In this document: positions 1-64,000 of the stretch, piece after piece
Layout: each line of letters opens with the position of its first letter
How positions within the stretch are numbered: the stretch's first letter is position 1
Assembly: GCA_001769215.1 (NCBI GenBank)
Contig: MEOL01000035.1
Location: 62,001 to 126,000 of the forward strand
Direction: 5' to 3'
Source of the DNA: Bacteroidetes bacterium GWF2_41_31
Lineage (GTDB): Bacteria > Bacteroidota > Bacteroidia > Bacteroidales > F082
Length of the DNA stretch: 64,000 nucleotides
Made by a program: the position numbers and the translations under genes
Notes under the pieces: model-generated
What the model was told of the DNA's origin: nothing
Databases searched by the model: none
What the model saw: only the letters and a program-made list of their open reading frames with translations

Positions 1-399
1 GCCCCATCCGTAATCAAGCTGACTGAGCTGGTTTTCATTAAAAGCGCCGTCTTCCCAATTATTGGCCGAATTATTCATTGATTTCCAGGTGCTTAATCCG
101 TTGGTGTCAACAGTTGCCCAGGCATTGGTATCTCCTTTAGGATAGGTATACAGGATTACACCTGCTCCCTGATTGATCATAATCCCTGCACTTAATCTGG
201 GGGTATAAAAGGCAATGTCCCAATTCGCCCGGGGTTCTTCTTTTACCAAACCATTGGCAAAACTGTAAAACAGGTCGTTAGCGTATTGCTCGCCCATGAC
301 TAACGTATCTCGTGTATATTCTTGCCCTGCAGCATTTTTAGCTGACGTAACGAGCAACATAAATAAAAAGATAAAGAGGGTTGTGTTAAATATTTTCAT
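1..399 (-). CDS. HmuY-like secreted protein, partial (N-terminal part)
   Basis: The reading frame opens at the ATG at 399 and stays open for 133 codons to the window edge, so the C-terminus is missing. Residues 1-25 form a signal peptide (hydrophobic stretch, then GQEY). The mature part has the pattern seen in HmuY-type proteins: an N-D-L-F-Y-S-F strand, then W-D-I-A-F-Y-T and a later I-N-Q-G-A-G-V-I-L-Y-T-Y strand. HmuY family members are surface haem-binding proteins that work with a TonB-dependent receptor. It lies downstream of a small membrane protein and a flavodoxin on the same strand, which fits an iron-limitation response. Family assignment is by motif only; many Bacteroidota HmuY-like proteins have unknown ligands. 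Confidence 0.6.
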   Translation of the reverse strand, partial: MKIFNTTLFIFLFMLLVTSAKNAAGQEYTRDTLVMGEQYANDLFYSFANGLVKEEPRANWDIAFYTPRLSAGIMINQGAGVILYTYPKGDTNAWATVDTNGLSTWKSMNNSANNWEDGAFNENQLSQLDYGWG

Positions 400-553
400 G
401 ATTTTGGTTTTAAGATGATCGACAATAAGTTTTAGTAAGAAATTCTAAACACATCGAATGGTGTTGTTAGAATTGCCAAAAAAAAATAATTTACTGAATT
501 TCAGTAAAATAATTTGCTTCGGTTGAGCGAAACAATAAAAATAAAAAATTGAA

Positions 554-934
554 TTATACCAGGGGAGGGCCGCGCAAAGAAACCGATTGGAGGAATCTTT
601 GGTGGTAATTGCTGAGGCAATTGTACGTAAAAGTTACATTTTTTGCGAAATCAACCAGCTCTATCGAATAACCATCAGCAAATAAGGAATGTAATGTTAA
701 GGAAAAGGTAGTGCCATGGGCGTCTTTTCCGTTTTTTGTTTTAAGAATAAGTAAACCGTTGTCGGTTTTTGAAGGTTTGGTAAAAGGCGTTTGGAAGCCA
801 AATATATCGAAACCATAAATGGCCTTTTGATGATAGGTAACGAGGTCACCAATGACCAACCAAAAAAAAGTAAAGGCCAGAAAAGGTATAGCAATTCTGT
901 ACCTTAAACTTAATTTATTTTTACCAGTTTTCAT
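554..934 (-). CDS. Small single-pass membrane protein of unknown function
   Basis: 126 residues. A basic start (K-N-K-L-S-L-R-Y-R) is followed by one hydrophobic segment at about residues 12-32, and the rest would be extracytoplasmic. The C-terminus ends in R-G-P-P-L-V. I do not recognise a named domain. It sits 36 bp after the flavodoxin stop and before the HmuY-like gene, all on the minus strand, so it may belong to the same metal/haem-related transcription unit. Real-gene status is supported by its signal-anchor, its length and the tight spacing to the flavodoxin gene. Confidence 0.55.
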   Translation of the reverse strand: MKTGKNKLSLRYRIAIPFLAFTFFWLVIGDLVTYHQKAIYGFDIFGFQTPFTKPSKTDNGLLILKTKNGKDAHGTTFSLTLHSLFADGYSIELVDFAKNVTFTYNCLSNYHQRFLQSVSLRGPPLV

Positions 935-970
935 CTGGCGGCAAAATTAATAAATTAATAGGATGAGCCG

Positions 971-1483
971 CTAAATGAATTCTGTTTTTAGCTGTTCGAC
1001 CCATTTTGAGATGCGCTCGTCACTCAAATCTTCCTGGTTATGATCATCGAGTGCGAGGCCGACAAACTGTCCATCCCGATCAGCCAAACTAAAATAAAAG
1101 TCGTAACCTTCCACGGGCCAAAATCCAACTACGCACGATTTTTCCGGTAATCGGCAATAGAGAGTTCCCAGTCCATCGACAAAACTTTCCGGGTATTCTT
1201 TCTGATCGCCCAGCCCAAACAAGGCTACTTTTTTTTCGTTAAAATCCAGTGTTGACAGGCGGTCAATGGTCATTTCCCATTCGTCCTGCATTTCCCCAAT
1301 CCCCCATGCGGAGGTACCAAAAATCAGGTTCGAAAATGGTTTCATGTCATCCACCGTTGCCGTTTTCAGGTTGAAAACCTCGGCCATTTTTTTACCAAAA
1401 GCTTGTTGAATTTTTAATGCAGACTTTTGTGTCATGCCGGATGTTGAACCAAAAAATATTCCTACGGGTTTCATTAATTTCAA
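971..1483 (-). CDS. fldA: Flavodoxin
   Basis: About 170 residues, matching the long-chain flavodoxin family. The FMN phosphate-binding loop is visible near the N-terminus (G-I-F-F-G-S-T-S-G-M-T), then the FMN-ring loop with S-A-W-G-I-G-E-M and an aspartate-rich loop near the C-terminus. It is a small cytosolic electron carrier that replaces ferredoxin when iron is short. The start at 1483 (MKLMKP) or 1474 (MKPVG) cannot be separated; the latter begins closer to the first beta strand. A TAATTTTG -7 element lies at 1513-1520. The gene leads a same-strand group with a HmuY-like protein. Confidence 0.88.
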   Translation of the reverse strand: MKLMKPVGIFFGSTSGMTQKSALKIQQAFGKKMAEVFNLKTATVDDMKPFSNLIFGTSAWGIGEMQDEWEMTIDRLSTLDFNEKKVALFGLGDQKEYPESFVDGLGTLYCRLPEKSCVVGFWPVEGYDFYFSLADRDGQFVGLALDDHNQEDLSDERISKWVEQLKTEFI

Positions 1484-1512
1484 TTATTTGTAATAAATAT
1501 AAATTAAGGGCA

Positions 1513-1520
1513 CAAAATTA
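1513..1520 (-). promoter_or_regulatory. Bacteroidota -7 element for flavodoxin
   Basis: Minus-strand TAATTTTG matches TAnnTTTG, 30 bp upstream of the flavodoxin start codon at 1483. No clear -33 TTG was confirmed. Confidence 0.5.
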
Positions 1521-1770
1521 AGGTAAAAAGTTAAACGTCATGATGGAATTTGTAAGAGGAAGTATTTTTGCAGTGATATAAGTTCAATTTCAATGGATTA
1601 AGGATAAGATAAAACGACACCTTCATCAGGAGTCATATAAATGCCATTCTTCGAAAGGCGTCCAGAAATTTAAGCATTCCATGTGAAATGAAGTTTGAGT
1701 TTGAATTTCGAATGCGAATCATCGAATTTCAATCTAACTTGTAATTATTTAGCTGCTCTATTTTTAACCA

Positions 1771-1834
1771 TAAATTTAGTCTCAATTCCTTTTCACCCCA
1801 ACCCTAAAGGGAGAATGAATTGAGACTAAATTTA
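1771..1834. repeat. Palindromic element with 18-bp perfect arms
   Basis: Arms TAAATTTAGTCTCAATTC (1771-1788) and its exact reverse complement (1817-1834) flank a 28-nt loop that contains a second small palindrome, CCCTAAAGGG. It lies between genes and belongs to neither as a terminator because no U-tract follows. It resembles the REP-like intergenic palindromes common in Bacteroidota genomes. Confidence 0.75.
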
Positions 1835-1883
1835 TTAGGTTATTCTATACATCAAACAATATCAAGAAATTGATAACTTTTGT

Positions 1884-1946
1884 AAATCAACATTTCCCTG
1901 AATCACCCTTTAGGGCAGGGGTAAAAATTCAGGGAAATGTTGATTT
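1884..1946. repeat. Palindromic element with 20-bp perfect arms
   Basis: Left arm 1884-1903 and right arm 1927-1946 are exact reverse complements (AAATCAACATTTCCCTGAAT). The loop contains CCCTTTAGGG, the same core as the neighbouring element at 1771-1834, although the arm sequences differ. A repeat family with a fixed core and variable arms is the likely explanation. Confidence 0.75.
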
Positions 1947-2029
1947 GAGGATTAATTTAATACTGCTGCTAAATAATTACTCTAACTTTTTAATTTTACT
2001 GAGAACTGTAGTACGATAACTGAGATAAC

Positions 2030-2060
2030 AAAAAAGCCCCCCAACTTGCGTCGGAAGGCT
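2030..2060 (-). terminator. Rho-independent terminator of the small secreted gene
   Basis: Read on the minus strand, AGCCTTCC (2060-2053) pairs with GGGGGGCT (2042-2035) with two G-U pairs, and TTTTTT follows directly. It lies 26 bp after the stop of the gene ending at 2086. Confidence 0.65.
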
Positions 2061-2085
2061 CAAACCAAATTAATTAATGAAAAAG

Positions 2086-2379
2086 CTATTTCTTGTCTGG
2101 ATCAGCTTTTGTTTCAGAAGCTGGCTTGGTTTCAGCACCCACTTTTTTGTCATTGCAGGCCGGATCAACAGCCTTTGAACTGCAGCAAGATTTTTTATCA
2201 CCACATGATTTCATGTCAGCACACTTTGCTTTCGACTTCTTTTTGTCTTTATCTTTGTCGTCATCAACTTTGGTTACTGTAACACCATTTTCGTAATTAA
2301 CAACAGAAGCTATTGCGGAACTTGTCATGCCGGCAAAAAACAGCAGCATCAATCCCAATGCTAAACTTTTCATTTTCAT
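2086..2379 (-). CDS. Secreted Cys/Lys-rich small protein
   Basis: 97 residues. Residues 1-25 are a signal peptide (hydrophobic core L-A-L-G-L-M-L-L-F-F-A-G, then S-A-I-A-S). The mature part is almost only charged residues and five cysteines (positions 53, 59, 65, 66, 75), arranged as C-A-D-M-K-S-C and K-S-C-C-S-S-K, with a Lys/Asp tail. This looks like a metal-binding or disulfide-bearing periplasmic peptide, but it lacks the EGKCG motif of the hvfA-type gene further right. It has a TAGTTTTG promoter element and a terminator, so it is probably transcribed alone. No family recognised. Confidence 0.65.
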   Translation of the reverse strand: MKMKSLALGLMLLFFAGMTSSAIASVVNYENGVTVTKVDDDKDKDKKKSKAKCADMKSCGDKKSCCSSKAVDPACNDKKVGAETKPASETKADPDKK

Positions 2380-2414
2380 CTTTACTTTATTTAAATTAGA
2401 CTTAAATTACAGTC

Positions 2415-2422
2415 CAAAACTA
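2415..2422 (-). promoter_or_regulatory. -7 element for the Cys-rich small protein
   Basis: Minus-strand TAGTTTTG (TAnnTTTG), 36 bp upstream of the ATG at 2379. Confidence 0.5.
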
Positions 2423-2507
2423 ATGTATTGTAACTTGCTTAGTTGTTAATGCCGTGTTAAATACTGTTAATGAAATGTTAATCTATGCATTACATTTATT
2501 TTCCGAC

Positions 2508-2515
2508 TAAATTTG
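2508..2515 (+). promoter_or_regulatory. -7 element for the two-component operon
   Basis: TAAATTTG, 17 bp before the histidine kinase ATG at 2533. Confidence 0.5.
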
Positions 2516-2532
2516 ATCAGAATTTGATTTAA

Positions 2533-3807
2533 ATGAAGAAGAAAGCCATTTTACTCATTATTATACTGACTTCGTTGTCGCTTACCGGAATTATTTTAAC
2601 GCAGGTATATTGGGTGAATACTGCTTTACAACTTAAGGAAGAGCAATTTGACAATAGCGTACGACTTGCTATCAAAAGTGTTGTAAACCAGCTGCTCCAA
2701 AATAAGAATGAACCTGAATTTCAACAAAAGATCAACATGATCTCCTGCCGTAAATCGCGCCTGGATGTGTTCGATTATATTGAACCCCAAATGCTCGATT
2801 CGTTGATGGCTAACGAGCTGAAGTGTATGAAAATCAACAGCACCTATTACTATGCCATCTATAATAAAATCAACAACCGTTTTGCCATCGGCCCTGATGT
2901 ACCATGCGAGGAAGATTTAATAAAATCGCCGTATCAGTTCTCGGTATCAAGCATTTATCGCCCGGGAGATTACACGCTTTCGGTATTTTTTCCTGATAAA
3001 ACAACCATCCTCATCAAAATGGTAAGCACTTGGCTCATCTTTTCAGTTCTTTTTTTGATGATCTTGATATTTAGTTTCATTTATGTCATCATGAAAATCC
3101 TGCAGCAAAAAAAACTTTCGGAGCTCAAAAACGATTTTATCAACAACATGACCCATGAGTTTAAAACTCCTATTACTACGGCATCGCTGGCAGCAGAAAT
3201 GATTCAGCGTGACGAAGTTTTGAGTAATCCTTCCCGCATAAAAAAATATGCCGGTATTATTTTAGATGAAAACAGCCGGTTGCAAAACCAAATCGAACAG
3301 GTGCTCCAGGTAGCAACCCTTGAACAGGAAGGACCCAAGTTTAAAATGAAAAAAACCAACGCACATCACCTGTTGGAATCGGTTATCGAAAGCTTTGAAC
3401 TCAGGATCAAAGAAAACAATGCACAGCTTTCGGTGGATTTGAAAGCGATCAATCCAATGGTGATGGCCGACAAATTTCATTTGCTCAATGTATTTTATAA
3501 CCTGCTCGACAATGCGCTGAAGTATTCACCAAACTATCCCGTCATCGAAATCAGCACCTGGAATCAATCAGATCAATTGGTTATAAGGTTTAAGGACAAT
3601 GGAATTGGTATCAGCCATGAGCATCAAAAAGATATTTTTAAAAACCTGTTTCGTGTGCCTACCGGGAATATACATGAAGTGCACGGCTTCGGACTTGGGC
3701 TGTATTACGTTAAAACTGTGGTAGAACAACACGATGGCCGGATTGATTTAAAAAGTGAGCCGGGCAAGGGTGCTGCCTTCGATATCTATTTACATACAAA
3801 CGACTAA
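2533..3807 (+). CDS. Membrane sensor histidine kinase
   Basis: 424 residues. TM1 is at about residues 5-27, an extracytoplasmic sensor region follows to about residue 160 (with cysteines near 72, 98 and 125), and TM2 is at about 164-190. The dimerisation/phosphoacceptor motif N-N-M-T-H-E-F-K-T-P places the phosphorylated histidine at residue 208. The ATP-binding domain shows the N box (N-L-L-D-N-A-L-K-Y-S), G1 (D-N-G-I-G-I) and G2 (G-F-G-L-G-L-Y-Y-V). It belongs to the HisKA/HATPase_c class I kinases. The response regulator starts 4 bp after its stop, so the two are translated from one mRNA. The signal sensed is unknown. Confidence 0.93.
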   Translation: MKKKAILLIIILTSLSLTGIILTQVYWVNTALQLKEEQFDNSVRLAIKSVVNQLLQNKNEPEFQQKINMISCRKSRLDVFDYIEPQMLDSLMANELKCMKINSTYYYAIYNKINNRFAIGPDVPCEEDLIKSPYQFSVSSIYRPGDYTLSVFFPDKTTILIKMVSTWLIFSVLFLMILIFSFIYVIMKILQQKKLSELKNDFINNMTHEFKTPITTASLAAEMIQRDEVLSNPSRIKKYAGIILDENSRLQNQIEQVLQVATLEQEGPKFKMKKTNAHHLLESVIESFELRIKENNAQLSVDLKAINPMVMADKFHLLNVFYNLLDNALKYSPNYPVIEISTWNQSDQLVIRFKDNGIGISHEHQKDIFKNLFRVPTGNIHEVHGFGLGLYYVKTVVEQHDGRIDLKSEPGKGAAFDIYLHTND

Positions 3808-3811
3808 ACTA

Positions 3812-4525
3812 ATGGAAGAAAAAACACTTCATGCCAACATCCTGTTTGTTGAGGACGATACAAACCTCAGCATGATTTTAAAGGATTATCTGGAGATGAT
3901 CGGATATTCGGTAAGCCATGCCGGCGATGGCGATGAGGGATTGTCGCTCTTTTCTTCAAAGAAATATGATTTGGTCATTCTTGATATCATGATGCCGAAA
4001 AAAGACGGGTTTACACTGGCCAGCGAAATCAGGACAATTAACAGCCAGGTGCCCATTATTTTCCTGACGGCCAAAAACATGAAAGAAGATCGCATCAAAG
4101 GGTTTCAGCATGGCTGCGACGATTATATCACCAAACCGTTTAGCACCGAAGAACTCAGCTTACGCATAAAAGCAATCCTGAAACGATGTAATTTTGCTGA
4201 TTCGCAACCTCAACACGACACCACCACTCATTTTACAATCGGTCATTTTAATTTCGACAGTGTTAACCTGGTACTTAGCTCACCCGATACCGAACGCCGG
4301 CTTACCCGAAAGGAAGCCAACCTACTCAAACTCTTGTGTTTAAACAAAAACACCTTGCTTTCTAGGGAGGTGGCTCTGGAAACGGTCTGGGGCGAAAATG
4401 ATTATTTTATTGGCCGCAGCATGGATGTATTTATCACCAAACTGCGTAAATATTTAAAATCCGATCAAGGTGTAAAAATCATTAATGTACACGGAATCGG
4501 ATTTAAACTGGAAGTGAGCAGCTAA
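3812..4525 (+). CDS. OmpR/PhoB-type response regulator
   Basis: 237 residues from the ATG at 3812, chosen because it follows the kinase stop by 4 bp; a longer in-frame opening at 3755 would overlap the kinase gene. The receiver domain (about 8-120) has the acidic pair E-D-D, the phosphoacceptor aspartate at residue 58 (V-I-L-D-I-M-M-P), and the conserved T (F-L-T-A-K) and K (I-T-K-P-F). The C-terminal winged-helix DNA-binding domain (about 140-235) contains L-T-R-K-E-A-N-L-L-K-L-L and S-M-D-V-F-I-T-K-L-R-K-Y-L, typical of Trans_reg_C. It is the cognate partner of the kinase just upstream. Confidence 0.93.
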   Translation: MEEKTLHANILFVEDDTNLSMILKDYLEMIGYSVSHAGDGDEGLSLFSSKKYDLVILDIMMPKKDGFTLASEIRTINSQVPIIFLTAKNMKEDRIKGFQHGCDDYITKPFSTEELSLRIKAILKRCNFADSQPQHDTTTHFTIGHFNFDSVNLVLSSPDTERRLTRKEANLLKLLCLNKNTLLSREVALETVWGENDYFIGRSMDVFITKLRKYLKSDQGVKIINVHGIGFKLEVSS

Positions 4526-4615
4526 GAATCCATTGTCAAAATGGCGATATTCGCTCGCCTATACCTTATTTTATATTAATTTTACCCGATAGAAATCAAA
4601 AAAAGAACTACTCAT

Positions 4616-6037
4616 ATGTTTAACAAAGAAATTTATATCACGAGAAGAAAAAAATTAAGAAATGAAATCACATCAGGAATTGGCTTATTTTTAGGAAATG
4701 TAGACGCGGCGTTTAATTACCCTGCTAACACATATTCTTTCAGGCAGGACAGTCATTTTTTATATTTCTTTGGTCTCAATCATCCCGGTTTTGCAGGAGT
4801 GATCAACTTTGACAACAATACCGACATGATATTCGCCAATGATGTTGATATTGAAGATATTATTTGGATGGGAAATCAGCCTACCGTGAAGGACATGGCT
4901 TCCAAAGTCGGAATTGAACATACAGCTCCTTACAGAGAGTTGGCAAGCTATTTACATTCGGCGATCAGTCAGGGGCAAAAAATACACTTCCTCCCGGCCT
5001 ACCGTGGCGAAACCATGATTGAACTTTCGAAATTACTGAACCTGAATATCGATAAGTTAAAAGGCGAAGCTTCCGTAGAACTGATCAAAGCGGTGGTAAA
5101 ACTGAAGGAAATTAAAGAAGAAGTTGAAATTGCCGAAATAGAAAAAGCCATCGACATCGCCTATCTGATGCACACCACTTCCATGAAAATGGCCAAACCG
5201 GGCATGGTAGAACAGGAAATTGCCGGAACCATCGAAGGAATTTCACTGGCATTGGGCGGACCTGTTTCATTTCCGATTATTTTAAGCCAGGACGGGCAAA
5301 CCCTGCATAACCACGACCATAGCAAAGTGCTGAAGGAAGGCCGGATGATGGTGACCGATGCCGGTGCAGAAACACAAGAAAACTACTGTAGCGACATCAC
5401 TCGCACGGTGCCGGTTGGCGGAAAATTTAACAAACGCCAGGCCGGAATTTACCAGGTAGTTCTTGATGCCAACATGGCCGCAATTGCTGCCATCAAACCC
5501 GGAATAAAATACCGCGAAGTTCATTTTCTGGCCTGCCGTACCATAGTGGATGGGCTTAAAGAACTTGGATTGATGAAAGGAGATACCCAGGCAGCCATTG
5601 ATGCCAGAGCCCACACCTTGTTTATGCCCCACGGGCTGGGTCACATGATGGGTATGGATGTCCACGACATGGAAGGATTGGGCGAAAATTACGTTGGCTA
5701 TGATGTACATACAAAAAGAGCCACCGAATTTGGCAACGCCTACCTGCGATTGGGCAAAGAACTGAAACCAGGCATGGTACTCACGGTGGAGCCTGGTATC
5801 TACTTTATCCCGGCCCTGATAGATCAATACCGCAAGGAAGGCACCTTTGACGAATTTATCAATTTTGATTTGGCGGAAACTTACAAAGACTTTGGCGGAA
5901 TCCGCATTGAAGACGACGTGCTGGTAACCGAAAACAGCCACCGTGTATTGGGAAAACCAATTCCAAAAACCATTGCAGAAATTGAGAGAACCATGGCCGA
6001 ACTAAGAGAATGGATCAAATGGGAAGGATTTATATAA
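4616..6037 (+). CDS. pepP: Xaa-Pro aminopeptidase (aminopeptidase P, M24B)
   Basis: 473 residues. An N-terminal creatinase-like domain (about 1-150) precedes the pita-bread catalytic domain (about 180-460). The dinuclear metal ligands can be placed: D-A-G-A-E, S-D-I-T-R-T, the histidine in H-G-L-G-H-M-M-G, the glutamate in V-L-T-V-E-P-G-I-Y, and the glutamate in G-G-I-R-I-E-D-D-V. The enzyme removes N-terminal residues in front of proline in the cytosol. It is monocistronic by layout, ending at a strong bidirectional terminator. Confidence 0.93.
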   Translation: MFNKEIYITRRKKLRNEITSGIGLFLGNVDAAFNYPANTYSFRQDSHFLYFFGLNHPGFAGVINFDNNTDMIFANDVDIEDIIWMGNQPTVKDMASKVGIEHTAPYRELASYLHSAISQGQKIHFLPAYRGETMIELSKLLNLNIDKLKGEASVELIKAVVKLKEIKEEVEIAEIEKAIDIAYLMHTTSMKMAKPGMVEQEIAGTIEGISLALGGPVSFPIILSQDGQTLHNHDHSKVLKEGRMMVTDAGAETQENYCSDITRTVPVGGKFNKRQAGIYQVVLDANMAAIAAIKPGIKYREVHFLACRTIVDGLKELGLMKGDTQAAIDARAHTLFMPHGLGHMMGMDVHDMEGLGENYVGYDVHTKRATEFGNAYLRLGKELKPGMVLTVEPGIYFIPALIDQYRKEGTFDEFINFDLAETYKDFGGIRIEDDVLVTENSHRVLGKPIPKTIAEIERTMAELREWIKWEGFI

Positions 6038-6062
6038 GCCTCTTTATTTGAAAAATCATACT

Positions 6063-6099
6063 AAAAACGGTATTCTGAAATTTTGGAATACCGTTTTTA
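6063..6099. terminator. Bidirectional rho-independent terminator
   Basis: AAAACGGTATTC and GAATACCGTTTT form a 12-bp perfect stem, with A-rich and T-rich flanks on both strands. It ends pepP on the plus strand and could also stop read-through from the DUF2063 gene on the minus strand. Confidence 0.8.
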
Positions 6100-6223
6100 T
6101 TTTGCTATCAAATACCAGTAGTAAAATGAACCTTCACTACAAGTTTGTTGATTAAACCTTAAAACTTGCGCAAAATACACCTTTTAATGATTTCAATGAA
6201 TGGATCAGATTAAAAAAGAATTA

Positions 6224-6994
6224 CTAAAATTGTTCTTTCCTTTCCACCGCATATCCCAGAAATAGTTTCTGAGCCATCATCTCCTGAACGAATGCTATCA
6301 AGTTGGTTAATAACGGATGCTGATCCGATAATGCGAACTGAAGTTTAAGCCCGGCAGCTATGTCAGACAAGGAAAGTTGTTCATGGGCAATATTTTCAAA
6401 AGTAAAAGTGTCAAGGGCCGACAGGTCGGCAAAAAGTACTTCTCTGGTTTCAGGGTGCCGATACACCATCATAAAATAATCTCCGGGATGGTTTTTAGCT
6501 TCCTCCACAGCATATAAATGAACCGGGTAACGGAGCGGAATCAGGCGGTATTCCGGATTCACAACAATCGTCCCGTTCCTGATATCTCCCTGAAGAGTAA
6601 ATGGTTCTGCTTCGATGTCTGGCATTGTATATACTTCAATTTCAATCCATTCAAAATAAAGCAGATCATTTAACCAGGGCTTGTTCCACAAAGTGGCGTA
6701 ATCTTTTTCTTTCACGAAAGTGACAAATTCAGCCGGCAACTTCCAGATTTGGGTTGTCTTGGCATCGTGATTGGCAAAAAACAGATCAATCAGTTCATTC
6801 CATTCTTCATCCGGCAATACCTGACGTGAAATCGGGAAAGCCTGCACCATGGTATTGTTGATGTTGTTCCTGAGCAGCCTGCGGTATTGACGCAATCCTT
6901 CTTCTGTAGCGCCCGGAATAAAGGTATCATTTCCGGTCCGTCCGAAGCGGGACAAATCCTGCTCAATTTTATAAGTATCAGGCTGGTACAACAT
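6224..6994 (-). CDS. hvfC: DUF2063 protein, HvfC/BufC-type partner of the RiPP-modifying enzyme
   Basis: 256 residues. The N-terminal helical domain (about 20-130) has the DUF2063 pattern: R-Q-Y-R-R-L-L-R-N-N, then A-F-P-I-S-R-Q-V-L and L-N-D-L-L-Y-F-E-W-I-E-I-E. Proteins of this type form a heterodimer with DUF692 enzymes and help bind the substrate peptide. Its start overlaps the end of the DUF692 gene by 17 bp, which implies coupled translation. A gene for an EGKCG-motif peptide lies two genes upstream. Assignment as HvfC rather than MbnC follows from that peptide and from the absence of a methanobactin-like precursor. Confidence 0.88.
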   Translation of the reverse strand: MLYQPDTYKIEQDLSRFGRTGNDTFIPGATEEGLRQYRRLLRNNINNTMVQAFPISRQVLPDEEWNELIDLFFANHDAKTTQIWKLPAEFVTFVKEKDYATLWNKPWLNDLLYFEWIEIEVYTMPDIEAEPFTLQGDIRNGTIVVNPEYRLIPLRYPVHLYAVEEAKNHPGDYFMMVYRHPETREVLFADLSALDTFTFENIAHEQLSLSDIAAGLKLQFALSDQHPLLTNLIAFVQEMMAQKLFLGYAVERKEQF

Positions 6995-7826
6995 CTTTTA
7001 TCCAGTATTTATTGACTATTGAACGTAGTTGATTCATTTCGTGGTGGAGCATCCTGATTTCAGGAAAGTTAAAATCCCTTTCGAGCAAAACCGGAACGGG
7101 GTTAAGTTTTGCCACCGTGTAGTCAAACAGATCGTAAACAGGATCAATAATGGCTTCACCATGGGTATCGACAATCAGCGTTGGGGAAACCTGCTCATGA
7201 CCAGCCATGTGAATATAAGCCACCCGATCGAGCGGCATGCCTGAAATAAATTCGTATGGATCATAATGGTGGTTGAAAGCATTGACATATACATTGTTTA
7301 CATCCAGCAAGAGGTTGCATCCCGATTGCGAAACAATTTGGTTAATGAATTCAGATTCGGTCATTTGAGCGGCCACCGGCGTGTAGTACGAAACATTTTC
7401 GATGGCAATAGGCATTTCCAAAAAATCCTGAACCTGCTTTATGCGGGCTACCACATGCTTCACGCTGTCGTCCCGAAAAGGAATGGGCAACAAGTCGTAC
7501 AAGTGCGCATTATCCATCTTTGCAAACGATAAATGCTCGGAATAAACCCTGACATCATGTTCTGCAATAAAATTCTTTACCTGCCGGAGAAAAGCAAGAT
7601 CCAGTTCATCCGGACTACCAATGGACAATGAAAGCCCATGCAGAAAAACCGGAAAACGGTGGCTGACCTCCTTAAACTGAGCGCCCCAATAACCTCCCAT
7701 ATTGATCCAGTTTTCGGGTGCCACCTCAACAAAGTCGGGGTTTATTTCATTGGTCTTCAGGAATGCATCCGCGATGTCGCGTCTGAATCCCATGCCGATG
7801 TTACTTGTGTTTTTCCGTAGGTTCAT
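6978..7826 (-). CDS. hvfB: DUF692 multinuclear iron enzyme, HvfB/BufB-type peptide-modifying oxygenase
   Basis: 282 residues, a TIM-barrel DUF692 (MbnB-like) protein. Conserved blocks are all present: G-M-G-F-R, V-A-P-E-N-W, H-G-L-S-L-S-I-G, S-E-H-L-S, I-E-N-V-S, L-L-D-V-N-N-V-Y-V-N, H-M-A-G-H, D-T-H-G and L-L-E-R-D; several of these supply the His/Asp/Glu iron ligands. Known family members use a two- or three-iron centre and O2 to convert peptide cysteines into oxazolone-thioamide groups (MbnB, HvfB). The substrate here is presumably the EGKCG-repeat peptide encoded 75 bp upstream. Expected location is the cytosol, before export of the peptide. Confidence 0.92.
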   Translation of the reverse strand: MNLRKNTSNIGMGFRRDIADAFLKTNEINPDFVEVAPENWINMGGYWGAQFKEVSHRFPVFLHGLSLSIGSPDELDLAFLRQVKNFIAEHDVRVYSEHLSFAKMDNAHLYDLLPIPFRDDSVKHVVARIKQVQDFLEMPIAIENVSYYTPVAAQMTESEFINQIVSQSGCNLLLDVNNVYVNAFNHHYDPYEFISGMPLDRVAYIHMAGHEQVSPTLIVDTHGEAIIDPVYDLFDYTVAKLNPVPVLLERDFNFPEIRMLHHEMNQLRSIVNKYWIKDVVPA

Positions 7827-7841
7827 GTGATTAAAAATTCA

Positions 7842-7880
7842 CAATCGAATTGGCAGCACTTGAACCTGCCAATTCGATTG
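7842..7880 (-). promoter_or_regulatory. Attenuator-like hairpin between precursor peptide and modifying enzymes
   Basis: CAATCGAATTGGCAG (7842-7856) and its exact complement (7866-7880) form a 15-bp stem with a 9-nt loop. On the minus strand it is followed by TGAATTTTTAA, a weak U-tract. It lies between the stop of the EGKCG peptide gene (7901) and the DUF692 start (7826). A leaky terminator here would give more precursor than enzyme transcript. Confidence 0.7.
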
Positions 7881-7900
7881 TTTGATGAAAAGTGATGTGA

Positions 7901-8308
7901 TTAGGAAACGCCACATTTACCTTCACCACATTTGGCTTCGGTAGTTTTGGTGGTATCTTCCTTCTTTTCGGTTTTGGTTTCGGTGGTTTTTGCGGCCTTG
8001 CCTTCACCGCACTTTCCTTCACCACACTTAGCTTCTATAGCCTTCCCCTCTTTCTTTTCTACTTTCGCTTCCTTTTTTGTTTCCTTTTTTGTTTCCTCTG
8101 GTTTGGCTTCACCACATTTCATTTCAAAAACATTTAAAGGCGAAAAGTTAATATTCAGATCGATGATCTGGCCGCGAAGTTCAGCTCCATTGCCAAGCAC
8201 CTGGCTGGTAGAAGGACGTGCATTTAAATTTGTTCCTGCAAATGTCACCAAAGCTCCTGCAAGTAAACTGCTGGCAACGATACTGGTAGTTTTCAGTCTT
8301 TTTTCCAT
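7901..8308 (-). CDS. hvfA: EGKCG-repeat precursor peptide, HvfA/bufferin-like copper-binding RiPP
   Basis: 135 residues. A signal peptide spans about 1-30 (S-I-V-A-S-S-L-L-A-G-A-L, then N-A-R-P). The mature C-terminal half is Lys/Glu/Thr-rich low complexity with cysteines at 65, 95, 100, 127 and 132, each in an E-x-K-C-G context: EMKCG, EAKCG, EGKCG, EAKCG, EGKCG. EGKCG is the motif that HvfB/HvfC convert to oxazolone-thioamide groups in the Haemophilus peptide HvfA, giving copper-binding products. It is followed by the DUF692 and DUF2063 genes and preceded by sigma and anti-sigma genes on the same strand. Five modification sites are predicted; the first (EMKCG) is the least canonical. Confidence 0.85.
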   Translation of the reverse strand: MEKRLKTTSIVASSLLAGALVTFAGTNLNARPSTSQVLGNGAELRGQIIDLNINFSPLNVFEMKCGEAKPEETKKETKKEAKVEKKEGKAIEAKCGEGKCGEGKAAKTTETKTEKKEDTTKTTEAKCGEGKCGVS

Positions 8309-8399
8309 GATATTAGTAATTTAGTAAGATAAAATTGTATCACCCATTTTGACGTGGATCTATCCACATCCTTACACCATTACGAAAGAAAAAAACAAA

Positions 8400-8702
8400 T
8401 TACGGTTTATTCAGCTGTTTTTCAACGACTTCGGCGAGTCGCATTTTTTGATCCTCTGTCAGTTTCCAGGTCAGGTTTTTGGCCTCAACGGAACCCATAT
8501 GGGCAAGATGTGAATTGATTATGTGCGATTGCTTTAGATAGTCCCGACAGAATTCGCAGACCATCAAATGCATTTTTAACTGCGTCCATTTGATGCAGGA
8601 TAATTTTACAAAACCACTTTGATCCATCAACAAAGAAGCACCATCACAGGTAAGCATGAGTTTATTCAGACCTTTTATCAATGTTGTTTTCATTCCACTC
8701 AT
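8400..8702 (-). CDS. Small zinc-finger-type anti-sigma factor
   Basis: 100 residues from the ATG at 8702, which overlaps the sigma factor stop as ATGA; longer in-frame starts (8711, 8726) exist but lie inside the sigma gene. The centre has C-x-K-W-T-Q-L-K-x-H-L-x-V-C-E-F-C, a His/Cys zinc-binding pattern like ZAS-type cytosolic anti-sigma factors. No membrane segment is present, so it would act in the cytosol and could sense metal or oxidative stress through its cysteines. It is co-transcribed with its sigma factor and lies 92 bp before the EGKCG peptide gene. Confidence 0.78.
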   Translation of the reverse strand: MSGMKTTLIKGLNKLMLTCDGASLLMDQSGFVKLSCIKWTQLKMHLMVCEFCRDYLKQSHIINSHLAHMGSVEAKNLTWKLTEDQKMRLAEVVEKQLNKP

Positions 8703-9253
8703 TTCAACCATCCCTTTTCTACACATTCACGTAATTTCAATCGGGTCCTGTGAATGATGATCCACAAATTTGACGCAGAACATCCCAATTCCTTACAAAT
8801 CTCATCACTTTCCATTTCTTCTATAAATCTGAGCACGAAAATGGCCCTCCAATTTTCCGGTAAGTGATCCAAACAAACTTTCAACACTCCCATAAACTCT
8901 TCCTGATTCAGGTGTTCATCTGCCGTGGGTGACCAGGGTTTTGGACTTCGTTCTCTTAACCAACGCCCCTGAAAGGGTCCCTCCTTAATAAAAGGAGAAG
9001 AAAATGAATCCTCAGAAGAATCAGATTTTGTTGTTTGCTTGCGATAAAAATCGATGACCTTGCGTTTTAAAATAGCCGTTAACCAGGTACGCTCCGAACT
9101 TTCGCCCCGAAAATGCTGTCGGGATTTGAGTGCAGATAAAAAACATTCCTGCACCAAATCTTCGGCAACCTGACGATAACGAACACGTGAATAAGCAAAA
9201 TTAAATAGAAAATCCCCATGGTTTTCAACCCAATTTTCAGGAGTTAATTCCAT
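8699..9253 (-). CDS. ECF sigma factor (sigma-70 family)
   Basis: 184 residues. Region 2 (about 10-75) has D-L-V-Q-E-C-F-L-S-A-L and F-R-G-E-S-S-E-R-T-W-L; region 4 (about 125-178) has L-P-E-N-W-R-A-I-F-V-L-R and a helix-turn-helix around E-E-M-E-S-D-E-I-C-K-E-L-G-C-S. The linker (about 80-115) is Ser/Pro/Gly-rich. ECF factors of this group typically control one local operon together with a small anti-sigma factor. The same-strand order sigma, anti-sigma, precursor peptide, DUF692, DUF2063 strongly suggests that it controls this RiPP operon, as ECF factors do for bufferin loci in other phyla. Confidence 0.92.
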   Translation of the reverse strand: MELTPENWVENHGDFLFNFAYSRVRYRQVAEDLVQECFLSALKSRQHFRGESSERTWLTAILKRKVIDFYRKQTTKSDSSEDSFSSPFIKEGPFQGRWLRERSPKPWSPTADEHLNQEEFMGVLKVCLDHLPENWRAIFVLRFIEEMESDEICKELGCSASNLWIIIHRTRLKLRECVEKGWLK

Positions 9254-9320
9254 TTTGCAGTTGGTTAATGGATAAAACAGCGCATCTGAACTAACACGTT
9301 GTCAAACCCGTGACTTTTTC

Positions 9321-10757
9321 TTACCCGACTTTTGATTGAATAAAATCGAACAACAACCGAACGCCTATTCCTGTTCCTCCAATTGGTCGATAGCTATCAC
9401 GTTTGGCTATAAATGCAGGTCCGGCAATATCAAGGTGGATGTATGGATAATCGGTAAAGTGTTCCAGGAATTTAGCCGCTGTGATGGCACCGGCATCTGC
9501 ACCCCCAATATTTTTCAAGTCGGCCACCTCCGATTTTAGCATCTCTTTGTATTCGTCCCATAAGGGAAATTCTACGATACGCTCATGAACCAGGTCGCCT
9601 GACTTCTTCAACAAATCAAATTCCTGGTCCGACTTTGATTTCATGCCCACCATAGCCACCGAACCAATGGCACGGGCGGCTGAACCTGTGAGCGTAGCCA
9701 TGTCGATAACGAGTTCTGGATCGTAAATTTTGGCATAACTCAAGGCATCGGCCAGTATCATCCTGCCTTCAGCATCGGTGTTTAATACTTCCACGGTAGT
9801 ACCATCATGCATCATCACCACATCCCCGGGAGTATACGCGTTTCCATCGGGTCGGTTGTCGGTAGCCGGTATCAATCCTATCACATACACCGGCAACCTG
9901 GCCTGGGCAATGGCATGAACTGCCGCAGCCACTGCAGCACCTCCGGCCATATCACATTTCATGGTGTCCATTGAATTCGCAGGTTTTAAACTCAGACCAC
10001 CCGTATCATAAACCACTCCTTTTCCAACAAAAACATAGGGCTTACTATTAACCGCATTTTCAGGCCTCCATTCAACAATAGTAAAAGTAGGCGGATTCAA
10101 ACTCCCTCGGTTAACGGCCAATAAGCCTCCCATTTTTAAGGCTTCAATTTTATTTTTATAAAATATTTCGACCTTGGCATGGCTCATTTCGCCTCTCATC
10201 TTTATTTCTTCCGATAGCTGAACGGCCGTTAAATAGCTGTCAGGTTCATTCACGAGGTCGCGTGCGAAACAAACGGCATCTACCAAAAGGACTACCCGAT
10301 CCAGATCGGCATCCTCCATTTCCGGCATGTAAACATCCACCTGGATGAGGCTGTTTCGGAGCTTGTTTGCATCGCCTTTATATTTCAAAAACTGGTAATT
10401 TCCAAGCATCAATCCTTCGGTAAATGCCAGAACCTCTTCTTTATTCGCAACAACAGGTACCACAACAACACGCTCAATCTGAGCTTTTTTTATCATGTGT
10501 TGCGTGCTATTTCCGTTTTTACGCCAGGTTTCCAACCGTGTTTCACGAGTACCCAACAAATCTCCGTAAACCACATACGCCATGTTTTTGTATCGATTCA
10601 ACTCAACAACCTGGTGCTTGGCCCGGTGTTGCTTTCTAACAAAATCAATTTCGTCGGCGGTCAAGGGAGTCCCTTTTAAATCAGTTCCCGATTTAATCAG
10701 GTAAATAACATTGGCTGCTGTTGGTTTTCGCAAGCCTTTTTTTAGCACAATACTCAT
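9321..10757 (-). CDS. pepA: Leucyl aminopeptidase family protein (M17)
   Basis: 478 residues from the ATG at 10757 (MSIVLKKG). An open frame continues upstream to 10892, but a TATATTTG promoter element at 10779-10786 makes the shorter start correct. The catalytic domain has the metal/active-site lysine block G-K-G-V-V-Y-D-T-G-G-L-S-L-K-P, D-M-A-G-G-A-A-V, and the M17 signature N-T-D-A-E-G-R-M-I-L-A-D-A-L. The N-terminal about 170 residues are the less conserved macro-like domain. It is a cytosolic hexameric two-metal exopeptidase for protein turnover. Confidence 0.93.
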   Translation of the reverse strand: MSIVLKKGLRKPTAANVIYLIKSGTDLKGTPLTADEIDFVRKQHRAKHQVVELNRYKNMAYVVYGDLLGTRETRLETWRKNGNSTQHMIKKAQIERVVVVPVVANKEEVLAFTEGLMLGNYQFLKYKGDANKLRNSLIQVDVYMPEMEDADLDRVVLLVDAVCFARDLVNEPDSYLTAVQLSEEIKMRGEMSHAKVEIFYKNKIEALKMGGLLAVNRGSLNPPTFTIVEWRPENAVNSKPYVFVGKGVVYDTGGLSLKPANSMDTMKCDMAGGAAVAAAVHAIAQARLPVYVIGLIPATDNRPDGNAYTPGDVVMMHDGTTVEVLNTDAEGRMILADALSYAKIYDPELVIDMATLTGSAARAIGSVAMVGMKSKSDQEFDLLKKSGDLVHERIVEFPLWDEYKEMLKSEVADLKNIGGADAGAITAAKFLEHFTDYPYIHLDIAGPAFIAKRDSYRPIGGTGIGVRLLFDFIQSKVG

Positions 10758-10778
10758 GGCGTAAATCTTTTGAAAAGG

Positions 10779-10786
10779 CAAATATA
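10779..10786 (-). promoter_or_regulatory. -7 element for the leucyl aminopeptidase gene
   Basis: Minus-strand TATATTTG, 22 bp upstream of the ATG at 10757; it decides against the longer start at 10892. Confidence 0.6.
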
Positions 10787-10840
10787 CCAAAGGTTTCTTT
10801 AAATGGGAAAAATGATCGTGCTCAAGCTCTATAATTATAA

Positions 10841-10848
10841 TAAATTTG
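10841..10848 (+). promoter_or_regulatory. -7 element for the TonB receptor gene
   Basis: TAAATTTG, 22 bp upstream of the ATG at 10871, divergent to the aminopeptidase promoter. Confidence 0.55.
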
Positions 10849-10870
10849 CCACTTTTTAGTTTACTATTGC

Positions 10871-13417
10871 ATGAAACTGAAACTGACTTCATTTCGCATT
10901 GCTAACCTGTTTTCAGTGCTTTTACTTTTTCTACCGGCATTCCTGATCGGCCAAATGGCAACCGTAACAGGAAAAGTGACCAATGAAAACAACGGACCTG
11001 TAGAATTAGCTAATGTGGCAATTCTTGGCGAAACAGGTGGAACCTCCACAGATAAAAATGGCATCTTCGAGCTTAAGGTACCTGCGAATAAAAAATTAAC
11101 GCTGGCAATAACTTATGTAGGATTTGCCGAAAAGCGCATTGCCTTCATTCTGGATGAAGGTGAAAATAAAGAAATCAACATTCAGATGCAGTCTGCCGCC
11201 ACTACCCTGCCAGGATTTGAGGTAAAAGATGAAAACCTGCGCATGGAAAGCATGGTGCGATTGAATCCGCGCAGTGCACAGGTGGCTCCTACATTGACGG
11301 AAGGCGTTTCTGATTTGATCAAGACGCTGCCGGGAGTTTCGTCAAACAATGAGATGAGCTCGCAATATTCCGTTCGCGGTGGTAACTTTGATGAAAACCT
11401 GATCTTTGTTAACGACATTGAAATATACCGGCCCTTTTTGGTTAATTCGGGTCAACAAGAAGGGTTAAGTTTTGTAAACAGTTCATTGGTTTCTTCCATC
11501 CTATTTTCAGCCGGGGGGTTTGGCGCCGAATATGGCGACAAACTGTCGTCTGTACTGGACATCAAATACAAAAGACCTACTGAGTTTGGAGGCTCCTTTT
11601 CAGCAAGTTTGCTCGGAACAGAATTGAGTTTGGGAGGCATTACCCCCAACCAACGGTTAACCTATTTAATAGGCGCGCGCTATAAAACGAACAGCTATCT
11701 GCTCAACAGCTTACAAACCAAAGGTGAATATCAACCTGAATTTGCTGATATCCAATCACTAATTACCTTCAAAATAAACGAAAAGTGGGACCTGAGTCTG
11801 CTGGGATATTATTCTAAAAATAAATACAAAGTCGTTCCAAGCAACCGCGAAACAGATTTTGGCACCTGGAAGGAAGTCATCCGGTTTAAGGTGTATTTTG
11901 ATGGCAATGAAGTAGATAAGTATGAAATGTTTCAGGGTGGGCTCACGTTTGGATACCGGCCAAATAAGCTTACCGACCTCCGGCTCATTTTATCTGCCTA
12001 CAACACCATCGAAACTGAACGTTATGATATTCAGGGACAATACTGGATCGGGCAAGCGGAAGCAGATGAAGAAAGCAGTGAATTTGGTGATGTGATACAA
12101 ACCCAGGGAGTTGGCACCTATTTGCTTCACGCACGAAATGAGTTTGATGCCACTGTTGCAACAATCGAACATAAAGGAACCAGCCTGTTCAAAAAACATC
12201 AACTAAAATGGGGTTTGCGTTATCAGTTTCAATCGATTGATGACGATTTAAGAGAGTGGGAAATGGTAGATTCTGCCGGATATTCGCTCCCTCATCAAGG
12301 GGATACGCCCGGGAACCCAACTCCCGACAATCCAAACCTCGAACTGAAAGATTTTGTAAAAGGGCACAACATTCTAAATACAAATAGAGTTGCCGCTTAC
12401 CTGGCCGACCAGTGGAAATTCATCATGAAAAATGAAGATGAAATCAATCTCACGGCAGGTATAAGAACCAACTTTTGGGATTATAACAATGAATTCCTGG
12501 TAGCTCCGCGTATGAGTGTGGCTTATAAACCTGTAAAATGGCCTAACGCAGTTTTTCGTTTTGCCACCGGTTATTACTTTCAGCCGGCTTACTATCGGGA
12601 AATGCGTAATCTTGATGGTACCCTGAACCCGAACATCAAAGCACAGGAATCCATTCATTTTATTTTGGGAAGTGATTATCGCTTTCAGGCATGGAATCGC
12701 CCCTTCATCCTGACTACTGAGTTATATTATAAAATGCTCGACAACCTTGTCCCCTATACAATCGAAAATGTACGCATTCGCTACCTAGCCAATCAAACAG
12801 CAAAAGGATATGCCACCGGTATTGATTTAAAATTATACGGTGAATTTGTGAAAGGACTCGACAGTTGGGTAAGCCTTTCGGTGATGCAAACCAAAGAAGA
12901 TATAAATGGAGATTACTATTATAATTACTACAACACCGATGGTGAATTAATCCGGCCCGGAGTTACCATTAACACTCAGGTGATGGACAGTGCAATGGTT
13001 TTTCCGGGATATCTGCCACGTCCAACAGACCAACGGGTAAACCTGAGCATCTTCTTCCAGGACTACATCCCCAAATATCCATTCCTAAAAGTGTACGTCA
13101 GGTTGCTTTTCGGAACAGGAATACCCTTTGGACCTCCTGACAGCGAGCGCTATCAGCAAACCGGGCGCATGCCGGCATACCGCAGAGTGGACATGGGATT
13201 TTCATATCAAATCATCAATGAAGGAAGTACCTTCGGGCCCAAAAATCCATTCCGCGGCATTAACAACATGTGGTTAAATCTGGAAGTGTTTAATATCCTT
13301 GATATCTACAATACCGTTAGTTATATATGGATCAAGGACATCCACAACCAACAATACGCCGTACCCAACTACCTCACCCCCAGGTTACTAAACCTGAAAT
13401 TAAGTATTGATTTCTAA
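10871..13417 (+). CDS. TonB-dependent outer-membrane receptor
   Basis: 848 residues. A signal peptide (about 1-27, ending F-L-I-G-Q) is followed by a carboxypeptidase-D regulatory-like domain (about 30-115), a plug domain (about 135-235, with S-Q-Y-S-V-R-G-G-N-F-D-E-N-L-I-F-V-N-D and G-G-F-G-A-E-Y-G-D-K-L-S-S-V-L-D) and a 22-strand barrel rich in aromatic residues ending in K-L-S-I-D-F. It lacks a SusD neighbour and is shorter than SusC, so it is a general TonB receptor, not a glycan-uptake SusC. Substrate unknown. Its stop overlaps the stop of the convergent pssA gene by 4 bp. Confidence 0.9.
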   Translation: MKLKLTSFRIANLFSVLLLFLPAFLIGQMATVTGKVTNENNGPVELANVAILGETGGTSTDKNGIFELKVPANKKLTLAITYVGFAEKRIAFILDEGENKEINIQMQSAATTLPGFEVKDENLRMESMVRLNPRSAQVAPTLTEGVSDLIKTLPGVSSNNEMSSQYSVRGGNFDENLIFVNDIEIYRPFLVNSGQQEGLSFVNSSLVSSILFSAGGFGAEYGDKLSSVLDIKYKRPTEFGGSFSASLLGTELSLGGITPNQRLTYLIGARYKTNSYLLNSLQTKGEYQPEFADIQSLITFKINEKWDLSLLGYYSKNKYKVVPSNRETDFGTWKEVIRFKVYFDGNEVDKYEMFQGGLTFGYRPNKLTDLRLILSAYNTIETERYDIQGQYWIGQAEADEESSEFGDVIQTQGVGTYLLHARNEFDATVATIEHKGTSLFKKHQLKWGLRYQFQSIDDDLREWEMVDSAGYSLPHQGDTPGNPTPDNPNLELKDFVKGHNILNTNRVAAYLADQWKFIMKNEDEINLTAGIRTNFWDYNNEFLVAPRMSVAYKPVKWPNAVFRFATGYYFQPAYYREMRNLDGTLNPNIKAQESIHFILGSDYRFQAWNRPFILTTELYYKMLDNLVPYTIENVRIRYLANQTAKGYATGIDLKLYGEFVKGLDSWVSLSVMQTKEDINGDYYYNYYNTDGELIRPGVTINTQVMDSAMVFPGYLPRPTDQRVNLSIFFQDYIPKYPFLKVYVRLLFGTGIPFGPPDSERYQQTGRMPAYRRVDMGFSYQIINEGSTFGPKNPFRGINNMWLNLEVFNILDIYNTVSYIWIKDIHNQQYAVPNYLTPRLLNLKLSIDF

Positions 13418-14139
13418 CCTTGTATTTCTGTAAGATAAAGTATTAAGGATAAAAAAAGGTACAGAATGATGATGAATGGGATGGCAACCACTTGAAGCAA
13501 TATCAATAAAACCAGTGAAACCGCGAGAAAAAAATACTTGATCAGGTTGTCTTTCAATGTAAAATTCTTAAATTTCAGTCCAAACATAGGGAAATTCGAC
13601 ACCATTAAAAATGACAAAACAACCCCAATCGCTATCAAAAAATAGGTGTTGGTAATCATCATGTAGAACAGCTCACGTTCTTCATATAACTCAGTCCTGA
13701 TCAACGGCAGGGAAGCGATAAAAATGCCGCAGGCCGGAATGGGCAATCCTTTAAACGAATCGGTTTGATTGTCATCCACGTTAAACCTGGCCAGCCGCAG
13801 GGCACCAAACGCAGGTACAATAAATGCCAGAAATGGCAAGATGGTAAAGCTTTCTGTGGTGTGCATTGGCTGTCCGTGGCTCATATCGATCATCTGAAAC
13901 AGAATAAACCCGGGAGCCACACCAAACGAGACCACGTCTGCCAGCGAATCGAGTTGTCCACCAATGGCCGACTTGGCATGTAGTAAGCGGGCTGCAAATC
14001 CATCCAGAAAATCAAATAAGGCCGCCGCAAAAATAAACCATGCAGCCATATCAAGTTGACCCGACATGGCGTAAAAAATAGACAATACGCCTGATAACAA
14101 GTTAAAAAGAGTAATGGTATTGGGGATGTAATTTTTCAT
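13414..14139 (-). CDS. pssA: CDP-diacylglycerol-serine O-phosphatidyltransferase
   Basis: 241 residues with about 7-8 membrane segments. The CDP-alcohol phosphatidyltransferase signature D-x2-D-G-x2-A-R-x8-G-x3-D-x3-D is complete at about residues 43-66 (D-F-L-D-G-F-A-A-R to Q-L-D-S-L-A-D). It condenses CDP-diacylglycerol with serine to phosphatidylserine, the precursor of phosphatidylethanolamine, in the inner membrane. Length and fold match the type II PssA of Bacteroidota. A TACATTTG -7 element lies at 14162-14169. Confidence 0.9.
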   Translation of the reverse strand: MKNYIPNTITLFNLLSGVLSIFYAMSGQLDMAAWFIFAAALFDFLDGFAARLLHAKSAIGGQLDSLADVVSFGVAPGFILFQMIDMSHGQPMHTTESFTILPFLAFIVPAFGALRLARFNVDDNQTDSFKGLPIPACGIFIASLPLIRTELYEERELFYMMITNTYFLIAIGVVLSFLMVSNFPMFGLKFKNFTLKDNLIKYFFLAVSLVLLILLQVVAIPFIIILYLFLSLILYLTEIQG

Positions 14140-14161
14140 ATTATTGAAAACTAATAACTCT

Positions 14162-14169
14162 CAAATGTA
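14162..14169 (-). promoter_or_regulatory. -7 element for pssA
   Basis: Minus-strand TACATTTG, 23 bp upstream of the ATG at 14139. Confidence 0.5.
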
Positions 14170-14222
14170 ATAATATTCTGTTATAAATCAGATGTGGCTG
14201 TCAAACACATCGAAAAATCAAA

Positions 14223-14389
14223 TATTGAGTCCACTCCGAAATGCCAAAACCCCCTACCTGCCAACCGCAGGCTGGAATCCCCTAAAGGGGACTTAATAAA
14301 GTCATTGATTTTCAACGAATCCCCTTTAGGGGTCTGGGGTAAATGAGTTGAAAATCAATGAGCATGTACTTTTCGAACTGGACTCAATA
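14223..14389. repeat. 167-bp nested inverted-repeat element between pssA and the flavoprotein gene
   Basis: The outer ends (14223-14241 and 14371-14389) are 19-bp imperfect inverted repeats (17 of 19 match, beginning TATTGAGTCCA). Inside are an inner perfect pair CATTGATTTTCAAC / GTTGAAAATCAATG (14303-14316 and 14347-14360) and two copies of a CCCCTAAAGGGG / CCCCTTTAGGGG palindrome (14279-14290, 14320-14332). The core equals that of the elements at 1771 and 1884, so this is a larger member of the same family. No coding potential. It looks like a small non-autonomous mobile or REP-pair element. Confidence 0.75.
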
Positions 14390-14441
14390 ATCAGACTTTC
14401 AACTATTTGTTTTCAAAGAATAAATCATGCCTGTTTATTTC

Positions 14442-14449
14442 TAACTTTG
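14442..14449 (+). promoter_or_regulatory. -7 element for the SQR-like gene
   Basis: TAACTTTG, 29 bp before the ATG at 14479. Because it lies inside a longer open frame starting at 14407, it supports the downstream start. Confidence 0.55.
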
Positions 14450-14478
14450 ATGACATCTTTCATATATCTAATCAAATT

Positions 14479-15936
14479 ATGGCAAAAGTGGTTGTGTTGG
14501 GAGCGGGGATTGCAGGACATACGGCATCGGCTCTGCTAAAGAAAAAACTTGGTGGCAAACACGAAGTCGTGGTAGTGGCTCCAAACGCTTACTATCATTG
14601 GATTCCGTCGAATATTTGGATCGGCGTGGGCCGGATGACCATCGACCAGGTGCGGTTCCAACTCGACAAGCGTTATCAAAAAGCCGGGATCATTTTTAAA
14701 CAGGCAAAGGCGGTATCCTTTCATCCCGAAGGGGATAGCGAAATCAACAAAGGCTTTGTTACCATTGAATATACAGGTCAGGAAAAAGCCGGAACCACCG
14801 AAAAAGTCGACTACGATTTCCTGATCAACGCCACCGGACCCAAATTAAGGTTTGAAGCCACCGAAGGCCTTGGACCAGGGAAAAACACAGTTTCGGTTTG
14901 CTCCTACGATCATGCCCACGAAGCTTGGGAAAAACTTCAGGTAGCTTTTAAGAAGATGGAAAATGGTGAACATCAGAAATTTCTTATTGGCACCGGACAT
15001 CCGGGCGCAACGTGCCAGGGTGCTGCTTTTGAATACATTATGAATGTAGCCTATGAGATTAAAAAACGCAAGCTCTCGCATCTGGCGGATATTAAGTGGA
15101 TCACCAATGAATTCGAAGTGGGGGATTTCGGCATGGGTGGTGCTTATATTAAGAGAGGAGGTTACATCACTTCTACCAAAATTTTCGCCGAATCGTTTCT
15201 CAAGGAAAGCGGGATTACCTGGCTAAAACGCGCCGGCGTTACCAAAGTTGAACCCGGTAAAGTACATTATGAACTGCTGGACGGAACCACCGGTGAAGAA
15301 GATTTTGACTTTTCAATGCTTATTCCGGCTTTTTCAGGACCCGGATTTACAGCTTTCAACAAACAAGGTGAAGACATCACCACTTCTATATTTGCCCCCA
15401 ACGGATTTATGAAAGTAGATGCCGATTACACTTCAAAACCATTCGAAGAATGGAAAGCCGCTGATTGGCCACAGACCTATCAGAACCCACTTTATCAGAA
15501 CATGTTTGCTGCCGGAATCGCGTTTGCGCCTCCTCACAGCATTAGCAAGCCCATGAAAAGTCCCAACGGAACGGCCATTTTCCCGGCTCCTCCACGCACC
15601 GGAATGCCTTCGGGCGTTACCGGCAAGGTAGTAGCCGAAAACATCATCGACTGGATTAAAACAGGAAGACCAACCCTCAAACACAAAGCCTCCATGGCGC
15701 GTATGGGTGCCGCCTGTATTATCTCGGCCGGTTATGGAATGATTGGCGGTGCAGCCGCTACCATGACCGTTTCGCCCATCGTTCAGGACTGGGATAAATT
15801 TCCGGAATATGGCCGCGACATCAACTACACCATGGGCGAAGCCGGATTGGCCGGTCACTGGCTGAAATGGTTTATGCACTATATGTTTTTGCACAAAGCC
15901 AAAGGTTATCCTTTCTGGTGGCTGTTGCCGGAATAA
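14479..15936 (+). CDS. sqr: Sulfide:quinone oxidoreductase-like FAD flavoprotein
   Basis: 485 residues from the ATG at 14479, where the FAD-binding strand begins at once (V-V-V-L-G-A-G-I-A-G-H). Two cysteines in SQR-like positions are visible: C179 (P-G-A-T-C-Q-G-A) and C413 (M-G-A-A-C-I-I). The C-terminal 70 residues contain aromatic amphipathic stretches (L-K-W-F-M-H-Y-M-F-L-H) suited to membrane association. SQR oxidises sulfide to sulfane sulfur and passes electrons to quinone at the inner membrane. The closest alternative is an NADH dehydrogenase-like or FCSD-like flavoprotein; the cysteine pair favours SQR. A 54-residue gene follows 42 bp downstream. Confidence 0.82.
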   Translation: MAKVVVLGAGIAGHTASALLKKKLGGKHEVVVVAPNAYYHWIPSNIWIGVGRMTIDQVRFQLDKRYQKAGIIFKQAKAVSFHPEGDSEINKGFVTIEYTGQEKAGTTEKVDYDFLINATGPKLRFEATEGLGPGKNTVSVCSYDHAHEAWEKLQVAFKKMENGEHQKFLIGTGHPGATCQGAAFEYIMNVAYEIKKRKLSHLADIKWITNEFEVGDFGMGGAYIKRGGYITSTKIFAESFLKESGITWLKRAGVTKVEPGKVHYELLDGTTGEEDFDFSMLIPAFSGPGFTAFNKQGEDITTSIFAPNGFMKVDADYTSKPFEEWKAADWPQTYQNPLYQNMFAAGIAFAPPHSISKPMKSPNGTAIFPAPPRTGMPSGVTGKVVAENIIDWIKTGRPTLKHKASMARMGAACIISAGYGMIGGAAATMTVSPIVQDWDKFPEYGRDINYTMGEAGLAGHWLKWFMHYMFLHKAKGYPFWWLLPE

Positions 15937-15977
15937 TTTTAATCGTCAGGTTTTAATTCAATCAAAAATTTACCAAA

Positions 15978-16142
15978 ATGAAAGAAGAAGTTAAAAGAAC
16001 CATCGCATACAGTCAGGAATCCTATCCTCCCATGCCCACAAAATCAACGCTATTCTGGCGTAGGAATATCATATGGCAAGCCTGGCGGTGGGTAGTATTG
16101 AATATTAAAATCATGAAAATCGTCGTGGGAGGTCACTCCTAG
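15978..16142 (+). CDS. 54-residue protein following the SQR-like gene
   Basis: ATG at 15978 to TAG at 16140-16142. The sequence begins with an acidic/basic stretch (M-K-E-E-V-K-R-T), then Y-P-P-M-P-T-K-S-T, and a Trp-rich segment (F-W-R-R-N-I-I-W-Q-A-W-R-W-V-V-L-N-I-K). That segment is amphipathic and could bind the membrane surface. The start is preceded by ACCAAA and lies 42 bp after the flavoprotein stop, so the two are probably one operon. I do not recognise a family; a small accessory subunit or membrane anchor of the SQR-like enzyme is an inference from position. Confidence 0.6.
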   Translation: MKEEVKRTIAYSQESYPPMPTKSTLFWRRNIIWQAWRWVVLNIKIMKIVVGGHS

Positions 16143-16164
16143 GATATAAATGTTGGTTCTGTTC

Positions 16165-16285
16165 CACGCAAAGACCGCGAAGCGGGGACACGCGAAGATC
16201 GCAATGTAAATTAAACCTGTTTCAAATACCTCTTGGCACCCTTAGCTTGATTTTTCTTGGCCTACTTGCGTGAAACTTTTTTGGC
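16165..16285. repeat. Degenerate ACGCGAAG-type intergenic repeat
   Basis: The stretch has CACGCAAAGACCGCGAAG, ACACGCGAAGATCGCAA and later CTACTTGCGTGAAAC, i.e. imperfect direct and inverted copies of a cGCGAAgac/ttgcgtg word. This word pattern recurs between genes in many Bacteroidota genomes. No coding frame. Confidence 0.45.
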
Positions 16286-16390
16286 TTGTCCAGGTTAATA
16301 TATGTAACTTTTGAAGCACCATATTATTCCTTAGTCAAATTTATCCGACAATGTGAAATCATTCTTCTCAAAAAGGTTACTAATTTCCTT

Positions 16391-16398
16391 TATTTTTG
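16391..16398 (+). promoter_or_regulatory. -7 element for the queA-mobA fusion
   Basis: TATTTTTG, 16 bp before the ATG at 16415; it rules out the longer open frame starting at 16286. Confidence 0.6.
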
Positions 16399-16414
16399 CC
16401 GCTTAAATGATAAG

Positions 16415-18250
16415 ATGTCGCATCCTTCCTTCATACATATTGATGAATATGATTATCCGCTTCCCGATGAGCGGATTGCCAAATTTCCTTTAGAAAACAG
16501 GGGCGATTCAAAACTGTTGTATTTTGATGGACATACTTCGTGTGAGAAGAAATTTATCGATTTACCACAACTGCTTCCAAAAAACTCCTTTCTGATTTTT
16601 AACGAAACCAAAGTAGTCAGGGCCAGGTTATTATTTAAAAAATCGACAGGTGCCACCATTGAGATTTTCTGCCTTGAACCCGTTGAACCGGTGAATGATT
16701 TTCAGCTGGCTTTCCAGCAGACATCAGGTGTGGTGTGGAAGTGTTTGGTTGGAAATGTAAAACGTTGGAAAACAGGTTTATTATCCAAACTCATCCGGAT
16801 TAACGGAGAAGAGATTACACTATTTGCAGAAAAAATCACTGATTTGTCAGATGCTTTTCTCATCCGCTTTACCTGGAAACCTGAAGCAATTTCATTTCAT
16901 GAAATCATCAACTTAAGCGGGCTCGTCCCACTTCCCCCCTATTTAAACCGCGAGGCACAGCCCAACGACACCGTTCGTTACCAAACGGTGTATGCCAAAT
17001 TCGATGGCTCGGTGGCCGCGCCTACTGCCGGACTCCATTTTACGGATGAAATACTAAACCAGTTATCAGCCAAGGGCATTGAATACGAAAAGGTCACTTT
17101 ACATGTGGGAGCCGGAACGTTTAAACCCGTTTCGAGTGCCACTTTGGCCGAACATGAAATGCATGTCGAAAAAATTGTAGTACCCCTTTCAGCTATCAGG
17201 CACCTACAAAAAAAATTAAACCAACCTGTTATTCCGGTGGGCACCACCAGCATGCGCACGCTGGAAAGCCTTTTCTGGATGGCTGTAAAACTACATCAGG
17301 GTGATGAATCCATGACCGTAGAACAGTGGGATCCATATCAACTGAAGGTTGAAGAAGACTTTACTTCAGCGAAAGCGCTCAATACATTAATCGACTTTCT
17401 GGAGAAAAATCAAATGGAGGCCTTGCACGGACAAACCCGCCTGATGATTGCACCCGGCTACCAATTTCGTTTTGCCAACGGACTGATTACTAACTTTCAC
17501 CAACCTAAAAGCACTTTGTTGTTGCTGGTTTCGGCACTTATAGGCGAAAACTGGATAACCGCCTACAGCTTTGCTTTGGCCCATGACTTTCGGTTTTTGA
17601 GTTATGGCGATAGCTGTCTCTTTTTACCTCTTGCCTCTCAACCCAAAGAAATCCAATTCATGTCTGACCCGCAAAAATCCGAAATAACCGGAATCGTTTT
17701 ATCCGGAGGCAAAAGCCGCCGCATGGGCAAAGAAAAAGGGCTTTGCCACTTTCGTGGAAAGGCGCTGATTACCTATGCCATCTATACCCTGAAGCCCCTT
17801 TGCGGAACACTGATTATTTCGGCAAATAACAAAATCGATCAGTACGAGCTGCTGGAATATCCGGTAATCAGCGACGATATTCCGGATGCTGGCCCCATCG
17901 GTGGTTTATACAGTTGCCTGAAACAAAGCCAATCAGCCATAAATCTGGTTATTTCGTGCGATACACCCTTTGTAACAACTGAAGTCTATCAGAAATTATT
18001 AAACTATATTGGAGAATACCAAGTCGTTGTCCCTATTCACGAAGATGGCTTTTTAGAGCCGATTACCGCTGTTTATCACCACTCGTGTCTTCCGGTCATC
18101 CTGCAACAAATAGAAAAAGGAGAATATAAAATGATGGATTTACTTGCCAGACTGAACACTAAATTTGTCAGTTTTGATACGAACATTTCAGATTCAAAAA
18201 CCTCCCTCTTTCACAACCTAAATTCACCCGAAGACTTGCTCTCATGTTGA
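16415..18250 (+). CDS. QueA-MobA fusion: tRNA ribosyltransferase-isomerase + molybdenum cofactor guanylyltransferase
   Basis: One uninterrupted frame of 611 codons. Residues 1-408 are a long-form QueA (S-adenosylmethionine:tRNA ribosyltransferase-isomerase, queuosine pathway): A-A-P-T-A-G-L-H-F-T, L-H-V-G-A-G-T-F-K-P-V, G-T-T-S-M-R-T-L-E-S-L and F-H-Q-P-K-S-T-L-L-L-L-V-S-A-L-I-G. After a linker of about ten residues, residues 416-611 are MobA-like: the nucleotide-binding L-S-G-G-K-S-R-R-M-G-K-E-K, D-A-G-P-I-G-G-L and S-C-D-T-P-F. A Met at 17660 exactly at the junction could also act as an internal start giving a free MobA. A sequencing frameshift could not create this, since there is no stop in frame at the junction. 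The downstream membrane-protein ATG overlaps the stop. Confidence 0.85.
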   Translation: MSHPSFIHIDEYDYPLPDERIAKFPLENRGDSKLLYFDGHTSCEKKFIDLPQLLPKNSFLIFNETKVVRARLLFKKSTGATIEIFCLEPVEPVNDFQLAFQQTSGVVWKCLVGNVKRWKTGLLSKLIRINGEEITLFAEKITDLSDAFLIRFTWKPEAISFHEIINLSGLVPLPPYLNREAQPNDTVRYQTVYAKFDGSVAAPTAGLHFTDEILNQLSAKGIEYEKVTLHVGAGTFKPVSSATLAEHEMHVEKIVVPLSAIRHLQKKLNQPVIPVGTTSMRTLESLFWMAVKLHQGDESMTVEQWDPYQLKVEEDFTSAKALNTLIDFLEKNQMEALHGQTRLMIAPGYQFRFANGLITNFHQPKSTLLLLVSALIGENWITAYSFALAHDFRFLSYGDSCLFLPLASQPKEIQFMSDPQKSEITGIVLSGGKSRRMGKEKGLCHFRGKALITYAIYTLKPLCGTLIISANNKIDQYELLEYPVISDDIPDAGPIGGLYSCLKQSQSAINLVISCDTPFVTTEVYQKLLNYIGEYQVVVPIHEDGFLEPITAVYHHSCLPVILQQIEKGEYKMMDLLARLNTKFVSFDTNISDSKTSLFHNLNSPEDLLSC

Positions 18251-19440
18251 ACAACCCTCAAAGCAAAAACAATGACATCTGGATGAAAGCGGCTGTGGTG
18301 GGCGGACTATGGGCGTCAGTTGAAATCATTATCGGAAGTTTTTTGCACAATACCCGAATTCCTTTTGCCGGTAGCATCCTTGCCATTTCCGGAACCATTT
18401 TATTGATTGGGTTTTATCAGATATGGCCACATCGGGGCATGATCATCCGGGCAGGCCTCATCACTGCGCTCATGAAATCGGTTTCGCCCAGCGCGCTCAT
18501 CCTTGGTCCCATGACCGGCATTTTCATGGAAGCGGCATTGATTGAATTGGTGATATTGCTGCTCGGCGCCAATCTCCCGTCCTATCTGATTGCAGGTATT
18601 TTTAGTGTGTCGAGCGCCTTGTTTCACAAAATTATCAGCCTGGTTATTGTTTATAGTTTCGATTTGCTAAGGGTGTATGTCAACATGATTAACTTCGCGT
18701 TGAAGCAATTTCGGCTGGCAGCTGCCGACCCAATGGAAATTTTTACAGCCTTATTGCTGGTTTATGTGGTGATGGGTTCTCTTGCCGGGTGGATGGGCTA
18801 TCTGGTCGGGAGAAAAGCAAAAAAAATGAGTGCCGAAAAACTGGACATTTCCCTCAATTCAGGGATTAAAAACCGCGAGTTCTTCCCGGTAAATCCCGAA
18901 TTTAGAACATCTGTCTGGCTTTTGGCTGTTCATATCATCGCCATTCCGCTGGGATTATTCCTATTGAATTACATCGGTTTCTACATCGGATTATCCTATG
19001 TGGTAATTTACAGTCTTTTCGTTGGATTTCGCTACCGGTTTGCCATGCGGCGTTTAAGGAAACCTGTCTTTTGGCTGCAGCTTGTGTTCATTCTATTGCT
19101 TTCAACTTTTTTTTGGAATATCGGAAAGAAGGCCTTTGGGCCAAGCCTGGAAGGGGCCCGGGTGGGTTTTGAGATGATGATCAGGGCTTTGTTTATCATC
19201 ATGGCGTTTACCTCGCTAAGTGTTGAGCTTAGAAATAAACATATCCGCAATTTTCTGTTCAGTGTAGGAATGGGTCAGTTTTATCAGGCACTGGGTCTGG
19301 CGTTTGGAGCGCTACCCATCATGATTTCTCTGCTCCCCGGCTCTAAAGAAATCGTGAGAAACCCTTTAAAATCATTGCTTAAACCCATTGTGATGGCTGA
19401 TCAGTGGTTGGAGATATTTAGCAATAAACCAACCGAGTAA
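18244..19440 (+). CDS. Polytopic inner-membrane protein of unknown function
   Basis: 398 residues with about nine or ten hydrophobic segments; it starts within the last codons of the QueA-MobA gene (7-bp overlap), so translation is coupled. The first half contains repeated Gly/Ala/Ser-rich helices with a charged cytosolic segment around residue 190-210 (G-R-K-A-K-K-M). The overall look, with a small-helix N-terminal half and a C-terminal part ending in basic loop residues, is reminiscent of S/T components of energy-coupling-factor transporters, but no signature was identified. A link to molybdate or queuosine precursor transport is only positional inference. Confidence 0.7.
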   Translation: MLNNPQSKNNDIWMKAAVVGGLWASVEIIIGSFLHNTRIPFAGSILAISGTILLIGFYQIWPHRGMIIRAGLITALMKSVSPSALILGPMTGIFMEAALIELVILLLGANLPSYLIAGIFSVSSALFHKIISLVIVYSFDLLRVYVNMINFALKQFRLAAADPMEIFTALLLVYVVMGSLAGWMGYLVGRKAKKMSAEKLDISLNSGIKNREFFPVNPEFRTSVWLLAVHIIAIPLGLFLLNYIGFYIGLSYVVIYSLFVGFRYRFAMRRLRKPVFWLQLVFILLLSTFFWNIGKKAFGPSLEGARVGFEMMIRALFIIMAFTSLSVELRNKHIRNFLFSVGMGQFYQALGLAFGALPIMISLLPGSKEIVRNPLKSLLKPIVMADQWLEIFSNKPTE

Positions 19441-19520
19441 GCGGAGTGAATGGAAATTAAAGAGGCTAAATCCTAAATAAATACGTACAATACCGTATAT
19501 TTTTCCCCTATTTCCCACTG

Positions 19521-19528
19521 TATATTTG
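19521..19528 (+). promoter_or_regulatory. -7 element upstream of the secreted propeller genes
   Basis: TATATTTG, 160 bp upstream of the ATG at 19689, leaving a long 5' leader in which no structure was recognised. Confidence 0.4.
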
Positions 19529-19688
19529 CATCAATAGTTGTTAAATAGCTTTTCAGGTAAAAGGCGTCCTGTTTTTCCGGCCTGTACCTGGTTGGCTTTT
19601 GATTGCTGATAACATGTTTATTTGTTGACAATCATCACTTTATAAGTGAATAGATTTGTCGTAAAATGATCCAAATTTGATTAGCAAG

Positions 19689-20840
19689 ATGAATACTACC
19701 AAAATACTTTTTCTGCTAAAATTGCTTGCCATTGTACTGATGGCTGAAATGGTTTCGGCCCAGAGTAGTAACATGAAGTTTGAACGGGTAAGGGTGGGAG
19801 ACGCCAAACAAATTCTATGTGGTCTGGATTTGGCACCCGATCATTCCTATCTTGCCATCAGCAGCATTCAGAATTTCCCTTATTATCAATTTGATTTTGA
19901 AAACAAAAACGTAATTCAGCAATTTGACGTAGGTAATTGGTATGCAGGATCTTCTGTCAGGCATTCGGCTGATGGAAAGTACGTCCTTCTGCAGCAGCTG
20001 TTCTATTTGGATTTTAGTTTGAACAAAGACCGCGAAGTTGATTTTGACATCATCCATGCAGCCAATGGGCAAAGGGTAGTCCATTTTGAAAAATGTCATG
20101 CAGTAACCATCGCTCCTGATAGCGAGCATGCCATCTCTATCTCTGGCGATGAAATCACCATTTGGAAGTTGCCATCCGGAGAAAAAAGCAGGTCTTTCAT
20201 CTTGAATCAGGCTACAAATGGACTGGATGTCTCACCTGATGGAAAATACCTGGCTGTTTCGCATAAGCCGGATGAAAAAGAATTAAAAAAAGATCCTTAT
20301 TATAAAAAGAATAAAAAAGCCCTTAAAGCAGCACTTAAATATAAAAACCAGATCAGTGTGTTTGACATCGAATCCTTTTCGTTGCAATATACCGTAAATA
20401 GTTTATACGACATCATTTACAGGTTGGAATACAGCCCCGATGGAAACACGTTATTTTGTTTGCAAATCCCCCATATCAAAGCCCAGTCTTCAAAATCAGG
20501 CCGGCAAACCTATATCTCGACCATCAATGGCAAAACCGGCGAACCACAGCGAAAGGGATTTACATCACAGGCATCTTATGAACCAGACTTTAAATTAAGC
20601 CCTGATGGTAAGCTGTTTGGGATGGTTTCAAGAAATGGACGTTTTACTGAACTTCAACTATTTGATTTTGAAACCGGTCGTATAAAAGACAGGTTTGAGG
20701 AATCGTACAGGTTATTTGAGAAAACGGAAGGTGGGATGACCATGGGCGATGGCCGCATGTCGTTCGCCTTCCTTCCCGACAACAAAACCCTGGTTATGAC
20801 CATGGGAAATCACCTTATTTTCTGGGAACCTAAACTTTAA
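19689..20840 (+). CDS. Secreted WD40/YVTN-like beta-propeller protein
   Basis: 383 residues from the ATG at 19689 (a TTG twelve bases earlier is in frame but less likely). A signal peptide spans about 1-24 (L-L-A-I-V-L-M-A-E-M-V-S-A-Q). Repeated blade signatures follow: L-D-L-A-P-D-H-S-Y-L-A-I, L-D-V-S-P-D-G-K-Y-L-A-V, L-E-Y-S-P-D-G-N-T-L and F-K-L-S-P-D-G-K-L-F, the S-P-D-G turns of a propeller. Function is unknown; such proteins bind ligands or partners in the periplasm or at the surface. It is followed within 5-20 bp by two more secreted proteins. Confidence 0.78.
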   Translation: MNTTKILFLLKLLAIVLMAEMVSAQSSNMKFERVRVGDAKQILCGLDLAPDHSYLAISSIQNFPYYQFDFENKNVIQQFDVGNWYAGSSVRHSADGKYVLLQQLFYLDFSLNKDREVDFDIIHAANGQRVVHFEKCHAVTIAPDSEHAISISGDEITIWKLPSGEKSRSFILNQATNGLDVSPDGKYLAVSHKPDEKELKKDPYYKKNKKALKAALKYKNQISVFDIESFSLQYTVNSLYDIIYRLEYSPDGNTLFCLQIPHIKAQSSKSGRQTYISTINGKTGEPQRKGFTSQASYEPDFKLSPDGKLFGMVSRNGRFTELQLFDFETGRIKDRFEESYRLFEKTEGGMTMGDGRMSFAFLPDNKTLVMTMGNHLIFWEPKL

Positions 20841-20845
20841 AATTG

Positions 20846-21217
20846 ATGTCGATGAAAAAATTATTTCTGATCTTCCTTTTGCTGTCATCCATCCCGGTAA
20901 ATGCTGATAAAAAACCTTTGATCGAAGACTATGATGAAGTGGTGGCTACCGCGAAAACCGCCATCCAAAAATCAATAGAAGCACCTGAAGGTGAGTTGTA
21001 TTTATTTGTGCAAGAAAACAAAATCTCCGGACGATTTGAATTTGAACTAACCATTCATGAAAAAGGCCTGGTGGCAACGGTGTTTGTTAAGAGCAATGAG
21101 GGTGGTTCAATCCAATCGCAAAATAAACTCAAGGATTTTGTAAAGAATATAAAATTCGACTTTAAAATGCCAAAAGGCAAAAGCTATAAATTCAGCTATC
21201 TTTTTAATTTCAGTTAA
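20846..21217 (+). CDS. Small secreted protein of unknown function
   Basis: 123 residues from the ATG at 20846 (or 20852). Signal peptide about 3-22 (L-F-L-I-F-L-L-L-S-S-I-P-V-N-A-D). The mature part is predicted mainly beta (G-R-F-E-F-E-L-T-I-H, G-L-V-A-T-V-F-V-K) ending in K-F-S-Y-L-F-N-F-S. The closing pattern is like small TonB-C/POTRA-like alpha-beta domains, but I cannot name a family. It lies 5 bp after the propeller gene and 17 bp before the next one, so the three are one operon. Confidence 0.68.
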   Translation: MSMKKLFLIFLLLSSIPVNADKKPLIEDYDEVVATAKTAIQKSIEAPEGELYLFVQENKISGRFEFELTIHEKGLVATVFVKSNEGGSIQSQNKLKDFVKNIKFDFKMPKGKSYKFSYLFNFS

Positions 21218-21234
21218 TCCTAAATTCTGCCAAC

Positions 21235-22878
21235 ATGAAAAAAGTTTTACTTATGACGCTACTTGCAATGGCAACTCAATATGCTGTTGCACAGGATGAC
21301 ATGACCATTGTATGGGAAGCCAAAATGGGTCACCAGATCGACTACTACGGAACCGACATCTCCGACAAAGCCAATTCTTACAGCTTTGCTGCAGACGACA
21401 AAAAAATCACCGTCTTTAAGAATGCTGACGGATCGGTGTTGTGGACAAAAGCCTATAAAGATATAGCACCAAAGCTACGCAAGGTGGATGAACTGATTGC
21501 ATTTTGGGAATCGAACACCATTTTTTTATTCGACCGAAAAATGGGAAAGGATCAGATTGCCTGCATCGATATGGAAACGGGCGCCCTGCGTTGGAATACC
21601 GATAAATATCAGGAAGTAACGGAAGGTGCCGTGGTGTATGTTCCTGAGGAGGAAGGATTTGCCATATCCCTTAAAAAAGAACTGGTATTTATTAAGGCCC
21701 ACACCGGTGAAGAGGTATGGAATACGTCAAAATTTATTGGTACCGTTGGAAAATACGTATACAACAGCACTGACCGAACCATGGTGATGGTAAATTTTAT
21801 GCCAAGCGGGCTGATGGCCTTTTTTACAGGTTTTAAAAATCAGATTGCACGAATTAACATGACCAATGGTGATATCATCTGGGAAAATACTTACGTCGGC
21901 AGGGCCGAACGCAAGGTAATTACCCGAACCTTTCTTTACGATCTGGATATTTCAAATGACAAAGTATTCCTACGCATGAATGGGATGCAGGTATATGACT
22001 ATAATACGGGCGCCAACTTATGGTCGGCCGCGTTTGACTATACGGCAGATGTGGTAAAAGCACCCCAGGGAGCTACTAAATTTGGTGTGTACGGGGCAGT
22101 TGCCGAACCTGTTATCGTGGGCGATGATATTTATGTTTTAGATATGTCGAACAAGAGAAGTCAATATGTAAAAAAATACGATATACAAACCGGAAAACTG
22201 ATGTGGACCTCCATGGAAATCAAAGGTGCTCGTGCCATTCCGGGTATGAACGTCGTAGGCAACAAGGTAGCATTGCAGATTGGAGGAAGGGTAGAAACAC
22301 AATTTCACAGAAGGTACAGGTCGGGTGATGATTGGATTACAGAGTGGGGGGTTACTTTCCCTGAAATAAAACCTTTTGGAGTTCAGGCTCTTAACACCAC
22401 TGACGGGACTTTGGCCTGGGAATCGGAAAAATTCAGAAAGGGAATCACCAATGCTATCACCTTCGATAACTACTATATTGTTTGTAGTGGAAAAGCCCTC
22501 TATGGCATCGACATCAATACCGGAGAGGAAAAATACGAAGTCCCCGCTGCAAAAGGTGGCGTTGGACAAGCCAGCCTGATTTTACCCTACCAGGATCATA
22601 TTGTAGTTGTGATTGGTGAAAAGGGTGTTTCAACTTTCGATGCTGCAAATGGCGATCTCATCAGCAGCGGGAAGTACAAAACATCTACCCTTTTCGATCG
22701 TAAGGACGATTTGGTCATCATGGTTACGGATAAGGCTGATCTGGCTGCATTCGACATCGATACCGGTAAATACAAGGAATTTAAGGCCAAAAAAGGCGCC
22801 GGAAACTCACTTACCAGCAATGGAGAACACTTATTCGTTTATGAGAAAAAGGTAATTACAAAATTAAAAACCAGATAG
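21235..22878 (+). CDS. Secreted PQQ-like beta-propeller protein
   Basis: 547 residues. A signal peptide spans about 1-19 (L-L-A-M-A-T-Q-Y-A-V-A-Q). The rest carries repeated blades of PQQ/BamB type: A-D-G-S-V-L-W-T-K, E-T-G-A-L-R-W-N-T, H-T-G-E-E-V-W-N-T, T-N-G-D-I-I-W-E-N, Q-T-G-K-L-M-W-T-S and T-D-G-T-L-A-W-E-S. Catalytic PQQ ligands of quinoprotein dehydrogenases are not evident, so a structural or binding role is likelier. It is last in the three-gene secreted operon and is followed by a strong terminator. Confidence 0.82.
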   Translation: MKKVLLMTLLAMATQYAVAQDDMTIVWEAKMGHQIDYYGTDISDKANSYSFAADDKKITVFKNADGSVLWTKAYKDIAPKLRKVDELIAFWESNTIFLFDRKMGKDQIACIDMETGALRWNTDKYQEVTEGAVVYVPEEEGFAISLKKELVFIKAHTGEEVWNTSKFIGTVGKYVYNSTDRTMVMVNFMPSGLMAFFTGFKNQIARINMTNGDIIWENTYVGRAERKVITRTFLYDLDISNDKVFLRMNGMQVYDYNTGANLWSAAFDYTADVVKAPQGATKFGVYGAVAEPVIVGDDIYVLDMSNKRSQYVKKYDIQTGKLMWTSMEIKGARAIPGMNVVGNKVALQIGGRVETQFHRRYRSGDDWITEWGVTFPEIKPFGVQALNTTDGTLAWESEKFRKGITNAITFDNYYIVCSGKALYGIDINTGEEKYEVPAAKGGVGQASLILPYQDHIVVVIGEKGVSTFDAANGDLISSGKYKTSTLFDRKDDLVIMVTDKADLAAFDIDTGKYKEFKAKKGAGNSLTSNGEHLFVYEKKVITKLKTR

Positions 22879-22912
22879 CCCAACCTGACTTGTTAAATAT
22901 GCTTGCCGTTAT

Positions 22913-22945
22913 AAACCCTGACAACTTCCTGTTGTCGGGGTTTTT
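22913..22945 (+). terminator. Rho-independent terminator of the propeller operon
   Basis: AAACCCTGACAAC pairs with GTTGTCGGGGTTT around a TTCCT loop, followed by TT. Confidence 0.85.
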
Positions 22946-23053
22946 GCCCATGCCCCATACCCCCTGCCTCATGCCTCCAGATATCATTCTTTACAACCCA
23001 AATGAGAAATGAGGTTCAAAGCCCGACTTCGATGTCAATCGGGAAAAAACGCT

Positions 23054-24346
23054 TTAAAATAATCCCTTCACTTTTTCAACAACCAGGTCTTCATCCGGAT
23101 TGACACTAAAAGTTAACAGCGGTTGAAGGAAAAACATTTCCCTGCCCGCTTTAAATTTTGCTTCACCGCCACCGGTAATATTCAACATGATCAGGTCATT
23201 TTTTTTCACTAAACCTGTTCTAGCCGCCTCCATAAGTGTAGCAGTAGCTACAGCTGCGGCACAATGGATGTCGTTGCCTTCGGTTTCCTTAAATAAAATG
23301 GCTGCATCACGGCTTTCCTGGTTGTTGGCCAATAAAACATCGCCACCGGCATCTTTCATGGCATCATACAGTCCGCCCACGATTCCATAAGGCGGCTTTC
23401 TGTTCGACAATACCTTGGCTTCAATGATTTCAACTTTTTTACGGGCATCAATATCGTCCATATGAAGCATATCGCGTGAGCTTGCTTTCCAGGCATCGTA
23501 AATGGGATGAAATGGAGAATTTTGCGATACCATCAGCCGGGCTTTTCGGTTACCAAAACGGCCATCAGCAATTAGCCTTAGGTTGGCTTCCCAGGCGGCA
23601 ATGGCACCTGTTCCACTGCCGATGGCCTGAAAATAATACTCCGGGATTTCGCCAATGGTGGTGGCAGCCGATAACATGGTGGTTCCCATGCCATCGCGAC
23701 GGGCCACGTTTTTGGCACCGCCTTCAGTTACAAAACCATCCATTCTGCTCACAATGTTTGATAAGTGGATGGCATCGAAATAATCGCTGCCAACTTCGCA
23801 CGTGATGAGCTTTACGCAGGGATTGAGCGGTGTTTCGAACCACAGCGCATTTAAATTGTCGTGAGGCACGCTTAAAAGCAAGGGTATTTGATTGTCGGAA
23901 CAAACCTGAGCAAAAGCCCTGGCCGTGTTCCCGGCGGAAGCTACTACCAATACCTCCCGGTTAGTTCCGTCCAAACGGCCGCAAACAGAATAGGCTTCGG
24001 TTTCTTTAAATGAACAGGTTTTCATCTCAACACCCCGCTCCGGCCAGTATCCGCTAAAAGTAATGTACAACCTGTTTAATCCCAATTTCTTAGCCAACCC
24101 TTCGCTTTTATAAGTGATGGGAGCCGAAGAACCCACAAGATACCTGTTTACGGGTAACCAGTCGGAAAAACGGTAAATGCCCAAAGAGGAATCTTTCAAT
24201 TGAAGTTGTTTGGTTTGGTAAAGGGCGCGGATGAGCGTGGGAATCTTCTCTCCCGGTGCATCAAGCAACCAACCGGTATCAGTAAATGTATTGCCGGTAG
24301 CCAGTGATTGCAGAATATAAGGTGTTTTCTCAGAGGAATGAGACAT
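23054..24346 (-). CDS. Cysteate synthase (threonine-synthase-like PLP enzyme)
   Basis: 430 residues, fold type II PLP enzyme. The Schiff-base lysine is in K-T-C-S-F-K-E-T-E-A and the phosphate loop is S-A-G-N-T-A. Long blocks fit the archaeal cysteate synthase family rather than threonine synthase: R-F-S-D-W-L-P-V, P-I-T-Y-K-S-E, F-S-G-Y-W-P-E-R-G, T-E-G-G-A-K-N-V-A-R-R-D-G-M-G-T and Q-A-I-G-S-G-T-G. That enzyme makes L-cysteate from O-phosphoserine and sulfite. In Bacteroidota, cysteate is the head-group precursor of sulfonolipids (capnine type). It has its own promoter element 26 bp upstream, although it follows three radical SAM genes on the same strand. Confidence 0.85.
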   Translation of the reverse strand: MSHSSEKTPYILQSLATGNTFTDTGWLLDAPGEKIPTLIRALYQTKQLQLKDSSLGIYRFSDWLPVNRYLVGSSAPITYKSEGLAKKLGLNRLYITFSGYWPERGVEMKTCSFKETEAYSVCGRLDGTNREVLVVASAGNTARAFAQVCSDNQIPLLLSVPHDNLNALWFETPLNPCVKLITCEVGSDYFDAIHLSNIVSRMDGFVTEGGAKNVARRDGMGTTMLSAATTIGEIPEYYFQAIGSGTGAIAAWEANLRLIADGRFGNRKARLMVSQNSPFHPIYDAWKASSRDMLHMDDIDARKKVEIIEAKVLSNRKPPYGIVGGLYDAMKDAGGDVLLANNQESRDAAILFKETEGNDIHCAAAVATATLMEAARTGLVKKNDLIMLNITGGGEAKFKAGREMFFLQPLLTFSVNPDEDLVVEKVKGLF

Positions 24347-24371
24347 GAACTAAGTTTTTACAAATGATCCA

Positions 24372-24379
24372 CAAAAATA
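24372..24379 (-). promoter_or_regulatory. -7 element for the cysteate synthase gene
   Basis: Minus-strand TATTTTTG, 26 bp upstream of the ATG at 24346; suggests expression independent of the radical SAM genes. Confidence 0.55.
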
Positions 24380-24456
24380 GGAAATCGGGAGGTTTATTCT
24401 ACAGTCCGGGTAAAAATCTGAGTTGATCCAAAATATCTATCCTGCGATTAACTTTT

Positions 24457-25863
24457 TTATACTGCATGGCCTGTTTGATTAAAATTTAAGGTCATGGATG
24501 TCAGTTCCAGATAGATTTTCTGATAATCATAAGGTTCTCTTATCCCTTCAAATACCGTATTGCGGTATTTTAGGTTAGTTGAAAGTGCCCAACCGGCAGC
24601 AATTGGATTTTTGGTGGCCTTTAAAGTATTTAAGTATTTTCGCTTTAACACTTTCAAATCGAACATCCTGTCCCACTCTGCATGCATCAATTCGGTAAAC
24701 TCATCCACAGACATATTTACCGGATCAATAACGCAATTAAAGAAGGTGTATTTCTCCCACGCCTTTGGGTAATCCATGTTATTTATTCGGTTACTTTTAT
24801 AAAGGTTCTGGTAGGTAAGCGTACCAGGAAGTGGTGTAAGCATGCCTGGTTGAATGCAATCAACACCCGAATTAATAAAATAATCAGTTCTGTTGCGAAT
24901 GGTTTGTACCGTATCGGTGTCCAATCCATAAATAAAGCTTCCTAAAACAGCTATCCCGGCCTGGTGAAATGCATCGTACACTTTTTCGTAATTCTGTACA
25001 CCTACTTTAATATTTGTCAATTTTTCGGAAGCCACCAACTGTTCCACTATCTCCGACTCAATACCAAGCAATATCATGCGACATCCGGCTTGTGCCATCA
25101 GTTGCAGGGCTTCCGCATCCGTGGCCAGGTGCATTGAACAAAAGGTGTACCATTCCTTTTTAATACCGCTCTCAATAAAACCCCTACAAATATCTTTGGC
25201 CCGTTGAGCGTGTTTGGACCCATAGCCATAAAAATCATCATCAATAATATACAAACTTTTTTGAGGAATTCGCTTATACTCATCCACCACTTCCGCCACA
25301 TTTCGATACCTGTATTTTCGCCCGTTAAAGGTATGCACGCTACAGAAATCGCATTTCATAGGGCAACCCCGTGTAGTCTGCAAACTTCCAAAAGCATATT
25401 TAGAGCTATATAAATCGATGCGGGGCGGAGGCATCGAATATAAATCCTGCAATTCACTTTCATATATTTTTCTGAGACTTCCTTGCTTAAAATCATGGAG
25501 CAATTCTCTCCAAACACCTTCAGCTTCTCCCTTTACCACCACATCCACATATTTTAATGCTTCTTCGGGTAACATGGAAGCATGGATTCCACCCATCACG
25601 GTTGTAATATTTAACTCCCGGTAAATAGAAGCCAGTTCATACGCTCGTGTGGCTTGTGAAGTTAATCCTGTAAAACCTACCAGATCAGCTTTTTTTGCCT
25701 GAAACACATCAAAGCTTTCATCTAAAATTTCTATCTCCCAATCTGAGTCGGTCAGCGCGGCAATGATCCCCAGCCCCATTGGAGGAACACTAAAATCACC
25801 ATCATGATAAATCCCGGCCTTATAAGAGTTTCGGGGGTTAATTAAAAGTAGTTTTTTAGTCAT
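24457..25863 (-). CDS. Cobalamin-binding radical SAM protein, paralogue 1
   Basis: 468 residues. An N-terminal Rossmann-like B12-binding domain (about 1-140: L-L-L-I-N-P, A-D-L-V-G-F-T-G-L-T-S-Q, V-M-G-G-I-H-A-S-M-L-P) lacks the D-x-H-x-x-G histidine. The radical SAM core (about 170-380) has the 4Fe-4S motif T-T-R-G-C-P-M-K-C-D-F-C, followed by S-V-H-T-F-N-G. A C-terminal helical domain completes the class B methylase/cyclase architecture (HpnP/BchE/Grs-like). The reaction is unknown. It is one of three adjacent paralogues, separated from the next by 256 bp, and shares the S-V-H-T-F-N-G block with them and with the gene near 53.5 kb. Confidence 0.88.
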   Translation of the reverse strand: MTKKLLLINPRNSYKAGIYHDGDFSVPPMGLGIIAALTDSDWEIEILDESFDVFQAKKADLVGFTGLTSQATRAYELASIYRELNITTVMGGIHASMLPEEALKYVDVVVKGEAEGVWRELLHDFKQGSLRKIYESELQDLYSMPPPRIDLYSSKYAFGSLQTTRGCPMKCDFCSVHTFNGRKYRYRNVAEVVDEYKRIPQKSLYIIDDDFYGYGSKHAQRAKDICRGFIESGIKKEWYTFCSMHLATDAEALQLMAQAGCRMILLGIESEIVEQLVASEKLTNIKVGVQNYEKVYDAFHQAGIAVLGSFIYGLDTDTVQTIRNRTDYFINSGVDCIQPGMLTPLPGTLTYQNLYKSNRINNMDYPKAWEKYTFFNCVIDPVNMSVDEFTELMHAEWDRMFDLKVLKRKYLNTLKATKNPIAAGWALSTNLKYRNTVFEGIREPYDYQKIYLELTSMTLNFNQTGHAV

Positions 25864-26119
25864 CTTTAGCTATTTCTATTTCAATGTTTTAAATCAGTTT
25901 GGTGTTAATTTGCCACTTCCATACATGGTATTTTTAATATGCACTTGTTCCAAGAAAACAATAACAATAGCAGATTGGCTATTTTGTTTATTCTCCTAAT
26001 GTCATAATTGGGGTAAAGATATCTACAAATCCGTTTCAAAATAACTCCATTTTATTGATCTAATCCGGTTACAAAAATCATTTCTGGTAAATTGAATAAA
26101 CGACTATAAAGGTAGCGTA

Positions 26120-27493
26120 TTAGTCTCCTAAATATATTTGGTCGATAATGCTGATTCGCTCTCTTTTATTTTCAAAAACCAAATTGTAGTAATGCAGGTT
26201 CGAATTATACGACCACAAAGCGGCATCCGGATTGCGCGACTTTTTAAGTGCATTGAGGAATTTGCGCTTCAGGTTTTTTTCATCATACAATTTAGCCCAG
26301 TTTTTATTAATTTCGGAGGTTAATTCTTCCTGGGTCATGAGTGCCGGGCGATAAACAACTTCAACAAAATCGTAACGAGCCCAGTCTTCTGGAAAGTTTT
26401 TGTGAATCAGCCTGTCTTCAGCTACCATTCGGTTAAACAAAGGTGTCCCGGGAAGTGGGGTGAGTATGGAAGCCTGCATGGCATCGATGTCTGAATTTAA
26501 CATGTATTTCGTCCGGTTGGCGATGGTGAGAGGCGTGTCGGTATCCAACCCAAAAATAAAAGCACCTAAAACCGCTATTCCATGGGCGTGAATTTTTTGG
26601 TAAACCTCATCAAAGTGGGCGATTCCAATTTTCAGGTTGGTCCTTTTATTGGCCGACTCCAGCTGGTCGATGAGTTCTGATTCGATGCCTAAAAAAATCA
26701 TTTTACATCCCGCTTCGGCCGCAAAATGAAGCACCTCCTCATGGTCAGCGATATTCATGGAAGCTGCGCAGAGCCAGTCTTTTTTAATCCCGCGCCGAAT
26801 GATCTCCTGGCAGATTTCCAATACACGATCGGCTGATTTTTTCGTGTACCCTATCAGGTTATCATCCACGATATACACCCGCTGTTGAGGAATTTTCTCG
26901 AATTCATCCACCACCTCTTTCACCGGGCGAGCCCTGTACTGATGCCCATTAAACGTATGAACGGAGCAGAAATCGCAACTCATAGGGCACCCGCGTGTTG
27001 TTTGGACACTGCCAAACACGTAGCCTGGGTGGTATAAATCTATTCTGGGGAATGGTGAATCAACCAATGGCAATAAGTTCCCTTGATATCTTTTTTTTAG
27101 TGTACCGGATTCAAAATCATGAATAAGGGTTCCCCAAACGCTTTCAGCTTCACCAATCACAACAGAATCGGCATATTGCGCCGCTTCATCGGGCAACATC
27201 GACACATGAATCCCACCCATTACCGTGGATATGCCTTTTTCCTTATAAACTGAGGCCAGCTCATATGCACGTGTTACTTGTGAAGTAAGTGCCGTAATTC
27301 CAACCAAATCGGCTTCCCTGTATGTAAAACGTTCAAAATTCTCATCCACAACCTCAATCTCCCAATGTTCCGGGGTTAGCGCCGCGATAATGCCCAGAGC
27401 CATGGGCGGAAAAATACTTTGCTGATCGCGGATAAGTCCTCTTCGTTTTGTACTTAGTGGATTTATGAGTAGCAGTTTGTTTCTTTTTGTCAT
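26120..27493 (-). CDS. Cobalamin-binding radical SAM protein, paralogue 2
   Basis: 457 residues, same architecture as its neighbours: B12-binding domain (about 1-140), radical SAM core with R-G-C-P-M-S-C-D-F-C, and a C-terminal helical domain. Shared paralogue blocks include G-G-I-H-V-S-M-L-P-D-E-A, S-V-H-T-F-N-G-H-Q-Y-R-A-R and G-L-D-T-D-T-P-L-T-I-A-N-R. It starts 11 bp after the stop of paralogue 3, so these two form one transcript. Substrate unknown; tandem copies may act on successive positions of one lipid or polyisoprenoid, as in hopanoid or tetraether modification, but this is inference. Confidence 0.88.
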   Translation of the reverse strand: MTKRNKLLLINPLSTKRRGLIRDQQSIFPPMALGIIAALTPEHWEIEVVDENFERFTYREADLVGITALTSQVTRAYELASVYKEKGISTVMGGIHVSMLPDEAAQYADSVVIGEAESVWGTLIHDFESGTLKKRYQGNLLPLVDSPFPRIDLYHPGYVFGSVQTTRGCPMSCDFCSVHTFNGHQYRARPVKEVVDEFEKIPQQRVYIVDDNLIGYTKKSADRVLEICQEIIRRGIKKDWLCAASMNIADHEEVLHFAAEAGCKMIFLGIESELIDQLESANKRTNLKIGIAHFDEVYQKIHAHGIAVLGAFIFGLDTDTPLTIANRTKYMLNSDIDAMQASILTPLPGTPLFNRMVAEDRLIHKNFPEDWARYDFVEVVYRPALMTQEELTSEINKNWAKLYDEKNLKRKFLNALKKSRNPDAALWSYNSNLHYYNLVFENKRERISIIDQIYLGD

Positions 27494-27504
27494 CTTTCAG
27501 TTAA

Positions 27505-28902
27505 CTAAACAAAGGGGTTCGATTTGAAAGAAGATAACCCAAAGACATCCACCAGGTTGCGTACCGGACGTTCGCCCTCAAACGCCAGATTATAGTATTG
27601 CAGGTTGGAGCCATAGGACCAGATGCCAGCGGTGGCGCTCTTGGTCTGTTTAATGGTTCTGATAAATTTCTTCTTTAAGATGGGTTCGTTATACAGTTTG
27701 TCCCAGTTTTTTTTGATTTCCTCCATCATTTCCCCGCGTCCCATCAGATCGTGATTGAAAACCACTTCCGCGAAATGATAATGTTCCCAATCCTGGGGAA
27801 AATTGTTCAACACAATTTTATTTTCCCTGGTCATGCGGTCGAATAAACCTGTCCCTGGCAAGGGTGTCAGGATGGTGGATTGCACCGCGTCGATGGAAGC
27901 GTGGTTGATATACTCGGTACGTTGCGCCATGCTTTCAGGGGTGTCGGTCTCGAGCCCATAGATAAACGCGCCCAACACACTGATTCCATACTGATGAATT
28001 TTTTCAAATACCCTGTCATAGCTGTCGATGCCCATTTTCGCGTTCAGGTTCTTGTTCATGTCCTTCAACTGATCGAGGCGTTCCGATTCGATGCCCAGCA
28101 ATACCATCCGGCAGCCACTTTCGGCAGCGTATTTCAGCACTTCCTCGTTGTCGGCAAAATTCATGGAGGCAGAACAAAACCATTCTATTTTAATGCCGCG
28201 TTCAATGATTCCCTTGAAGAGTCGAATGGCCCGTTCCTGTGATCTTTTACCATATCCTATCAGGTTGTCATCAACAAAATAGACCAATGAATGGCTTATT
28301 GTCTCCAATTCATCCAACACTTCTTCGATGGGGCGTTGACGATAGGTGTTGCCATTAAACGTATGCACAGAACAAAAATCGCACCGCATGGGACAGCCAC
28401 GTGATGTCTGAATGCTTGCAAACTTATAATCGGGATGAAACAACTGACGTGCGGGTAAGGTTGCATTTTCCATAGGAAGCATTTGACCCATGTAGGATGT
28501 TTTCATTTCCCCCCGTTCAAAATCTTCGATCAGGGTTAACCATACACTCTCCACTTCTCCTACCACCACGCTATCACAGAAACTGATGGCTTCATCAGGT
28601 ACCATGGAGGCATGTATTCCACCAATAACCGTTGGAATACCCTTTTCGCGGTAGATGGCTGCCAGTTCATAAGCCCTGGTCACACTGGATGTAAGCGCGG
28701 TAAAGCCAACCAAATCAGCCTCTTTAAAAGCAAATTGTTCGAAATTCTCGTCAAGGATTTCCACTTCCCAGCGATCGGGAGTAAGGGTGGCAATGATACC
28801 TAAACCAATGGGGGGATAGATGACATGTTTGTGAATAATCAAGCCTTTACGTGTGGAGTTTAGCGGATTGATGAGCAGTAATTTTCGTTTTCTTTCAGTC
28901 AT
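27505..28902 (-). CDS. Cobalamin-binding radical SAM protein, paralogue 3
   Basis: 465 residues from the ATG at 28902 (MTERKRKLLLINP). A longer frame to 28944 is open, but a TATCTTTG promoter element at 28924-28931 makes 28902 the start. It has the B12-binding domain, the radical SAM motif S-R-G-C-P-M-R-C-D-F-C-S-V-H-T-F-N-G and the C-terminal helical domain. It is the promoter-proximal gene of the minus-strand radical SAM group; a flippase and a sulfotransferase are transcribed divergently from the same intergenic region. Confidence 0.88.
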   Translation of the reverse strand: MTERKRKLLLINPLNSTRKGLIIHKHVIYPPIGLGIIATLTPDRWEVEILDENFEQFAFKEADLVGFTALTSSVTRAYELAAIYREKGIPTVIGGIHASMVPDEAISFCDSVVVGEVESVWLTLIEDFERGEMKTSYMGQMLPMENATLPARQLFHPDYKFASIQTSRGCPMRCDFCSVHTFNGNTYRQRPIEEVLDELETISHSLVYFVDDNLIGYGKRSQERAIRLFKGIIERGIKIEWFCSASMNFADNEEVLKYAAESGCRMVLLGIESERLDQLKDMNKNLNAKMGIDSYDRVFEKIHQYGISVLGAFIYGLETDTPESMAQRTEYINHASIDAVQSTILTPLPGTGLFDRMTRENKIVLNNFPQDWEHYHFAEVVFNHDLMGRGEMMEEIKKNWDKLYNEPILKKKFIRTIKQTKSATAGIWSYGSNLQYYNLAFEGERPVRNLVDVFGLSSFKSNPFV

Positions 28903-28923
28903 GTAGAATATGCATCTTTGAGG

Positions 28924-28931
28924 CAAAGATA
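28924..28931 (-). promoter_or_regulatory. -7 element for the radical SAM tandem
   Basis: Minus-strand TATCTTTG, 22 bp before the ATG at 28902; decides the start of paralogue 3. Confidence 0.6.
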
Positions 28932-29045
28932 AGGAATTATACAAAAAGGGGATGGATAACTTAAGATGGTAAAGTGACGAGACTTAGCATGCTTCATATC
29001 CTAAAAAAACCGACCTTTGCTTACTTCGAAGATTAACCAGAGTCC

Positions 29046-30353
29046 ATGGCAAAAAGGGGATTTTTTCGTGATTTTATGGGAGTGCTCAACAGCAATATGG
29101 TTTCGCTGGTAAGTGCTCTGCTAATGGTTGTTGTCCTTACCCGTGTATTGGGCACAGAAGGTTATGGGGCATACAATGCCTTAATCGTAGTGCCGCTTAT
29201 TGTGGTTAGCCTCACGCACCTGGGTATTCGCGGTGCATCCATCTATCTGATTGGCAGTAAAAAATATGATGAAAACCACTTGGTTTCTTCCATTGTGTTT
29301 ATCCTCATCGGTTCAAGCACAATTGGTATTTTGTTAAGTGCCATTGGATTTTATTTCTACCGGGAGCCTTCATTTACACTCCTGTTGATCTCACTCGTGC
29401 TTTTTGTGATCCCGTTCAGGCTGGCCACCATCTATGTCGGCGGTGTATTTTTGGGAAAAGACGAAATCAAAAAGTCGAACCAACTTAATTGGATGATCAA
29501 TGTGATTAACCTGGTGTTGGCAGCAGTCCTGGTTTGGTGGCTGGATTATGGGTTGTTGGGAGCTGTAATAGCCACATTGGCGGCCAACGCGTGGGTAGCT
29601 ATGGTAGCCATGCGAATGCTTACTAAGAATTTCGAAATCAAAATAATGTATCACCCGGTGATTGTTAAGCATTTACTCAGGATGGGCCTATTGTTTTCGA
29701 TGTCATTTTTTATTCTGCAGCTAAACTATAAGGTAGATATTTTGCTGCTCGAAAAACTTTCTACTGTAAACGAAGTGGGTTTATATGCATTGGCTACCCA
29801 GATTGCAGAACAATTGTGGCAAATCCCTTTGGCTGTTGGCATTGTATTGTTCAGCCGGACTTCAAATGATGGAGGACAAATATTACCTTCTTCGGTTATT
29901 GCTCTCACCAGAACCATCTTTATTATTGTCTTCATCATGGCTGCCGCTTTATTTATCCTCGCTCCATTTGTTATTCCTTTGGTTTTTGGAAATGCATTTT
30001 CTGCCAGCAGCCTCATGTTACAAATTATTCTACCCGGAGTTGTTATTCTGACCTTCTTCAGGGTGTTAAGCGGACAGTTGGCGGGCATGGGGAAGCCTCA
30101 GGTGACCTTGTATATCTTTGGTCCGGCCCTGGTGATTAATATCCTTTTAAACTTTCTTTGGATTCCTGGTTATGGCGGAAAAGGAGCGGCCATGGCCTCC
30201 AATGTAAGTTACCTGATCGGGTCGCTGGGGTATTGGATTTACTATGCGAGACTGCATCAGCTGTCGTTGTTTGAGTTGTTTCATTTCAGAAAAACTGATT
30301 TTGATTCATTGAACAAACTCATTAAAAAAGTAACAAAAAAATGGACAATCTAA
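29046..30353 (+). CDS. Polysaccharide/lipid-linked sugar flippase (MOP superfamily)
   Basis: 435 residues with about 12-14 membrane helices. Start V-S-L-V-S-A-L-L-M-V-V-V-L-T-R-V-L-G-T-E-G-Y-G-A-Y matches the N-terminus of Wzx/PST-type flippases. Such proteins move lipid-linked oligosaccharides or similar amphiphiles across the inner membrane. The sulfotransferase gene begins 13 bp before its stop, so the two are co-translated. Divergent from the radical SAM genes with a 143-bp shared intergenic region, which suggests a common pathway. Confidence 0.87.
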   Translation: MAKRGFFRDFMGVLNSNMVSLVSALLMVVVLTRVLGTEGYGAYNALIVVPLIVVSLTHLGIRGASIYLIGSKKYDENHLVSSIVFILIGSSTIGILLSAIGFYFYREPSFTLLLISLVLFVIPFRLATIYVGGVFLGKDEIKKSNQLNWMINVINLVLAAVLVWWLDYGLLGAVIATLAANAWVAMVAMRMLTKNFEIKIMYHPVIVKHLLRMGLLFSMSFFILQLNYKVDILLLEKLSTVNEVGLYALATQIAEQLWQIPLAVGIVLFSRTSNDGGQILPSSVIALTRTIFIIVFIMAAALFILAPFVIPLVFGNAFSASSLMLQIILPGVVILTFFRVLSGQLAGMGKPQVTLYIFGPALVINILLNFLWIPGYGGKGAAMASNVSYLIGSLGYWIYYARLHQLSLFELFHFRKTDFDSLNKLIKKVTKKWTI

Positions 30354-31423
30354 ACAACATCCCATTTTTGTTTATCGTGGGCCGGCCAAGGTCGGGAACC
30401 ACGCTCCTGCGTACCTTATTTGATGCACATTCCAATGTGGTTATCCCGCCTGAATGCCAGTTTGTTGTAAACCTTTACGGGAAATATGGCAAAAAAACAC
30501 ATTGGTCAAAATCAGACCTCGAACACTTTTTTCAGGATTTACAAACACAATGGCGCTTTGATACATGGAAACTGGACAGCAAGTTGCTGAGGCAAATCCT
30601 GCTTGAGTTGGAGGGACAAAATCTATACGGGAATATTTGTAAAACAGTATATGCCGTGTATCCATCGTTGTATCCAAAAGAAAACATACTTCTTTTTGGT
30701 GATAAAAATCCTGGCTATACCATTTACACCAAACGATTGTTAAAGATCTTTCCCAACTCAAAGTTTATTCATATCACCCGTGACTACCGCGACAATTTTG
30801 TTTCCATCAAAAACGTGGATTTTGAACTGCCCATTCCATCGTTGGTGGCACAAAAATGGGTATATTTTTCCCGGAAGATCCATCAGGAAGCCAGAAAAAA
30901 CCCTGAAGCCTATTTTCATATCCGTTACGAGGACCTGGTGAACAAACCTGAGGAATCCCTTAAAGCCATGTGTGCCTTCACAGGGATTTCGTTTCAACCG
31001 GATGTGCTTAATTTCCATGAGAAAAAGGACGACTTCGTCAATCTCTACCCGAAAGGACTCCTGCAAAAATACCATAGCAGCCTGTTAAACCAAATAAATA
31101 CCAGCCGCATAGGGTTATGGAAAAAGGAACTCACCGATAAAGAAGTCAGGCAATTAGATTACACTGTCGGGTCACTTGCCGAAACAATCGGCTACGAAAG
31201 AGCATATCACGATTTCGGATCCGCCGTTGTGTTGCAGACTTTACCGGGAAGAACCATCGCGGCCCTGCTGTATTTGGCTACCCAATTGGTCGACAAACTC
31301 CCTTCTTCTATCCGAATGAACATTCTCAGCAAAGGCCCAAGGGCTTTGGGGACTGCGTTTCTTAAGGTCTTTAATCCTAAAAAACTCAGGGAGATAAATA
31401 AGGCGCTGGTTGATTACAAATAA
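30341..31423 (+). CDS. PAPS-dependent sulfotransferase, copy 1
   Basis: 360 residues, Sulfotransfer_1/3-type. The 5'-phosphosulfate loop G-R-P-R-S-G-T-T-L-L-R-T-L is at about residues 12-26 and the 3'-phosphate motif I-H-I-T-R-D-Y-R-D-N-F-V-S at about 140-155. No signal peptide; it would act in the cytosol, possibly on a membrane-bound acceptor given the hydrophobic/basic C-terminus. It is a close paralogue of the gene at 54923, which also stands beside a radical SAM gene. The gene overlaps the flippase gene and ends at a strong terminator. Confidence 0.88.
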   Translation: MDNLNNIPFLFIVGRPRSGTTLLRTLFDAHSNVVIPPECQFVVNLYGKYGKKTHWSKSDLEHFFQDLQTQWRFDTWKLDSKLLRQILLELEGQNLYGNICKTVYAVYPSLYPKENILLFGDKNPGYTIYTKRLLKIFPNSKFIHITRDYRDNFVSIKNVDFELPIPSLVAQKWVYFSRKIHQEARKNPEAYFHIRYEDLVNKPEESLKAMCAFTGISFQPDVLNFHEKKDDFVNLYPKGLLQKYHSSLLNQINTSRIGLWKKELTDKEVRQLDYTVGSLAETIGYERAYHDFGSAVVLQTLPGRTIAALLYLATQLVDKLPSSIRMNILSKGPRALGTAFLKVFNPKKLREINKALVDYK

Positions 31424-31459
31424 AAAAGCCTTGTAACCGGCATGTTACAAGGCTTTTTA
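31424..31459. terminator. Strong bidirectional terminator after sulfotransferase copy 1
   Basis: AAAAAGCCTTGTAAC and GTTACAAGGCTTTTT form a 15-bp perfect stem around CGGCAT, directly after the stop codon. Confidence 0.9.
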
Positions 31460-31491
31460 GGCGGGCTTTTTTGTCGGATCTTATCCGACCT

Positions 31492-31674
31492 TTAAAGGAA
31501 AAAGGATCGCTCATTAATAATAGAGTAAAGTCGAAACCGTTTCTTGCCCATAGGCTCAAAAAAATAGACTTTACTGTCTTTAGTGAAAATGCTGGCATTC
31601 ACATCTTTCACATTCTTTTCAACCAAACCATTTGTTTCAATTTGCCTAATCGAATAGTATTGATTTACTTCCAT
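31492..31674 (-). CDS. Small protein of unknown function downstream of a zinc ribbon gene
   Basis: 60 residues beginning M-E-V-N-Q-Y-Y-S-I-R-Q-I-E-T-N-G, with alternating hydrophobic/polar residues suggesting a small beta-rich domain (D-S-K-V-Y-F-F-E-P). It starts 10 bp after the stop of the zinc ribbon gene on the same strand, which supports it as a real gene. A competing minus-strand frame at 31386-31598 overlaps it and the terminator and is less credible. Confidence 0.45.
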   Translation of the reverse strand: MEVNQYYSIRQIETNGLVEKNVKDVNASIFTKDSKVYFFEPMGKKRFRLYSIINERSFFL

Positions 31675-31684
31675 AGCAGGATAA

Positions 31685-31837
31685 TTATTTCATTTTTAAT
31701 AGATACCCATCCTTTTTACAGATAGGGCATTGTGAATCTTTTATAATACTGATATAACCACACCGATCGCACTTGTAGTACTTTTGGTACTGCACCTTCT
31801 TTTTTTCAGGACTTTTCTTAGAGCTAAAGGTAAACAT
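31685..31837 (-). CDS. 50-residue zinc ribbon protein
   Basis: ATG at 31837, stop at 31685-31687. After a Lys-rich N-terminus the sequence has Y-K-C-D-R-C-G-Y and S-Q-C-P-I-C-K-K, two C-x2-C knuckles separated by 12 residues, i.e. a complete rubredoxin/zinc-ribbon-like fold. It probably binds Zn (or Fe) and is too small for an enzyme on its own. Followed by the 60-residue gene; both are oriented towards the terminator at 31424-31459. Confidence 0.6.
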   Translation of the reverse strand: MFTFSSKKSPEKKKVQYQKYYKCDRCGYISIIKDSQCPICKKDGYLLKMK

Positions 31838-32150
31838 CTTATCAGCGTTTTTCCTTTATTGGCAATCCACGTGCCAAAGTGGAATTATGAGAGAAATTGA
31901 ATTCTAAATAACACATAATGTGAAGATTAAAAATTACAATTTAAATTAAAAAACAACTGGACTGTTTTTAGATTACGATTTCGGGGAGTTTTTCTTTCTA
32001 CATTTGTGGATAGAATTACGATATCGTAATACATTTTGATGATCACCCGCCACGTTTTAATGCTGTTTGTTAATCAATGTTACTATTTTTGTAAAAAAAA
32101 AGCAACTTTATTCGATTAAAGAAACCGCATAAACAACTGGAGATACTACC
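31838..32150. other. AT-rich gene-free stretch
   Basis: About 310 bp with no convincing coding frame. It contains the likely upstream region of the minus-strand zinc ribbon gene and a TATTTTTG element for the thioredoxin-like gene; no other structure was seen. Confidence 0.55.
32084..32091 (+). promoter_or_regulatory. -7 element for the thioredoxin-like T9SS protein
   Basis: TATTTTTG, 59 bp upstream of the ATG at 32151. Confidence 0.5.
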
Positions 32151-32939
32151 ATGAAAAAATTTACGCTTTTCATTTTATCTATTTTCTATCTTTCCGCTTT
32201 TTCACAAACAACACTCACTGAGGCAGTTGACTTTCATGTTAAAACCATTGATGGAGAAACCATATATCTTTTTCCATTGCTCGACGATCAGCAGCAGATC
32301 GTTGTGATTGATTTTTTCTCAACCTCTTGCGGACCTTGTCAGGATTACGCCCCTGATTTTCAGGCTTGTTACGAAAAGTTTGGTTCAAACCAGGGCAATG
32401 TGTATTTCATGGGCTTAAATTGGGGAAATGACAATGAGGGCGTGCGCGAATTTGATTCCATTTTTGGACTAACTTATCCTTCTGTTAGCGGAAGTCAGGG
32501 TGGCGGCAACCTGGTTTATACGGATTATAATATACTTTCGTATCCAACCGTAATTGTGATCACTCCGGATCATCAAATTGTTGAACAGTATATTTGGCTT
32601 CCTGACGAGGCAAATATTACCCAGGCAATTGTCAACGTCGGTGGTTTAATCGTTGGTGTGAACGAACCATATAAAAGAGAAAACAGCATTCAGGTTTTCC
32701 CTCAGCCTGCCCATGATTTCGTGAATGTGTCGTTGGAGGTAAAGAATGGAATTAGCATCAACTTTAACCTGTATCAACTTACTGGCAAATTGATTTATTC
32801 TCAAAATTTTCAGGCACACTCGGATGGAATTGAGCAAGTACGCATACCACTTACCGGCCTGGCTGATGGAATGTACCTATTAAAAATAGGCGATGAAGCA
32901 GGTCCGATAACGACCCGAAAAATGACAGTGGTCAACTGA
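32151..32939 (+). CDS. Secreted thioredoxin-like protein with T9SS type A sorting domain
   Basis: 262 residues. Signal peptide about 1-19 (F-I-L-S-I-F-Y-L-S-A-F-S-Q). A TlpA/AhpC-like thioredoxin domain (about 24-165) has the redox motif S-C-G-P-C and the cis-proline segment S-Y-P-T-V. Residues about 185-262 are a Por-secretion C-terminal domain: V-F-P-Q-P-A-H-D-F-V-N-V-S, then L-A-D-G-M-Y-L-L-K-I and R-K-M-T-V-V-N at the end. It is expected to be exported by type IX secretion. Its stop is 2 bp from the convergent stop of the BMC operon's last gene, with no terminator between. Confidence 0.9.
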   Translation: MKKFTLFILSIFYLSAFSQTTLTEAVDFHVKTIDGETIYLFPLLDDQQQIVVIDFFSTSCGPCQDYAPDFQACYEKFGSNQGNVYFMGLNWGNDNEGVREFDSIFGLTYPSVSGSQGGGNLVYTDYNILSYPTVIVITPDHQIVEQYIWLPDEANITQAIVNVGGLIVGVNEPYKRENSIQVFPQPAHDFVNVSLEVKNGISINFNLYQLTGKLIYSQNFQAHSDGIEQVRIPLTGLADGMYLLKIGDEAGPITTRKMTVVN

Positions 32940-32941
32940 TT

Positions 32942-33739
32942 TTAATAACTTCCGCTGGCTGGTCCTCCTGTTACAATGGCCACGCTCGCTCCGGCTCCGA
33001 TGCGGGTAGCGCCAGCATTGATCATGGCGATGGCTTTTTTGAAGTCGCGGATACCGCCACTGGCTTTTACACCCATCTTAGGACCTACAACCCTGCGCAT
33101 GAGGGCAACGTCTTCAACGGTAGCACCACTTCCCGTAAAACCTGTACTCGTTTTTACAAAATCGGCTCCGGCTTTCTTTGAAATTTCACATGCCAATATT
33201 TTTTCGGTATCGGTCAACAAGGATGTTTCAATAATCACTTTCATGATGGTATTGTTTCGGCAAACCCTTTTAATGGCGCGGATATCCTCTTCAACCAGTT
33301 TTAAGTTTCCCGATTTAAGAGCGCTGGTGTTGATTACCATATCCAGTTCATGTGCACCATTGGCCAATGCATTCCTTGCTTCAAATGCCTTGCTTCGGGT
33401 ATCCATCTCCCCCAATGGAAAACCAATGACAGAGCATACTTTTACAGATGAACCTCTCAGTTTTTTTGCAACAAAAGGAACCCAGGATGAATTTACGCAA
33501 ACCGATTTAAAATGATACTGTAAAGCCTCATCGCATAACTTTGTAAACTGTTCCTCGGTGGCTCCCGGCTTTAATAATGTGTGATCAAGGTATCCGGCTA
33601 ATTCTTCAGGGGTTATGCTGCCTCCGGGAGTATTTTTGCCCGACGTGCTACTTTCAACAGCACCATCGGTAAACTTCATTTTTTCAAGCTTCGAAAGAAT
33701 CTCTTTCGTAATTTTTTCTATCAATTCGTTCTCTTCCAT
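32942..33739 (-). CDS. deoC: BMC-associated deoxyribose-phosphate aldolase with encapsulation peptide
   Basis: 265 residues. Residues 1-21 form an amphipathic helix (I-E-K-I-T-K-E-I-L-S-K-L-E-K) and 24-42 a Ser/Thr/Gly linker, the layout of a BMC encapsulation peptide; ordinary DeoC is about 215-225 residues and lacks this. The class I aldolase domain (about 45-262) has the Schiff-base lysine K196 (D-F-V-K-T-S-T-G-F), the relay K225 (G-V-K-A-S-G-G-I-R) and D133. It cleaves 2-deoxyribose-5-phosphate to glyceraldehyde-3-phosphate and acetaldehyde. It is the last gene of the microcompartment operon, 6 bp after the isomerase gene. Confidence 0.93.
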   Translation of the reverse strand: MEENELIEKITKEILSKLEKMKFTDGAVESSTSGKNTPGGSITPEELAGYLDHTLLKPGATEEQFTKLCDEALQYHFKSVCVNSSWVPFVAKKLRGSSVKVCSVIGFPLGEMDTRSKAFEARNALANGAHELDMVINTSALKSGNLKLVEEDIRAIKRVCRNNTIMKVIIETSLLTDTEKILACEISKKAGADFVKTSTGFTGSGATVEDVALMRRVVGPKMGVKASGGIRDFKKAIAMINAGATRIGAGASVAIVTGGPASGSY

Positions 33740-33745
33740 ATCCTT

Positions 33746-34312
33746 TTACTTCCTTTCAATTGACATCATTTTATTTATTCTTGGCCAATGTCTACCACCC
33801 TCAAAACGTGTTTCAAGCCATAATTTGGCCATCGAAGCCATGTCCGAAATGGAATGCATCGTGGTTCCCATGGTCAGGACATTGGCATTGTTGTGGGCAC
33901 GGCTGTTGATGATGGTTTCGGGACTCCAACACAAAGCGGCACGAATGCCTTTTACCTTATTACAAGCCATGGAGGATCCGATTCCGGCAGCATCGAGCAT
34001 GATGCCGCGTTCACACTCGCCACCAGTCACTTTTTTTGATACTGCCAATGCGAAATCGGGATAATCGACTTTGGTGGTGGAATTATGAGTTCCTACATCA
34101 AACATTTTATAACCTAAAGTCTCCAGATACGTTTTCAGAGATTCTTTTGTCTCGAAAGCTCCATGATCGGCACCAATGGCGATGCGGCTTACATGATCTT
34201 TAATCCCATTTTCCTGGTGATTCGCCATATTCTTTTCTCTGGTGGGTAACATCCCCATTTGTTGAGTTTGCAAATTTGCAACTTTTCTTAATCTATTTCT
34301 TCTTTTTATCAT
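33746..34312 (-). CDS. BMC-associated RpiB/LacAB-like sugar-phosphate isomerase
   Basis: 188 residues. The ATG at 34312 overlaps the upstream BMC-P stop (ATGA), which supports a basic N-terminal extension of about 40 residues before the Rossmann-like domain begins at R-I-A-I-G-A-D-H-G. The core ends with N-K-V-K-G-I-R-A-A-L-C and R-A-H-N-N-A-N-V-L, typical of RpiB. The catalytic cysteine of canonical RpiB (I-C-G-T-G-I-G) is replaced: here L-D-A-A-G-I-G with Asp107. It probably supplies an isomerised pentose or deoxysugar phosphate to DeoC; the exact substrate is not deducible. Confidence 0.85.
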   Translation of the reverse strand: MIKRRNRLRKVANLQTQQMGMLPTREKNMANHQENGIKDHVSRIAIGADHGAFETKESLKTYLETLGYKMFDVGTHNSTTKVDYPDFALAVSKKVTGGECERGIMLDAAGIGSSMACNKVKGIRAALCWSPETIINSRAHNNANVLTMGTTMHSISDMASMAKLWLETRFEGGRHWPRINKMMSIERK

Positions 34313-34578
34313 GTCGAAATTTCATCAACGATTGCCGCGATAACTGTCTTCACTGTTAAAGCACCTGCATCCTGAATAATTTGTCTGGCTGAATTTCCTT
34401 CTTCAATGGTCAGGACCAGATCGTTGACCCCGGCTTGCACGGCATCTATTGCAAAAAAAGAAGTGCCAATATAATTTCCCTTTGGATCAACAGGCTGAAT
34501 AACAAGGATTTTTCTTGATTCGTAGCCTGTGGCTTTGGTGGAAGAGACCACGGTTCCTATCACTTTTCCTAACCTCAT
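34309..34578 (-). CDS. BMC-P vertex shell protein (EutN/CcmL), copy 4
   Basis: 89 residues, single Pfam EutN_CcmL-type domain: M-R-L-G-K-V-I-G-T-V-V-S-S-T-K at the start, D-A-V-Q-A-G-V-N-D-L-V-L and an I-V-D-E-I-S-T end. BMC-P pentamers cap the twelve vertices of the shell. It overlaps the upstream BMC-P gene by 4 bp and the isomerase gene by 4 bp. Confidence 0.9.
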   Translation of the reverse strand: MRLGKVIGTVVSSTKATGYESRKILVIQPVDPKGNYIGTSFFAIDAVQAGVNDLVLTIEEGNSARQIIQDAGALTVKTVIAAIVDEIST

Positions 34579-34850
34579 GGCCTAAAATTAAGATGTATAT
34601 CATCTACTATTCCCATCACTGCGGCATCGCAGGGGTTCATTTCTTTTTCGATGATCCGGCTGGCTTCCTTACTTGTTTCGTAATAAATAATTTGCCCTAT
34701 ATCAGCCTGAAGGGTGTCAACCGCAACCAGTGCATCACCGGCCACTTCGAGCTTTTCGTTTAAGGGCTGTACCAAAACAAGTTTCAATCCTTCAAAAGAT
34801 TCAACCTTTTGCGTGCTTACTACCCTGCCGATGATTTTTCCAAATTTCAT
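34575..34850 (-). CDS. BMC-P vertex shell protein (EutN/CcmL), copy 3
   Basis: 91 residues: M-K-F-G-K-I-I-G-R-V-V-S-T-Q-K start, D-T-L-Q-A-D-I-G-Q-I-I-Y-Y and M-G-I-V-D-D-I end. A pentameric vertex protein. It starts 14 bp after the aldehyde dehydrogenase stop and overlaps the next BMC-P gene by 4 bp. The conserved G-x-G-x2-V/D segment is more diverged than in copies 1 and 2. Confidence 0.9.
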   Translation of the reverse strand: MKFGKIIGRVVSTQKVESFEGLKLVLVQPLNEKLEVAGDALVAVDTLQADIGQIIYYETSKEASRIIEKEMNPCDAAVMGIVDDIHLNFRP

Positions 34851-34864
34851 CCTTCAACTCCTGA

Positions 34865-36280
34865 TTAAATAATTCTAAAATAATCGACCAGGGTACATCG
34901 CCTTTCGCGGGTAAAAGTCCTGGCTCGGGTAACACCTTCGCCTGTTGGACTGGCTATGGTAAAGGAAGCGAAACCGGCACCACCCTCACCTAATCCTGCA
35001 TAGCTGGGCCCGTTTTTTATGAAAATGGAGCAATTCATCGCTTTGGCCATTTTACTTAATTTAGCAATGTTGAGCGAGTGCATAATGGCCGTGTGCCTGA
35101 ATCCATGTTCGCAACGAACAGCCAAATCAATCGCGTCATCCACATGAGCCACACGAACCAACGGCATGACAGGCATCAGCTGTTCAGTCCAAACCAAAGG
35201 ATGGTCAGCATCTACCTCACAAAGTAACAACCGGGTTGTATCGGGAACTGTTAAACCAATAGCACTGGCAATTTTGGAAGCATTTTGGCCCACGTATGTT
35301 TTGTTGGCGGCGCCTTCGTGTCCGGGTCGTCCGGGATCGGAAATTACCAATGCTGTAACTTTTTTAATTTGTTCAGGCGATAAAATATAAGCGCCATTTT
35401 TTTGCATTTCAACTTGTAGCGCCTCGGCCACCGAATCAACAACAATGATTTCTTTTTCGCAGATACAGATGAGGTTGTTGTCGAAACTGGCTCCTGCGAC
35501 AATATCTTTACCTGCCTTCACAATATCGGCAGTTTCATCCACCACAACCGGCGGGTTTCCCGGACCTGCAGCAATGGTTTTTTTCTCCATGCGCATGGCA
35601 GCCTTTACCACTCCCGGTCCACCGGTAACCACCAGAATAGATACTTTCGGATGATTCATCATCGCCTGAGCCGATTCAAGTGTGGGGTTTTCAATTGTGG
35701 TGATCAGGTTTTTTGGCCCGCCTGCTTCAGTAATGGCTTTGTTTAACAGGCTTATTAAAAATGCAGATACTTTTTTGGCTGATGGATGTGTATTAAATAC
35801 GACAGAATTACCGGCGGCAATCATGCCAATGCAATTGCTGATGATGGAAGCTGTAGGATTGGTGCTGGGTGATATTGATCCGATAACACCATAAGGCGCA
35901 TGTTCAACCAACGTGAGACCATGGTCATCAGAGAATGTTTCGGGCACAATGTCCTCCACCCCCGGTGTCTTGTTAATAGCCAATTCGTTTTTAACTACCT
36001 TGTCTTCCCACCGCCCCATGCCGGTTTCTTCGCTAACCATTTTCGAAATAAGAACAACATGGTCCTTCGATACTTTGCGAATGTTGGCAATGATGTCTTT
36101 GCGGGTCTCCAGGGTCAGCTTCTCCAATTGATGAAAAGCCACTTCAGCAGCCATTACTGCCTGATCGATGGTAGTGAAAAGACCTGTTTTTTCCGATTGA
36201 AGGGCTATTTCATTCTTCAAATTGAGGTCGGTTAAAGCCTCACGTACCAACTGCCTGATATTTTCTTCTAATCGATCCAT
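34865..36280 (-). CDS. BMC-type CoA-acylating aldehyde dehydrogenase (PduP/EutE-like)
   Basis: 471 residues. The first 18 residues (D-R-L-E-E-N-I-R-Q-L-V-R-E-A-L) form an amphipathic helix like the PduP encapsulation peptide. The ALDH domain has the catalytic cysteine in F-D-N-N-L-I-C-I-C-E-K, G-N-S-V-V-F-N-T-H-P and G-G-P-G-V-V-K-A-A. It should convert acetaldehyde (from DeoC) with NAD+ and CoA to acetyl-CoA in the compartment lumen. It lies between shell genes and is the signature enzyme of the metabolosome. Propionaldehyde as substrate cannot be excluded. Confidence 0.94.
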   Translation of the reverse strand: MDRLEENIRQLVREALTDLNLKNEIALQSEKTGLFTTIDQAVMAAEVAFHQLEKLTLETRKDIIANIRKVSKDHVVLISKMVSEETGMGRWEDKVVKNELAINKTPGVEDIVPETFSDDHGLTLVEHAPYGVIGSISPSTNPTASIISNCIGMIAAGNSVVFNTHPSAKKVSAFLISLLNKAITEAGGPKNLITTIENPTLESAQAMMNHPKVSILVVTGGPGVVKAAMRMEKKTIAAGPGNPPVVVDETADIVKAGKDIVAGASFDNNLICICEKEIIVVDSVAEALQVEMQKNGAYILSPEQIKKVTALVISDPGRPGHEGAANKTYVGQNASKIASAIGLTVPDTTRLLLCEVDADHPLVWTEQLMPVMPLVRVAHVDDAIDLAVRCEHGFRHTAIMHSLNIAKLSKMAKAMNCSIFIKNGPSYAGLGEGGAGFASFTIASPTGEGVTRARTFTRERRCTLVDYFRII

Positions 36281-36294
36281 TTATGATATTCATT

Positions 36295-36858
36295 TTACAT
36301 AAAAAAGGGCCTGATTTCTTTGTGAGGTTGAGGAATGATGGTGTCCATTCCCAGGAGGTTTTTTGCCTTGGCTTTTTCAATTCCTGCTTTTACTGCAGCC
36401 TGTACCGCATCGAGATGACCCATCATTTTAACGTACGATTTACCACCATAGCCATCCGCCAAACGGATTTCGATAATTTTAACACCTCCTGCTTTGGCCG
36501 CGCTATCGGCCGACTCGATACCTGAAACAATGGACAGGGTTTCGATGATGCCAATGGTATCCCATTCGCCTACAACAATGGTGTTTCCAATGGCGGGAAT
36601 CACATCGGGATGTACCTGGGGAAGGAAAAGTTTATCAATAATATGATTTCCTCCGGTTTCGCAACCAGCCTTATAGGCGTATTCCACCGATGCTACATCT
36701 CCACTAAATATAATCAGGTATTTTCCGGAACTAATCGTTCGTGCATCAATAATTTGAATGGGGGCTCTTTTCACCATCTGATCGAGAGCCTGTAAACCAA
36801 TCACAATGCTACCAAACTCAATGGCACCGAGAACAATAATATTTTCCTTTTCCATCAT
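36295..36858 (-). CDS. BMC-T tandem-domain shell protein, copy 2
   Basis: 187 residues with two BMC folds. The first (about 8-90) has L-G-A-I-E-F-G-S-I-V-I-G-L-Q-A-L-D and I-F-S-G-D-V-A-S-V-E-Y-A; the second (about 100-175) has I-G-I-I-E-T-L-S-I-V-S-G-I-E-S-A-D and V-K-M-M-G-H-L-D-A-V-Q-A-A-V. It forms pseudohexameric trimers, often with a gated pore. Length is like PduT, but the iron-sulfur cysteine of PduT was not identified with certainty. It overlaps the BMC-P copy 2 gene by 4 bp. Confidence 0.88.
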   Translation of the reverse strand: MMEKENIIVLGAIEFGSIVIGLQALDQMVKRAPIQIIDARTISSGKYLIIFSGDVASVEYAYKAGCETGGNHIIDKLFLPQVHPDVIPAIGNTIVVGEWDTIGIIETLSIVSGIESADSAAKAGGVKIIEIRLADGYGGKSYVKMMGHLDAVQAAVKAGIEKAKAKNLLGMDTIIPQPHKEIRPFFM

Positions 36859-37142
36859 TTTTTATAAACCACTTGATCGTTTTCGTCAATCACATCAATT
36901 ATCCCCACGATGATCGCATCAATGGCTTTGTTGGCTGTGACAGGTGTTTCGCGTGCTGAGGTGCTTTCCGCGACCATAACCAATTCGTCAAACCCTGCAC
37001 TCACCAGATCGAGCGCCACCATAAATTCGTTTTTAATTTCCCCCTTTTGATTGCACTTATTAACCAATAAATAACGGCCTCCACTAATGTGGATGCAATT
37101 GGAGCTACTTGTAATCGTTCCTGCCACTTTTCCTATTACCAT
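36855..37142 (-). CDS. BMC-P vertex shell protein (EutN/CcmL), copy 2
   Basis: 95 residues with M-V-I-G-K-V-A-G-T-I-T-S-S at the start, D-L-V-S-A-G-F-D-E-L-V-M-V and V-G-I-I-D-V-I-D near the end. Pentameric vertex cap. It is placed between another BMC-P and a BMC-T gene, with 9 bp and -4 bp spacings, so it is translated from the same mRNA. Confidence 0.92.
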   Translation of the reverse strand: MVIGKVAGTITSSSNCIHISGGRYLLVNKCNQKGEIKNEFMVALDLVSAGFDELVMVAESTSARETPVTANKAIDAIIVGIIDVIDENDQVVYKK

Positions 37143-37151
37143 CTGAAATCT

Positions 37152-37445
37152 TTATCTTTTTTGATAGGTCAATGTGCCTTTTAATTCAATGAGATCGACA
37201 ATAGCTACCACAGTAGCATCGGTGGGCAATCCTTTGGTGGTTTCTGCCATGCGGGCGCTGCTGCCCGAAACATAAAACACAATTTCATCCACACCGGCGC
37301 CAACACCATCCATGGCCACAATAAAGTCGTTTTTGCCTTGCATACTGACGGGATCGATTTTCTCAAGCAACAATAACTTGAGGCCCTCCATTTGTGAGGC
37401 TTTCTGACTCGATACCACCGTACCTGTAACTCTTGCCAAAATCAT
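37152..37445 (-). CDS. BMC-P vertex shell protein (EutN/CcmL), copy 1
   Basis: 97 residues with M-I-L-A-R-V-T-G-T-V-V-S-S-Q-K start, D-G-V-G-A-G-V-D-E-I-V-F-Y and A-I-V-D-L-I-E-L near the end. It begins 5 bp after the BMC-H copy 2 stop. This copy is closest to the textbook EutN/CcmL pattern among the four in the operon. Confidence 0.92.
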   Translation of the reverse strand: MILARVTGTVVSSQKASQMEGLKLLLLEKIDPVSMQGKNDFIVAMDGVGAGVDEIVFYVSGSSARMAETTKGLPTDATVVAIVDLIELKGTLTYQKR

Positions 37446-37450
37446 ATTTT

Positions 37451-37750
37451 CTACTTTTTGCTTTTGCGACCCAATGGCAAGGCACTGTCAACATTGGTAT
37501 GTGGACGTGGAATAATGTGGCTTGATACGATTTCGCCCACTTTTTCTGCTGCAACAAGTCCTGCATCAACGGCGGCCCTTACCGAAGCCACATCGCCACG
37601 TACAATGGCAGTAACATATCCCCCACCTGTTTTTTCATAGCCAACAAGCTCCACTTTGGCAGCTTTTACCATGGCATCAGAAGCTTCGACCATGGTTGCA
37701 AACCCCCGTGTTTCTATCATTCCCAATGCATCTGTATTAAAATCTGACAT
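37451..37750 (-). CDS. BMC-H hexameric shell protein, copy 2
   Basis: 99 residues, PduA/CcmK-type: [39 protein letters not shown] and I-P-R-P-H. Hexamers tile the facets and their central pores pass small metabolites. It is nearly identical to copy 1 over residues 8-96, with only a few substitutions outside the first seven residues and the last two. Confidence 0.96.
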
Positions 37751-37773
37751 AACTTTATCTCCTATAATTGTGA

Positions 37774-38412
37774 TTAATATTCTTCTCTACCAATAATTTC
37801 TGCCAACCGTTTTTCAACGATGGTTTTGCATTCAAGCACTTCTGCTTCAGGCCCACCAATATATACCCGGCCAAATTTCCCAAATCCAATCACATCGATT
37901 ATTTTGATATTGGCAGCTTTTTCGGCCTCATTTGCAGCATAATATGCGTAACCTGCGGGTTCCATCTCCAATACATAAAGCGTATCGCCGCGTAAAAGCA
38001 TCATTCCATGCCGGGTCCTGTTGATTAATTGGGCATGGTGATCGTCCACGTTTTTTATCAATTGACTGGTTAGTATCCTGGGTCTGATTCTATTTGCTTC
38101 TGTTTGGCTGATGGCAGTTAATACGGCTTCCCCGGCCATACGGGTATCTCCCTGGTTGTCGGAATGAATCTCAAGCATCCCATAGGCGCGTTCCACTATT
38201 TGCATTCCGGGCAACACGTTGGTGGCTTTGATGGCCACATCTGTTAAGGCATTGATCTCGATACCGGGTGCAATTTCGATAATACAACTCGACTGCCCTC
38301 CCACAGGAAGGAATCCCCTGGAAACCGTAGAGATATAGGAAGCCATTTGTAACTGGAGGGAATCTAAGAATATATACGTTCTTAAATCAATGTGTGATTT
38401 GGAATCTTTCAT
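37774..38412 (-). CDS. BMC-T tandem-domain shell protein, copy 1
   Basis: 212 residues. The N-terminal domain contains [17 protein letters not shown] and [10 protein letters not shown]; the second domain has [19 protein letters not shown] and [11 protein letters not shown]. It matches the large BMC-T group whose trimers can stack into double-layer gated pores, a route for cofactors or larger substrates. It lies 11 bp after the BMC-H copy 1 stop. Confidence 0.88.
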
Positions 38413-38423
38413 CTTATGAGGGA

Positions 38424-38723
38424 TTATTTACCTGTTTTTCTCCCGAGAGGAAGCGCGGTGTCAACATTTTGATGTGGTCGTGGAATAATATGTGAGGACA
38501 CAATTTCTCCAACTTTTTCGGCGGCGCGGAGACCGGCATCAACAGCTGCACGAACTGAGGCCACATCGCCTCGTACAATGGCTGTAACGTAACCTCCACC
38601 TGTTTTTTCATAGCCAACAAGCTCCACTTTAGCTGCTTTCAACATGGCATCTGAAGCTTCCACCATGGCTGCAAAACCCCGGGTTTCGATCATTCCCAAG
38701 GCCATCATTTCATTATTTTCCAT
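38424..38723 (-). CDS. BMC-H hexameric shell protein, copy 1
   Basis: 99 residues, first gene of the microcompartment operon. The Pfam BMC fold shows [31 protein letters not shown] and S-S-H-I-I-P-R-P-H. Nearly identical to the gene at 37451. Being promoter-proximal and duplicated fits the large number of facet hexamers needed per shell. A TACATTTG element lies at 38859-38866. Confidence 0.96.
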
Positions 38724-38858
38724 ATAATTCTATTTAACTTTTTGATAATATTTTTACGATTCAATTACCTATTTTTTTCAGTACCCAAAAAGAACATTTT
38801 CGTGTACAAATTATTTAACTCATCGCATTTGTATTTGATTAACCGTTCTTTGAACCCA

Positions 38859-38866
38859 CAAATGTA
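38859..38866 (-). promoter_or_regulatory. Candidate -7 element for the BMC operon
   Basis: Minus-strand TACATTTG, 136 bp upstream of the first BMC gene. The 282-bp region 38724-39005 is otherwise free of genes and no adjacent regulator gene is present. The long leader could hold control elements, but none was recognised. Confidence 0.4.
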
Positions 38867-39005
38867 GTGATATTTATTGGTATAAGTTAGAAAATAAAGG
38901 AAAGACCCGGTGACAGAAATTTTCCTGAATTAGAAATGCTTTAACTTTTATTGATCATCTGAATGAATTAACGTCTTATCTTTACATCAATTTAATTTAA
39001 ATCAA

Positions 39006-39407
39006 ATGAAAACGTTGAGATTATTTAAAGCCGTTACTGTTTTTATCACAGTTGTCTTGTTATTTAACTCATGTGCACCAACTGATGACAATGAGTTAAA
39101 TCCAATTACAAAATTCGTTGGCACCTGGAGTGTGAACGATCAGCCAGCCCGATTAAATTATGAAGTAACCATTGATTACAACCCACTTAATTCAGCAGAA
39201 GTTTTACTGAAAAATTTTGCCGATCTGGGAAATTCAGCTGTAGGTCTGGTGGTAGGCAATACCATTGTTATTGATAACCAAGTGCTCTCGGGCGATAATT
39301 CTGTTTCAGGTTCCGGAAGTTATATCAATGAAAATAAATTGTCGTTCAATTACCAGCTCGATAACGGAATAGATAAAGAATCGCGGGTCGCCATATTTTC
39401 AAAATAA
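39006..39407 (+). CDS. Small lipoprotein of unknown function
   Basis: 133 residues. A signal peptide ends in the lipobox L-L-F-N-S-C-A, so the mature protein starts at the cysteine near residue 23 and is membrane-anchored. The rest is predicted beta-rich (K-F-V-G-T-W-S-V-N-D, Y-E-V-T-I-D-Y-N), similar in look to lipocalin-like lipoproteins of Bacteroidota. Its last 58 bp overlap the 3' end of the convergent DUF4296 gene. Confidence 0.75.
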   Translation: MKTLRLFKAVTVFITVVLLFNSCAPTDDNELNPITKFVGTWSVNDQPARLNYEVTIDYNPLNSAEVLLKNFADLGNSAVGLVVGNTIVIDNQVLSGDNSVSGSGSYINENKLSFNYQLDNGIDKESRVAIFSK

Positions 39408-39895
39408 TCTGAGATAGTTAGGTTGGGGGTTAAGTAGTCCACTTTTTTTATCCCGGAAGGCAGGATTCTTATTTTTTGGTTGTCAAACGCCTGCAAGGAG
39501 TCCTTTTTTATTCTATCAGCTTTTAATTCTTGCTCCTTTTTTACTTTAACCTCCTCCTTTAGCTGACTTAGGTTAGCAAGCACTCCATCATAAATTTTAA
39601 TCATGACCTCTGTGCGATCCTGGTAATAATTCAAATTTTCAACCAACTGGGCAGGTGTAATTCCATACGTATTGTAAATCTTCAAGTTGCTTTTAGGAAC
39701 TGAATATCCAACATCCTTATTCATTTCCCTTTGCAAAACGGTCTTCCCTTCAGCTAGTTGAATTTCAGTAAGGATTTCAATCATCTGCTGCTCAGAAAGT
39801 AATTTATTGGGTAGAGGGGATTGTTCTTTGTTATTCTTGTAACATGAAGTCAGTCCTAAAATCAATAATAAAATGGGAATTAAAAACTTTCGCAT
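39350..39895 (-). CDS. DUF4296 lipoprotein
   Basis: 181 residues. Lipobox L-G-L-T-S-C-Y at about 13-19. The DUF4296 region (about 32-115) has K-L-L-S-E-Q-Q-M-I-E-I-L-T-E-I-Q-L-A-E-G and Y-G-I-T-P-A-Q-L-V-E-N-L-N-Y-Y, followed by a charged coiled-coil-like segment (L-K-E-E-V-K-V-K-K-E-Q-E-L-K). Function unknown. It starts 1 bp after the recQ stop, so it may be co-transcribed with recQ; its 3' end overlaps the lipoprotein gene on the other strand. Confidence 0.85.
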   Translation of the reverse strand: MRKFLIPILLLILGLTSCYKNNKEQSPLPNKLLSEQQMIEILTEIQLAEGKTVLQREMNKDVGYSVPKSNLKIYNTYGITPAQLVENLNYYQDRTEVMIKIYDGVLANLSQLKEEVKVKKEQELKADRIKKDSLQAFDNQKIRILPSGIKKVDYLTPNLTISDYFENMATRDSLSIPLSSW

Positions 39896-39896
39896 G

Positions 39897-42104
39897 TTAG
39901 TTGCCTACTTCGGATAAAAACATAACACGAATCAGCCTGACTTCCTCTTCACTATATTCCGATTCCCCAAGTACTCGAAGAGCATCTTCAATGGAATCAG
40001 TTTCAGCTTCGGCAAAGTAATCGTAAATGTCTTCCTGATGGTACTCGTCTACTTTATCGTTGATGTAGTAGCTGATATCAAGCTTTGTTCCTGACATCAC
40101 GATTCGCTCAATTTCAGTGAGTAATTCAGCAAGAGAAAGGTTTTTAGCGTAGGCAATATCATCGAGTGGTAGTTTTCGGTCGATGCTTTGAATAATGTAC
40201 ACTTTCAATCCCGACTTATTAATCACTGATTTAATCACCATATCGTTGGGCCGTGTGATTTCGTTTTCCTCTACATATTTTTGTATAAGTTCGAGAAAAG
40301 GCTGACCATATTTGGTGGCTTTTCCTGCTCCAACACCCACAATTTGTTTCAATTCTTCTTCATCAATAGGATATTGTATGGCCATATCTTCGAGAGAAGG
40401 ATCCTGGAAAATGACAAATGGAGGCAGATTTTCTTTTTTAGAAATATCTTTACGCAAGTCCTTAAGTAGTGCAAAAAGGGCCGGGTCAGATCCCCCTCCC
40501 TTTTGTCCTCCGGCATTTACAATCATGTCATCATCCTCAACCGACTCATAATCATGATCTTTGGCAATAAGAATGCTGTAAGGTTCTTTGATGTAATCTT
40601 TCCCCTCTTCTGTAATTTTTAAAATGCCATAGTTTTCAATCTCTTTTTCAGCGAGCCTTTGAATGAGTGCCTGACGGATGATCATGACCCAGTATTTGGC
40701 ATCGTGTTGACTGCCTGCTCCAAAATACTTATGCTGATCGAGTTTGATACTTTTTACATCACCGCTTTTTTTACCGGCAATGACCTCTGCAACCGTTTTA
40801 GCTTTAAATTGTTGTTTCAGTGAAACAATGGCTTTCAACGCCAGTCTGATTTCATCTTTTCCTTCGTACTTTTCTTTTGGCGACAAACAGTTATCACAGG
40901 CACCACAATTTTCTTTTGTAAAGGATTCACCAAAATAATGAAGTAACAACCGGTGACGGCAAACAGAAGATTCGGCATAGGCTACTGTTTCAAACAATAA
41001 TTCTTTGGCAATTTCCTGCTCTGCGACAGGCTTATCTTTCATAAATTTTTCCAGTTTCTGGATGTCGTCATAATTATAAAAGGTAATGCAGTTTCCCTCT
41101 CCACCATCGCGGCCACCGCGTCCGGTTTCCTGGTAATAGCCTTCAATACTTTTTGGAATATCATGGTGAATTACGAACCGAATATCGGGTTTGTCGATGC
41201 CCATCCCAAAGGCAATGGTAGCCACGATCACCTCCACATTTTCCATTAAAAACATATCCTGGTTGTTACGGCGGGTGGCGGCATCCAATCCGGCATGATA
41301 TGGCAACGCCCTGATACCGTTGACAACCAATGACTCAGCAATTTCTTCAACCTTTTTTCTGCTCAAACAATAAACAATTCCCGATTTGTTGGGTTGCGAT
41401 TTGATATATTTGATAATGTCTTTAATAACATCTTTTGTTTTTGGCCTGACTTCATAGTAAAGGTTCTCCCTGTCGAATGAGGATTTAAAAACCTCGGCAT
41501 TGGGGATTTCAAGGTTCTTCAAAATATCTTCCTGAACCTTTAATGTGGCCGTAGCAGTCAACGCGATGATCGGAATATTCGGGTTGATGGCATTTATAAT
41601 GGGACGCAATTTCCGGTATTCCGGTCTAAAGTCGTGTCCCCATTCAGATATACAATGTGCTTCATCAATAGCAAAGAGGGATATATCGATGTTTTTAAGG
41701 AATTCGATGTTGTCTTCTTTTGTCAGCGATTCCGGGGCCATGTACAATAATTTTGTTTTACCACTCAACAAATCTTCTCTCACTTCAGTGATTTCAGCTT
41801 TTGAAAGTGACGAATTCATTACATGGGCTATACCCGATTGGGTGGCAAAATTCCTGATCATATCAACCTGATTTTTCATCAGGGCAATTAGCGGGGAAAC
41901 AATAATAGCTGTTCCTGGTTTATATAATGCGGGTAGTTGATAGCATAGTGATTTTCCTCCTCCTGTTGGCATTACGACAAAAGTATCGTTTCCTTTGAGC
42001 AGGTTTTCAATTATAACTTCCTGAGTGCCTTTAAATTTTGAAAATCCAAAAAATGATTTAAGTAATTCTTTGGTATTGTATTTATCCGTTGTGGTCTCCA
42101 TCAT
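39897..42104 (-). CDS. recQ: ATP-dependent DNA helicase RecQ
   Basis: 735 residues. Helicase motifs: Q-motif/I with P-T-G-G-G-K-S-L-C-Y-Q-L-P-A, II as D-E-A-H-C-I-S-E-W-G-H-D-F-R, III T-A-T-A, and VI Q-E-T-G-R-G-G-R-D-G. The RecQ zinc-binding domain has C-R-H-R and C-G-A-C-D-N-C; an RQC winged helix and an HRDC domain (about 520-610) follow. The C-terminal about 100 residues after HRDC are the extra helical tail usual in Bacteroidota RecQ. 3'-5' helicase for recombination and fork repair. Start at 42104 or the second Met at 42101. Confidence 0.95.
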   Translation of the reverse strand: MMETTTDKYNTKELLKSFFGFSKFKGTQEVIIENLLKGNDTFVVMPTGGGKSLCYQLPALYKPGTAIIVSPLIALMKNQVDMIRNFATQSGIAHVMNSSLSKAEITEVREDLLSGKTKLLYMAPESLTKEDNIEFLKNIDISLFAIDEAHCISEWGHDFRPEYRKLRPIINAINPNIPIIALTATATLKVQEDILKNLEIPNAEVFKSSFDRENLYYEVRPKTKDVIKDIIKYIKSQPNKSGIVYCLSRKKVEEIAESLVVNGIRALPYHAGLDAATRRNNQDMFLMENVEVIVATIAFGMGIDKPDIRFVIHHDIPKSIEGYYQETGRGGRDGGEGNCITFYNYDDIQKLEKFMKDKPVAEQEIAKELLFETVAYAESSVCRHRLLLHYFGESFTKENCGACDNCLSPKEKYEGKDEIRLALKAIVSLKQQFKAKTVAEVIAGKKSGDVKSIKLDQHKYFGAGSQHDAKYWVMIIRQALIQRLAEKEIENYGILKITEEGKDYIKEPYSILIAKDHDYESVEDDDMIVNAGGQKGGGSDPALFALLKDLRKDISKKENLPPFVIFQDPSLEDMAIQYPIDEEELKQIVGVGAGKATKYGQPFLELIQKYVEENEITRPNDMVIKSVINKSGLKVYIIQSIDRKLPLDDIAYAKNLSLAELLTEIERIVMSGTKLDISYYINDKVDEYHQEDIYDYFAEAETDSIEDALRVLGESEYSEEEVRLIRVMFLSEVGN

Positions 42105-42120
42105 TTCGGTAGATAAAACA

Positions 42121-42128
42121 TATCTTTG
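42121..42128 (+). promoter_or_regulatory. -7 element for kdsD-lptB
   Basis: TATCTTTG, 119 bp upstream of the kdsD ATG at 42248, in the divergent recQ/kdsD region. Confidence 0.5.
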
Positions 42129-42247
42129 TCATGAAATTCATTTTACGCATTCAAAAGAATTACCAAAATGAATTTTGGTTTTTTATTGTGTGTATATGAA
42201 CAAATATAATACTAAAAAATTGCATAATCACCTATTTTAAATAAAAA

Positions 42248-43216
42248 ATGTTGGAATCAAGAGAAAAAATACGCCAGGCTGCATTATCGACCATTGAAAA
42301 TGAGTGGAAGTCAATTAAGAATTTAAGTAATTCGGTGACTGAGGATTTTATTAGGGCAGTTGAGCTTATTTTAAAATCAAAAGGAAGAGTTATTGTCACG
42401 GGTATTGGCAAGAGTGCCAATATTGCACAAAAAATAGTAGCTACATTTAATTCTACAGGCACACCTGCCATATTTATGCACGCTGCGGATGCCATTCATG
42501 GTGATTTGGGTATTGTAAGAAAAGATGATGTGGTGATTGCCATTTCCAAAAGTGGTGAAACACCTGAAGTCAAAGTACTAATTCCTTTATTAAAAGCGCG
42601 TCAAAACCTGATTATTGCTTTAGTTGGCAATACGGGGTCCTATCTGGCAAAGCAAGCTGATTTGGTATTGGATTCAACGGTTGAAAAAGAAGCGTGCCCG
42701 AATAACCTGGCGCCAACCAGCAGTACGACTGCCCAGTTGGTGATGGGCGATGCCCTGGCAGTTAGTCTCCTTGAATCAAGGGGTTTTTCAGCTGACGACT
42801 TTGCTCAATATCACCCGGGTGGTACTCTTGGCAAACGCCTGTACATGAGAGTCTCCGACCTTTCGGTAAATAATGCTTTACCCTCGGTAAATCAAAACGC
42901 CCTCATACCGGAGGTAATCATTGAAATTTCGTCTAAAAGACTGGGTGCCACCGCAGTACTCGATAACGATGAGTTGGTTGGCGTAATTACAGATGGTGAC
43001 TTGCGGAGGATGATTGAAAAGCACAACGACTTTAGACAGCTTAAAGCTTGTGATGTGATGACAAAACATCCACTTACTGTTAACCAGGATGAGTTGGTGG
43101 TGGCCGCCCTCGAACTCATGCGAAAAAATAACATTACACAATTGCCTGTCGTATCAGAAAATAAGTATGTTGGCGTTATTCACTTACATGATATTCTCAG
43201 GGAAGGAATCTTGTAG
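42248..43216 (+). CDS. kdsD: Arabinose-5-phosphate isomerase (KpsF/GutQ family)
   Basis: 322 residues. SIS domain (about 40-175) with T-G-I-G-K-S-A-N-I-A-Q-K, F-M-H-A-A-D-A-I-H-G-D-L-G and S-K-S-G-E-T-P-E; two CBS domains (about 205-320). It converts ribulose-5-phosphate to arabinose-5-phosphate, the first step to Kdo for lipopolysaccharide. The following gene is lptB, a frequent pairing in Gram-negative genomes. Confidence 0.93.
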   Translation: MLESREKIRQAALSTIENEWKSIKNLSNSVTEDFIRAVELILKSKGRVIVTGIGKSANIAQKIVATFNSTGTPAIFMHAADAIHGDLGIVRKDDVVIAISKSGETPEVKVLIPLLKARQNLIIALVGNTGSYLAKQADLVLDSTVEKEACPNNLAPTSSTTAQLVMGDALAVSLLESRGFSADDFAQYHPGGTLGKRLYMRVSDLSVNNALPSVNQNALIPEVIIEISSKRLGATAVLDNDELVGVITDGDLRRMIEKHNDFRQLKACDVMTKHPLTVNQDELVVAALELMRKNNITQLPVVSENKYVGVIHLHDILREGIL

Positions 43217-43246
43217 GAGTATGTTAAGTTATTGAAATAGAAAAAT

Positions 43247-43972
43247 ATGAAACTTTGGACAAAAGACCTGGTTAAGAAGTATAAGCAACGGACTGTTGTT
43301 AATAACGTAAGCGTTGAGGTAAATCAGGGCGAAATTATAGGGCTGCTTGGGCCTAATGGGGCGGGCAAAACTACCAATTTTTATATGATAGTAGGGCTTA
43401 TTAAACCTCTCTCGGGCAGCGTGTATCTTGATGATCAGGAAATAACCAACGAACCAATGTACAGACGCGCGCAAAGAGGAATCGGATACCTGGCGCAGGA
43501 AGCTTCTGTTTTCCGCCACCTGAGTGTAGAGGACAATCTTCGGGCAGTGATGGAATTTACGAAACTGAATAAAGCACAACAGAGTGAGAAGATTGAATCG
43601 CTGCTTGATGAGTTTGGTTTACAAGCCATTCGAAAAAGCAAGGGTATTCAGCTTTCCGGCGGCGAAAGACGACGTACCGAAATAGCACGGGCTCTTGCCG
43701 TTGATCCAAAATTCATTCTTTTAGATGAGCCATTCGCAGGAGTGGATCCCATCGCGGTTGAAGATATTCAGCTGATCGTTTCAAAGTTAAAGGAAAAAAA
43801 CATCGGAATCCTGATTACCGACCACAATGTACATGAAACATTGACCATTGTTGACCGGGCTTACCTTCTGTTCGAGGGGGCCATCCTTAAATCAGGAACT
43901 GCTGAAGAACTGGCTAACGATAAACATGTTAGAAAGGTTTATCTTGGAAAGAATTTTGAATTACGAAGATAA
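43247..43972 (+). CDS. lptB: LPS export ABC transporter ATPase LptB
   Basis: 241 residues, a stand-alone ABC ATPase. Walker A G-P-N-G-A-G-K-T-T, Q-loop Y-L-A-Q-E-A-S-V-F-R, signature L-S-G-G-E-R-R-R, Walker B F-I-L-L-D-E-P-F-A-G-V-D and switch histidine D-H-N-V. The A-S-V-F-R-x-L-S-V and F-A-G-V-D-P sequences are diagnostic of LptB over other ABC ATPases. It powers LPS extraction with LptFG at the inner membrane. Confidence 0.94.
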   Translation: MKLWTKDLVKKYKQRTVVNNVSVEVNQGEIIGLLGPNGAGKTTNFYMIVGLIKPLSGSVYLDDQEITNEPMYRRAQRGIGYLAQEASVFRHLSVEDNLRAVMEFTKLNKAQQSEKIESLLDEFGLQAIRKSKGIQLSGGERRRTEIARALAVDPKFILLDEPFAGVDPIAVEDIQLIVSKLKEKNIGILITDHNVHETLTIVDRAYLLFEGAILKSGTAEELANDKHVRKVYLGKNFELRR

Positions 43973-44219
43973 TGTCCTGAGAAAAAAATAATTAAAATTT
44001 AATGTTGGAATTGGTTATTTGCGTCTTTTTTTAATACGTGACCGTTCATTTTCATTCAATATGATAAATATCATAGTGTGATTTATCCGTGATTACTTCA
44101 GGCGATCCACTTTAATGTGTATAAATTCCTAAAATTAAAAAACATACAATTCGGATTATGGGGATGTATTTATTGTAGAAAAAATTACACCCCCTTTAAA
44201 TTTTGTCTTAATTATTTTG
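43973..44219. other. AT-rich stretch after lptB
   Basis: Together with the candidate small RNA region to 44365 this is a 393-bp gene-free gap. This first part holds no coding frame, no repeat and no clear terminator hairpin. Confidence 0.5.
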
Positions 44220-44227
44220 TATCTTTG
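44220..44227 (+). promoter_or_regulatory. -7 element of a candidate small RNA
   Basis: TATCTTTG, an exact TAnnTTTG match with no coding sequence downstream on this strand, but with hairpins and a terminator within 130 bp. Confidence 0.5.
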
Positions 44228-44233
44228 TCCTGT

Positions 44234-44349
44234 TCTTAATTGAACGATTAACTTTAGCAGGTTAATTTTTTGGGTTATCCCTCTTCTACGAGGGTTTTTA
44301 GGTTAATATGGGAAAAGCCCCGACCGCCTGGTCGAGGGCTTTTCTTTTT
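44234..44349 (+). ncRNA. Candidate small RNA, about 115 nt
   Basis: A transcript starting a few bases after the TATCTTTG at 44220-44227 would contain a CCCTC-ttctac-GAGGG hairpin followed by TTTTTA (44279-44300) and end at the strong terminator 44313-44349. No reading frame of note lies inside. Alternatively it is only the terminator region of the convergent rocD gene; the run of T on the plus side is longer than on the minus side, which favours a plus-strand transcript. Confidence 0.4.
44313..44349. terminator. Terminator between lptB/candidate RNA and rocD
   Basis: AAAAGCCCCGACC and GGTCGAGGGCTTTT pair around GCCT with one bulge, followed on the plus strand by CTTTTT. The minus strand reads GGGCTTTTCCC, so it may also serve rocD. 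Confidence 0.8.
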
Positions 44350-44365
44350 GCCCTGAATTTTTCAG

Positions 44366-45589
44366 TTATTCAAACGAGAGAATGGACTTCCTGATAAGCT
44401 CTATTGCTTGATGTAGCTCCTCTTCAGTAATGACCAATGGGGGGGCGAACCGAATAATATGGTCGTGTGTAGGTTTTGCCAGCACACCATTTTCAGCCAT
44501 TTTCAGACATACATCCATGGCGGTTTTCCCATTTTTTGGCTTTATCACAACGGCATTAAGCAACCCCTTACCGCGTACCAGCTCAATCATATCCGATTTA
44601 ATATTCTTCATTTCCTGACGGAAGATGACCCCCAACTTTTCAGCCTTTTCGGCTAATTTCTCCTCTTTCACCACTTCGAGTGCAGCCACTGCCACCCTGG
44701 CAGCAAGTGGGTTTCCCCCGAAAGTAGATCCATGTTGTCCCGGTTTTATCGTAAGCATGATTTCGTTGTTGCACAATACCGCTGAAACAGGATATACGCC
44801 ACCTGACAATGCTTTTCCAAGAATCAGGATGTCGGGATGCACACCTTCATGATCGCAAGCCAACAATTTTCCTGTTCTGCCGATGCCGGTTTGAACCTCA
44901 TCCGCAATAAACAGTACGTTCATCGATTTGCACAAGTCGTATGCTTTTTTTAAGTATCCTTCGTCAGGTACCACCACGCCTGCTTCCCCTTGAATGGGTT
45001 CGACCAAAAAACCGGCAACATTTGGATCTTCAAGTTCCTTTTGCAGAGCCTCCAAATCGTTGTAAGGAATTACGATAAACCCGGGGGTATATGGCCCGAA
45101 GTTGGCTTTTGATTCCGGATCGGTTGACATAGAAATGATGGTGATGGTACGACCATGAAAGTTGTCAGCACAGACAATGATTTTTGCCTGATCGGACGGA
45201 ATTCCCTTTTTATCGTAAGCCCAACGGCGGCAGAGTTTAAGTGCTGTTTCATCAGCTTCGGCCCCGGTGTTCATAGGCAGTACTTTGTCGTAACCAAAAT
45301 ATGAGGTGATATATTTTTCGTAAGGGCCTAGCGCATCGTTGTAAAAAGCCCGTGAAGTTAGGGTAAGTGTTTGTGCCTGATCAATGAGTGCACTTACAAT
45401 TTTTGGATGACAATGTCCCTGATTTACAGCTGAATAGGCTGAAAGAAAATCGAAATACTCTTTGCCGTCCACATCCCACACTTTCGCTGCCAACCCTTTT
45501 TGAAGCACCACGGGTAGCGGATGATAATTATGTGCACCATAATTATCCTCTAAGCCGATGGCTATTTTTGCCGTTATTTTTTCTGTCAT
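44366..45589 (-). CDS. rocD: Ornithine aminotransferase
   Basis: 407 residues, class III PLP aminotransferase. N-terminus [12 protein letters not shown] and the block [12 protein letters not shown] are typical of ornithine-oxo-acid transaminase; the PLP lysine is in [10 protein letters not shown] and [10 protein letters not shown] precedes it. It links ornithine to glutamate semialdehyde/proline metabolism. A TAATTTTG element lies at 45645-45652. Confidence 0.94.
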
Positions 45590-45644
45590 TGTTCAATCAA
45601 TTTATTTAAAAAAATCTGTTGTATGAAGATTAAATTTGAAGCTT

Positions 45645-45652
45645 CAAAATTA
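45645..45652 (-). promoter_or_regulatory. -7 element for rocD
   Basis: Minus-strand TAATTTTG, 56 bp upstream of the ATG at 45589. Confidence 0.45.
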
Positions 45653-45741
45653 GTAATTTACAACGAAACTAAAGGAGGTTTTATAAGGTTTATTCCGAAT
45701 TTGGAGTGATTCTTAACTATTTCAATTTTCTTGCCATCCAC

Positions 45742-46815
45742 TTAAAGCAGGTGCCTGAAAGGCAAAAGTATCCATTCGAAAACCTTATTTATTAGTGGCC
45801 GGTCTTTCCATTTTACATAATCAAATGGCTGAGTATCTTCCTGGGTACGGTTGGCATGGACCCCGATTTGGTCAATAATATCACTATCTGTCCCAATCAG
45901 CATAATTTCATACATATACCGAAAGCTACGGTAATCGAAATTTGATGAGCCAATGGCAAAATATGAGTTATCAATTAGCAACAACTTGGCATGCAGGTTA
46001 TTTAGTTGATAAAATAAAAAGTTAACTCCTTTCTTGTTAAGAGGACCCAGGTATTTGTTTCTCAAAATATCAATCAGGGTAACGTCCGATTGTTTAGGCA
46101 GCAACACATTAACCTTCACCCCTCTCTGAGCTGCATCGGTGAGTGCTTTTCGCAGAAAGTATCCCGGGAGAAAATAGGGAGTCTCGATAACAACCTGATG
46201 CTCTGCATTTTTGATGAGTCGGATAAATTTATTGTTAATCTTTTTAAAAGTTATTGAAGGTGCATCCCGAATTATTTCAAAACCGCTGAATTTGATGGTA
46301 TATGTCCTGCTATTGGTATTGATATTATATTTATTAAAGTTTTTGAAATCTTGTTTAAATAATTTAACAAAAACAGGCGTCAGGTTACTCTTTATACGCA
46401 AAACCGATTCGCGCCAGTTAAGGTTATAACCGGTAATATTTGACGAACCAATATAGCTGATTTTATCATCGATGAGCAATAATTTACGGTGGTTTCGTTT
46501 GTGGCTTTTGGTAAATATATCTGTATTGTATTTGATTTTTTGAAAAAAACGCACCTCTCCTTTATATTGGATTAACTCTTTAAAATATTCAGAATTGATC
46601 GGTCCTGCTCCCCAGTAATCAATCAATATCTTTATTTCCACACCTTGCTTGGCTTTTTTAGTCAGGGCTCTTCTAAACCTATCCCCAATTACATCTTTGC
46701 CGACCCTGAAAGTCTGGAGGTAAATATATCGCTCGGCAGCCTCAATATCTTCAATCATAGATTGATAGTACCTGAGTGGCTCGGCAAAAAGATGATAAGG
46801 CTCCTGTATAATCAT
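45742..46815 (-). CDS. Phospholipase D-family protein, cardiolipin synthase-like
   Basis: 357 residues with two HxK(x)4D motifs: S-H-K-R-N-H-R-K-L-L-L-I-D-D (about residue 103) and N-L-H-A-K-L-L-L-I-D-N-S (about residue 270), each followed by I-G-S-S-N. This is the bacterial cardiolipin synthase pattern, here without N-terminal membrane helices, so it resembles the ClsB-type short form. It would make cardiolipin or transfer phosphatidyl groups at the inner membrane. Its ATG overlaps the stop of the TPR gene (ATGA). Confidence 0.85.
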   Translation of the reverse strand: MIIQEPYHLFAEPLRYYQSMIEDIEAAERYIYLQTFRVGKDVIGDRFRRALTKKAKQGVEIKILIDYWGAGPINSEYFKELIQYKGEVRFFQKIKYNTDIFTKSHKRNHRKLLLIDDKISYIGSSNITGYNLNWRESVLRIKSNLTPVFVKLFKQDFKNFNKYNINTNSRTYTIKFSGFEIIRDAPSITFKKINNKFIRLIKNAEHQVVIETPYFLPGYFLRKALTDAAQRGVKVNVLLPKQSDVTLIDILRNKYLGPLNKKGVNFLFYQLNNLHAKLLLIDNSYFAIGSSNFDYRSFRYMYEIMLIGTDSDIIDQIGVHANRTQEDTQPFDYVKWKDRPLINKVFEWILLPFRHLL

Positions 46816-48209
46816 GGATGTTTTTTTAATTTGGTAAATAACGCATAACCCATCAGTGTGAAAAAAACGAGTGCGCTGATTCCTGCTAACATCAATTTGT
46901 ATTTTCTGATTTCGGCTTCCTTTAATTCATTTGATATTTGTAGTTTTTTTGCTTCTTCCAACACTTCTTCGGTTCTGAATTTACCTTCTGATTCCCGGCT
47001 TTGCAACACGTTAAGTCTCTCAATAAGCGAATCTTTATCAAGGGCCGCCAGCTTAAAATAGTTTTGGTATAGCTGATATTTTCCAAGAGCGGCATAACTA
47101 TTCATTAATGCAACCTGATTCAGGCGAATGAATTCCACATATTGAAATTCTTCTGCCATTTTCAGGCTCTGCAGAAAATAGGGCAAGGCTCTGTCGTACT
47201 GATGATGATCCAGAAATAGCGATCCCATATTGTACAAGACCATTACAAGTCCCGTTTCACCTTGAAACTCTTCATACAACCGTTTGCTTATCTTAAAATG
47301 CCTAAGTGCATTGGATGTATCCTTCATGTTAGCATACAACGTTCCCAGGTTGTTATTTAGGAGGGCGATACCAATTTTGTCGTTCATTTTATGTTTTAGT
47401 CTGAGCGATTGATCATAGAATTGTTTGGCTTTTTGATAGTCTTTCAATTCAAAATTATAAATCTCTGCCAAGTTGGTCAATACTTGCGACAAACTTCTAT
47501 CATCGCCTGTCTGTTCTAAAATAGGGATGGCAAGTTGATAGTAATCAAGGGCTTTATCAAACAAGCTCCATTCACGATAGATAATGCCCATGCTATTGTA
47601 TGACAAGGCCAAACTGGTGCTGTCGTATTCATCCTTGAAAATTAGCATGGCACGATAGTAATTGTCGAGTGCATTTTGGAGTTCATCGCGGTAATAGCTT
47701 AGGTTTCCCAACTGCAACAATGAAATTCCAATGCCCCTTTTATTACCAATTTGGCTTTCAATATCCAGCGATTTTTGATAATAATATTGGGCAGAATCGA
47801 AGCGGGAAGTTTCCTCAAAAATGAGCCCGATGTTATTCAAACAGTTGGCTTGTCCTTGTAAATTATTGGTGCCTTGAAAACCGCGCAACCCTTTTCGGTA
47901 ATAGTCGTTGGCCATATCAAGCTCTCCATGAAAATAGCAACTGTTACCCAGTGACTTATAAACTTGCGCTTCCAGATCGTTTTCATTTTCCCGGTTGGCC
48001 AGTTGAGCTGCTTTTATGCCATATTTGAGGCAATCGTTAAAAGCAGTATTTCGATATGATTCTGACAAAACCAATAGCGCTTTTATATGCTCGACTCCCC
48101 TTAATTGAGGCAGCTTTGCTTCAATACTATCCATTTTATCGTAGGGATTGGGTAAAATGGATAGAGAAACAGGCAATAGAAGAACCAATAAGTAATACTT
48201 TACGCTCAT
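46812..48209 (-). CDS. TPR-repeat protein with C-terminal membrane anchor
   Basis: 465 residues. A signal peptide at about 1-18 (L-L-V-L-L-L-P-V-S-L-S), eight or more tetratricopeptide repeats (about 40-390, e.g. A-N-C-L-N-N-I-G-L-I-F-E-E, A-L-D-Y-Y-Q-L-A-I-P-I), a short coiled coil and one TM helix at about 438-458 ending in K-L-K-K-H-P. This equals the sensor half of Bacteroidota TPR histidine kinases or LuxR-type regulators without an output domain. It precedes and overlaps the phospholipase D gene, so the two are co-translated. Confidence 0.85.
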   Translation of the reverse strand: MSVKYYLLVLLLPVSLSILPNPYDKMDSIEAKLPQLRGVEHIKALLVLSESYRNTAFNDCLKYGIKAAQLANRENENDLEAQVYKSLGNSCYFHGELDMANDYYRKGLRGFQGTNNLQGQANCLNNIGLIFEETSRFDSAQYYYQKSLDIESQIGNKRGIGISLLQLGNLSYYRDELQNALDNYYRAMLIFKDEYDSTSLALSYNSMGIIYREWSLFDKALDYYQLAIPILEQTGDDRSLSQVLTNLAEIYNFELKDYQKAKQFYDQSLRLKHKMNDKIGIALLNNNLGTLYANMKDTSNALRHFKISKRLYEEFQGETGLVMVLYNMGSLFLDHHQYDRALPYFLQSLKMAEEFQYVEFIRLNQVALMNSYAALGKYQLYQNYFKLAALDKDSLIERLNVLQSRESEGKFRTEEVLEEAKKLQISNELKEAEIRKYKLMLAGISALVFFTLMGYALFTKLKKHP

Positions 48210-48213
48210 GACG

Positions 48214-48221
48214 CAAATATA
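48214..48221 (-). promoter_or_regulatory. -7 element next to the TPR gene start
   Basis: Minus-strand TATATTTG only 4 bp upstream of the ATG at 48209, so the transcript would have almost no 5' leader, or the true start is internal. Confidence 0.4.
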
Positions 48222-48258
48222 ACCAAAAGTGTTCTCTTTTTCGCCAGTGTAACTTTTC

Positions 48259-48266
48259 TATCTTTG
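48259..48266 (+). promoter_or_regulatory. -7 element for the yicC-gmk operon
   Basis: TATCTTTG, 21 bp upstream of the yicC ATG at 48288. Confidence 0.6.
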
Positions 48267-48287
48267 TACCACTAAAATTACCTTACA

Positions 48288-49163
48288 ATGATTAAATCCA
48301 TGACCGGGTACGGTAAGCAGGTTACTGAATCTGCCCGACGTAAATATGCCATTGAAATAAGAACGCTAAACAGTAAAACGCTGGATGTAAATTTACGGGT
48401 TCCCGGAAGCTTAAAAGACCGCGAACTGGAAATTAGAAATTTACTCGCAAAAGGGCTCGACAGGGGAAAAGTAGATATTTTGCTTACCGTTGAGGAGAAG
48501 GCCGAAGGAGGTTCGCTAAAGTTAAATATGCCGGTAGCACTTCAGTATTATCAGCTGATGAAGCAATTGTCAGAGGCTACGCTCGAACCCTTACCGCAAG
48601 ATGTCCTTTCTATCGTTATTAAAATGCCTGATGTTTTGATTTCAGGTGATGAGGATGCCGATAAAGAGGAGTGGGTCATTGTTTCACAAGGGTTTTCTGA
48701 TGCCATTGCGGCTGTCGACCAATTCAGAATTCAGGAAGGTGCTTTATTAAAAAAAGAATTTATCACGCGTGTGGAAAAAATTAAACAATTGCTTACCGAG
48801 GTGGAGCCATTTGAACAGGAACGACTTTCCCGCATTCGGGAACGGATTTTAGCTTCTTTAAATAATCAGTCATACGACTTGCAGGTAGATAAAAATCGCC
48901 TGGAGCAGGAGTTGATTTATTACATTGAAAAACTGGATATTACCGAAGAAAAAGTCAGGTTGAAAAATAACTGCGATTATTTTCTGGATACCCTCGACGA
49001 AGAAACTTCTTCGGGCAAAAAGCTTGGTTTTATCAGCCAGGAAATAGGACGTGAGGTAAACACACTGGGTTCAAAGGCAAACGACTCACAACTTCAGCGT
49101 GTTGTGGTGCTGATGAAAGACGAATTGGAAAAGATTAAAGAGCAATTGTTTAATATTTTGTAA
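48288..49163 (+). CDS. yicC: YicC/YloC-family endoribonuclease
   Basis: 291 residues. The N-terminal YicC_N domain starts with the diagnostic M-I-K-S-M-T-G-Y-G-K; the C-terminal DUF1732 domain contains L-D-T-L-D-E-E, G-K-K-L-G-F-I-S-Q-E-I-G-R-E-V-N-T-L-G-S-K-A and ends in E-K-I-K-E-Q-L-F-N-I. Family members are metal-dependent endoribonucleases. It precedes gmk by 18 bp, the usual order in bacteria. Confidence 0.95.
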   Translation: MIKSMTGYGKQVTESARRKYAIEIRTLNSKTLDVNLRVPGSLKDRELEIRNLLAKGLDRGKVDILLTVEEKAEGGSLKLNMPVALQYYQLMKQLSEATLEPLPQDVLSIVIKMPDVLISGDEDADKEEWVIVSQGFSDAIAAVDQFRIQEGALLKKEFITRVEKIKQLLTEVEPFEQERLSRIRERILASLNNQSYDLQVDKNRLEQELIYYIEKLDITEEKVRLKNNCDYFLDTLDEETSSGKKLGFISQEIGREVNTLGSKANDSQLQRVVVLMKDELEKIKEQLFNIL

Positions 49164-49181
49164 CATTTCTTTCCTTCATAT

Positions 49182-49751
49182 ATGAAAAAAGGTAAGCTGA
49201 TTATTTTCTCGGCTCCATCGGGATCGGGAAAAACAACAATTGTTAAAGAACTGATGAAACAGGTGCCCAACCTGGCCTTTTCGGTTTCCGCGTGTAGTCG
49301 TCCTCCCCGCGATGGAGAGGTAAATGGGAAGGATTACTATTTCTTCTCGGTGGAAGAATTCAAAAAAAAAATCGAAGAACATGCGTTTGTGGAGTGGGAA
49401 GAGGTGTACAAAGACCGACTGTATGGGACGCTGGTTTCAGAAGTAGAACGGTTACGTAACCAGGGTACCCATGTATTGTTCGATGTGGATGTGATGGGTG
49501 GTATGAATATCAAAGCCGTTTTCGGAATGAAAGCCCTGTCGGTGTTTATACAGCCTCCTTCTGTTCAGGAACTGAGGCTGCGGCTCGAACAAAGGGGCAG
49601 CGACTCTAAAGAAGATATTGACATCCGCGTTGAAAAGGCGGAGTTTGAGTTAACTTTTGCCGAACATTTTGACGTAGTGGTGGTTAACGATCGGTTGGAT
49701 AAAGCAATAATTGAAGTGGTGACACTGGTTACAGAGTTTTTATCTGAATAA
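49182..49751 (+). CDS. gmk: Guanylate kinase
   Basis: 189 residues. P-loop S-A-P-S-G-S-G-K-T-T at residues 9-18, GMP-binding S-R-P-P-R-D-G-E-V-N-G-K-D-Y and V-E-W-E-E-V-Y-K-D-R-L-Y-G-T. It makes GDP from GMP. It lies within the yicC-gmk-oxidoreductase-nadD run. Confidence 0.96.
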   Translation: MKKGKLIIFSAPSGSGKTTIVKELMKQVPNLAFSVSACSRPPRDGEVNGKDYYFFSVEEFKKKIEEHAFVEWEEVYKDRLYGTLVSEVERLRNQGTHVLFDVDVMGGMNIKAVFGMKALSVFIQPPSVQELRLRLEQRGSDSKEDIDIRVEKAEFELTFAEHFDVVVVNDRLDKAIIEVVTLVTEFLSE

Positions 49752-49767
49752 AATTTAAGCTTTTAAA

Positions 49768-50790
49768 ATGAATATGATGAAATCCATCGTTCTGCATCAA
49801 TATAACCGAAATGTACTCAGGGCGCTCTTAAGCTTGAAAGTAGAACAAATTGAGCGGACCGTGCCTGATGCTGATGAAGTAGTGATTAAAGTGCATGCCG
49901 CACCCGCCAATCCATCGGATATTGCCTTTATTCAGGGATCATACAATGTGGTGAAAACTTTACCTGTAGTCCCGGGGTTCGAAGGTTCAGGGACGGTGGT
50001 TGAAGCCGGACATGAATTGGTGAATTTAATTGGGAAAAAAGTCAGTTTTTTTGCTCAAAACGATAGTCATGGAAGCTGGTCTGAATATATTACGCTGAAA
50101 AAAAGCGACCTGATCCACCTTCGTGACGATATGGATATGGATCAGGCGGCCTGTTTTGCAATCAATCCTTTCACAGCTTTTGGCCTGTTTAATATTGCCA
50201 TGGAAAGGAGTTGCAGCGCGGTGATCGTAAATGCAGCCGGCGGACAGGTTCCTGCTTTTATCAGAAACCTCGCTGCCCAACATCAGGTAGAAGTGATTAA
50301 TATCGTGAGGAATACCGAGACGGCAAAACGTTTGATTGACGCAGGTGAAAAATATGTCCTGAATGAAACCGATGAGGAATTTGAAAGTGCGGTACGCGAA
50401 CTTGCTCGTCAACTGGATGCTACAGTTGCTTTTGATGCCGTTGGTGGTGCTCAATCGGGGATGTTGTTCAATGCCATGCCACCCGATTCTGAACTGGTGG
50501 TCTATGGTGGTTTATCCAACAAACCCATGACTGACATCAGCGTTATGGAACTCATTTTTCAGGATAAACTCATTTCGGGTTTTAACCTGTCGTCGTGGCG
50601 GCAGGAGCTGAATCACGATGAATTTGAGCATATTTCTTATTTGCTCCAAGAACAATTTATCAAAGGTGCCTGGAAGACAAGAATACACCATATGATTGCA
50701 TTGGATGAGGTAGTGAACGGTTTGAAAAGCTATCTGGGCAATATGAGTGACGGGAAAGTGCTTTTTAAACCATCAAGTGATGAAGTGTAA
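49768..50790 (+). CDS. MDR-superfamily zinc-independent oxidoreductase
   Basis: 340 residues, a medium-chain dehydrogenase/reductase of the quinone reductase or enoyl reductase (MECR) kind: H-A-A-P-A-N-P-S-D-I-A-F-I-Q-G, V-V-P-G-F-E-G-S-G-T-V and the nucleotide-binding fold I-V-N-A-A-G-G-Q-V-P. Catalytic and structural zinc cysteines are absent. It would use NADPH; the substrate is unknown. It stands 16 bp after gmk and 65 bp before nadD. Confidence 0.85.
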   Translation: MNMMKSIVLHQYNRNVLRALLSLKVEQIERTVPDADEVVIKVHAAPANPSDIAFIQGSYNVVKTLPVVPGFEGSGTVVEAGHELVNLIGKKVSFFAQNDSHGSWSEYITLKKSDLIHLRDDMDMDQAACFAINPFTAFGLFNIAMERSCSAVIVNAAGGQVPAFIRNLAAQHQVEVINIVRNTETAKRLIDAGEKYVLNETDEEFESAVRELARQLDATVAFDAVGGAQSGMLFNAMPPDSELVVYGGLSNKPMTDISVMELIFQDKLISGFNLSSWRQELNHDEFEHISYLLQEQFIKGAWKTRIHHMIALDEVVNGLKSYLGNMSDGKVLFKPSSDEV

Positions 50791-50855
50791 AAACATATGT
50801 TGCCAAAGCTGGGGATCTGAAAAAGATGAATCTGTGAAGTTTTAAAACATACATT

Positions 50856-51443
50856 TTGAAGGAAGTAAAAAAAACCGGATTGTTATTTGGGTCATTTAAT
50901 CCCATTCATGTTGGACACCTTGTTTTAGCCAACTACATGGCAGAGTTTACCGACCTGGATGAGGTATGGTTTGTGGTTTCACCCCAAAATCCTTTAAAAG
51001 ACAAAAAAACATTGCTGGCTGATTATCACCGTCTTGCCTTGGCTCGACTGGCCATAGAGGATCACCCGAAGTTGGGAGTGACCGATATTGAATTTAAAAT
51101 GCCTGTTCCTTCCTATACCATCGATACGCTAACCTATATTCAAGAAAAATATCCAAACCGGGAATTTATTCTCATCAGTGGTTCTGATATTTTCGAAAAG
51201 TTCCACAAATGGAAGAACTTTCAGGTCCTGTTAAGTCAAACCCGATTTTATGTTTATCCCCGTCCCGGATACGCTTTGGGTGATTACGCAAATCACCCGT
51301 CAATTACCCTTTTTAAAGCTCCTCAAATGGAAATTTCTTCCAGTTTTATCCGTAAAGCCATCCATCAAAAAAAGGACATGAGTTTTTGGCTTCCGGAAAA
51401 AGTTTATCAATACATCCTGGAGATGCATTTTTACGAGAAGTAA
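50856..51443 (+). CDS. nadD: Nicotinate-nucleotide adenylyltransferase
   Basis: 195 residues starting at a TTG codon; no ATG lies between it and the upstream in-frame TGA, and the first beta strand begins immediately (K-K-T-G-L-L-F-G-S-F-N-P-I-H-V-G-H). The nucleotidyltransferase motifs G-S-F-N-P-I-H-x-G-H and I-S-S-S-F-I-R are complete. It makes nicotinate adenine dinucleotide for NAD synthesis. Its last 13 bp overlap the convergent aminotransferase gene. Confidence 0.93.
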   Translation: MKEVKKTGLLFGSFNPIHVGHLVLANYMAEFTDLDEVWFVVSPQNPLKDKKTLLADYHRLALARLAIEDHPKLGVTDIEFKMPVPSYTIDTLTYIQEKYPNREFILISGSDIFEKFHKWKNFQVLLSQTRFYVYPRPGYALGDYANHPSITLFKAPQMEISSSFIRKAIHQKKDMSFWLPEKVYQYILEMHFYEK

Positions 51444-52582
51444 CCGGCTTGTTTTTCTTCAAAAAACTGACCTACAATTCCGCAAATAAAATCCACTGCA
51501 TCGGGAGTCAACTCGAAGAACATAGGCAGGCGTATGAGTGTGTCGGTATATTTTTGGGTGTTTGGCAACATACGTCCATCGTGCTTGTCGGCATAATACG
51601 GGCTCTTGTGTAGCGGCAGATAATGAAAAACTGCATGAACAGCATGATCATTCAGGTATTGCAGCAGGAGGTTTCTTGATTGCTGATCCTTCATCAGAAA
51701 ATAGAACAGGTGGCCATTGTTGGTGGCATAATCAGGTAGATCGTCCAGGGCAATGTACCCTTTTTTTGCGAGTGGAGCCAGGTTGGTAAAGTACCTCTCC
51801 CAAAGCAGAATTCTCTGTTGCTGGATTTCGTCAATCATGTTGATCTGAGCACACAATACGGCAGCAATTATCTCTGATGGGACAAATGAAGATCCAACGT
51901 CCACCCATTCGTATTTGCTTACTTCACCCCTTGAAAACGCACTTCTGTTGGTTCCTTTTTCCCACACAATCTCTGCCCTGGCGATGTATTTTTCATCATT
52001 AATAATCAATAAACCACCTTCGCCACAACTGATATTCTTGGTTTCGTGAAACGAAAAGGCGGCAAAATGGCCAAAACTACCCAATGGTTTTCCCTTGTAG
52101 TACGAATCGATGGCATGGGCTACGTCTTCAATAAGAACCAGGTTGTATTTTTTTGCCAACGCAACGGCTTTGTCCATGTCGACAGCTACCCCGCCGTAGT
52201 GCATCACAACCAACACCCTGGTTTTCATTGTGATGAGCTTTTCTGCTTCATCTAAATCGATGTTGGGATGATTGGGCAGGGTATCGGCAAACACGATGCG
52301 TGCACCCTTTAAAATAAACGGGTTAGTGGTGGAAACAAAGGTGAAAGAAGGCATGATGACCTCATCACCGGGTTGGAGGTCCATTAGCATGACAGCCATC
52401 TCGAAGGCATCGGTACACGAGGTGGTCATAAATGTCCTTTTGTAGCCATAACGCTGCTCGAAAAACGCATGCACTTTTTGTGTAAAAATACCATTGCCCG
52501 AAATGTGGCCAAAATCCATCGCTGACTTAATGTACTCGAGTTCCTTGCCCTGACAATAGGGCTTGTTAAATGGTATTTTCAT
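51431..52582 (-). CDS. wecE: DegT/DnrJ/EryC1 sugar aminotransferase, WecE/RffA-type
   Basis: 383 residues from the ATG at 52582 (M-K-I-P-F-N-K-P), chosen because the promoter TATCTTTG lies at 52604-52611, inside the longer frame. PLP-lysine region F-S-F-H-E-T-K-N-I-S-C-G-E-G-G, and T-S-C-T-D-A-F-E-M-A and E-D-V-A-H-A. These match dTDP-4-oxo-6-deoxyglucose aminotransferase (making TDP-4-amino-4,6-dideoxygalactose). The adjacent GNAT gene may acetylate the amino group, as WecD does. Confidence 0.9.
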   Translation of the reverse strand: MKIPFNKPYCQGKELEYIKSAMDFGHISGNGIFTQKVHAFFEQRYGYKRTFMTTSCTDAFEMAVMLMDLQPGDEVIMPSFTFVSTTNPFILKGARIVFADTLPNHPNIDLDEAEKLITMKTRVLVVMHYGGVAVDMDKAVALAKKYNLVLIEDVAHAIDSYYKGKPLGSFGHFAAFSFHETKNISCGEGGLLIINDEKYIARAEIVWEKGTNRSAFSRGEVSKYEWVDVGSSFVPSEIIAAVLCAQINMIDEIQQQRILLWERYFTNLAPLAKKGYIALDDLPDYATNNGHLFYFLMKDQQSRNLLLQYLNDHAVHAVFHYLPLHKSPYYADKHDGRMLPNTQKYTDTLIRLPMFFELTPDAVDFICGIVGQFFEEKQAGYFS

Positions 52583-52603
52583 AAAACGGGTTGAAATCCG
52601 TGG

Positions 52604-52611
52604 CAAAGATA
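52604..52611 (-). promoter_or_regulatory. -7 element for wecE
   Basis: Minus-strand TATCTTTG, 22 bp upstream of the ATG at 52582. Confidence 0.55.
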
Positions 52612-52626
52612 AATTTTTCGTCGTAC

Positions 52627-53301
52627 CTACATGGTGCGAAAACGAAGGATAACAGAATCTTTGGTTTGAACAACCTCTCCAATCATAGAGGGATTTATTT
52701 GCTTCATTAGAAAGTCCTTGAGGCCGCTGTCTATATCTTCTCTTTCGAAAACCAATATGGTTTCTGTCACTCCCATAATTTTAAAAAGGGCTTTTTTAAG
52801 CAACTTTGTCCGTTGAAAAAAACGTTCCCTGTTTAACACGTATAGTTGATTTTCAAATTCTTCCTGACCATCGCATAATTCAAAACCCAACATTTTATTG
52901 TATCGGATAGCTCGTTTGTTCGATTTTAACATGTGGGCATAACTGGTCATATTAAAAATGCTTAAACCGATTTCCCCAAACGATAATACGGCCAACAAGG
53001 GCAGTTCAGTGTTCACATGTTTTTCCTCGGCAATGAAGATACCCGTTTCCATGGTTCCTTGTTCCCAGTTAATGTCCTTTCCATTAAAAACTCCTACTTT
53101 TTCATTTTTATATTCTATGATAAAATAGAGGTTATTCATGTTGTTGACGGAATGAAACCATGCTACTTGCATTTCAGGGGTAATATGGTCGCGAAATGCC
53201 ATGTATTGATTAATCTGCTGTGAGTTTCTCCAGTTTCTAACCAGCTCGATATCATCGATGGTTAACCTTCTGAATGAAATATTTCCTTTAGTTAAAATCA
53301 T
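52627..53301 (-). CDS. GNAT-family acetyltransferase, possibly amino-sugar N-acetyltransferase
   Basis: 224 residues from the ATG at 53301 (M-I-L-T-K-G-N-I-S-F-R-R-L); the promoter TATTTTTG at 53347-53354 excludes the longer frame to 53388. The first 160 residues are a GNAT fold (I-E-L-V-R-N-W-R-N-S-Q-Q-I, G-V-F-N-G-K-D-I, M-L-K-S-N-K-R-A-I-R-Y-N-K-M-L-G-F-E) of the PseH/WecD-like subgroup. A C-terminal extension of about 60 residues is acyl-carrier-like in look but lacks the phosphopantetheine serine motif. Its neighbour wecE supports a 4-amino-sugar substrate. Confidence 0.75.
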   Translation of the reverse strand: MILTKGNISFRRLTIDDIELVRNWRNSQQINQYMAFRDHITPEMQVAWFHSVNNMNNLYFIIEYKNEKVGVFNGKDINWEQGTMETGIFIAEEKHVNTELPLLAVLSFGEIGLSIFNMTSYAHMLKSNKRAIRYNKMLGFELCDGQEEFENQLYVLNRERFFQRTKLLKKALFKIMGVTETILVFEREDIDSGLKDFLMKQINPSMIGEVVQTKDSVILRFRTM

Positions 53302-53346
53302 AGCAAGTGGCTCAAAGCCGAAGTTTGAAAATATCCTTAGCGATCG

Positions 53347-53354
53347 CAAAAATA
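53347..53354 (-). promoter_or_regulatory. -7 element for the GNAT gene
   Basis: Minus-strand TATTTTTG, 46 bp upstream of the ATG at 53301. Confidence 0.5.
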
Positions 53355-53492
53355 GATTTTTCCTGTTTACCTTGTATTGAATTAGCAATATCCCGTTTGT
53401 TGGCAGTTGTCATACTCACTTCTCATTCATAGCAGAGACAGGCTGCGATGCTCACCCGGGTGCTGAAAGCCAATCCTGTTCACAAAAAATAT

Positions 53493-53500
53493 TACTTTTG
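53493..53500 (+). promoter_or_regulatory. -7 element for the fourth radical SAM gene
   Basis: TACTTTTG inside the 5' part of the longest open frame, 23 bp before the TTG at 53523, which it supports as start. Confidence 0.5.
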
Positions 53501-53522
53501 TGCAGGTATCAAAAGTCGAAAT

Positions 53523-54899
53523 TTGAAAAAGAAATTATTACTGATCAATCCACTGAATCCGTATAAACGGGATGCATTGTTCGACACCAGCACTATTTCG
53601 CCTCCACTGGGTTTAGGACTTATTGCAGGGCTCACCCCGGATGAATGGGACATAGAAATTCTGGACGAAAACTTCGGGGAGTTTCAATATACGCCTGCCG
53701 ATTTTGTCGGGATAACCGCCCTTACATCAGCTGCCAATCGGGCCTATCAGATTTCTGAAATTTACAGATCGAAAGGCATAAAAACGGTTCTTGGCGGGAT
53801 ACATGTGAGTATGAGGCCCGATGAAGCTGTACAATATGCCGATTCCATCGTGGTGGGAGAAGCGGAAGCCGTCTGGGCAAAAGTACTCACCGATTTCAAG
53901 GAAGATAAGCTGAAAAAGCGTTATTATGGTGATCAACTTCCATTGGAAAATGCCTCATGGCCGCGCAGGGATCTGTTTAATCCGGGATATGCCTATTCAA
54001 ATATTCAGACTACAAGAGGCTGTCCGATGAATTGCGATTTTTGTTCTGTGCACACCTTTAATGGCAATCACTATCGGGCACGCCCGATAGAGGATGTGCT
54101 GGACGAACTGGAGACCATCACCAGCGAGCATTTGTTTTTTGTAGATGACAACATCATTGGCTACAATAAGGCTTCCGCCGAAAGGGCTATTCAGCTATTC
54201 AAGGGCATGATTGCCCGTGGCATTAAAAAGGATTGGTATTGTCAGGCTTCACTCAACATAGCCGACCATGATGAGGTGCTGAAGTATGCCGCTGAAAGTG
54301 GATGTAAAATGATTTTGATTGGCATCGAATCAGAAAAAGTAGAACAGCTTCAGGAAACCAATAAAAAGATGAACCTGAAAATTGGCGTCGAACATTATGA
54401 AGAGGCGTTTAAAAAAATTCATACACATGGCATCAGCGTGTTGGGCGCCTTGGTTTTTGGTTTGGATTCTGATACGATACAGGATCTTGAAAACAGGGCC
54501 AGGTATGCCATTCAATCCGGGATTGATGCCATGCAGGCCACCATTATCACGCCTTTGCCAGGAACGCGTTTGTTTGAAAGGTTGGAAAAAGAAAACAGAT
54601 TGCTCTTTACCAATTTTCCTGAAGACTGGAAGCATTATCATTTTTTAGAGGTGATCCATCAACCCAAACTGATGTCGCCCGAAGAGTTGATGGAAACCAT
54701 GCACCGCTGCTGGAGCCTAATGTGGAATGAAAAGACTTTGTATAAAAAGATGCTTAAAACCCTCAAGGCCACCAAGAGTGCCAAGGCAGCAGCCTGGGCT
54801 TTCACTTCGAACATGGAAAGGCACAATACGGCTTTTGGAAATAAAAAGTCCCCTCTGGATATCAACAACATGCTCAATGGGATGCCATTAAACAGGTAA
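53523..54899 (+). CDS. Cobalamin-binding radical SAM protein, paralogue 4
   Basis: 458 residues from a TTG start at 53523, where homology to the paralogues begins (L-K-K-K-L-L-L-I-N-P-L-N-P); the frame is open to an ATG at 53448, but the promoter lies between. Same architecture: B12-binding domain, T-T-R-G-C-P-M-N-C-D-F-C-S-V-H-T-F-N-G, C-terminal helical domain. It is closest in wording to the tandem genes at 26.1 and 27.5 kb. A sulfotransferase gene follows 24 bp downstream, reproducing the association seen at 27.5-31.4 kb. Confidence 0.87.
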   Translation: MKKKLLLINPLNPYKRDALFDTSTISPPLGLGLIAGLTPDEWDIEILDENFGEFQYTPADFVGITALTSAANRAYQISEIYRSKGIKTVLGGIHVSMRPDEAVQYADSIVVGEAEAVWAKVLTDFKEDKLKKRYYGDQLPLENASWPRRDLFNPGYAYSNIQTTRGCPMNCDFCSVHTFNGNHYRARPIEDVLDELETITSEHLFFVDDNIIGYNKASAERAIQLFKGMIARGIKKDWYCQASLNIADHDEVLKYAAESGCKMILIGIESEKVEQLQETNKKMNLKIGVEHYEEAFKKIHTHGISVLGALVFGLDSDTIQDLENRARYAIQSGIDAMQATIITPLPGTRLFERLEKENRLLFTNFPEDWKHYHFLEVIHQPKLMSPEELMETMHRCWSLMWNEKTLYKKMLKTLKATKSAKAAAWAFTSNMERHNTAFGNKKSPLDINNMLNGMPLNR

Positions 54900-54922
54900 A
54901 CAGGCATTTTCTAAACTGACTT

Positions 54923-55990
54923 ATGACCACTTCACACGACCTCCCTTTTTTCTTCATTGTCGGACGACCTCGTTCAGGAACCACGTTGCTTAGGACCTTG
55001 TTTGATGCCAACGCGCATGTTGTGATACCACCTGAATCACAATTTGTTGTAAACTTGTATTCCCGCTACGGAAAGGTCACCAACTGGACCATGGATCTGC
55101 TTGATGCTTTTGCTGCGGATGTTCAGAAGCAATGGCTGTTTTCGACCTGGAATATCTCGCCTGAAGCGTTAAAAATGGCTTTGCTTCCCTTCGCGGGAAA
55201 CCATCCCTATGGTGATATCTGCAAGGTGGTTTACATGCAATATCAATCCATTTACCCTAAGAGAGATATCCTGTTTTTTGGGGATAAAAACCCGGGCTAT
55301 ACCATTTATACCGAGCGTTTGGCTAAAATTTTTCCCAACGCCAAATTCATCCATATTACCCGCGATTATCGAGACCATTTTATCTCGGTGCGCAATGTGG
55401 ATTTTGAACTGCCCATGATTTCGCTCGTGGTATTTAAATGGCGTTTGTTTGTTAAGCACTTTCGTTTAATGATGAAAAAACATCCCGGTACGCACATCGA
55501 AATTAAATATGAAGACCTGGTCATGCATCCCGAAAAGGAGATGAAACGCTTATGTGAGTTTACCGGTGTTCCTTTCGATCCGCAGATATTCGACTTTTAC
55601 AAACAAGCCGATTTGGATTATGAAATGTCAAAATCAGAAGTTTTCCGGAAATTCCATTCCGGTTTGTTTAAAAAAATCAATCCCGATAAAATTGGCGTTT
55701 ACAAAAAAGAGCTAACCACAAGGCAAATTAAAATTGCGGATGCTGCCGCGGGAAAGTATGCCGAACTGGCCGGATATCAGCGGGAATACAAGCATCCCGG
55801 TTTATGGGTTTACTTACTGGCTTTCCCTGGTATTTTCATAGCCTGGAAGTTGAGGTTGCTGACAAAAATAGTTGATCATTTTCCCTATACCTGGCGTGAG
55901 CGCATCCTGAGCCGTTGGCCACTGATGTTGGCAAAAACGTATCTTAAAATTTTCAATCCAAAAAAACTAACCGGATTTAGCGATTTGTAA
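54923..55990 (+). CDS. PAPS-dependent sulfotransferase, copy 2
   Basis: 355 residues. 5'-phosphosulfate loop G-R-P-R-S-G-T-T-L-L-R-T-L-F-D-A (about 13-28) and 3'-phosphate motif I-H-I-T-R-D-Y-R-D-H-F-I-S (about 142-155). It shares long identical blocks with the copy at 30341 (F-F-I-V-G-R-P-R-S-G, F-G-D-K-N-P-G-Y-T-I-Y-T, N-V-D-F-E-L-P). It stands 24 bp behind a radical SAM gene and is probably co-transcribed with it. Acceptor unknown. Confidence 0.88.
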   Translation: MTTSHDLPFFFIVGRPRSGTTLLRTLFDANAHVVIPPESQFVVNLYSRYGKVTNWTMDLLDAFAADVQKQWLFSTWNISPEALKMALLPFAGNHPYGDICKVVYMQYQSIYPKRDILFFGDKNPGYTIYTERLAKIFPNAKFIHITRDYRDHFISVRNVDFELPMISLVVFKWRLFVKHFRLMMKKHPGTHIEIKYEDLVMHPEKEMKRLCEFTGVPFDPQIFDFYKQADLDYEMSKSEVFRKFHSGLFKKINPDKIGVYKKELTTRQIKIADAAAGKYAELAGYQREYKHPGLWVYLLAFPGIFIAWKLRLLTKIVDHFPYTWRERILSRWPLMLAKTYLKIFNPKKLTGFSDL

Positions 55991-56027
55991 GTACCTTTTG
56001 CCATTCTAAGACCCAACTCCCCCGAAA

Positions 56028-56050
56028 AAAGCCCCGATGGCCATCGGGGC
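56028..56050 (-). terminator. Minus-strand terminator
   Basis: GCCCCGATG/CATCGGGGC is a 9-bp perfect stem, and on the minus strand it is followed by TTTTTT. It would end transcripts from the glycosyltransferase operon coming from the right. Confidence 0.65.
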
Positions 56051-56109
56051 ACATAGTATGACAACACAGAAACTCGCAACTATGACTATTGGCCAATGTG
56101 TATTAATAC

Positions 56110-56275
56110 CCCACCTCCCTGCTCCTCCCCAAAGGTGAGGAGTGATATAACATTGTATATTAAGCTTATAAGTGAATTTTATTAAGGTTTATTGGTTCAG
56201 ATTAGAATAAATTATCACCTTTCCCTTTTGGGGAAAGGCAGCCTGCCTGGCCGGTAGGCAGGGGGAAAGGGGTGT
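56110..56275. repeat. Composite palindromic repeat, CCCC(A/T)AAAGG type
   Basis: CTCCTCCCCAAAGGTGAGGAG (one palindrome, about 56121-56141), CCTTTCCC-ttttg-GGGAAAGG (56218-56238) and CTGCCTggccggTAGGCAG (about 56243-56261) occur within 165 bp. The first two face each other like the two ends of the element at 14223-14389. It is probably another member of the REP-like family in this window. Confidence 0.55.
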
Positions 56276-56429
56276 TGATTTAAAAAAAAAGAGATGTTTT
56301 CATTCGAACATTCCTAAAAATCAAATCTACACTGTCAATTTACTTTAATATTAATAACCAAACTTTTACCAAAAGTTTTCATTGGTAGGCAGCATACCGA
56401 GTCAACTCAACCATTGAAAAATTCCCTCA

Positions 56430-57350
56430 TCAATCCAGTACCTTGCTTATATGATAAGGTGGCTTTTTATTTTGAACGGTTTGTATCCTGCTTAAATATC
56501 CACCAATCACTCCCAGACTAAAAACAATGATGCTGGTTGAAAATAATATCGTGACAATCACCGAAGTATACCCAAGCGGTACATTAAAAAATATCTTCTG
56601 AATAATGAATTTGATGGCCGTTATAAAAGAAAAGAAGGAGATAATAAATCCACTGTAGACCATAATTTTAAGTGGGATATTGGTGTAAAAATAGGTGAGG
56701 TTGGCGGCCATCATAAATAACCTCATCGGATTGTACCCCGATTGGTTATGTTCGCGTTTCACATGATTCACTTCCACGAAGGCGATCTTATCGGTGTACC
56801 AGTAGATGATTTCATCGATAAATACGAAACTAACCTGATGATCGAGCACTTTTTGGACTATTTTCCTGTCGATCAGTCGAAAAGAAGAACCGTTTTCTGC
56901 CCCATTGTGAAAAAGTTTAGACGAGGTTTTAACACTTTTACTCAGTATGTTGCGTGCAAATGAGTGTTGCTTTTTGGAATAAATCCCATAGGTGATAACA
57001 CTTTGTTCCTTTTCAGCCTGATGAATCAGTTTTATGATTTCCTCCGGAGGATTTTGCAGGTCGTCATCGATGGTGACAATTTGGTTTCCTTTGGCAAAAC
57101 CGAATCCACACATGGTCGCGTTGTGCTGACCAAAGTTGCGGTCGAGTTTGATGGCTTTAATCAAGTCAGGAAAATTTTCTTTGAGCTTGCCCAGCACTTC
57201 CCAACTGACATCATCTCCCCCATCTTCCACAAAAATCACTTCAAAACTTTTCTTTTGTCCTTCAAAAAAAGCCTTTAAACGGGTAAATAATTCGGTAAGC
57301 GAGTCGGCGCTGTTAAACACGGGTACAACTACTGAAAAATCTTTGGTCAT
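56430..57350 (-). CDS. Family 2 glycosyltransferase, DPM/ArnC/GtrB-type, membrane-anchored
   Basis: 306 residues. GT-A domain (about 1-225) with S-V-V-V-P-V-F-N-S-A-D, E-D-G-G-D-D, R-N-F-G-Q-H-N-A-T and the DxD-type I-V-T-I-D-D-D-L-Q-N-P-P-E-E. Two C-terminal TM helices (about 233-255 and 265-290) fit polyprenyl-phosphate hexose or Ara4FN synthases. It likely charges undecaprenyl phosphate with a sugar for envelope glycan or lipid modification. It lies downstream of the SDR/KAS III/ACP genes, 39 bp after the SDR stop. Confidence 0.88.
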   Translation of the reverse strand: MTKDFSVVVPVFNSADSLTELFTRLKAFFEGQKKSFEVIFVEDGGDDVSWEVLGKLKENFPDLIKAIKLDRNFGQHNATMCGFGFAKGNQIVTIDDDLQNPPEEIIKLIHQAEKEQSVITYGIYSKKQHSFARNILSKSVKTSSKLFHNGAENGSSFRLIDRKIVQKVLDHQVSFVFIDEIIYWYTDKIAFVEVNHVKREHNQSGYNPMRLFMMAANLTYFYTNIPLKIMVYSGFIISFFSFITAIKFIIQKIFFNVPLGYTSVIVTILFSTSIIVFSLGVIGGYLSRIQTVQNKKPPYHISKVLD

Positions 57351-57389
57351 GGCAGCATGGTTTTAACGGCTAAAGTAAACGATTTCTAA

Positions 57390-58139
57390 CTATTGAATCA
57401 CACTTCCCATGGGAATGGATGTGCCTGAAACCCATCTCGATTCATCGGAAAGCAAAAACAGAATGGTATTGGCCACGTCACTGGCTTCCCCCACGCCCAT
57501 TGGATATTTCTTCAGGTAGCGTTGCAGTGATTCCTCCACCATTTCTACCTGGCCTTCGCTGGCCGGTTGGTTGATGAGTGGTGTGTTGACCAATCCGGGT
57601 TGCAGGCAGTTGGAACGGATTCCCCGTGTTACCAGTTCGAGAGCCAGCGAACGTGAATAGGCTTCCAATCCCGCTTTAGCACAAGTATATAAAGCACCTC
57701 CAAAATAGGGTGATCGCGTAGCGATGGTGGAGATAAAGACAACAGAACCCTTGTTGCGCAGTTTTTTTAGCAACAACAAGCGTGATGTCAACAATACCGG
57801 GGTTTCAAAGTTAATGCGCAACAGGTGGTCGATGTCTGTTTGACGGATAAACTTGGTGGGTGTCGGGCCAACGATTCCCGCTCCATGAACCAACCCATCG
57901 ATTTCAGGCACCGTTTTTGCCAATTCAAAAATGGATGATTCTTCTGTGAGGTCGCCAATAAAAAGCTGGTGTTCAGAGCCAGTCATCATGGAAAGGGTTT
58001 CCTTCAGTCGAGCTTCATCGCGTCCGGCGATAATCACTTTGGCTCTTTGTTGCGAAACCAGGAGGGCTGTTTGCCTGCCTATTCCCGAGGAGGCCCCGGT
58101 GATCAGGATGGTTTTTCCGGTAAGGTTACAAAAGTTCAT
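57390..58139 (-). CDS. Short-chain dehydrogenase/reductase (FabG-like)
   Basis: 249 residues from the ATG at 58139; a longer frame overlaps the KAS III gene and is less likely. Cofactor motif T-G-A-S-S-G-I-G-R (residues 14-22), N-N-x-x replaced by H-G-A-G, and the catalytic S-x10-Y-x3-K region as S-T-I-A-T-R-S-P-Y-F-G-G-A-L-Y-T-C-A-K. It is a NADPH-dependent ketone reductase, and with KAS III and ACP upstream it probably acts on an acyl-ACP intermediate. It starts 4 bp after the KAS III stop. Confidence 0.87.
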   Translation of the reverse strand: MNFCNLTGKTILITGASSGIGRQTALLVSQQRAKVIIAGRDEARLKETLSMMTGSEHQLFIGDLTEESSIFELAKTVPEIDGLVHGAGIVGPTPTKFIRQTDIDHLLRINFETPVLLTSRLLLLKKLRNKGSVVFISTIATRSPYFGGALYTCAKAGLEAYSRSLALELVTRGIRSNCLQPGLVNTPLINQPASEGQVEMVEESLQRYLKKYPMGVGEASDVANTILFLLSDESRWVSGTSIPMGSVIQ

Positions 58140-58143
58140 GGCG

Positions 58144-59211
58144 TTATGGATTAGGATGTACCAATATAACAGGACATTGGAGGTGGTCGGTTTCCAGTAA
58201 CACCGATCCCCACGAAAGACCAACGCCAAAGCCCGAAAGCAACAGCCGCGATTTACCTGCCTCAAGCACTTCCCTGATCTGGGTGACCATCGTTAAAGGA
58301 ATGGAAGCCGAGCTGGTATTTCCGTATTCTTTCAGCGAAAGCGGCACTTTCACGGGTGATAATTTCAGTTGTTTACGGATGGTCTCGTTCATCAACTTAT
58401 TGGCCTGATGAAGCACCAGGTAGTCCACCTCATCAAGGGAAGTCCCGGCAAATTCCATCAACAGGTTTACATTTCGTTTCACTTCGCGCAGCGAAAAATT
58501 GAACACCTGAATACCATCCAGGGCGATGTTGAAACCATTTCGATAAATGCCTTCGCTTATTTTATGGTACTCAAACGAGGTTTCTTTGTTGGCAAAATTC
58601 CGGATGCCCCCATCGGGAATGAGAATGGCATCGTATCCTGATCCATCGGTTTGTAAGTTGAACACCATTGGCTTGGCGCCCGGACAGTATTCGAGGGCCG
58701 TGGCCGTTCCTGCATCACCAAAAAGAGGAAAAGCGCTTTTGTCGCGGTAGGAGGTGTTGAGGGTTGAAATATCACCGGTAAAGAGCAAGGCTTTTTTTAT
58801 CCGGCCTGTGGACATCAGGCTTCCAATTACAGAAAGTCCATATACATAGCCCGAACAACCCAGTCCGATATCGAACGCCATGGTAGCGTGAGACAATCCC
58901 AAGCGGTCCTGCAACAATCCCGCTGTAGCGGGAATAATATAATCACGTGATTGTGAAACAAAGATGACCAACTCGATGTCTTTTCTTTCCCAGCGAAGCA
59001 ATTCCAGTAATTTTTCGGCAGCATCATAACACAGGTCTGCGGTAGTGGTGCCTTTTCGGGCGTGGCGTTTTTGTTCTACACCGATGGTTCTGATGAGGGT
59101 AGCGCGTTCTTTTTCCTCCACCCAATCGTACTCACTGTTATGGTACACATCCTCGGGCACGCAGGCTGCAATTCCTGAAATTTTTATATCCGGAACCGAA
59201 AAGAGGGCCAT
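58144..59211 (-). CDS. 3-oxoacyl-ACP synthase III-like condensing enzyme (FabH family)
   Basis: 355 residues of thiolase fold. The Cys-His-Asn triad is intact: C119 in L-G-C-S-G-Y, His in V-L-H-Q-A-N-K-L, Asn in E-Y-G-N-T-S-S-A-S-I-P. It starts right behind the ACP stop and is followed at once by the SDR, so this is a dedicated operon and not the housekeeping fab cluster. It would start or extend a specialised acyl chain; the substrate is unknown. Confidence 0.88.
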   Translation of the reverse strand: MALFSVPDIKISGIAACVPEDVYHNSEYDWVEEKERATLIRTIGVEQKRHARKGTTTADLCYDAAEKLLELLRWERKDIELVIFVSQSRDYIIPATAGLLQDRLGLSHATMAFDIGLGCSGYVYGLSVIGSLMSTGRIKKALLFTGDISTLNTSYRDKSAFPLFGDAGTATALEYCPGAKPMVFNLQTDGSGYDAILIPDGGIRNFANKETSFEYHKISEGIYRNGFNIALDGIQVFNFSLREVKRNVNLLMEFAGTSLDEVDYLVLHQANKLMNETIRKQLKLSPVKVPLSLKEYGNTSSASIPLTMVTQIREVLEAGKSRLLLSGFGVGLSWGSVLLETDHLQCPVILVHPNP

Positions 59212-59454
59212 TTACGCTATCTTAATCAATTTTGATTCCACCAGTTCGTATAAATCGTTTATCGATACAGCTTCAATCAGCTCGTTGGCACTGATTTCCA
59301 CATCATATTCTACATTTACGTGAGCTAAAAAAATCAACGCGTTCACCGAATCCCAGGTGAAGGCTTCTTTTAGTATGGTAGTCGGAGTAAGTGTGCCGGG
59401 TTCTACATCTTCAAACTCGGCTTCTACTTTAGCAATAAAGTCACTAATGTTCAT
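59212..59454 (-). CDS. Acyl carrier protein
   Basis: 80 residues from the ATG at 59454 (M-N-I-S-D-F-I-A-K-V-E); two more upstream in-frame ATGs (59463, 59472) lie at or before the probable transcription start. The four-helix ACP pattern has the phosphopantetheine serine in W-D-S-V-N-A-L, with L replaced by V in the usual D-S-L. Acidic helices follow (V-E-Y-D-V-E-I-S). First gene of the ACP/KAS III/SDR operon. Confidence 0.87.
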   Translation of the reverse strand: MNISDFIAKVEAEFEDVEPGTLTPTTILKEAFTWDSVNALIFLAHVNVEYDVEISANELIEAVSINDLYELVESKLIKIA

Positions 59455-59469
59455 CGTTATCATTTTGTG

Positions 59470-59477
59470 CAAAAATA
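59470..59477 (-). promoter_or_regulatory. -7 element for the ACP operon
   Basis: Minus-strand TATTTTTG, 16 bp upstream of the ATG at 59454. Confidence 0.55.
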
Positions 59478-59798
59478 CTGGTTATATTCGAATAATACAA
59501 TCCGGCTATTTTGAAGGTGAGGAGGACGGTTGATGGAGGAGGTCAGATTAAGTGGGATTTTCGTTATTAAATCATCATTCGGTGTTCGAAATTCATTATT
59601 CTCATTTACGACACTTAGAAGTGCCATCGGCACGACCGATATTGTAAGCCTGGATTTCAATCCAGGTATTGGAGGCACAGTAATGCTGGTGAGGTAGGTC
59701 ATTCGCTGAATTACAAAAATAAAATGGCAACACAATCAATTTCTCTAAAATTCAAACCTTTTCCCTACTTTTATCCCAACATTCAACAAAAAAGCATT
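59473..59798. other. Gene-free stretch with short hairpins
   Basis: It contains AGTGCCATCGGCACGACC and CTGGATTTCAATCCAGG (about 59620-59672), each a short perfect hairpin, in an order that resembles intergenic repeats of other Bacteroidota. No transposase is next to it. The remainder is AT-rich with no credible frame. Confidence 0.45.
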
Positions 59799-59972
59799 AT
59801 GGCTATCCGGAAATACCCCACTGGGATAATATCCTACTTCTTTATACTACTTTTGGGTTTTATACGCCTTGCGACATCCTCCCGGGGAAAGCAGTCCAAT
59901 ATTTGGTATTTTGGTTATAAGGCCGGTGGAGACTTTGATCAAATGATGCAATTACAGCGTTCTTATGGCTAA
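59799..59972 (+). pseudogene. Truncated 5' copy of the large T9SS protein gene
   Basis: The ATG at 59799 opens a signal peptide (S-Y-F-F-I-L-L-L-G-F) followed by K-Q-S-N-I-W-Y-F-G-Y-K-A-G-G-D-F, matching the start of the intact gene at 60774 (E-A-N-I-W-Y-F-G-S-K-A-G-V-D-F). After D-F the frame diverges and stops at 59972, and the KilA-N gene begins at 59965. It is a remnant of a tandem paralogue cut by insertion or deletion. Confidence 0.65.
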
Positions 59973-60777
59973 GATAAAAGTACAGAATACAGAAATCACC
60001 ATTATTCACTTCAATGAGAGTGATTATATTTCATTGACCGACATGGCAAACGCAAAGGAAAGCGAAAGTCGGGCTGCTGATATCATTAAAAACTGGTTGA
60101 GGAACAGATATTCCCTGGAATATTTAGGTACATGGGAGCAGATCAATAATCCAAATTTTAAAGTGGTCGAATTTGACCACTTTAAATCGCAAGCCGGTTT
60201 GCCGGGTTTTGTCATGAGTGTTTCAGAATGGATAGAGAAAACCGGAGCAATTGGAATATTTGTACGAAAAGGCAAGTATGGGGGAACCTATGCCCATAAA
60301 GATATTGCCTTTGAATTCGGTTCTGCAATTAGTGTATTGTTCAAATTATATCTGATCAATGAATTCCAGAGGTTAAAGGAGGCTGAGCAGATTCAATTGG
60401 GATGGTCAGCCAGGAGAGAACTAACGAAAATTAATTATCACATTCATACTGATGCCATTAAAGAACATCTGATTCCAAAAAAAATCAGCCGCTTTCAGGC
60501 TTCTATTGTGTACGCCTCCGAAGCAGATGTATTAAATGTTGCCTTGTTCGGCATCACAGCTAATGAATGGAAAGAGCTGAATCCGGATTTAACAGGAAAT
60601 ATGCGGGATTATGCCACCATGAATGAGCTGATATGCTTAGCAAATCTTGAAAATTTAAATGCAGTGTTTATTAACGATAAACTGATTCAAAGAGAGAGGT
60701 TGATCAAGTTAAACTTAATCGCAATTCACCAGATGAAGATTTTACATGATGTTGAAACCAGAAAACTCCTGAAATGA
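59965..60777 (+). CDS. KilA-N domain protein
   Basis: 270 residues. The N-terminal KilA-N domain (about 8-120) shows Y-I-S-L-T-D-M-A-N-A-K, I-I-K-N-W-L-R-N-R-Y, the W-I-E-K-T-G-A-I-G-I-F-V-R-K-G-K-Y-G-G-T-Y-A-H-K-D-I-A-F-E-F-G block, and a C-terminal helical region. KilA-N is a DNA-binding domain of phages and mobile elements, also seen in chromosomal genes of Bacteroidota. It sits between a truncated paralogue fragment and the intact copy, and its stop overlaps the next ATG, so it looks like an inserted cassette. Confidence 0.88.
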   Translation: MAKIKVQNTEITIIHFNESDYISLTDMANAKESESRAADIIKNWLRNRYSLEYLGTWEQINNPNFKVVEFDHFKSQAGLPGFVMSVSEWIEKTGAIGIFVRKGKYGGTYAHKDIAFEFGSAISVLFKLYLINEFQRLKEAEQIQLGWSARRELTKINYHIHTDAIKEHLIPKKISRFQASIVYASEADVLNVALFGITANEWKELNPDLTGNMRDYATMNELICLANLENLNAVFINDKLIQRERLIKLNLIAIHQMKILHDVETRKLLK

Positions 60778-63700
60778 TGAAAAATCTTTCCAATCTTCTT
60801 TATACAATCCTGATTTGTTTGATTAGCACTCAAGTCTTCTCCCAAGGCAAAGAAGCCAATATCTGGTATTTTGGTTCCAAGGCCGGAGTGGATTTTAACC
60901 CTGGGAGTCCACCGGTAGCTTTGCTCAACAGTCAAATGCACAATAATGGTTTTGTAGGATGTGCGAGCATTTCAGATAGTAGCGGAAACCTGCTTTTTTA
61001 TTCAGATGGAGTTACCATTTGGAACAAAAACCATGTCACCATGCTTAATGGTCAAAACATGGGACAGTGGTCCTCTCAGGGAGCTATGATTGTTCCAATA
61101 CCTGACAACTACCATTTGTATTACTTCTTTAACTTTATCTATGTACCGAGTGATTTCCAGTATCATTTTCAATATTCTGTTATTGATATGAATCTGGACA
61201 ATGGTTATGGGGGAGTGGTAGCAGCGGAAAAGGAGGTTCGCCTTTTTAATAATGCCAGTCATCATTTAAGTGCTGTTCGTCATGCCAATGGAGTAGATGT
61301 CTGGGTGTTAGCTCACGGCTACCAAAATGACCAGTATTATGCCTACCTTGTAACTGCCGACAGCCTCCACCATACACCCGTCATCAGTCAGACGGGTTCA
61401 GATATTGATGGTTCTACTGGTTACATGAAAATTTCACCTAATGGAAAAAAAGTAGCTGCTGCTGTCGAATTGTCTTTATCTGGTGATTTTTTCGATGTAG
61501 TTGACTTTAACAATGAAACAGGCATGGTAAGTGATATTAATTTGGTGCATAAATTGGGAGGTTATTATGGAGTGGAATTTTCGCCTGATAATACAAAGCT
61601 TTATACTAATGGCTTAGCAAATCTGTACCAATATGACTTAACTGCTGGCAGCCCCCAAGACATTTTAGAATCAGAAGTGATTTTAACTGGTACCATGTCC
61701 GAAGGGGCCCTACAGTTAGCTCCAGATGGAAAAATATATTGCAGTGAGGGGGGGTATTATTTAAGCGTAATCGACTCCCCCAATGAATCCGGCCTGGCCT
61801 GTAACTTTGAGCAGGATGCCCTTTACCTGGAGGGTCGCATTGCCAACCGAGGCCTTCCCTCCTTTATCCAATCTTACCTTAACGATCCCACTTTTACCGC
61901 TCAGCACTTTTGCCTGGGTGATCTCACCACCTTTGAGATTGACAATACCAACGGTATAGATTCAGTGTATTGGAAATTCAATGATTTTCCCAACATGCCC
62001 AATGATACCTCCACACAGTTTAGCCCTGAGTATGTTTTCTCCCATGATGGCACTTTTCACGTAGATCTTACAGTATACTCGGGCTTGCTTGAAAAAACAG
62101 TGACACAGGACATCACCATCAACCCCATCCCGGAACCCAACCTGGGAAATGATACCTTATTCTGCAATGCAGGCTTTGTGATCACACTGAAACCCAATTG
62201 TGATGGCACTTACCGCTGGAATGATTTCTCCACCGGCCCCGAGCTGGTGGTAAGCGACACGGGCACCTACTGGGTGCGTGTAACCGATAATGGCTGCAGC
62301 CAGGCCGACAGCATCCATATCGGGCTTTACCCGGCACCCCAGTTGGATGAAACCAACCTGGTCATCAACGATGCCGGTTGCGGGCAGCCCACGGGTTCCA
62401 TCACCGGGCTACAAGTCAACGGGACAATGCCACTTGAATTTTTCTGGATCGACCTGGCAGGAGATACCGTGGGAACCCAACTGGATTTAACAAACCAGTA
62501 TGCAGGCAGTTACGCGCTGAATGTAAGGGATGGGAATGGTTGTGAACACCTGTTGGGTACCTACTCCATACAGGACAATGGATCGCTACAGGTGGACACG
62601 GTACAGTTTGCCAATGTCCACTGCTTTCAGTCTACAGGTGTCATCACCATTTTTACCGGTTCACTTACCCCCGATTTGCTCGACTACAGCATTGATGGCG
62701 GGATTAATTATTACCAAAACAGCGGAGTGTTTACTGGCTTGCCTGCAGGCATCTACAACATCAAGGTAAAAGATGCCAATGGTTGTATTGGTGAATATGC
62801 ACAAAACCCCGTACTCATTGAAAATATTCCCGGTCCGCAGATTACCGCGGTGGACATTGTCCCCGAGGACAACACCCTGGCCAATGGCAGCATCAACATA
62901 CACGCCACGGGAGGAAGTGGCGAGCTGACCTATTCAATAACCAATGGAATCCCCAACCAACTCAACAACGGACTGTTTGAAAACCTGTCGGCAGGTACTT
63001 ACCAGTGCTCAGTAACCGATGCCTTTGGTTGCGACACCACTTTTACGGTGGTTGTACCCCGGAACCTGTCCCAAACCCTGGAAGCCATCGCGGGCTTTGG
63101 AAGTTCGTGCGTGGGCGATGCAGCCGTGGTGCCTTTGGAGCTCACCCACTTTACCGGGGTAAAGTCGTTTGTGGTAACGCTGCATTATGATCCTGATGTG
63201 GTATTTTGTGCCGGGTATATGGATTTAAACCCGCAACTTGAATTGGGCGGTTTTCAGGCCACCGTGCAGCAAGCCACGGGAGAGATTAAACTAACCTGGC
63301 AGGGACAGGTTGCCGTAACGTTGCCCGATCAGGCAGAAATGTTAAAACTCAAGTTCGACGGATTGGGCGAAGGACTTTCGCCTGTCAACTGGGAAGCCGC
63401 CCCCGGTGAAAGTCATTTTTATGACGAGAACCACCAGGAAATCAGTGCCACCTACACCACGGGTGAAGTACAGGTTTATAGTCTGCCGGAGATACAGATG
63501 CAGGGCACAGTGCAAATCTGTACCGGGGACACCACCACCATCGACCCAACAATTTTTGGGGGCAATGGAATAAAAGACTACACCTGGACATATCCCAATG
63601 GTTCTATATCCAAAGACACGCTGTTGTACTTTGATCCGGCAACTTCCAACCAGGCGGGAAGCTACACCCTGGTGGTAGAGGATTCCATGAGCTGCAAGAA

Positions 63701-64000
63701 AAGCAGTACGGTGGAACTTATCGTGATGGAATCGCCGGTCATTACCTTCTCCGGTTACGACACCCTGTTTGTAGAGCCGGGTTACATCCTGGATGCTGGA
63801 AACACTGCCCAAAGTTATTGGTGGAACACTGGAGCCACCACCTCACAGATCACCATCGACAGCACAGGTTTGTACAGTGTTCAGGCAGAATCAGGTCAGG
63901 GCTGCAAGTCCACGGAGGCAGTTTGGGTTCTGTGGGCTGGAAAGTCCTTCTTCATCCCCAATGCGTTCACTCCTAATGGCGACGGGTTGAATGATGTGTT
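60774..64000 (+). CDS. Very large T9SS-secreted surface protein, partial (C-terminus cut by window end)
   Basis: The frame opens at 60774 (or 60777) and is uninterrupted to the window edge, over 1070 codons. A signal peptide (Y-T-I-L-I-C-L-I-S-T-Q-V-F-S-Q) precedes a propeller-like region with W-Y-F-G and S-P-D/N-G turns (about 25-360). Then come PKD/Ig-like modules (F-C-L-G-D-L-T-T-F, V-F-S-H-D-G-T-F) and SprB-type repeats (G-V-I-T-I-F-T-G-S, Y-N-I-K-V-K-D-A-N-G-C). Just before the edge is I-P-N-A-F-T-P-N-G-D-G-L-N-D-V, the hallmark of the gliding-motility/T9SS type B C-terminal domain, so only about 80 residues are missing. Probably a cell-surface adhesin or scaffold. Confidence 0.85.
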   Translation, partial: MMKNLSNLLYTILICLISTQVFSQGKEANIWYFGSKAGVDFNPGSPPVALLNSQMHNNGFVGCASISDSSGNLLFYSDGVTIWNKNHVTMLNGQNMGQWSSQGAMIVPIPDNYHLYYFFNFIYVPSDFQYHFQYSVIDMNLDNGYGGVVAAEKEVRLFNNASHHLSAVRHANGVDVWVLAHGYQNDQYYAYLVTADSLHHTPVISQTGSDIDGSTGYMKISPNGKKVAAAVELSLSGDFFDVVDFNNETGMVSDINLVHKLGGYYGVEFSPDNTKLYTNGLANLYQYDLTAGSPQDILESEVILTGTMSEGALQLAPDGKIYCSEGGYYLSVIDSPNESGLACNFEQDALYLEGRIANRGLPSFIQSYLNDPTFTAQHFCLGDLTTFEIDNTNGIDSVYWKFNDFPNMPNDTSTQFSPEYVFSHDGTFHVDLTVYSGLLEKTVTQDITINPIPEPNLGNDTLFCNAGFVITLKPNCDGTYRWNDFSTGPELVVSDTGTYWVRVTDNGCSQADSIHIGLYPAPQLDETNLVINDAGCGQPTGSITGLQVNGTMPLEFFWIDLAGDTVGTQLDLTNQYAGSYALNVRDGNGCEHLLGTYSIQDNGSLQVDTVQFANVHCFQSTGVITIFTGSLTPDLLDYSIDGGINYYQNSGVFTGLPAGIYNIKVKDANGCIGEYAQNPVLIENIPGPQITAVDIVPEDNTLANGSINIHATGGSGELTYSITNGIPNQLNNGLFENLSAGTYQCSVTDAFGCDTTFTVVVPRNLSQTLEAIAGFGSSCVGDAAVVPLELTHFTGVKSFVVTLHYDPDVVFCAGYMDLNPQLELGGFQATVQQATGEIKLTWQGQVAVTLPDQAEMLKLKFDGLGEGLSPVNWEAAPGESHFYDENHQEISATYTTGEVQVYSLPEIQMQGTVQICTGDTTTIDPTIFGGNGIKDYTWTYPNGSISKDTLLYFDPATSNQAGSYTLVVEDSMSCKKSSTVELIVMESPVITFSGYDTLFVEPGYILDAGNTAQSYWWNTGATTSQITIDSTGLYSVQAESGQGCKSTEAVWVLWAGKSFFIPNAFTPNGDGLNDV

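Follow-up and report, generated by a model that had tools for sequence, protein, structure and literature searches.

The window, a 64,000-nucleotide stretch of the Bacteroidetes bacterium GWF2_41_31 genome, contains genes for an ECF sigma factor, a Cys/His anti-sigma factor, a precursor peptide, a DUF692 protein and a DUF2063 protein, in that order. All five open reading frames lie on the minus strand, which confirms the single-strand arrangement described by the first-pass annotation. That annotation had missed two matching candidate promoter elements, one of them inside the sigma gene, as well as the loss of the sigma gene in sister species. In the direction of the genes, the features are:

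8699..9253, minus strand: ECF sigma factor gene (TIGR02943-like), 184 amino acids, assigned with Pfam and NCBIfam
8772..8797, minus strand: P1, TGTAAGGAATTGGGATGTTCTGCGTC, predicted anti-sigma promoter, sigma codons 153-161 (C-K-E-L-G-C-S-A-S)
8400..8726, minus strand: ZAS anti-sigma gene, 108 amino acids, overlapping the sigma gene, with C27, H53, C57 and C60
8351..8376, minus strand: P2, TGTAAGGATGTGGATAGATCCACGTC, predicted promoter of hvfABC, TGTAAGG-N15-CGTC
7901..8308, minus strand: hvfA-like precursor gene, 135 amino acids, five E-x-K-C-G sites
6978..7826, minus strand: hvfB-like MNIO gene (DUF692), 282 amino acids, assigned with Pfam and NCBIfam
6224..6994, minus strand: hvfC-like partner gene (DUF2063), 256 amino acids, assigned with Pfam and NCBIfam

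Family matches and conserved loci elsewhere give good support to the earlier reading of this cluster as an HvfABC ("captophorin/oxazolin") operon. The MNIO protein exceeds the cut-offs of the Pfam model MbnB_TglH_ChrH (336 bits) and of the NCBIfam HvfB model NF003818 (385.7 bits; cut-off 360), the precursor that of the KCGExKCG_twice model NF050137 (27.0 bits; cut-off 19.5), and the DUF2063 protein those of the Pfam families DUF2063 and NGO1945_C (PF09836, 51.7 bits against 27.2; PF22106, 34.2 against 27). Two NCBIfam models are not reached, HvfC NF050145 by the DUF2063 protein (123.9 bits; cut-off 142) and full-length HvfA NF050188 by the precursor (21.9 bits; cut-off 95), and neither the precursor nor the anti-sigma factor matches a Pfam model at cut-off. 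The sigma protein matches Sigma70_r2 (62.2 bits) and Sigma70 r4_2 (43.5 bits) above the Pfam cut-offs, and its top NCBIfam model, TIGR02943, below cut-off (148.4 bits against 162.2).

A search for similar arrangements elsewhere, which the first-pass annotation had proposed, was productive. Among the best 80 of 135 related loci, a sample biased toward close relatives, 77 carry a KCG-repeat peptide gene close to the MNIO gene. Upstream of the peptide gene, 1.4 kb or more is available in 73 loci, counting that of the window, and 55 of these have a co-directional sigma gene; one of the 55 is a broken copy (L004). Such recurrence speaks against a chance arrangement. In a phylum sample, PF05114 was above cut-off in 27 of 392 genomes, and 6 of the 29 loci added from it (L128-L156, mostly with about 1.5 kb on each flank) have a KCG-repeat peptide gene. 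No DoxX gene lies beside the window operon, as had been observed before, and no same-strand gene follows hvfC near 6224; four DoxX matches occur elsewhere in the genome, the closest belonging to a second ECF/ZAS gene group. The missing gene is not the special feature it was taken for: across the best 80 of 135 loci, DoxX is adjacent in 45, absent in 26 (of 71 decidable) and undecidable in 9. Since the fon cluster consists only of MNIO, PME1 and precursor genes, an adjacent DoxX gene is frequent, not essential.

The five precursor sites are EMKCG (C65), EAKCG (C95), EGKCG (C100), EAKCG (C127) and EGKCG (C132). A putative Sec signal peptide, recognized by eye (MEKRLK, a hydrophobic stretch, then LNA-R), is followed by an LGxGxxVR-type segment. 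Bacteroidota precursors have in common such a segment, [LM]-G-[STN]-[GA]-x-x-[VLI]-R, and a lone first E-x-x-C-G, neither of which was seen in the precursors of Moraxella, Acinetobacter and the gonococcus. The mixture of EAKCG, EGKCG and EMKCG sites had been called unusual, a view we reject: the fontiphorin precursor FonA is itself mixed, containing EAKCGEGKCG, and FonBC accepted most non-Pro substitutions at repeat positions 1 and 2. Of the chemistry first proposed, the loss of 4 Da per cysteine stands, whereas the modified EGKCG group, formerly described as oxazolone-thioamide, is now assigned as a 5-thiooxazole in the available text of PMC13097082 and PMC13419390. The window MNIO would presumably install the same group. 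That it installs a different one, or leaves the lone EMKCG unmodified, we regard as decidedly unlikely; a one-repeat substrate was left unmodified by FonBC, MNIO enzymes as a class perform many reactions (PMC13419390, in part) and the HvfC and full-length HvfA models fall short here, but the HvfB model is exceeded and C65 is invariant in 78 of 78 precursors.

Copper is the metal that the peptide most plausibly handles, given that modified EGKCG peptides bound Cu(I) in native mass spectrometry (PMC13097082). A different metal, or an oxidant such as HOCl, is a real though minor possibility: the same report lists copper, gold and oxidative stress as inducers and regards the metal specificity as unsettled, and, in the source text available, the sigma factors of both Neisseria and Haemophilus have msrAB in their regulons, with H. 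influenzae RpoE2 responding to HOCl.

The combination of genes is not new as such, since an ECF-ZAS-hvf operon has been described in Neisseria and the window's gene order recurs on a Pseudomonas aeruginosa plasmid. As described in the accessible part of PMC2893595, the Neisseria rpoE (sigma-E) operon NMB2140-NMB2145 comprises the sigma factor, the ZAS protein MseR, an EGKCG peptide, DUF692 and DUF2063; NMB2143 would be the peptide gene, judging from the gene order at locus L159. That operon includes DoxX and is autoregulated, and sigma-E expression is reported as unchanged by oxidants; the window has neither DoxX nor an element before its sigma gene. Its elements lie instead before hvfA and inside the sigma gene, whereas the gonococcal sigma gene has no P1 and no relaxed copy of the motif was seen upstream of the gonococcal peptide gene. 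The P. aeruginosa plasmid pPALO11 (CP075839.1) has the window order plus DoxX (sigma, zf-HC2, peptide, DUF692, DUF2063, DoxX), with TGTAA-N17-CGTC upstream of the gene that occupies the peptide position; that gene is annotated as hypothetical and was not flagged by the KCG count. The plasmid's sigma gene also lacks P1. The H. influenzae hvf (oxazolin) operon and FonABC resemble the window in their HvfABC proteins and E-x-K-C-G repeats, but, as far as the source text describes it, the H. influenzae sigma gene (RpoE2/HrsE) lies near msrAB, apart from hvf, whereas the window sigma gene is part of the operon.

The Cys/His anti-sigma factor proposed earlier is borne out as a ZAS protein. Its gene likely starts at an inner ATG at 8693, and C27-H53-C57-C60 has the same spacing as C4/H30/C34/C37 of MseR and C11/H37/C41/C44 of RsrA, as printed in the part of PMC2893595 available. 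The Cys/His residues are fully conserved in 54 of 54 and in 48 of 48 anti-sigma factors, with the exact C-x25-H-x3-C-x2-C spacing in 47 of the 54. All 48 members match the antisigmaE model NF052368 at E up to 0.01, but the window protein, with 35.4 bits, stays below the cut-off of 50. Neither fold searches with its structure model (pLDDT 84) nor a profile search against PDB sequences gave a significant PDB match; RsrA and ChrR chains were not among the fold or profile matches, which excludes nothing.

P2 has the form TGTAAGG-N15-CGTC, a sequence of the ECF promoter type. Of 78 regions upstream of precursor genes, 54 contain a relaxed form, whereas 50 Markov resamples averaged 0.36, a contrast that overstates significance because the loci share descent; with other spacer lengths it occurs in 0 or 1 regions. 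P2 accompanies the sigma gene: 46 of 55 loci that have this gene carry P2, as do 3 of 18 that lack it, in support of the sigma control of the operon suggested by the first-pass annotation. The exact pattern TGTAAGG-N15-CGWC occurs three times in the genome, as P2, as P1 and as an antisense site within an open reading frame on C37. A wide regulon was considered and rejected, since the 48 sites with at most one mismatch (genomic context examined for 30) are fewer than the 132 found with the reversed pattern.

P1 repeats this motif within the sigma coding sequence, at codons that presumably belong to the helix-turn-helix of sigma region 4. Its excess was measured against synonymous codon choice, and, since the loci share descent, each of the following comparisons overstates significance. 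The TGTAA form of P1 is present in 48 of 56 sigma genes against 3.8 expected under synonymous resampling with codon usage from own-locus genes (strict form, 47 against 1.2). With TGT[AC]A, it is present in 17 of 28 phylum-sample sigma genes against 1.67 expected (codon usage from the sigma gene and part of the first set), a set retrieved with the paralog of the window's own genome as query that contains this paralog and hvf-linked loci and leaves out L170 and L179 (identity at least 80%). In the pooled set, thinned at 70% identity, the figures are 45 of 63 against 4.84 (codon usage from the sigma gene and all sigma genes). The broken sigma gene of L004 was left out of the P1 counts. Of 55 co-directional loci, 44 carry both P1 and P2, in a cross-table that omits the divergent sigma gene of L077. 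Both elements are present in the cultured relatives Chitinophaga polysaccharea (L036) and Prolixibacter bellariivorans (L014).

The constraint falls on the codons that spell the motif. Of 185 codon columns, the three under the strongest constraint are P1 codons. Within P1, Cys is TGT in 55 of 55 sigma genes (81 of 157 elsewhere), Lys is AAG in 53 of 53 (273 of 1001 elsewhere), and an NCG codon is used in 49 of 55, against 318 of 2153 among Ser, Pro, Thr and Ala codons elsewhere. Constraint of another kind, such as RNA structure, overlapping anti-sigma translation or protein and codon preference, is an unlikely explanation under which P1 would be no promoter. Because the end of the sigma gene overlaps or adjoins the anti-sigma gene, local RNA constraints are possible; codon columns outside P1 also show bias (z up to 6.5), and the amino-acid sequence by itself gives a chance of 0-35% of the motif per sigma gene in the pooled 63. 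Against this, the constraint affects the bases of the motif that was recovered separately upstream of hvfA, and the spacer is 15 bases long in both; the spacer columns of P1 reach z of only -0.4 to 2.7, and the paralogous sigma factor on C17 has TGTCAGG both within its own gene and before neighbouring genes.

P1 is absent from 18 of the 63 dereplicated sigma genes and from four Proteobacterial ones. Since a ZAS-like open reading frame comes next after 16 of the 18 genes without P1, and after 43 of 45 with it, the presence of an anti-sigma gene does not depend on P1. Self-activation of the sigma gene as a rule is rejected. The element lies upstream of only 1 of 58 sigma genes, and not before that of the window; a wider pattern and reach raise this to 4 of 56 hvf-linked genes, and in the thinned set it precedes 4 of the 18 sigma genes that lack P1 and 2 of the 45 that have it.

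Three sister species have lost the sigma/anti-sigma pair through at least two different deletions, L004 differing in its deletion from L002 and L003. These relatives retain P2 and hvfABC under purifying selection (dN/dS 0.02-0.26), and because hvfABC was kept after the loss, the sigma factor is not strictly needed there. Another factor might thus be the main driver of hvfABC in this lineage, with the linked sigma factor dispensable, as the 18 of 73 loci without an adjacent co-directional sigma gene and a GTGGAT/ATCCAC repeat in the P2 spacer, a possible site for another regulator, would also allow. We find this improbable in view of the association of P2 with the sigma gene and of the intact sigma and anti-sigma genes in the window.

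A functional precedent, by analogy, for control through P1 is found in Corynebacterium glutamicum SigH/RshA. There, according to the available text of PMC3489674, the sigma-dependent promoter PrshA lies inside sigH and drives the ZAS anti-sigma gene, with transcription starting 62 and 66 nt upstream of rshA, sigH itself is transcribed from housekeeping promoters, and this arrangement is what chiefly sets the system apart from those of S. coelicolor and M. tuberculosis. The window likewise has, within the sigma gene and ahead of the anti-sigma gene, a promoter sequence of that sigma factor's own type; the -35 and -10 sequences differ from those of C. glutamicum, for which that text describes no codon-level conservation. 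Our search for earlier reports of such a promoter found this case and covered open-licence literature only, so the absence of others is weak evidence. The parts available of a Streptomyces sigma-E paper (PMC10771440) and of a Caulobacter report in which the sigV promoter sits in the preceding gene (PMC13171946) have no bearing on a promoter inside a sigma gene.

Taken together, the sequence evidence makes it quite likely that the operon produces a secreted, cysteine-modified, metal-binding peptide of the HvfA/captophorin type under a dedicated, ZAS-held ECF sigma factor that reads P1 and P2; reading of P1 is inferred from the association of P2 with the sigma gene. Ahead of export, HvfB with HvfC would probably convert the E-x-K-C-G cysteines to 5-thiooxazoles; once in the periplasm, the product would most likely bind excess copper. 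The dedicated sigma factor, with no sign of activating its own gene, would turn the operon on once a metal or oxidant disturbs the zinc/thiol site of the cytoplasmic anti-sigma factor that holds it. Free sigma factor would then act at P2, yielding peptide and enzymes, and at P1, yielding more anti-sigma factor and thereby limiting and ending the response.

These results extend to Bacteroidota and Ignavibacteria a metal-buffering RiPP operon whose descriptions, in the literature consulted, come mostly from Pseudomonadota, and a conserved precursor segment goes with it. The regulatory part matters more than the peptide operon, and it is here, in the pair of P1 and P2, that the new part lies; the motif allows sigma regulons to be predicted in uncultured genomes. 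It is likely that codons of the helix-turn-helix (C-K-E-x5-[S/A/T/P]-S) in this Bacteroidota/Ignavibacteria sigma family double as the -35 and -10 elements that the helix-turn-helix reads, so that the sigma factor would be wired to make its own inhibitor. If true, the promoter would dictate residues of the DNA-binding domain, namely those with NCG codons before Ser, together with the choice of K or Q, which would follow from a TGTAAGG or TGTCAGG -35 element, respectively, so that switch and brake would evolve as one sequence. One stretch of DNA that encodes the DNA-binding domain and also contains the site it targets would then link protein and promoter evolution, and the overlapping code would amount to built-in negative feedback.

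All five minus-strand genes of the putative copper-peptide operon described in the first-pass annotation, including its sigma and anti-sigma genes, lie where that annotation placed them, and they are listed here with two predicted promoter elements.

8699-9253, minus strand: ECF sigma gene
8797-8772, minus strand: P1, element inside the sigma gene itself
8400-8726, minus strand: anti-sigma (ZAS) gene
8376-8351, minus strand: P2, TGTAAGG-N15-CGTC, upstream of hvfA
7901-8308, minus strand: peptide gene (hvfA-like)
6978-7826, minus strand: DUF692 gene (hvfB-like MNIO)
6224-6994, minus strand: DUF2063 gene (hvfC-like)

The operon is of the HvfABC kind, named 'captophorins' by one group (PMC13097082). 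Against NCBIfam models, the MNIO exceeds the HvfB cut-off (385.7 versus 360) and the peptide that of the HvfA repeat domain (27.0 versus 19.5); cut-offs were missed by the DUF2063 protein for HvfC (123.9 versus 142), by the peptide for full-length HvfA (21.9 versus 95) and by the anti-sigma for its model (35.4 versus 50). No second MNIO gene was detected in the genome, an assembly of 4.5 Mb in 52 contigs with 97.6% completeness. A scan of 84,980 species, one genome each, yielded 135 MNIO relatives, and 77 of the best 80 loci carry a KCG-repeat peptide gene. Among the 73 loci, window included, whose peptide gene is preceded by 1.4 kb or more of sequence, 55 have a co-directional sigma gene nearby, one of which (locus L004) is a broken copy. 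In L063, the precursor gene (6996-7406) sits after DUF2063, not before DUF692. Class and phylum relatives L128-L139 and L142 encode a DUF692 enzyme from another branch, possibly serving another MNIO product; neither a KCG-repeat peptide nor a DUF2063 gene was detected within about 1.5 kb of it.

Eleven MNIO residues (H63, H98, E143, D175, N177, N178, H206, H210, D220, H222 and E249) are invariant in all 81 sequences, which were also aligned to 3BWW, and as we read the motifs would include the iron ligands. HvfB requires N175, D242 and H244 (PMC13419390), in our reading the counterparts of N-N and D-x-H in the window's enzyme. The modification of the EGKCG cysteines, first assumed to be an oxazolone-thioamide, is now taken to be 5-thiooxazole (PMC13097082). 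Three residues, G39, R45 and C65, do not vary among the 78 precursors compared, the window's included. The first two lie in a segment after the signal peptide, [LM]-G-[STN]-[GA]-x-x-[VLI]-R, which the Moraxella, Acinetobacter and gonococcal precursors examined lack. C65 belongs to a lone first [ED]-x-x-C-[GA] site whose Lys is conserved in 42 of the 78. Because FonBC modified a two-repeat substrate and not a one-repeat substrate (PMC13097082), C65 might be modified, for a predicted total mass shift of about -20 Da, or skipped, for one of about -16 Da. Elsewhere in the window (2086-2379, minus strand), a small, probably secreted Cys/Lys-rich protein with no family match over cut-off lies near a histidine kinase/response regulator pair (2533-4525) and is possibly a further peptide that binds metal.

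By eye, no membrane segment is apparent in the anti-sigma, and its structure model has five helices. Its C27, H53, C57 and C60 occupy alignment columns that never vary (54/54 in one set, 48/48 in another), and 47 of 54 sequences keep the exact C-x25-H-x3-C-x2-C spacing. The window's protein shares its spacing with MseR (C4, H30, C34, C37) and RsrA (C11, H37, C41, C44) (PMC2893595). Neisseria has the same gene set plus DoxX in one operon (PMC2893595), and the order of genes in the window, again with DoxX added, recurs on a P. aeruginosa plasmid. For such an operon to have its own sigma/anti-sigma pair is therefore not new in itself.

P2 recurs before hvfA. Of the 78 regions upstream of precursor genes, 54 contain the relaxed form, TGTAA-N17-CG[TA][ACT], where 50 first-order Markov resamples average 0.36 with a maximum of 2, and 37 contain the strict form, TGTAAGG-N15-CG[TA]C, versus none; changing the spacer length by one or two bases in either direction leaves 0 or 1 matches. 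Where enough upstream DNA is available, P2 accompanies 46 of the 55 loci that have a sigma gene (L004 counted here) versus 3 of the 18 that lack one (Fisher p 4.5e-7, a value that ignores shared descent), and two of those three are L002 and L003, close relatives that lost the sigma. Of five stretches from other genera, three share this spacing: it precedes the peptide genes on plasmids of Acinetobacter and Moraxella and sits at the equivalent position on the P. aeruginosa plasmid, but is absent from the gonococcal and Pseudoalteromonas stretches. The P2 spacer also holds a GTGGAT/ATCCAC inverted repeat, retained in L002-L004, which is perhaps an operator for another regulator.

Exact copies of the element exist at three places in the genome: P2, P1 and one antisense within an ORF on another contig. 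P1 is spelled by sigma codons 153-161 (C-K-E-L-G-C-S-A-S), inside the Sigma70_r4_2 match. Of 56 sigma genes linked to hvf, 48 have its relaxed form, in identical codon register each time, versus 3.8 expected when synonymous codons are resampled with the codon usage of each locus; for the strict form the counts are 47 versus 1.2. P1 codons take the top three places for synonymous bias among 185 codon columns (z 15.3, 14.3 and 10.2), versus 6.5 for the strongest column outside P1 (mean 1.25, SD 2.2); the P1 Lys codon reaches 4.7 and the spacer columns -0.4 to 2.7. Counted directly, the P1 Cys is TGT in 55/55 (elsewhere in these genes 81/157), Lys is AAG in 53/53 (273/1001), Ser is TCN in 52/52 (477/752), and the residue preceding this Ser has an NCG codon in 49/55 (318/2153 Ser/Pro/Thr/Ala codons elsewhere). 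All six Ignavibacteria-labelled loci among the 56 have P1 (L030, L046, L052, L058, L060 and L062); the sigma genes of four Proteobacterial loci (L157, L158, L159 and L161) do not. Across 55 co-directional loci, 44 have both elements, 5 P1 alone, 3 P2 alone and 3 neither.

These elements suggest a circuit. The sigma would be made at a low, sigma-independent level, as we infer from the lack of the element upstream of its gene (relaxed form in just 1 of 58 such regions). The ZAS protein would keep the sigma bound; once metal or oxidant perturbed the zinc/thiol site of the ZAS protein, freed sigma would fire P2 to give peptide and enzymes, and P1 to give anti-sigma, so that the response would limit itself. 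Northern blots and primer extension reveal the same circuit in C. glutamicum SigH/RshA, where transcription begins 62 and 66 nt ahead of rshA (PMC3489674). In the window, the distance from the end of the P1 -10 is 45 nt to the longest anti-sigma ATG and 78 nt to an inner one.

The internal element extends beyond hvf operons. A phylum-wide draw queried with a paralogous sigma from the same genome (two of 30 dropped as at least 80% identical to the first set) has it in 17 of 28 sigmas versus 1.67 expected. Pooling earlier samples with a class draw (115 sigmas, thinned to 63 at 70% identity) gives 45 of 63 versus 4.84 expected, and P1 is therefore a property of the sigma family, not of hvf operons only. 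In this pool, a ZAS-like ORF follows 43/45 sigmas with P1 and 16/18 without, and the motif lies upstream of the sigma gene in 2/45 and 4/18, respectively. Four family sigmas without the internal element (L183, L187, L189 and L206) carry this motif ahead of their own genes, which suggests that the wiring can change between self-activation and self-limitation.

The paralog (41% identity), on contig C17 of the window's own genome with its own ZAS-motif protein, has TGTCAGG-N15-CGAC at the same codons as P1. Of the ten TGTCAGG-N15-CGWC sites in the genome's one-mismatch list, five fall in a span of some 12 kb at this locus: three precede genes, one is the copy in the sigma gene, and one sits where a gene ends, just ahead of the next. 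Neighbouring genes encode cytochrome P460-like, DUF6789, peroxiredoxin, DoxX, thioredoxin-like, rhodanese, oxidoreductase and histidine methyltransferase proteins. This second ECF/ZAS system with its TGTCAGG-N15-CG[TA]C sites (locus L238, C17 171500-187500) looks like an oxidative-stress regulon. In same-family relatives L236 and L237, the hvfA promoter element is TGTCAGG, and the linked sigma lacks P1 and resembles the C17 branch (F-W-Q); L044 is mixed, with TGTCAGG inside the sigma gene and TGTAAGG before hvfA.

Within the genus, hvfB is present in four of five genomes searched, the three besides the window's apparently being L002-L004, none of which has an intact sigma orthologue. In L002 and L003 a common deletion runs from about sigma codon 6 into the anti-sigma, and L004 has a different deletion plus an early stop; at least two different deletions have affected the pair. 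All three keep P2. For hvfABC, dN/dS is 0.02-0.26 over six pairs and three genes, and 0.02-0.21 among the three sigma-less loci, with some counts small. These genes are under purifying selection in relatives whose sigma is deleted, and the operon can therefore persist without its own sigma.

In the open-licence literature searched, we found no report on the regulation of such an hvf operon in Bacteroidota or on a promoter lying within the codons of a helix-turn-helix; the main text, figures aside, of PMC12452194 and PMC13097082 does not contain the string 'bacteroid'. The operon itself belongs to a known kind, and what is new is its promoter architecture, a variant.
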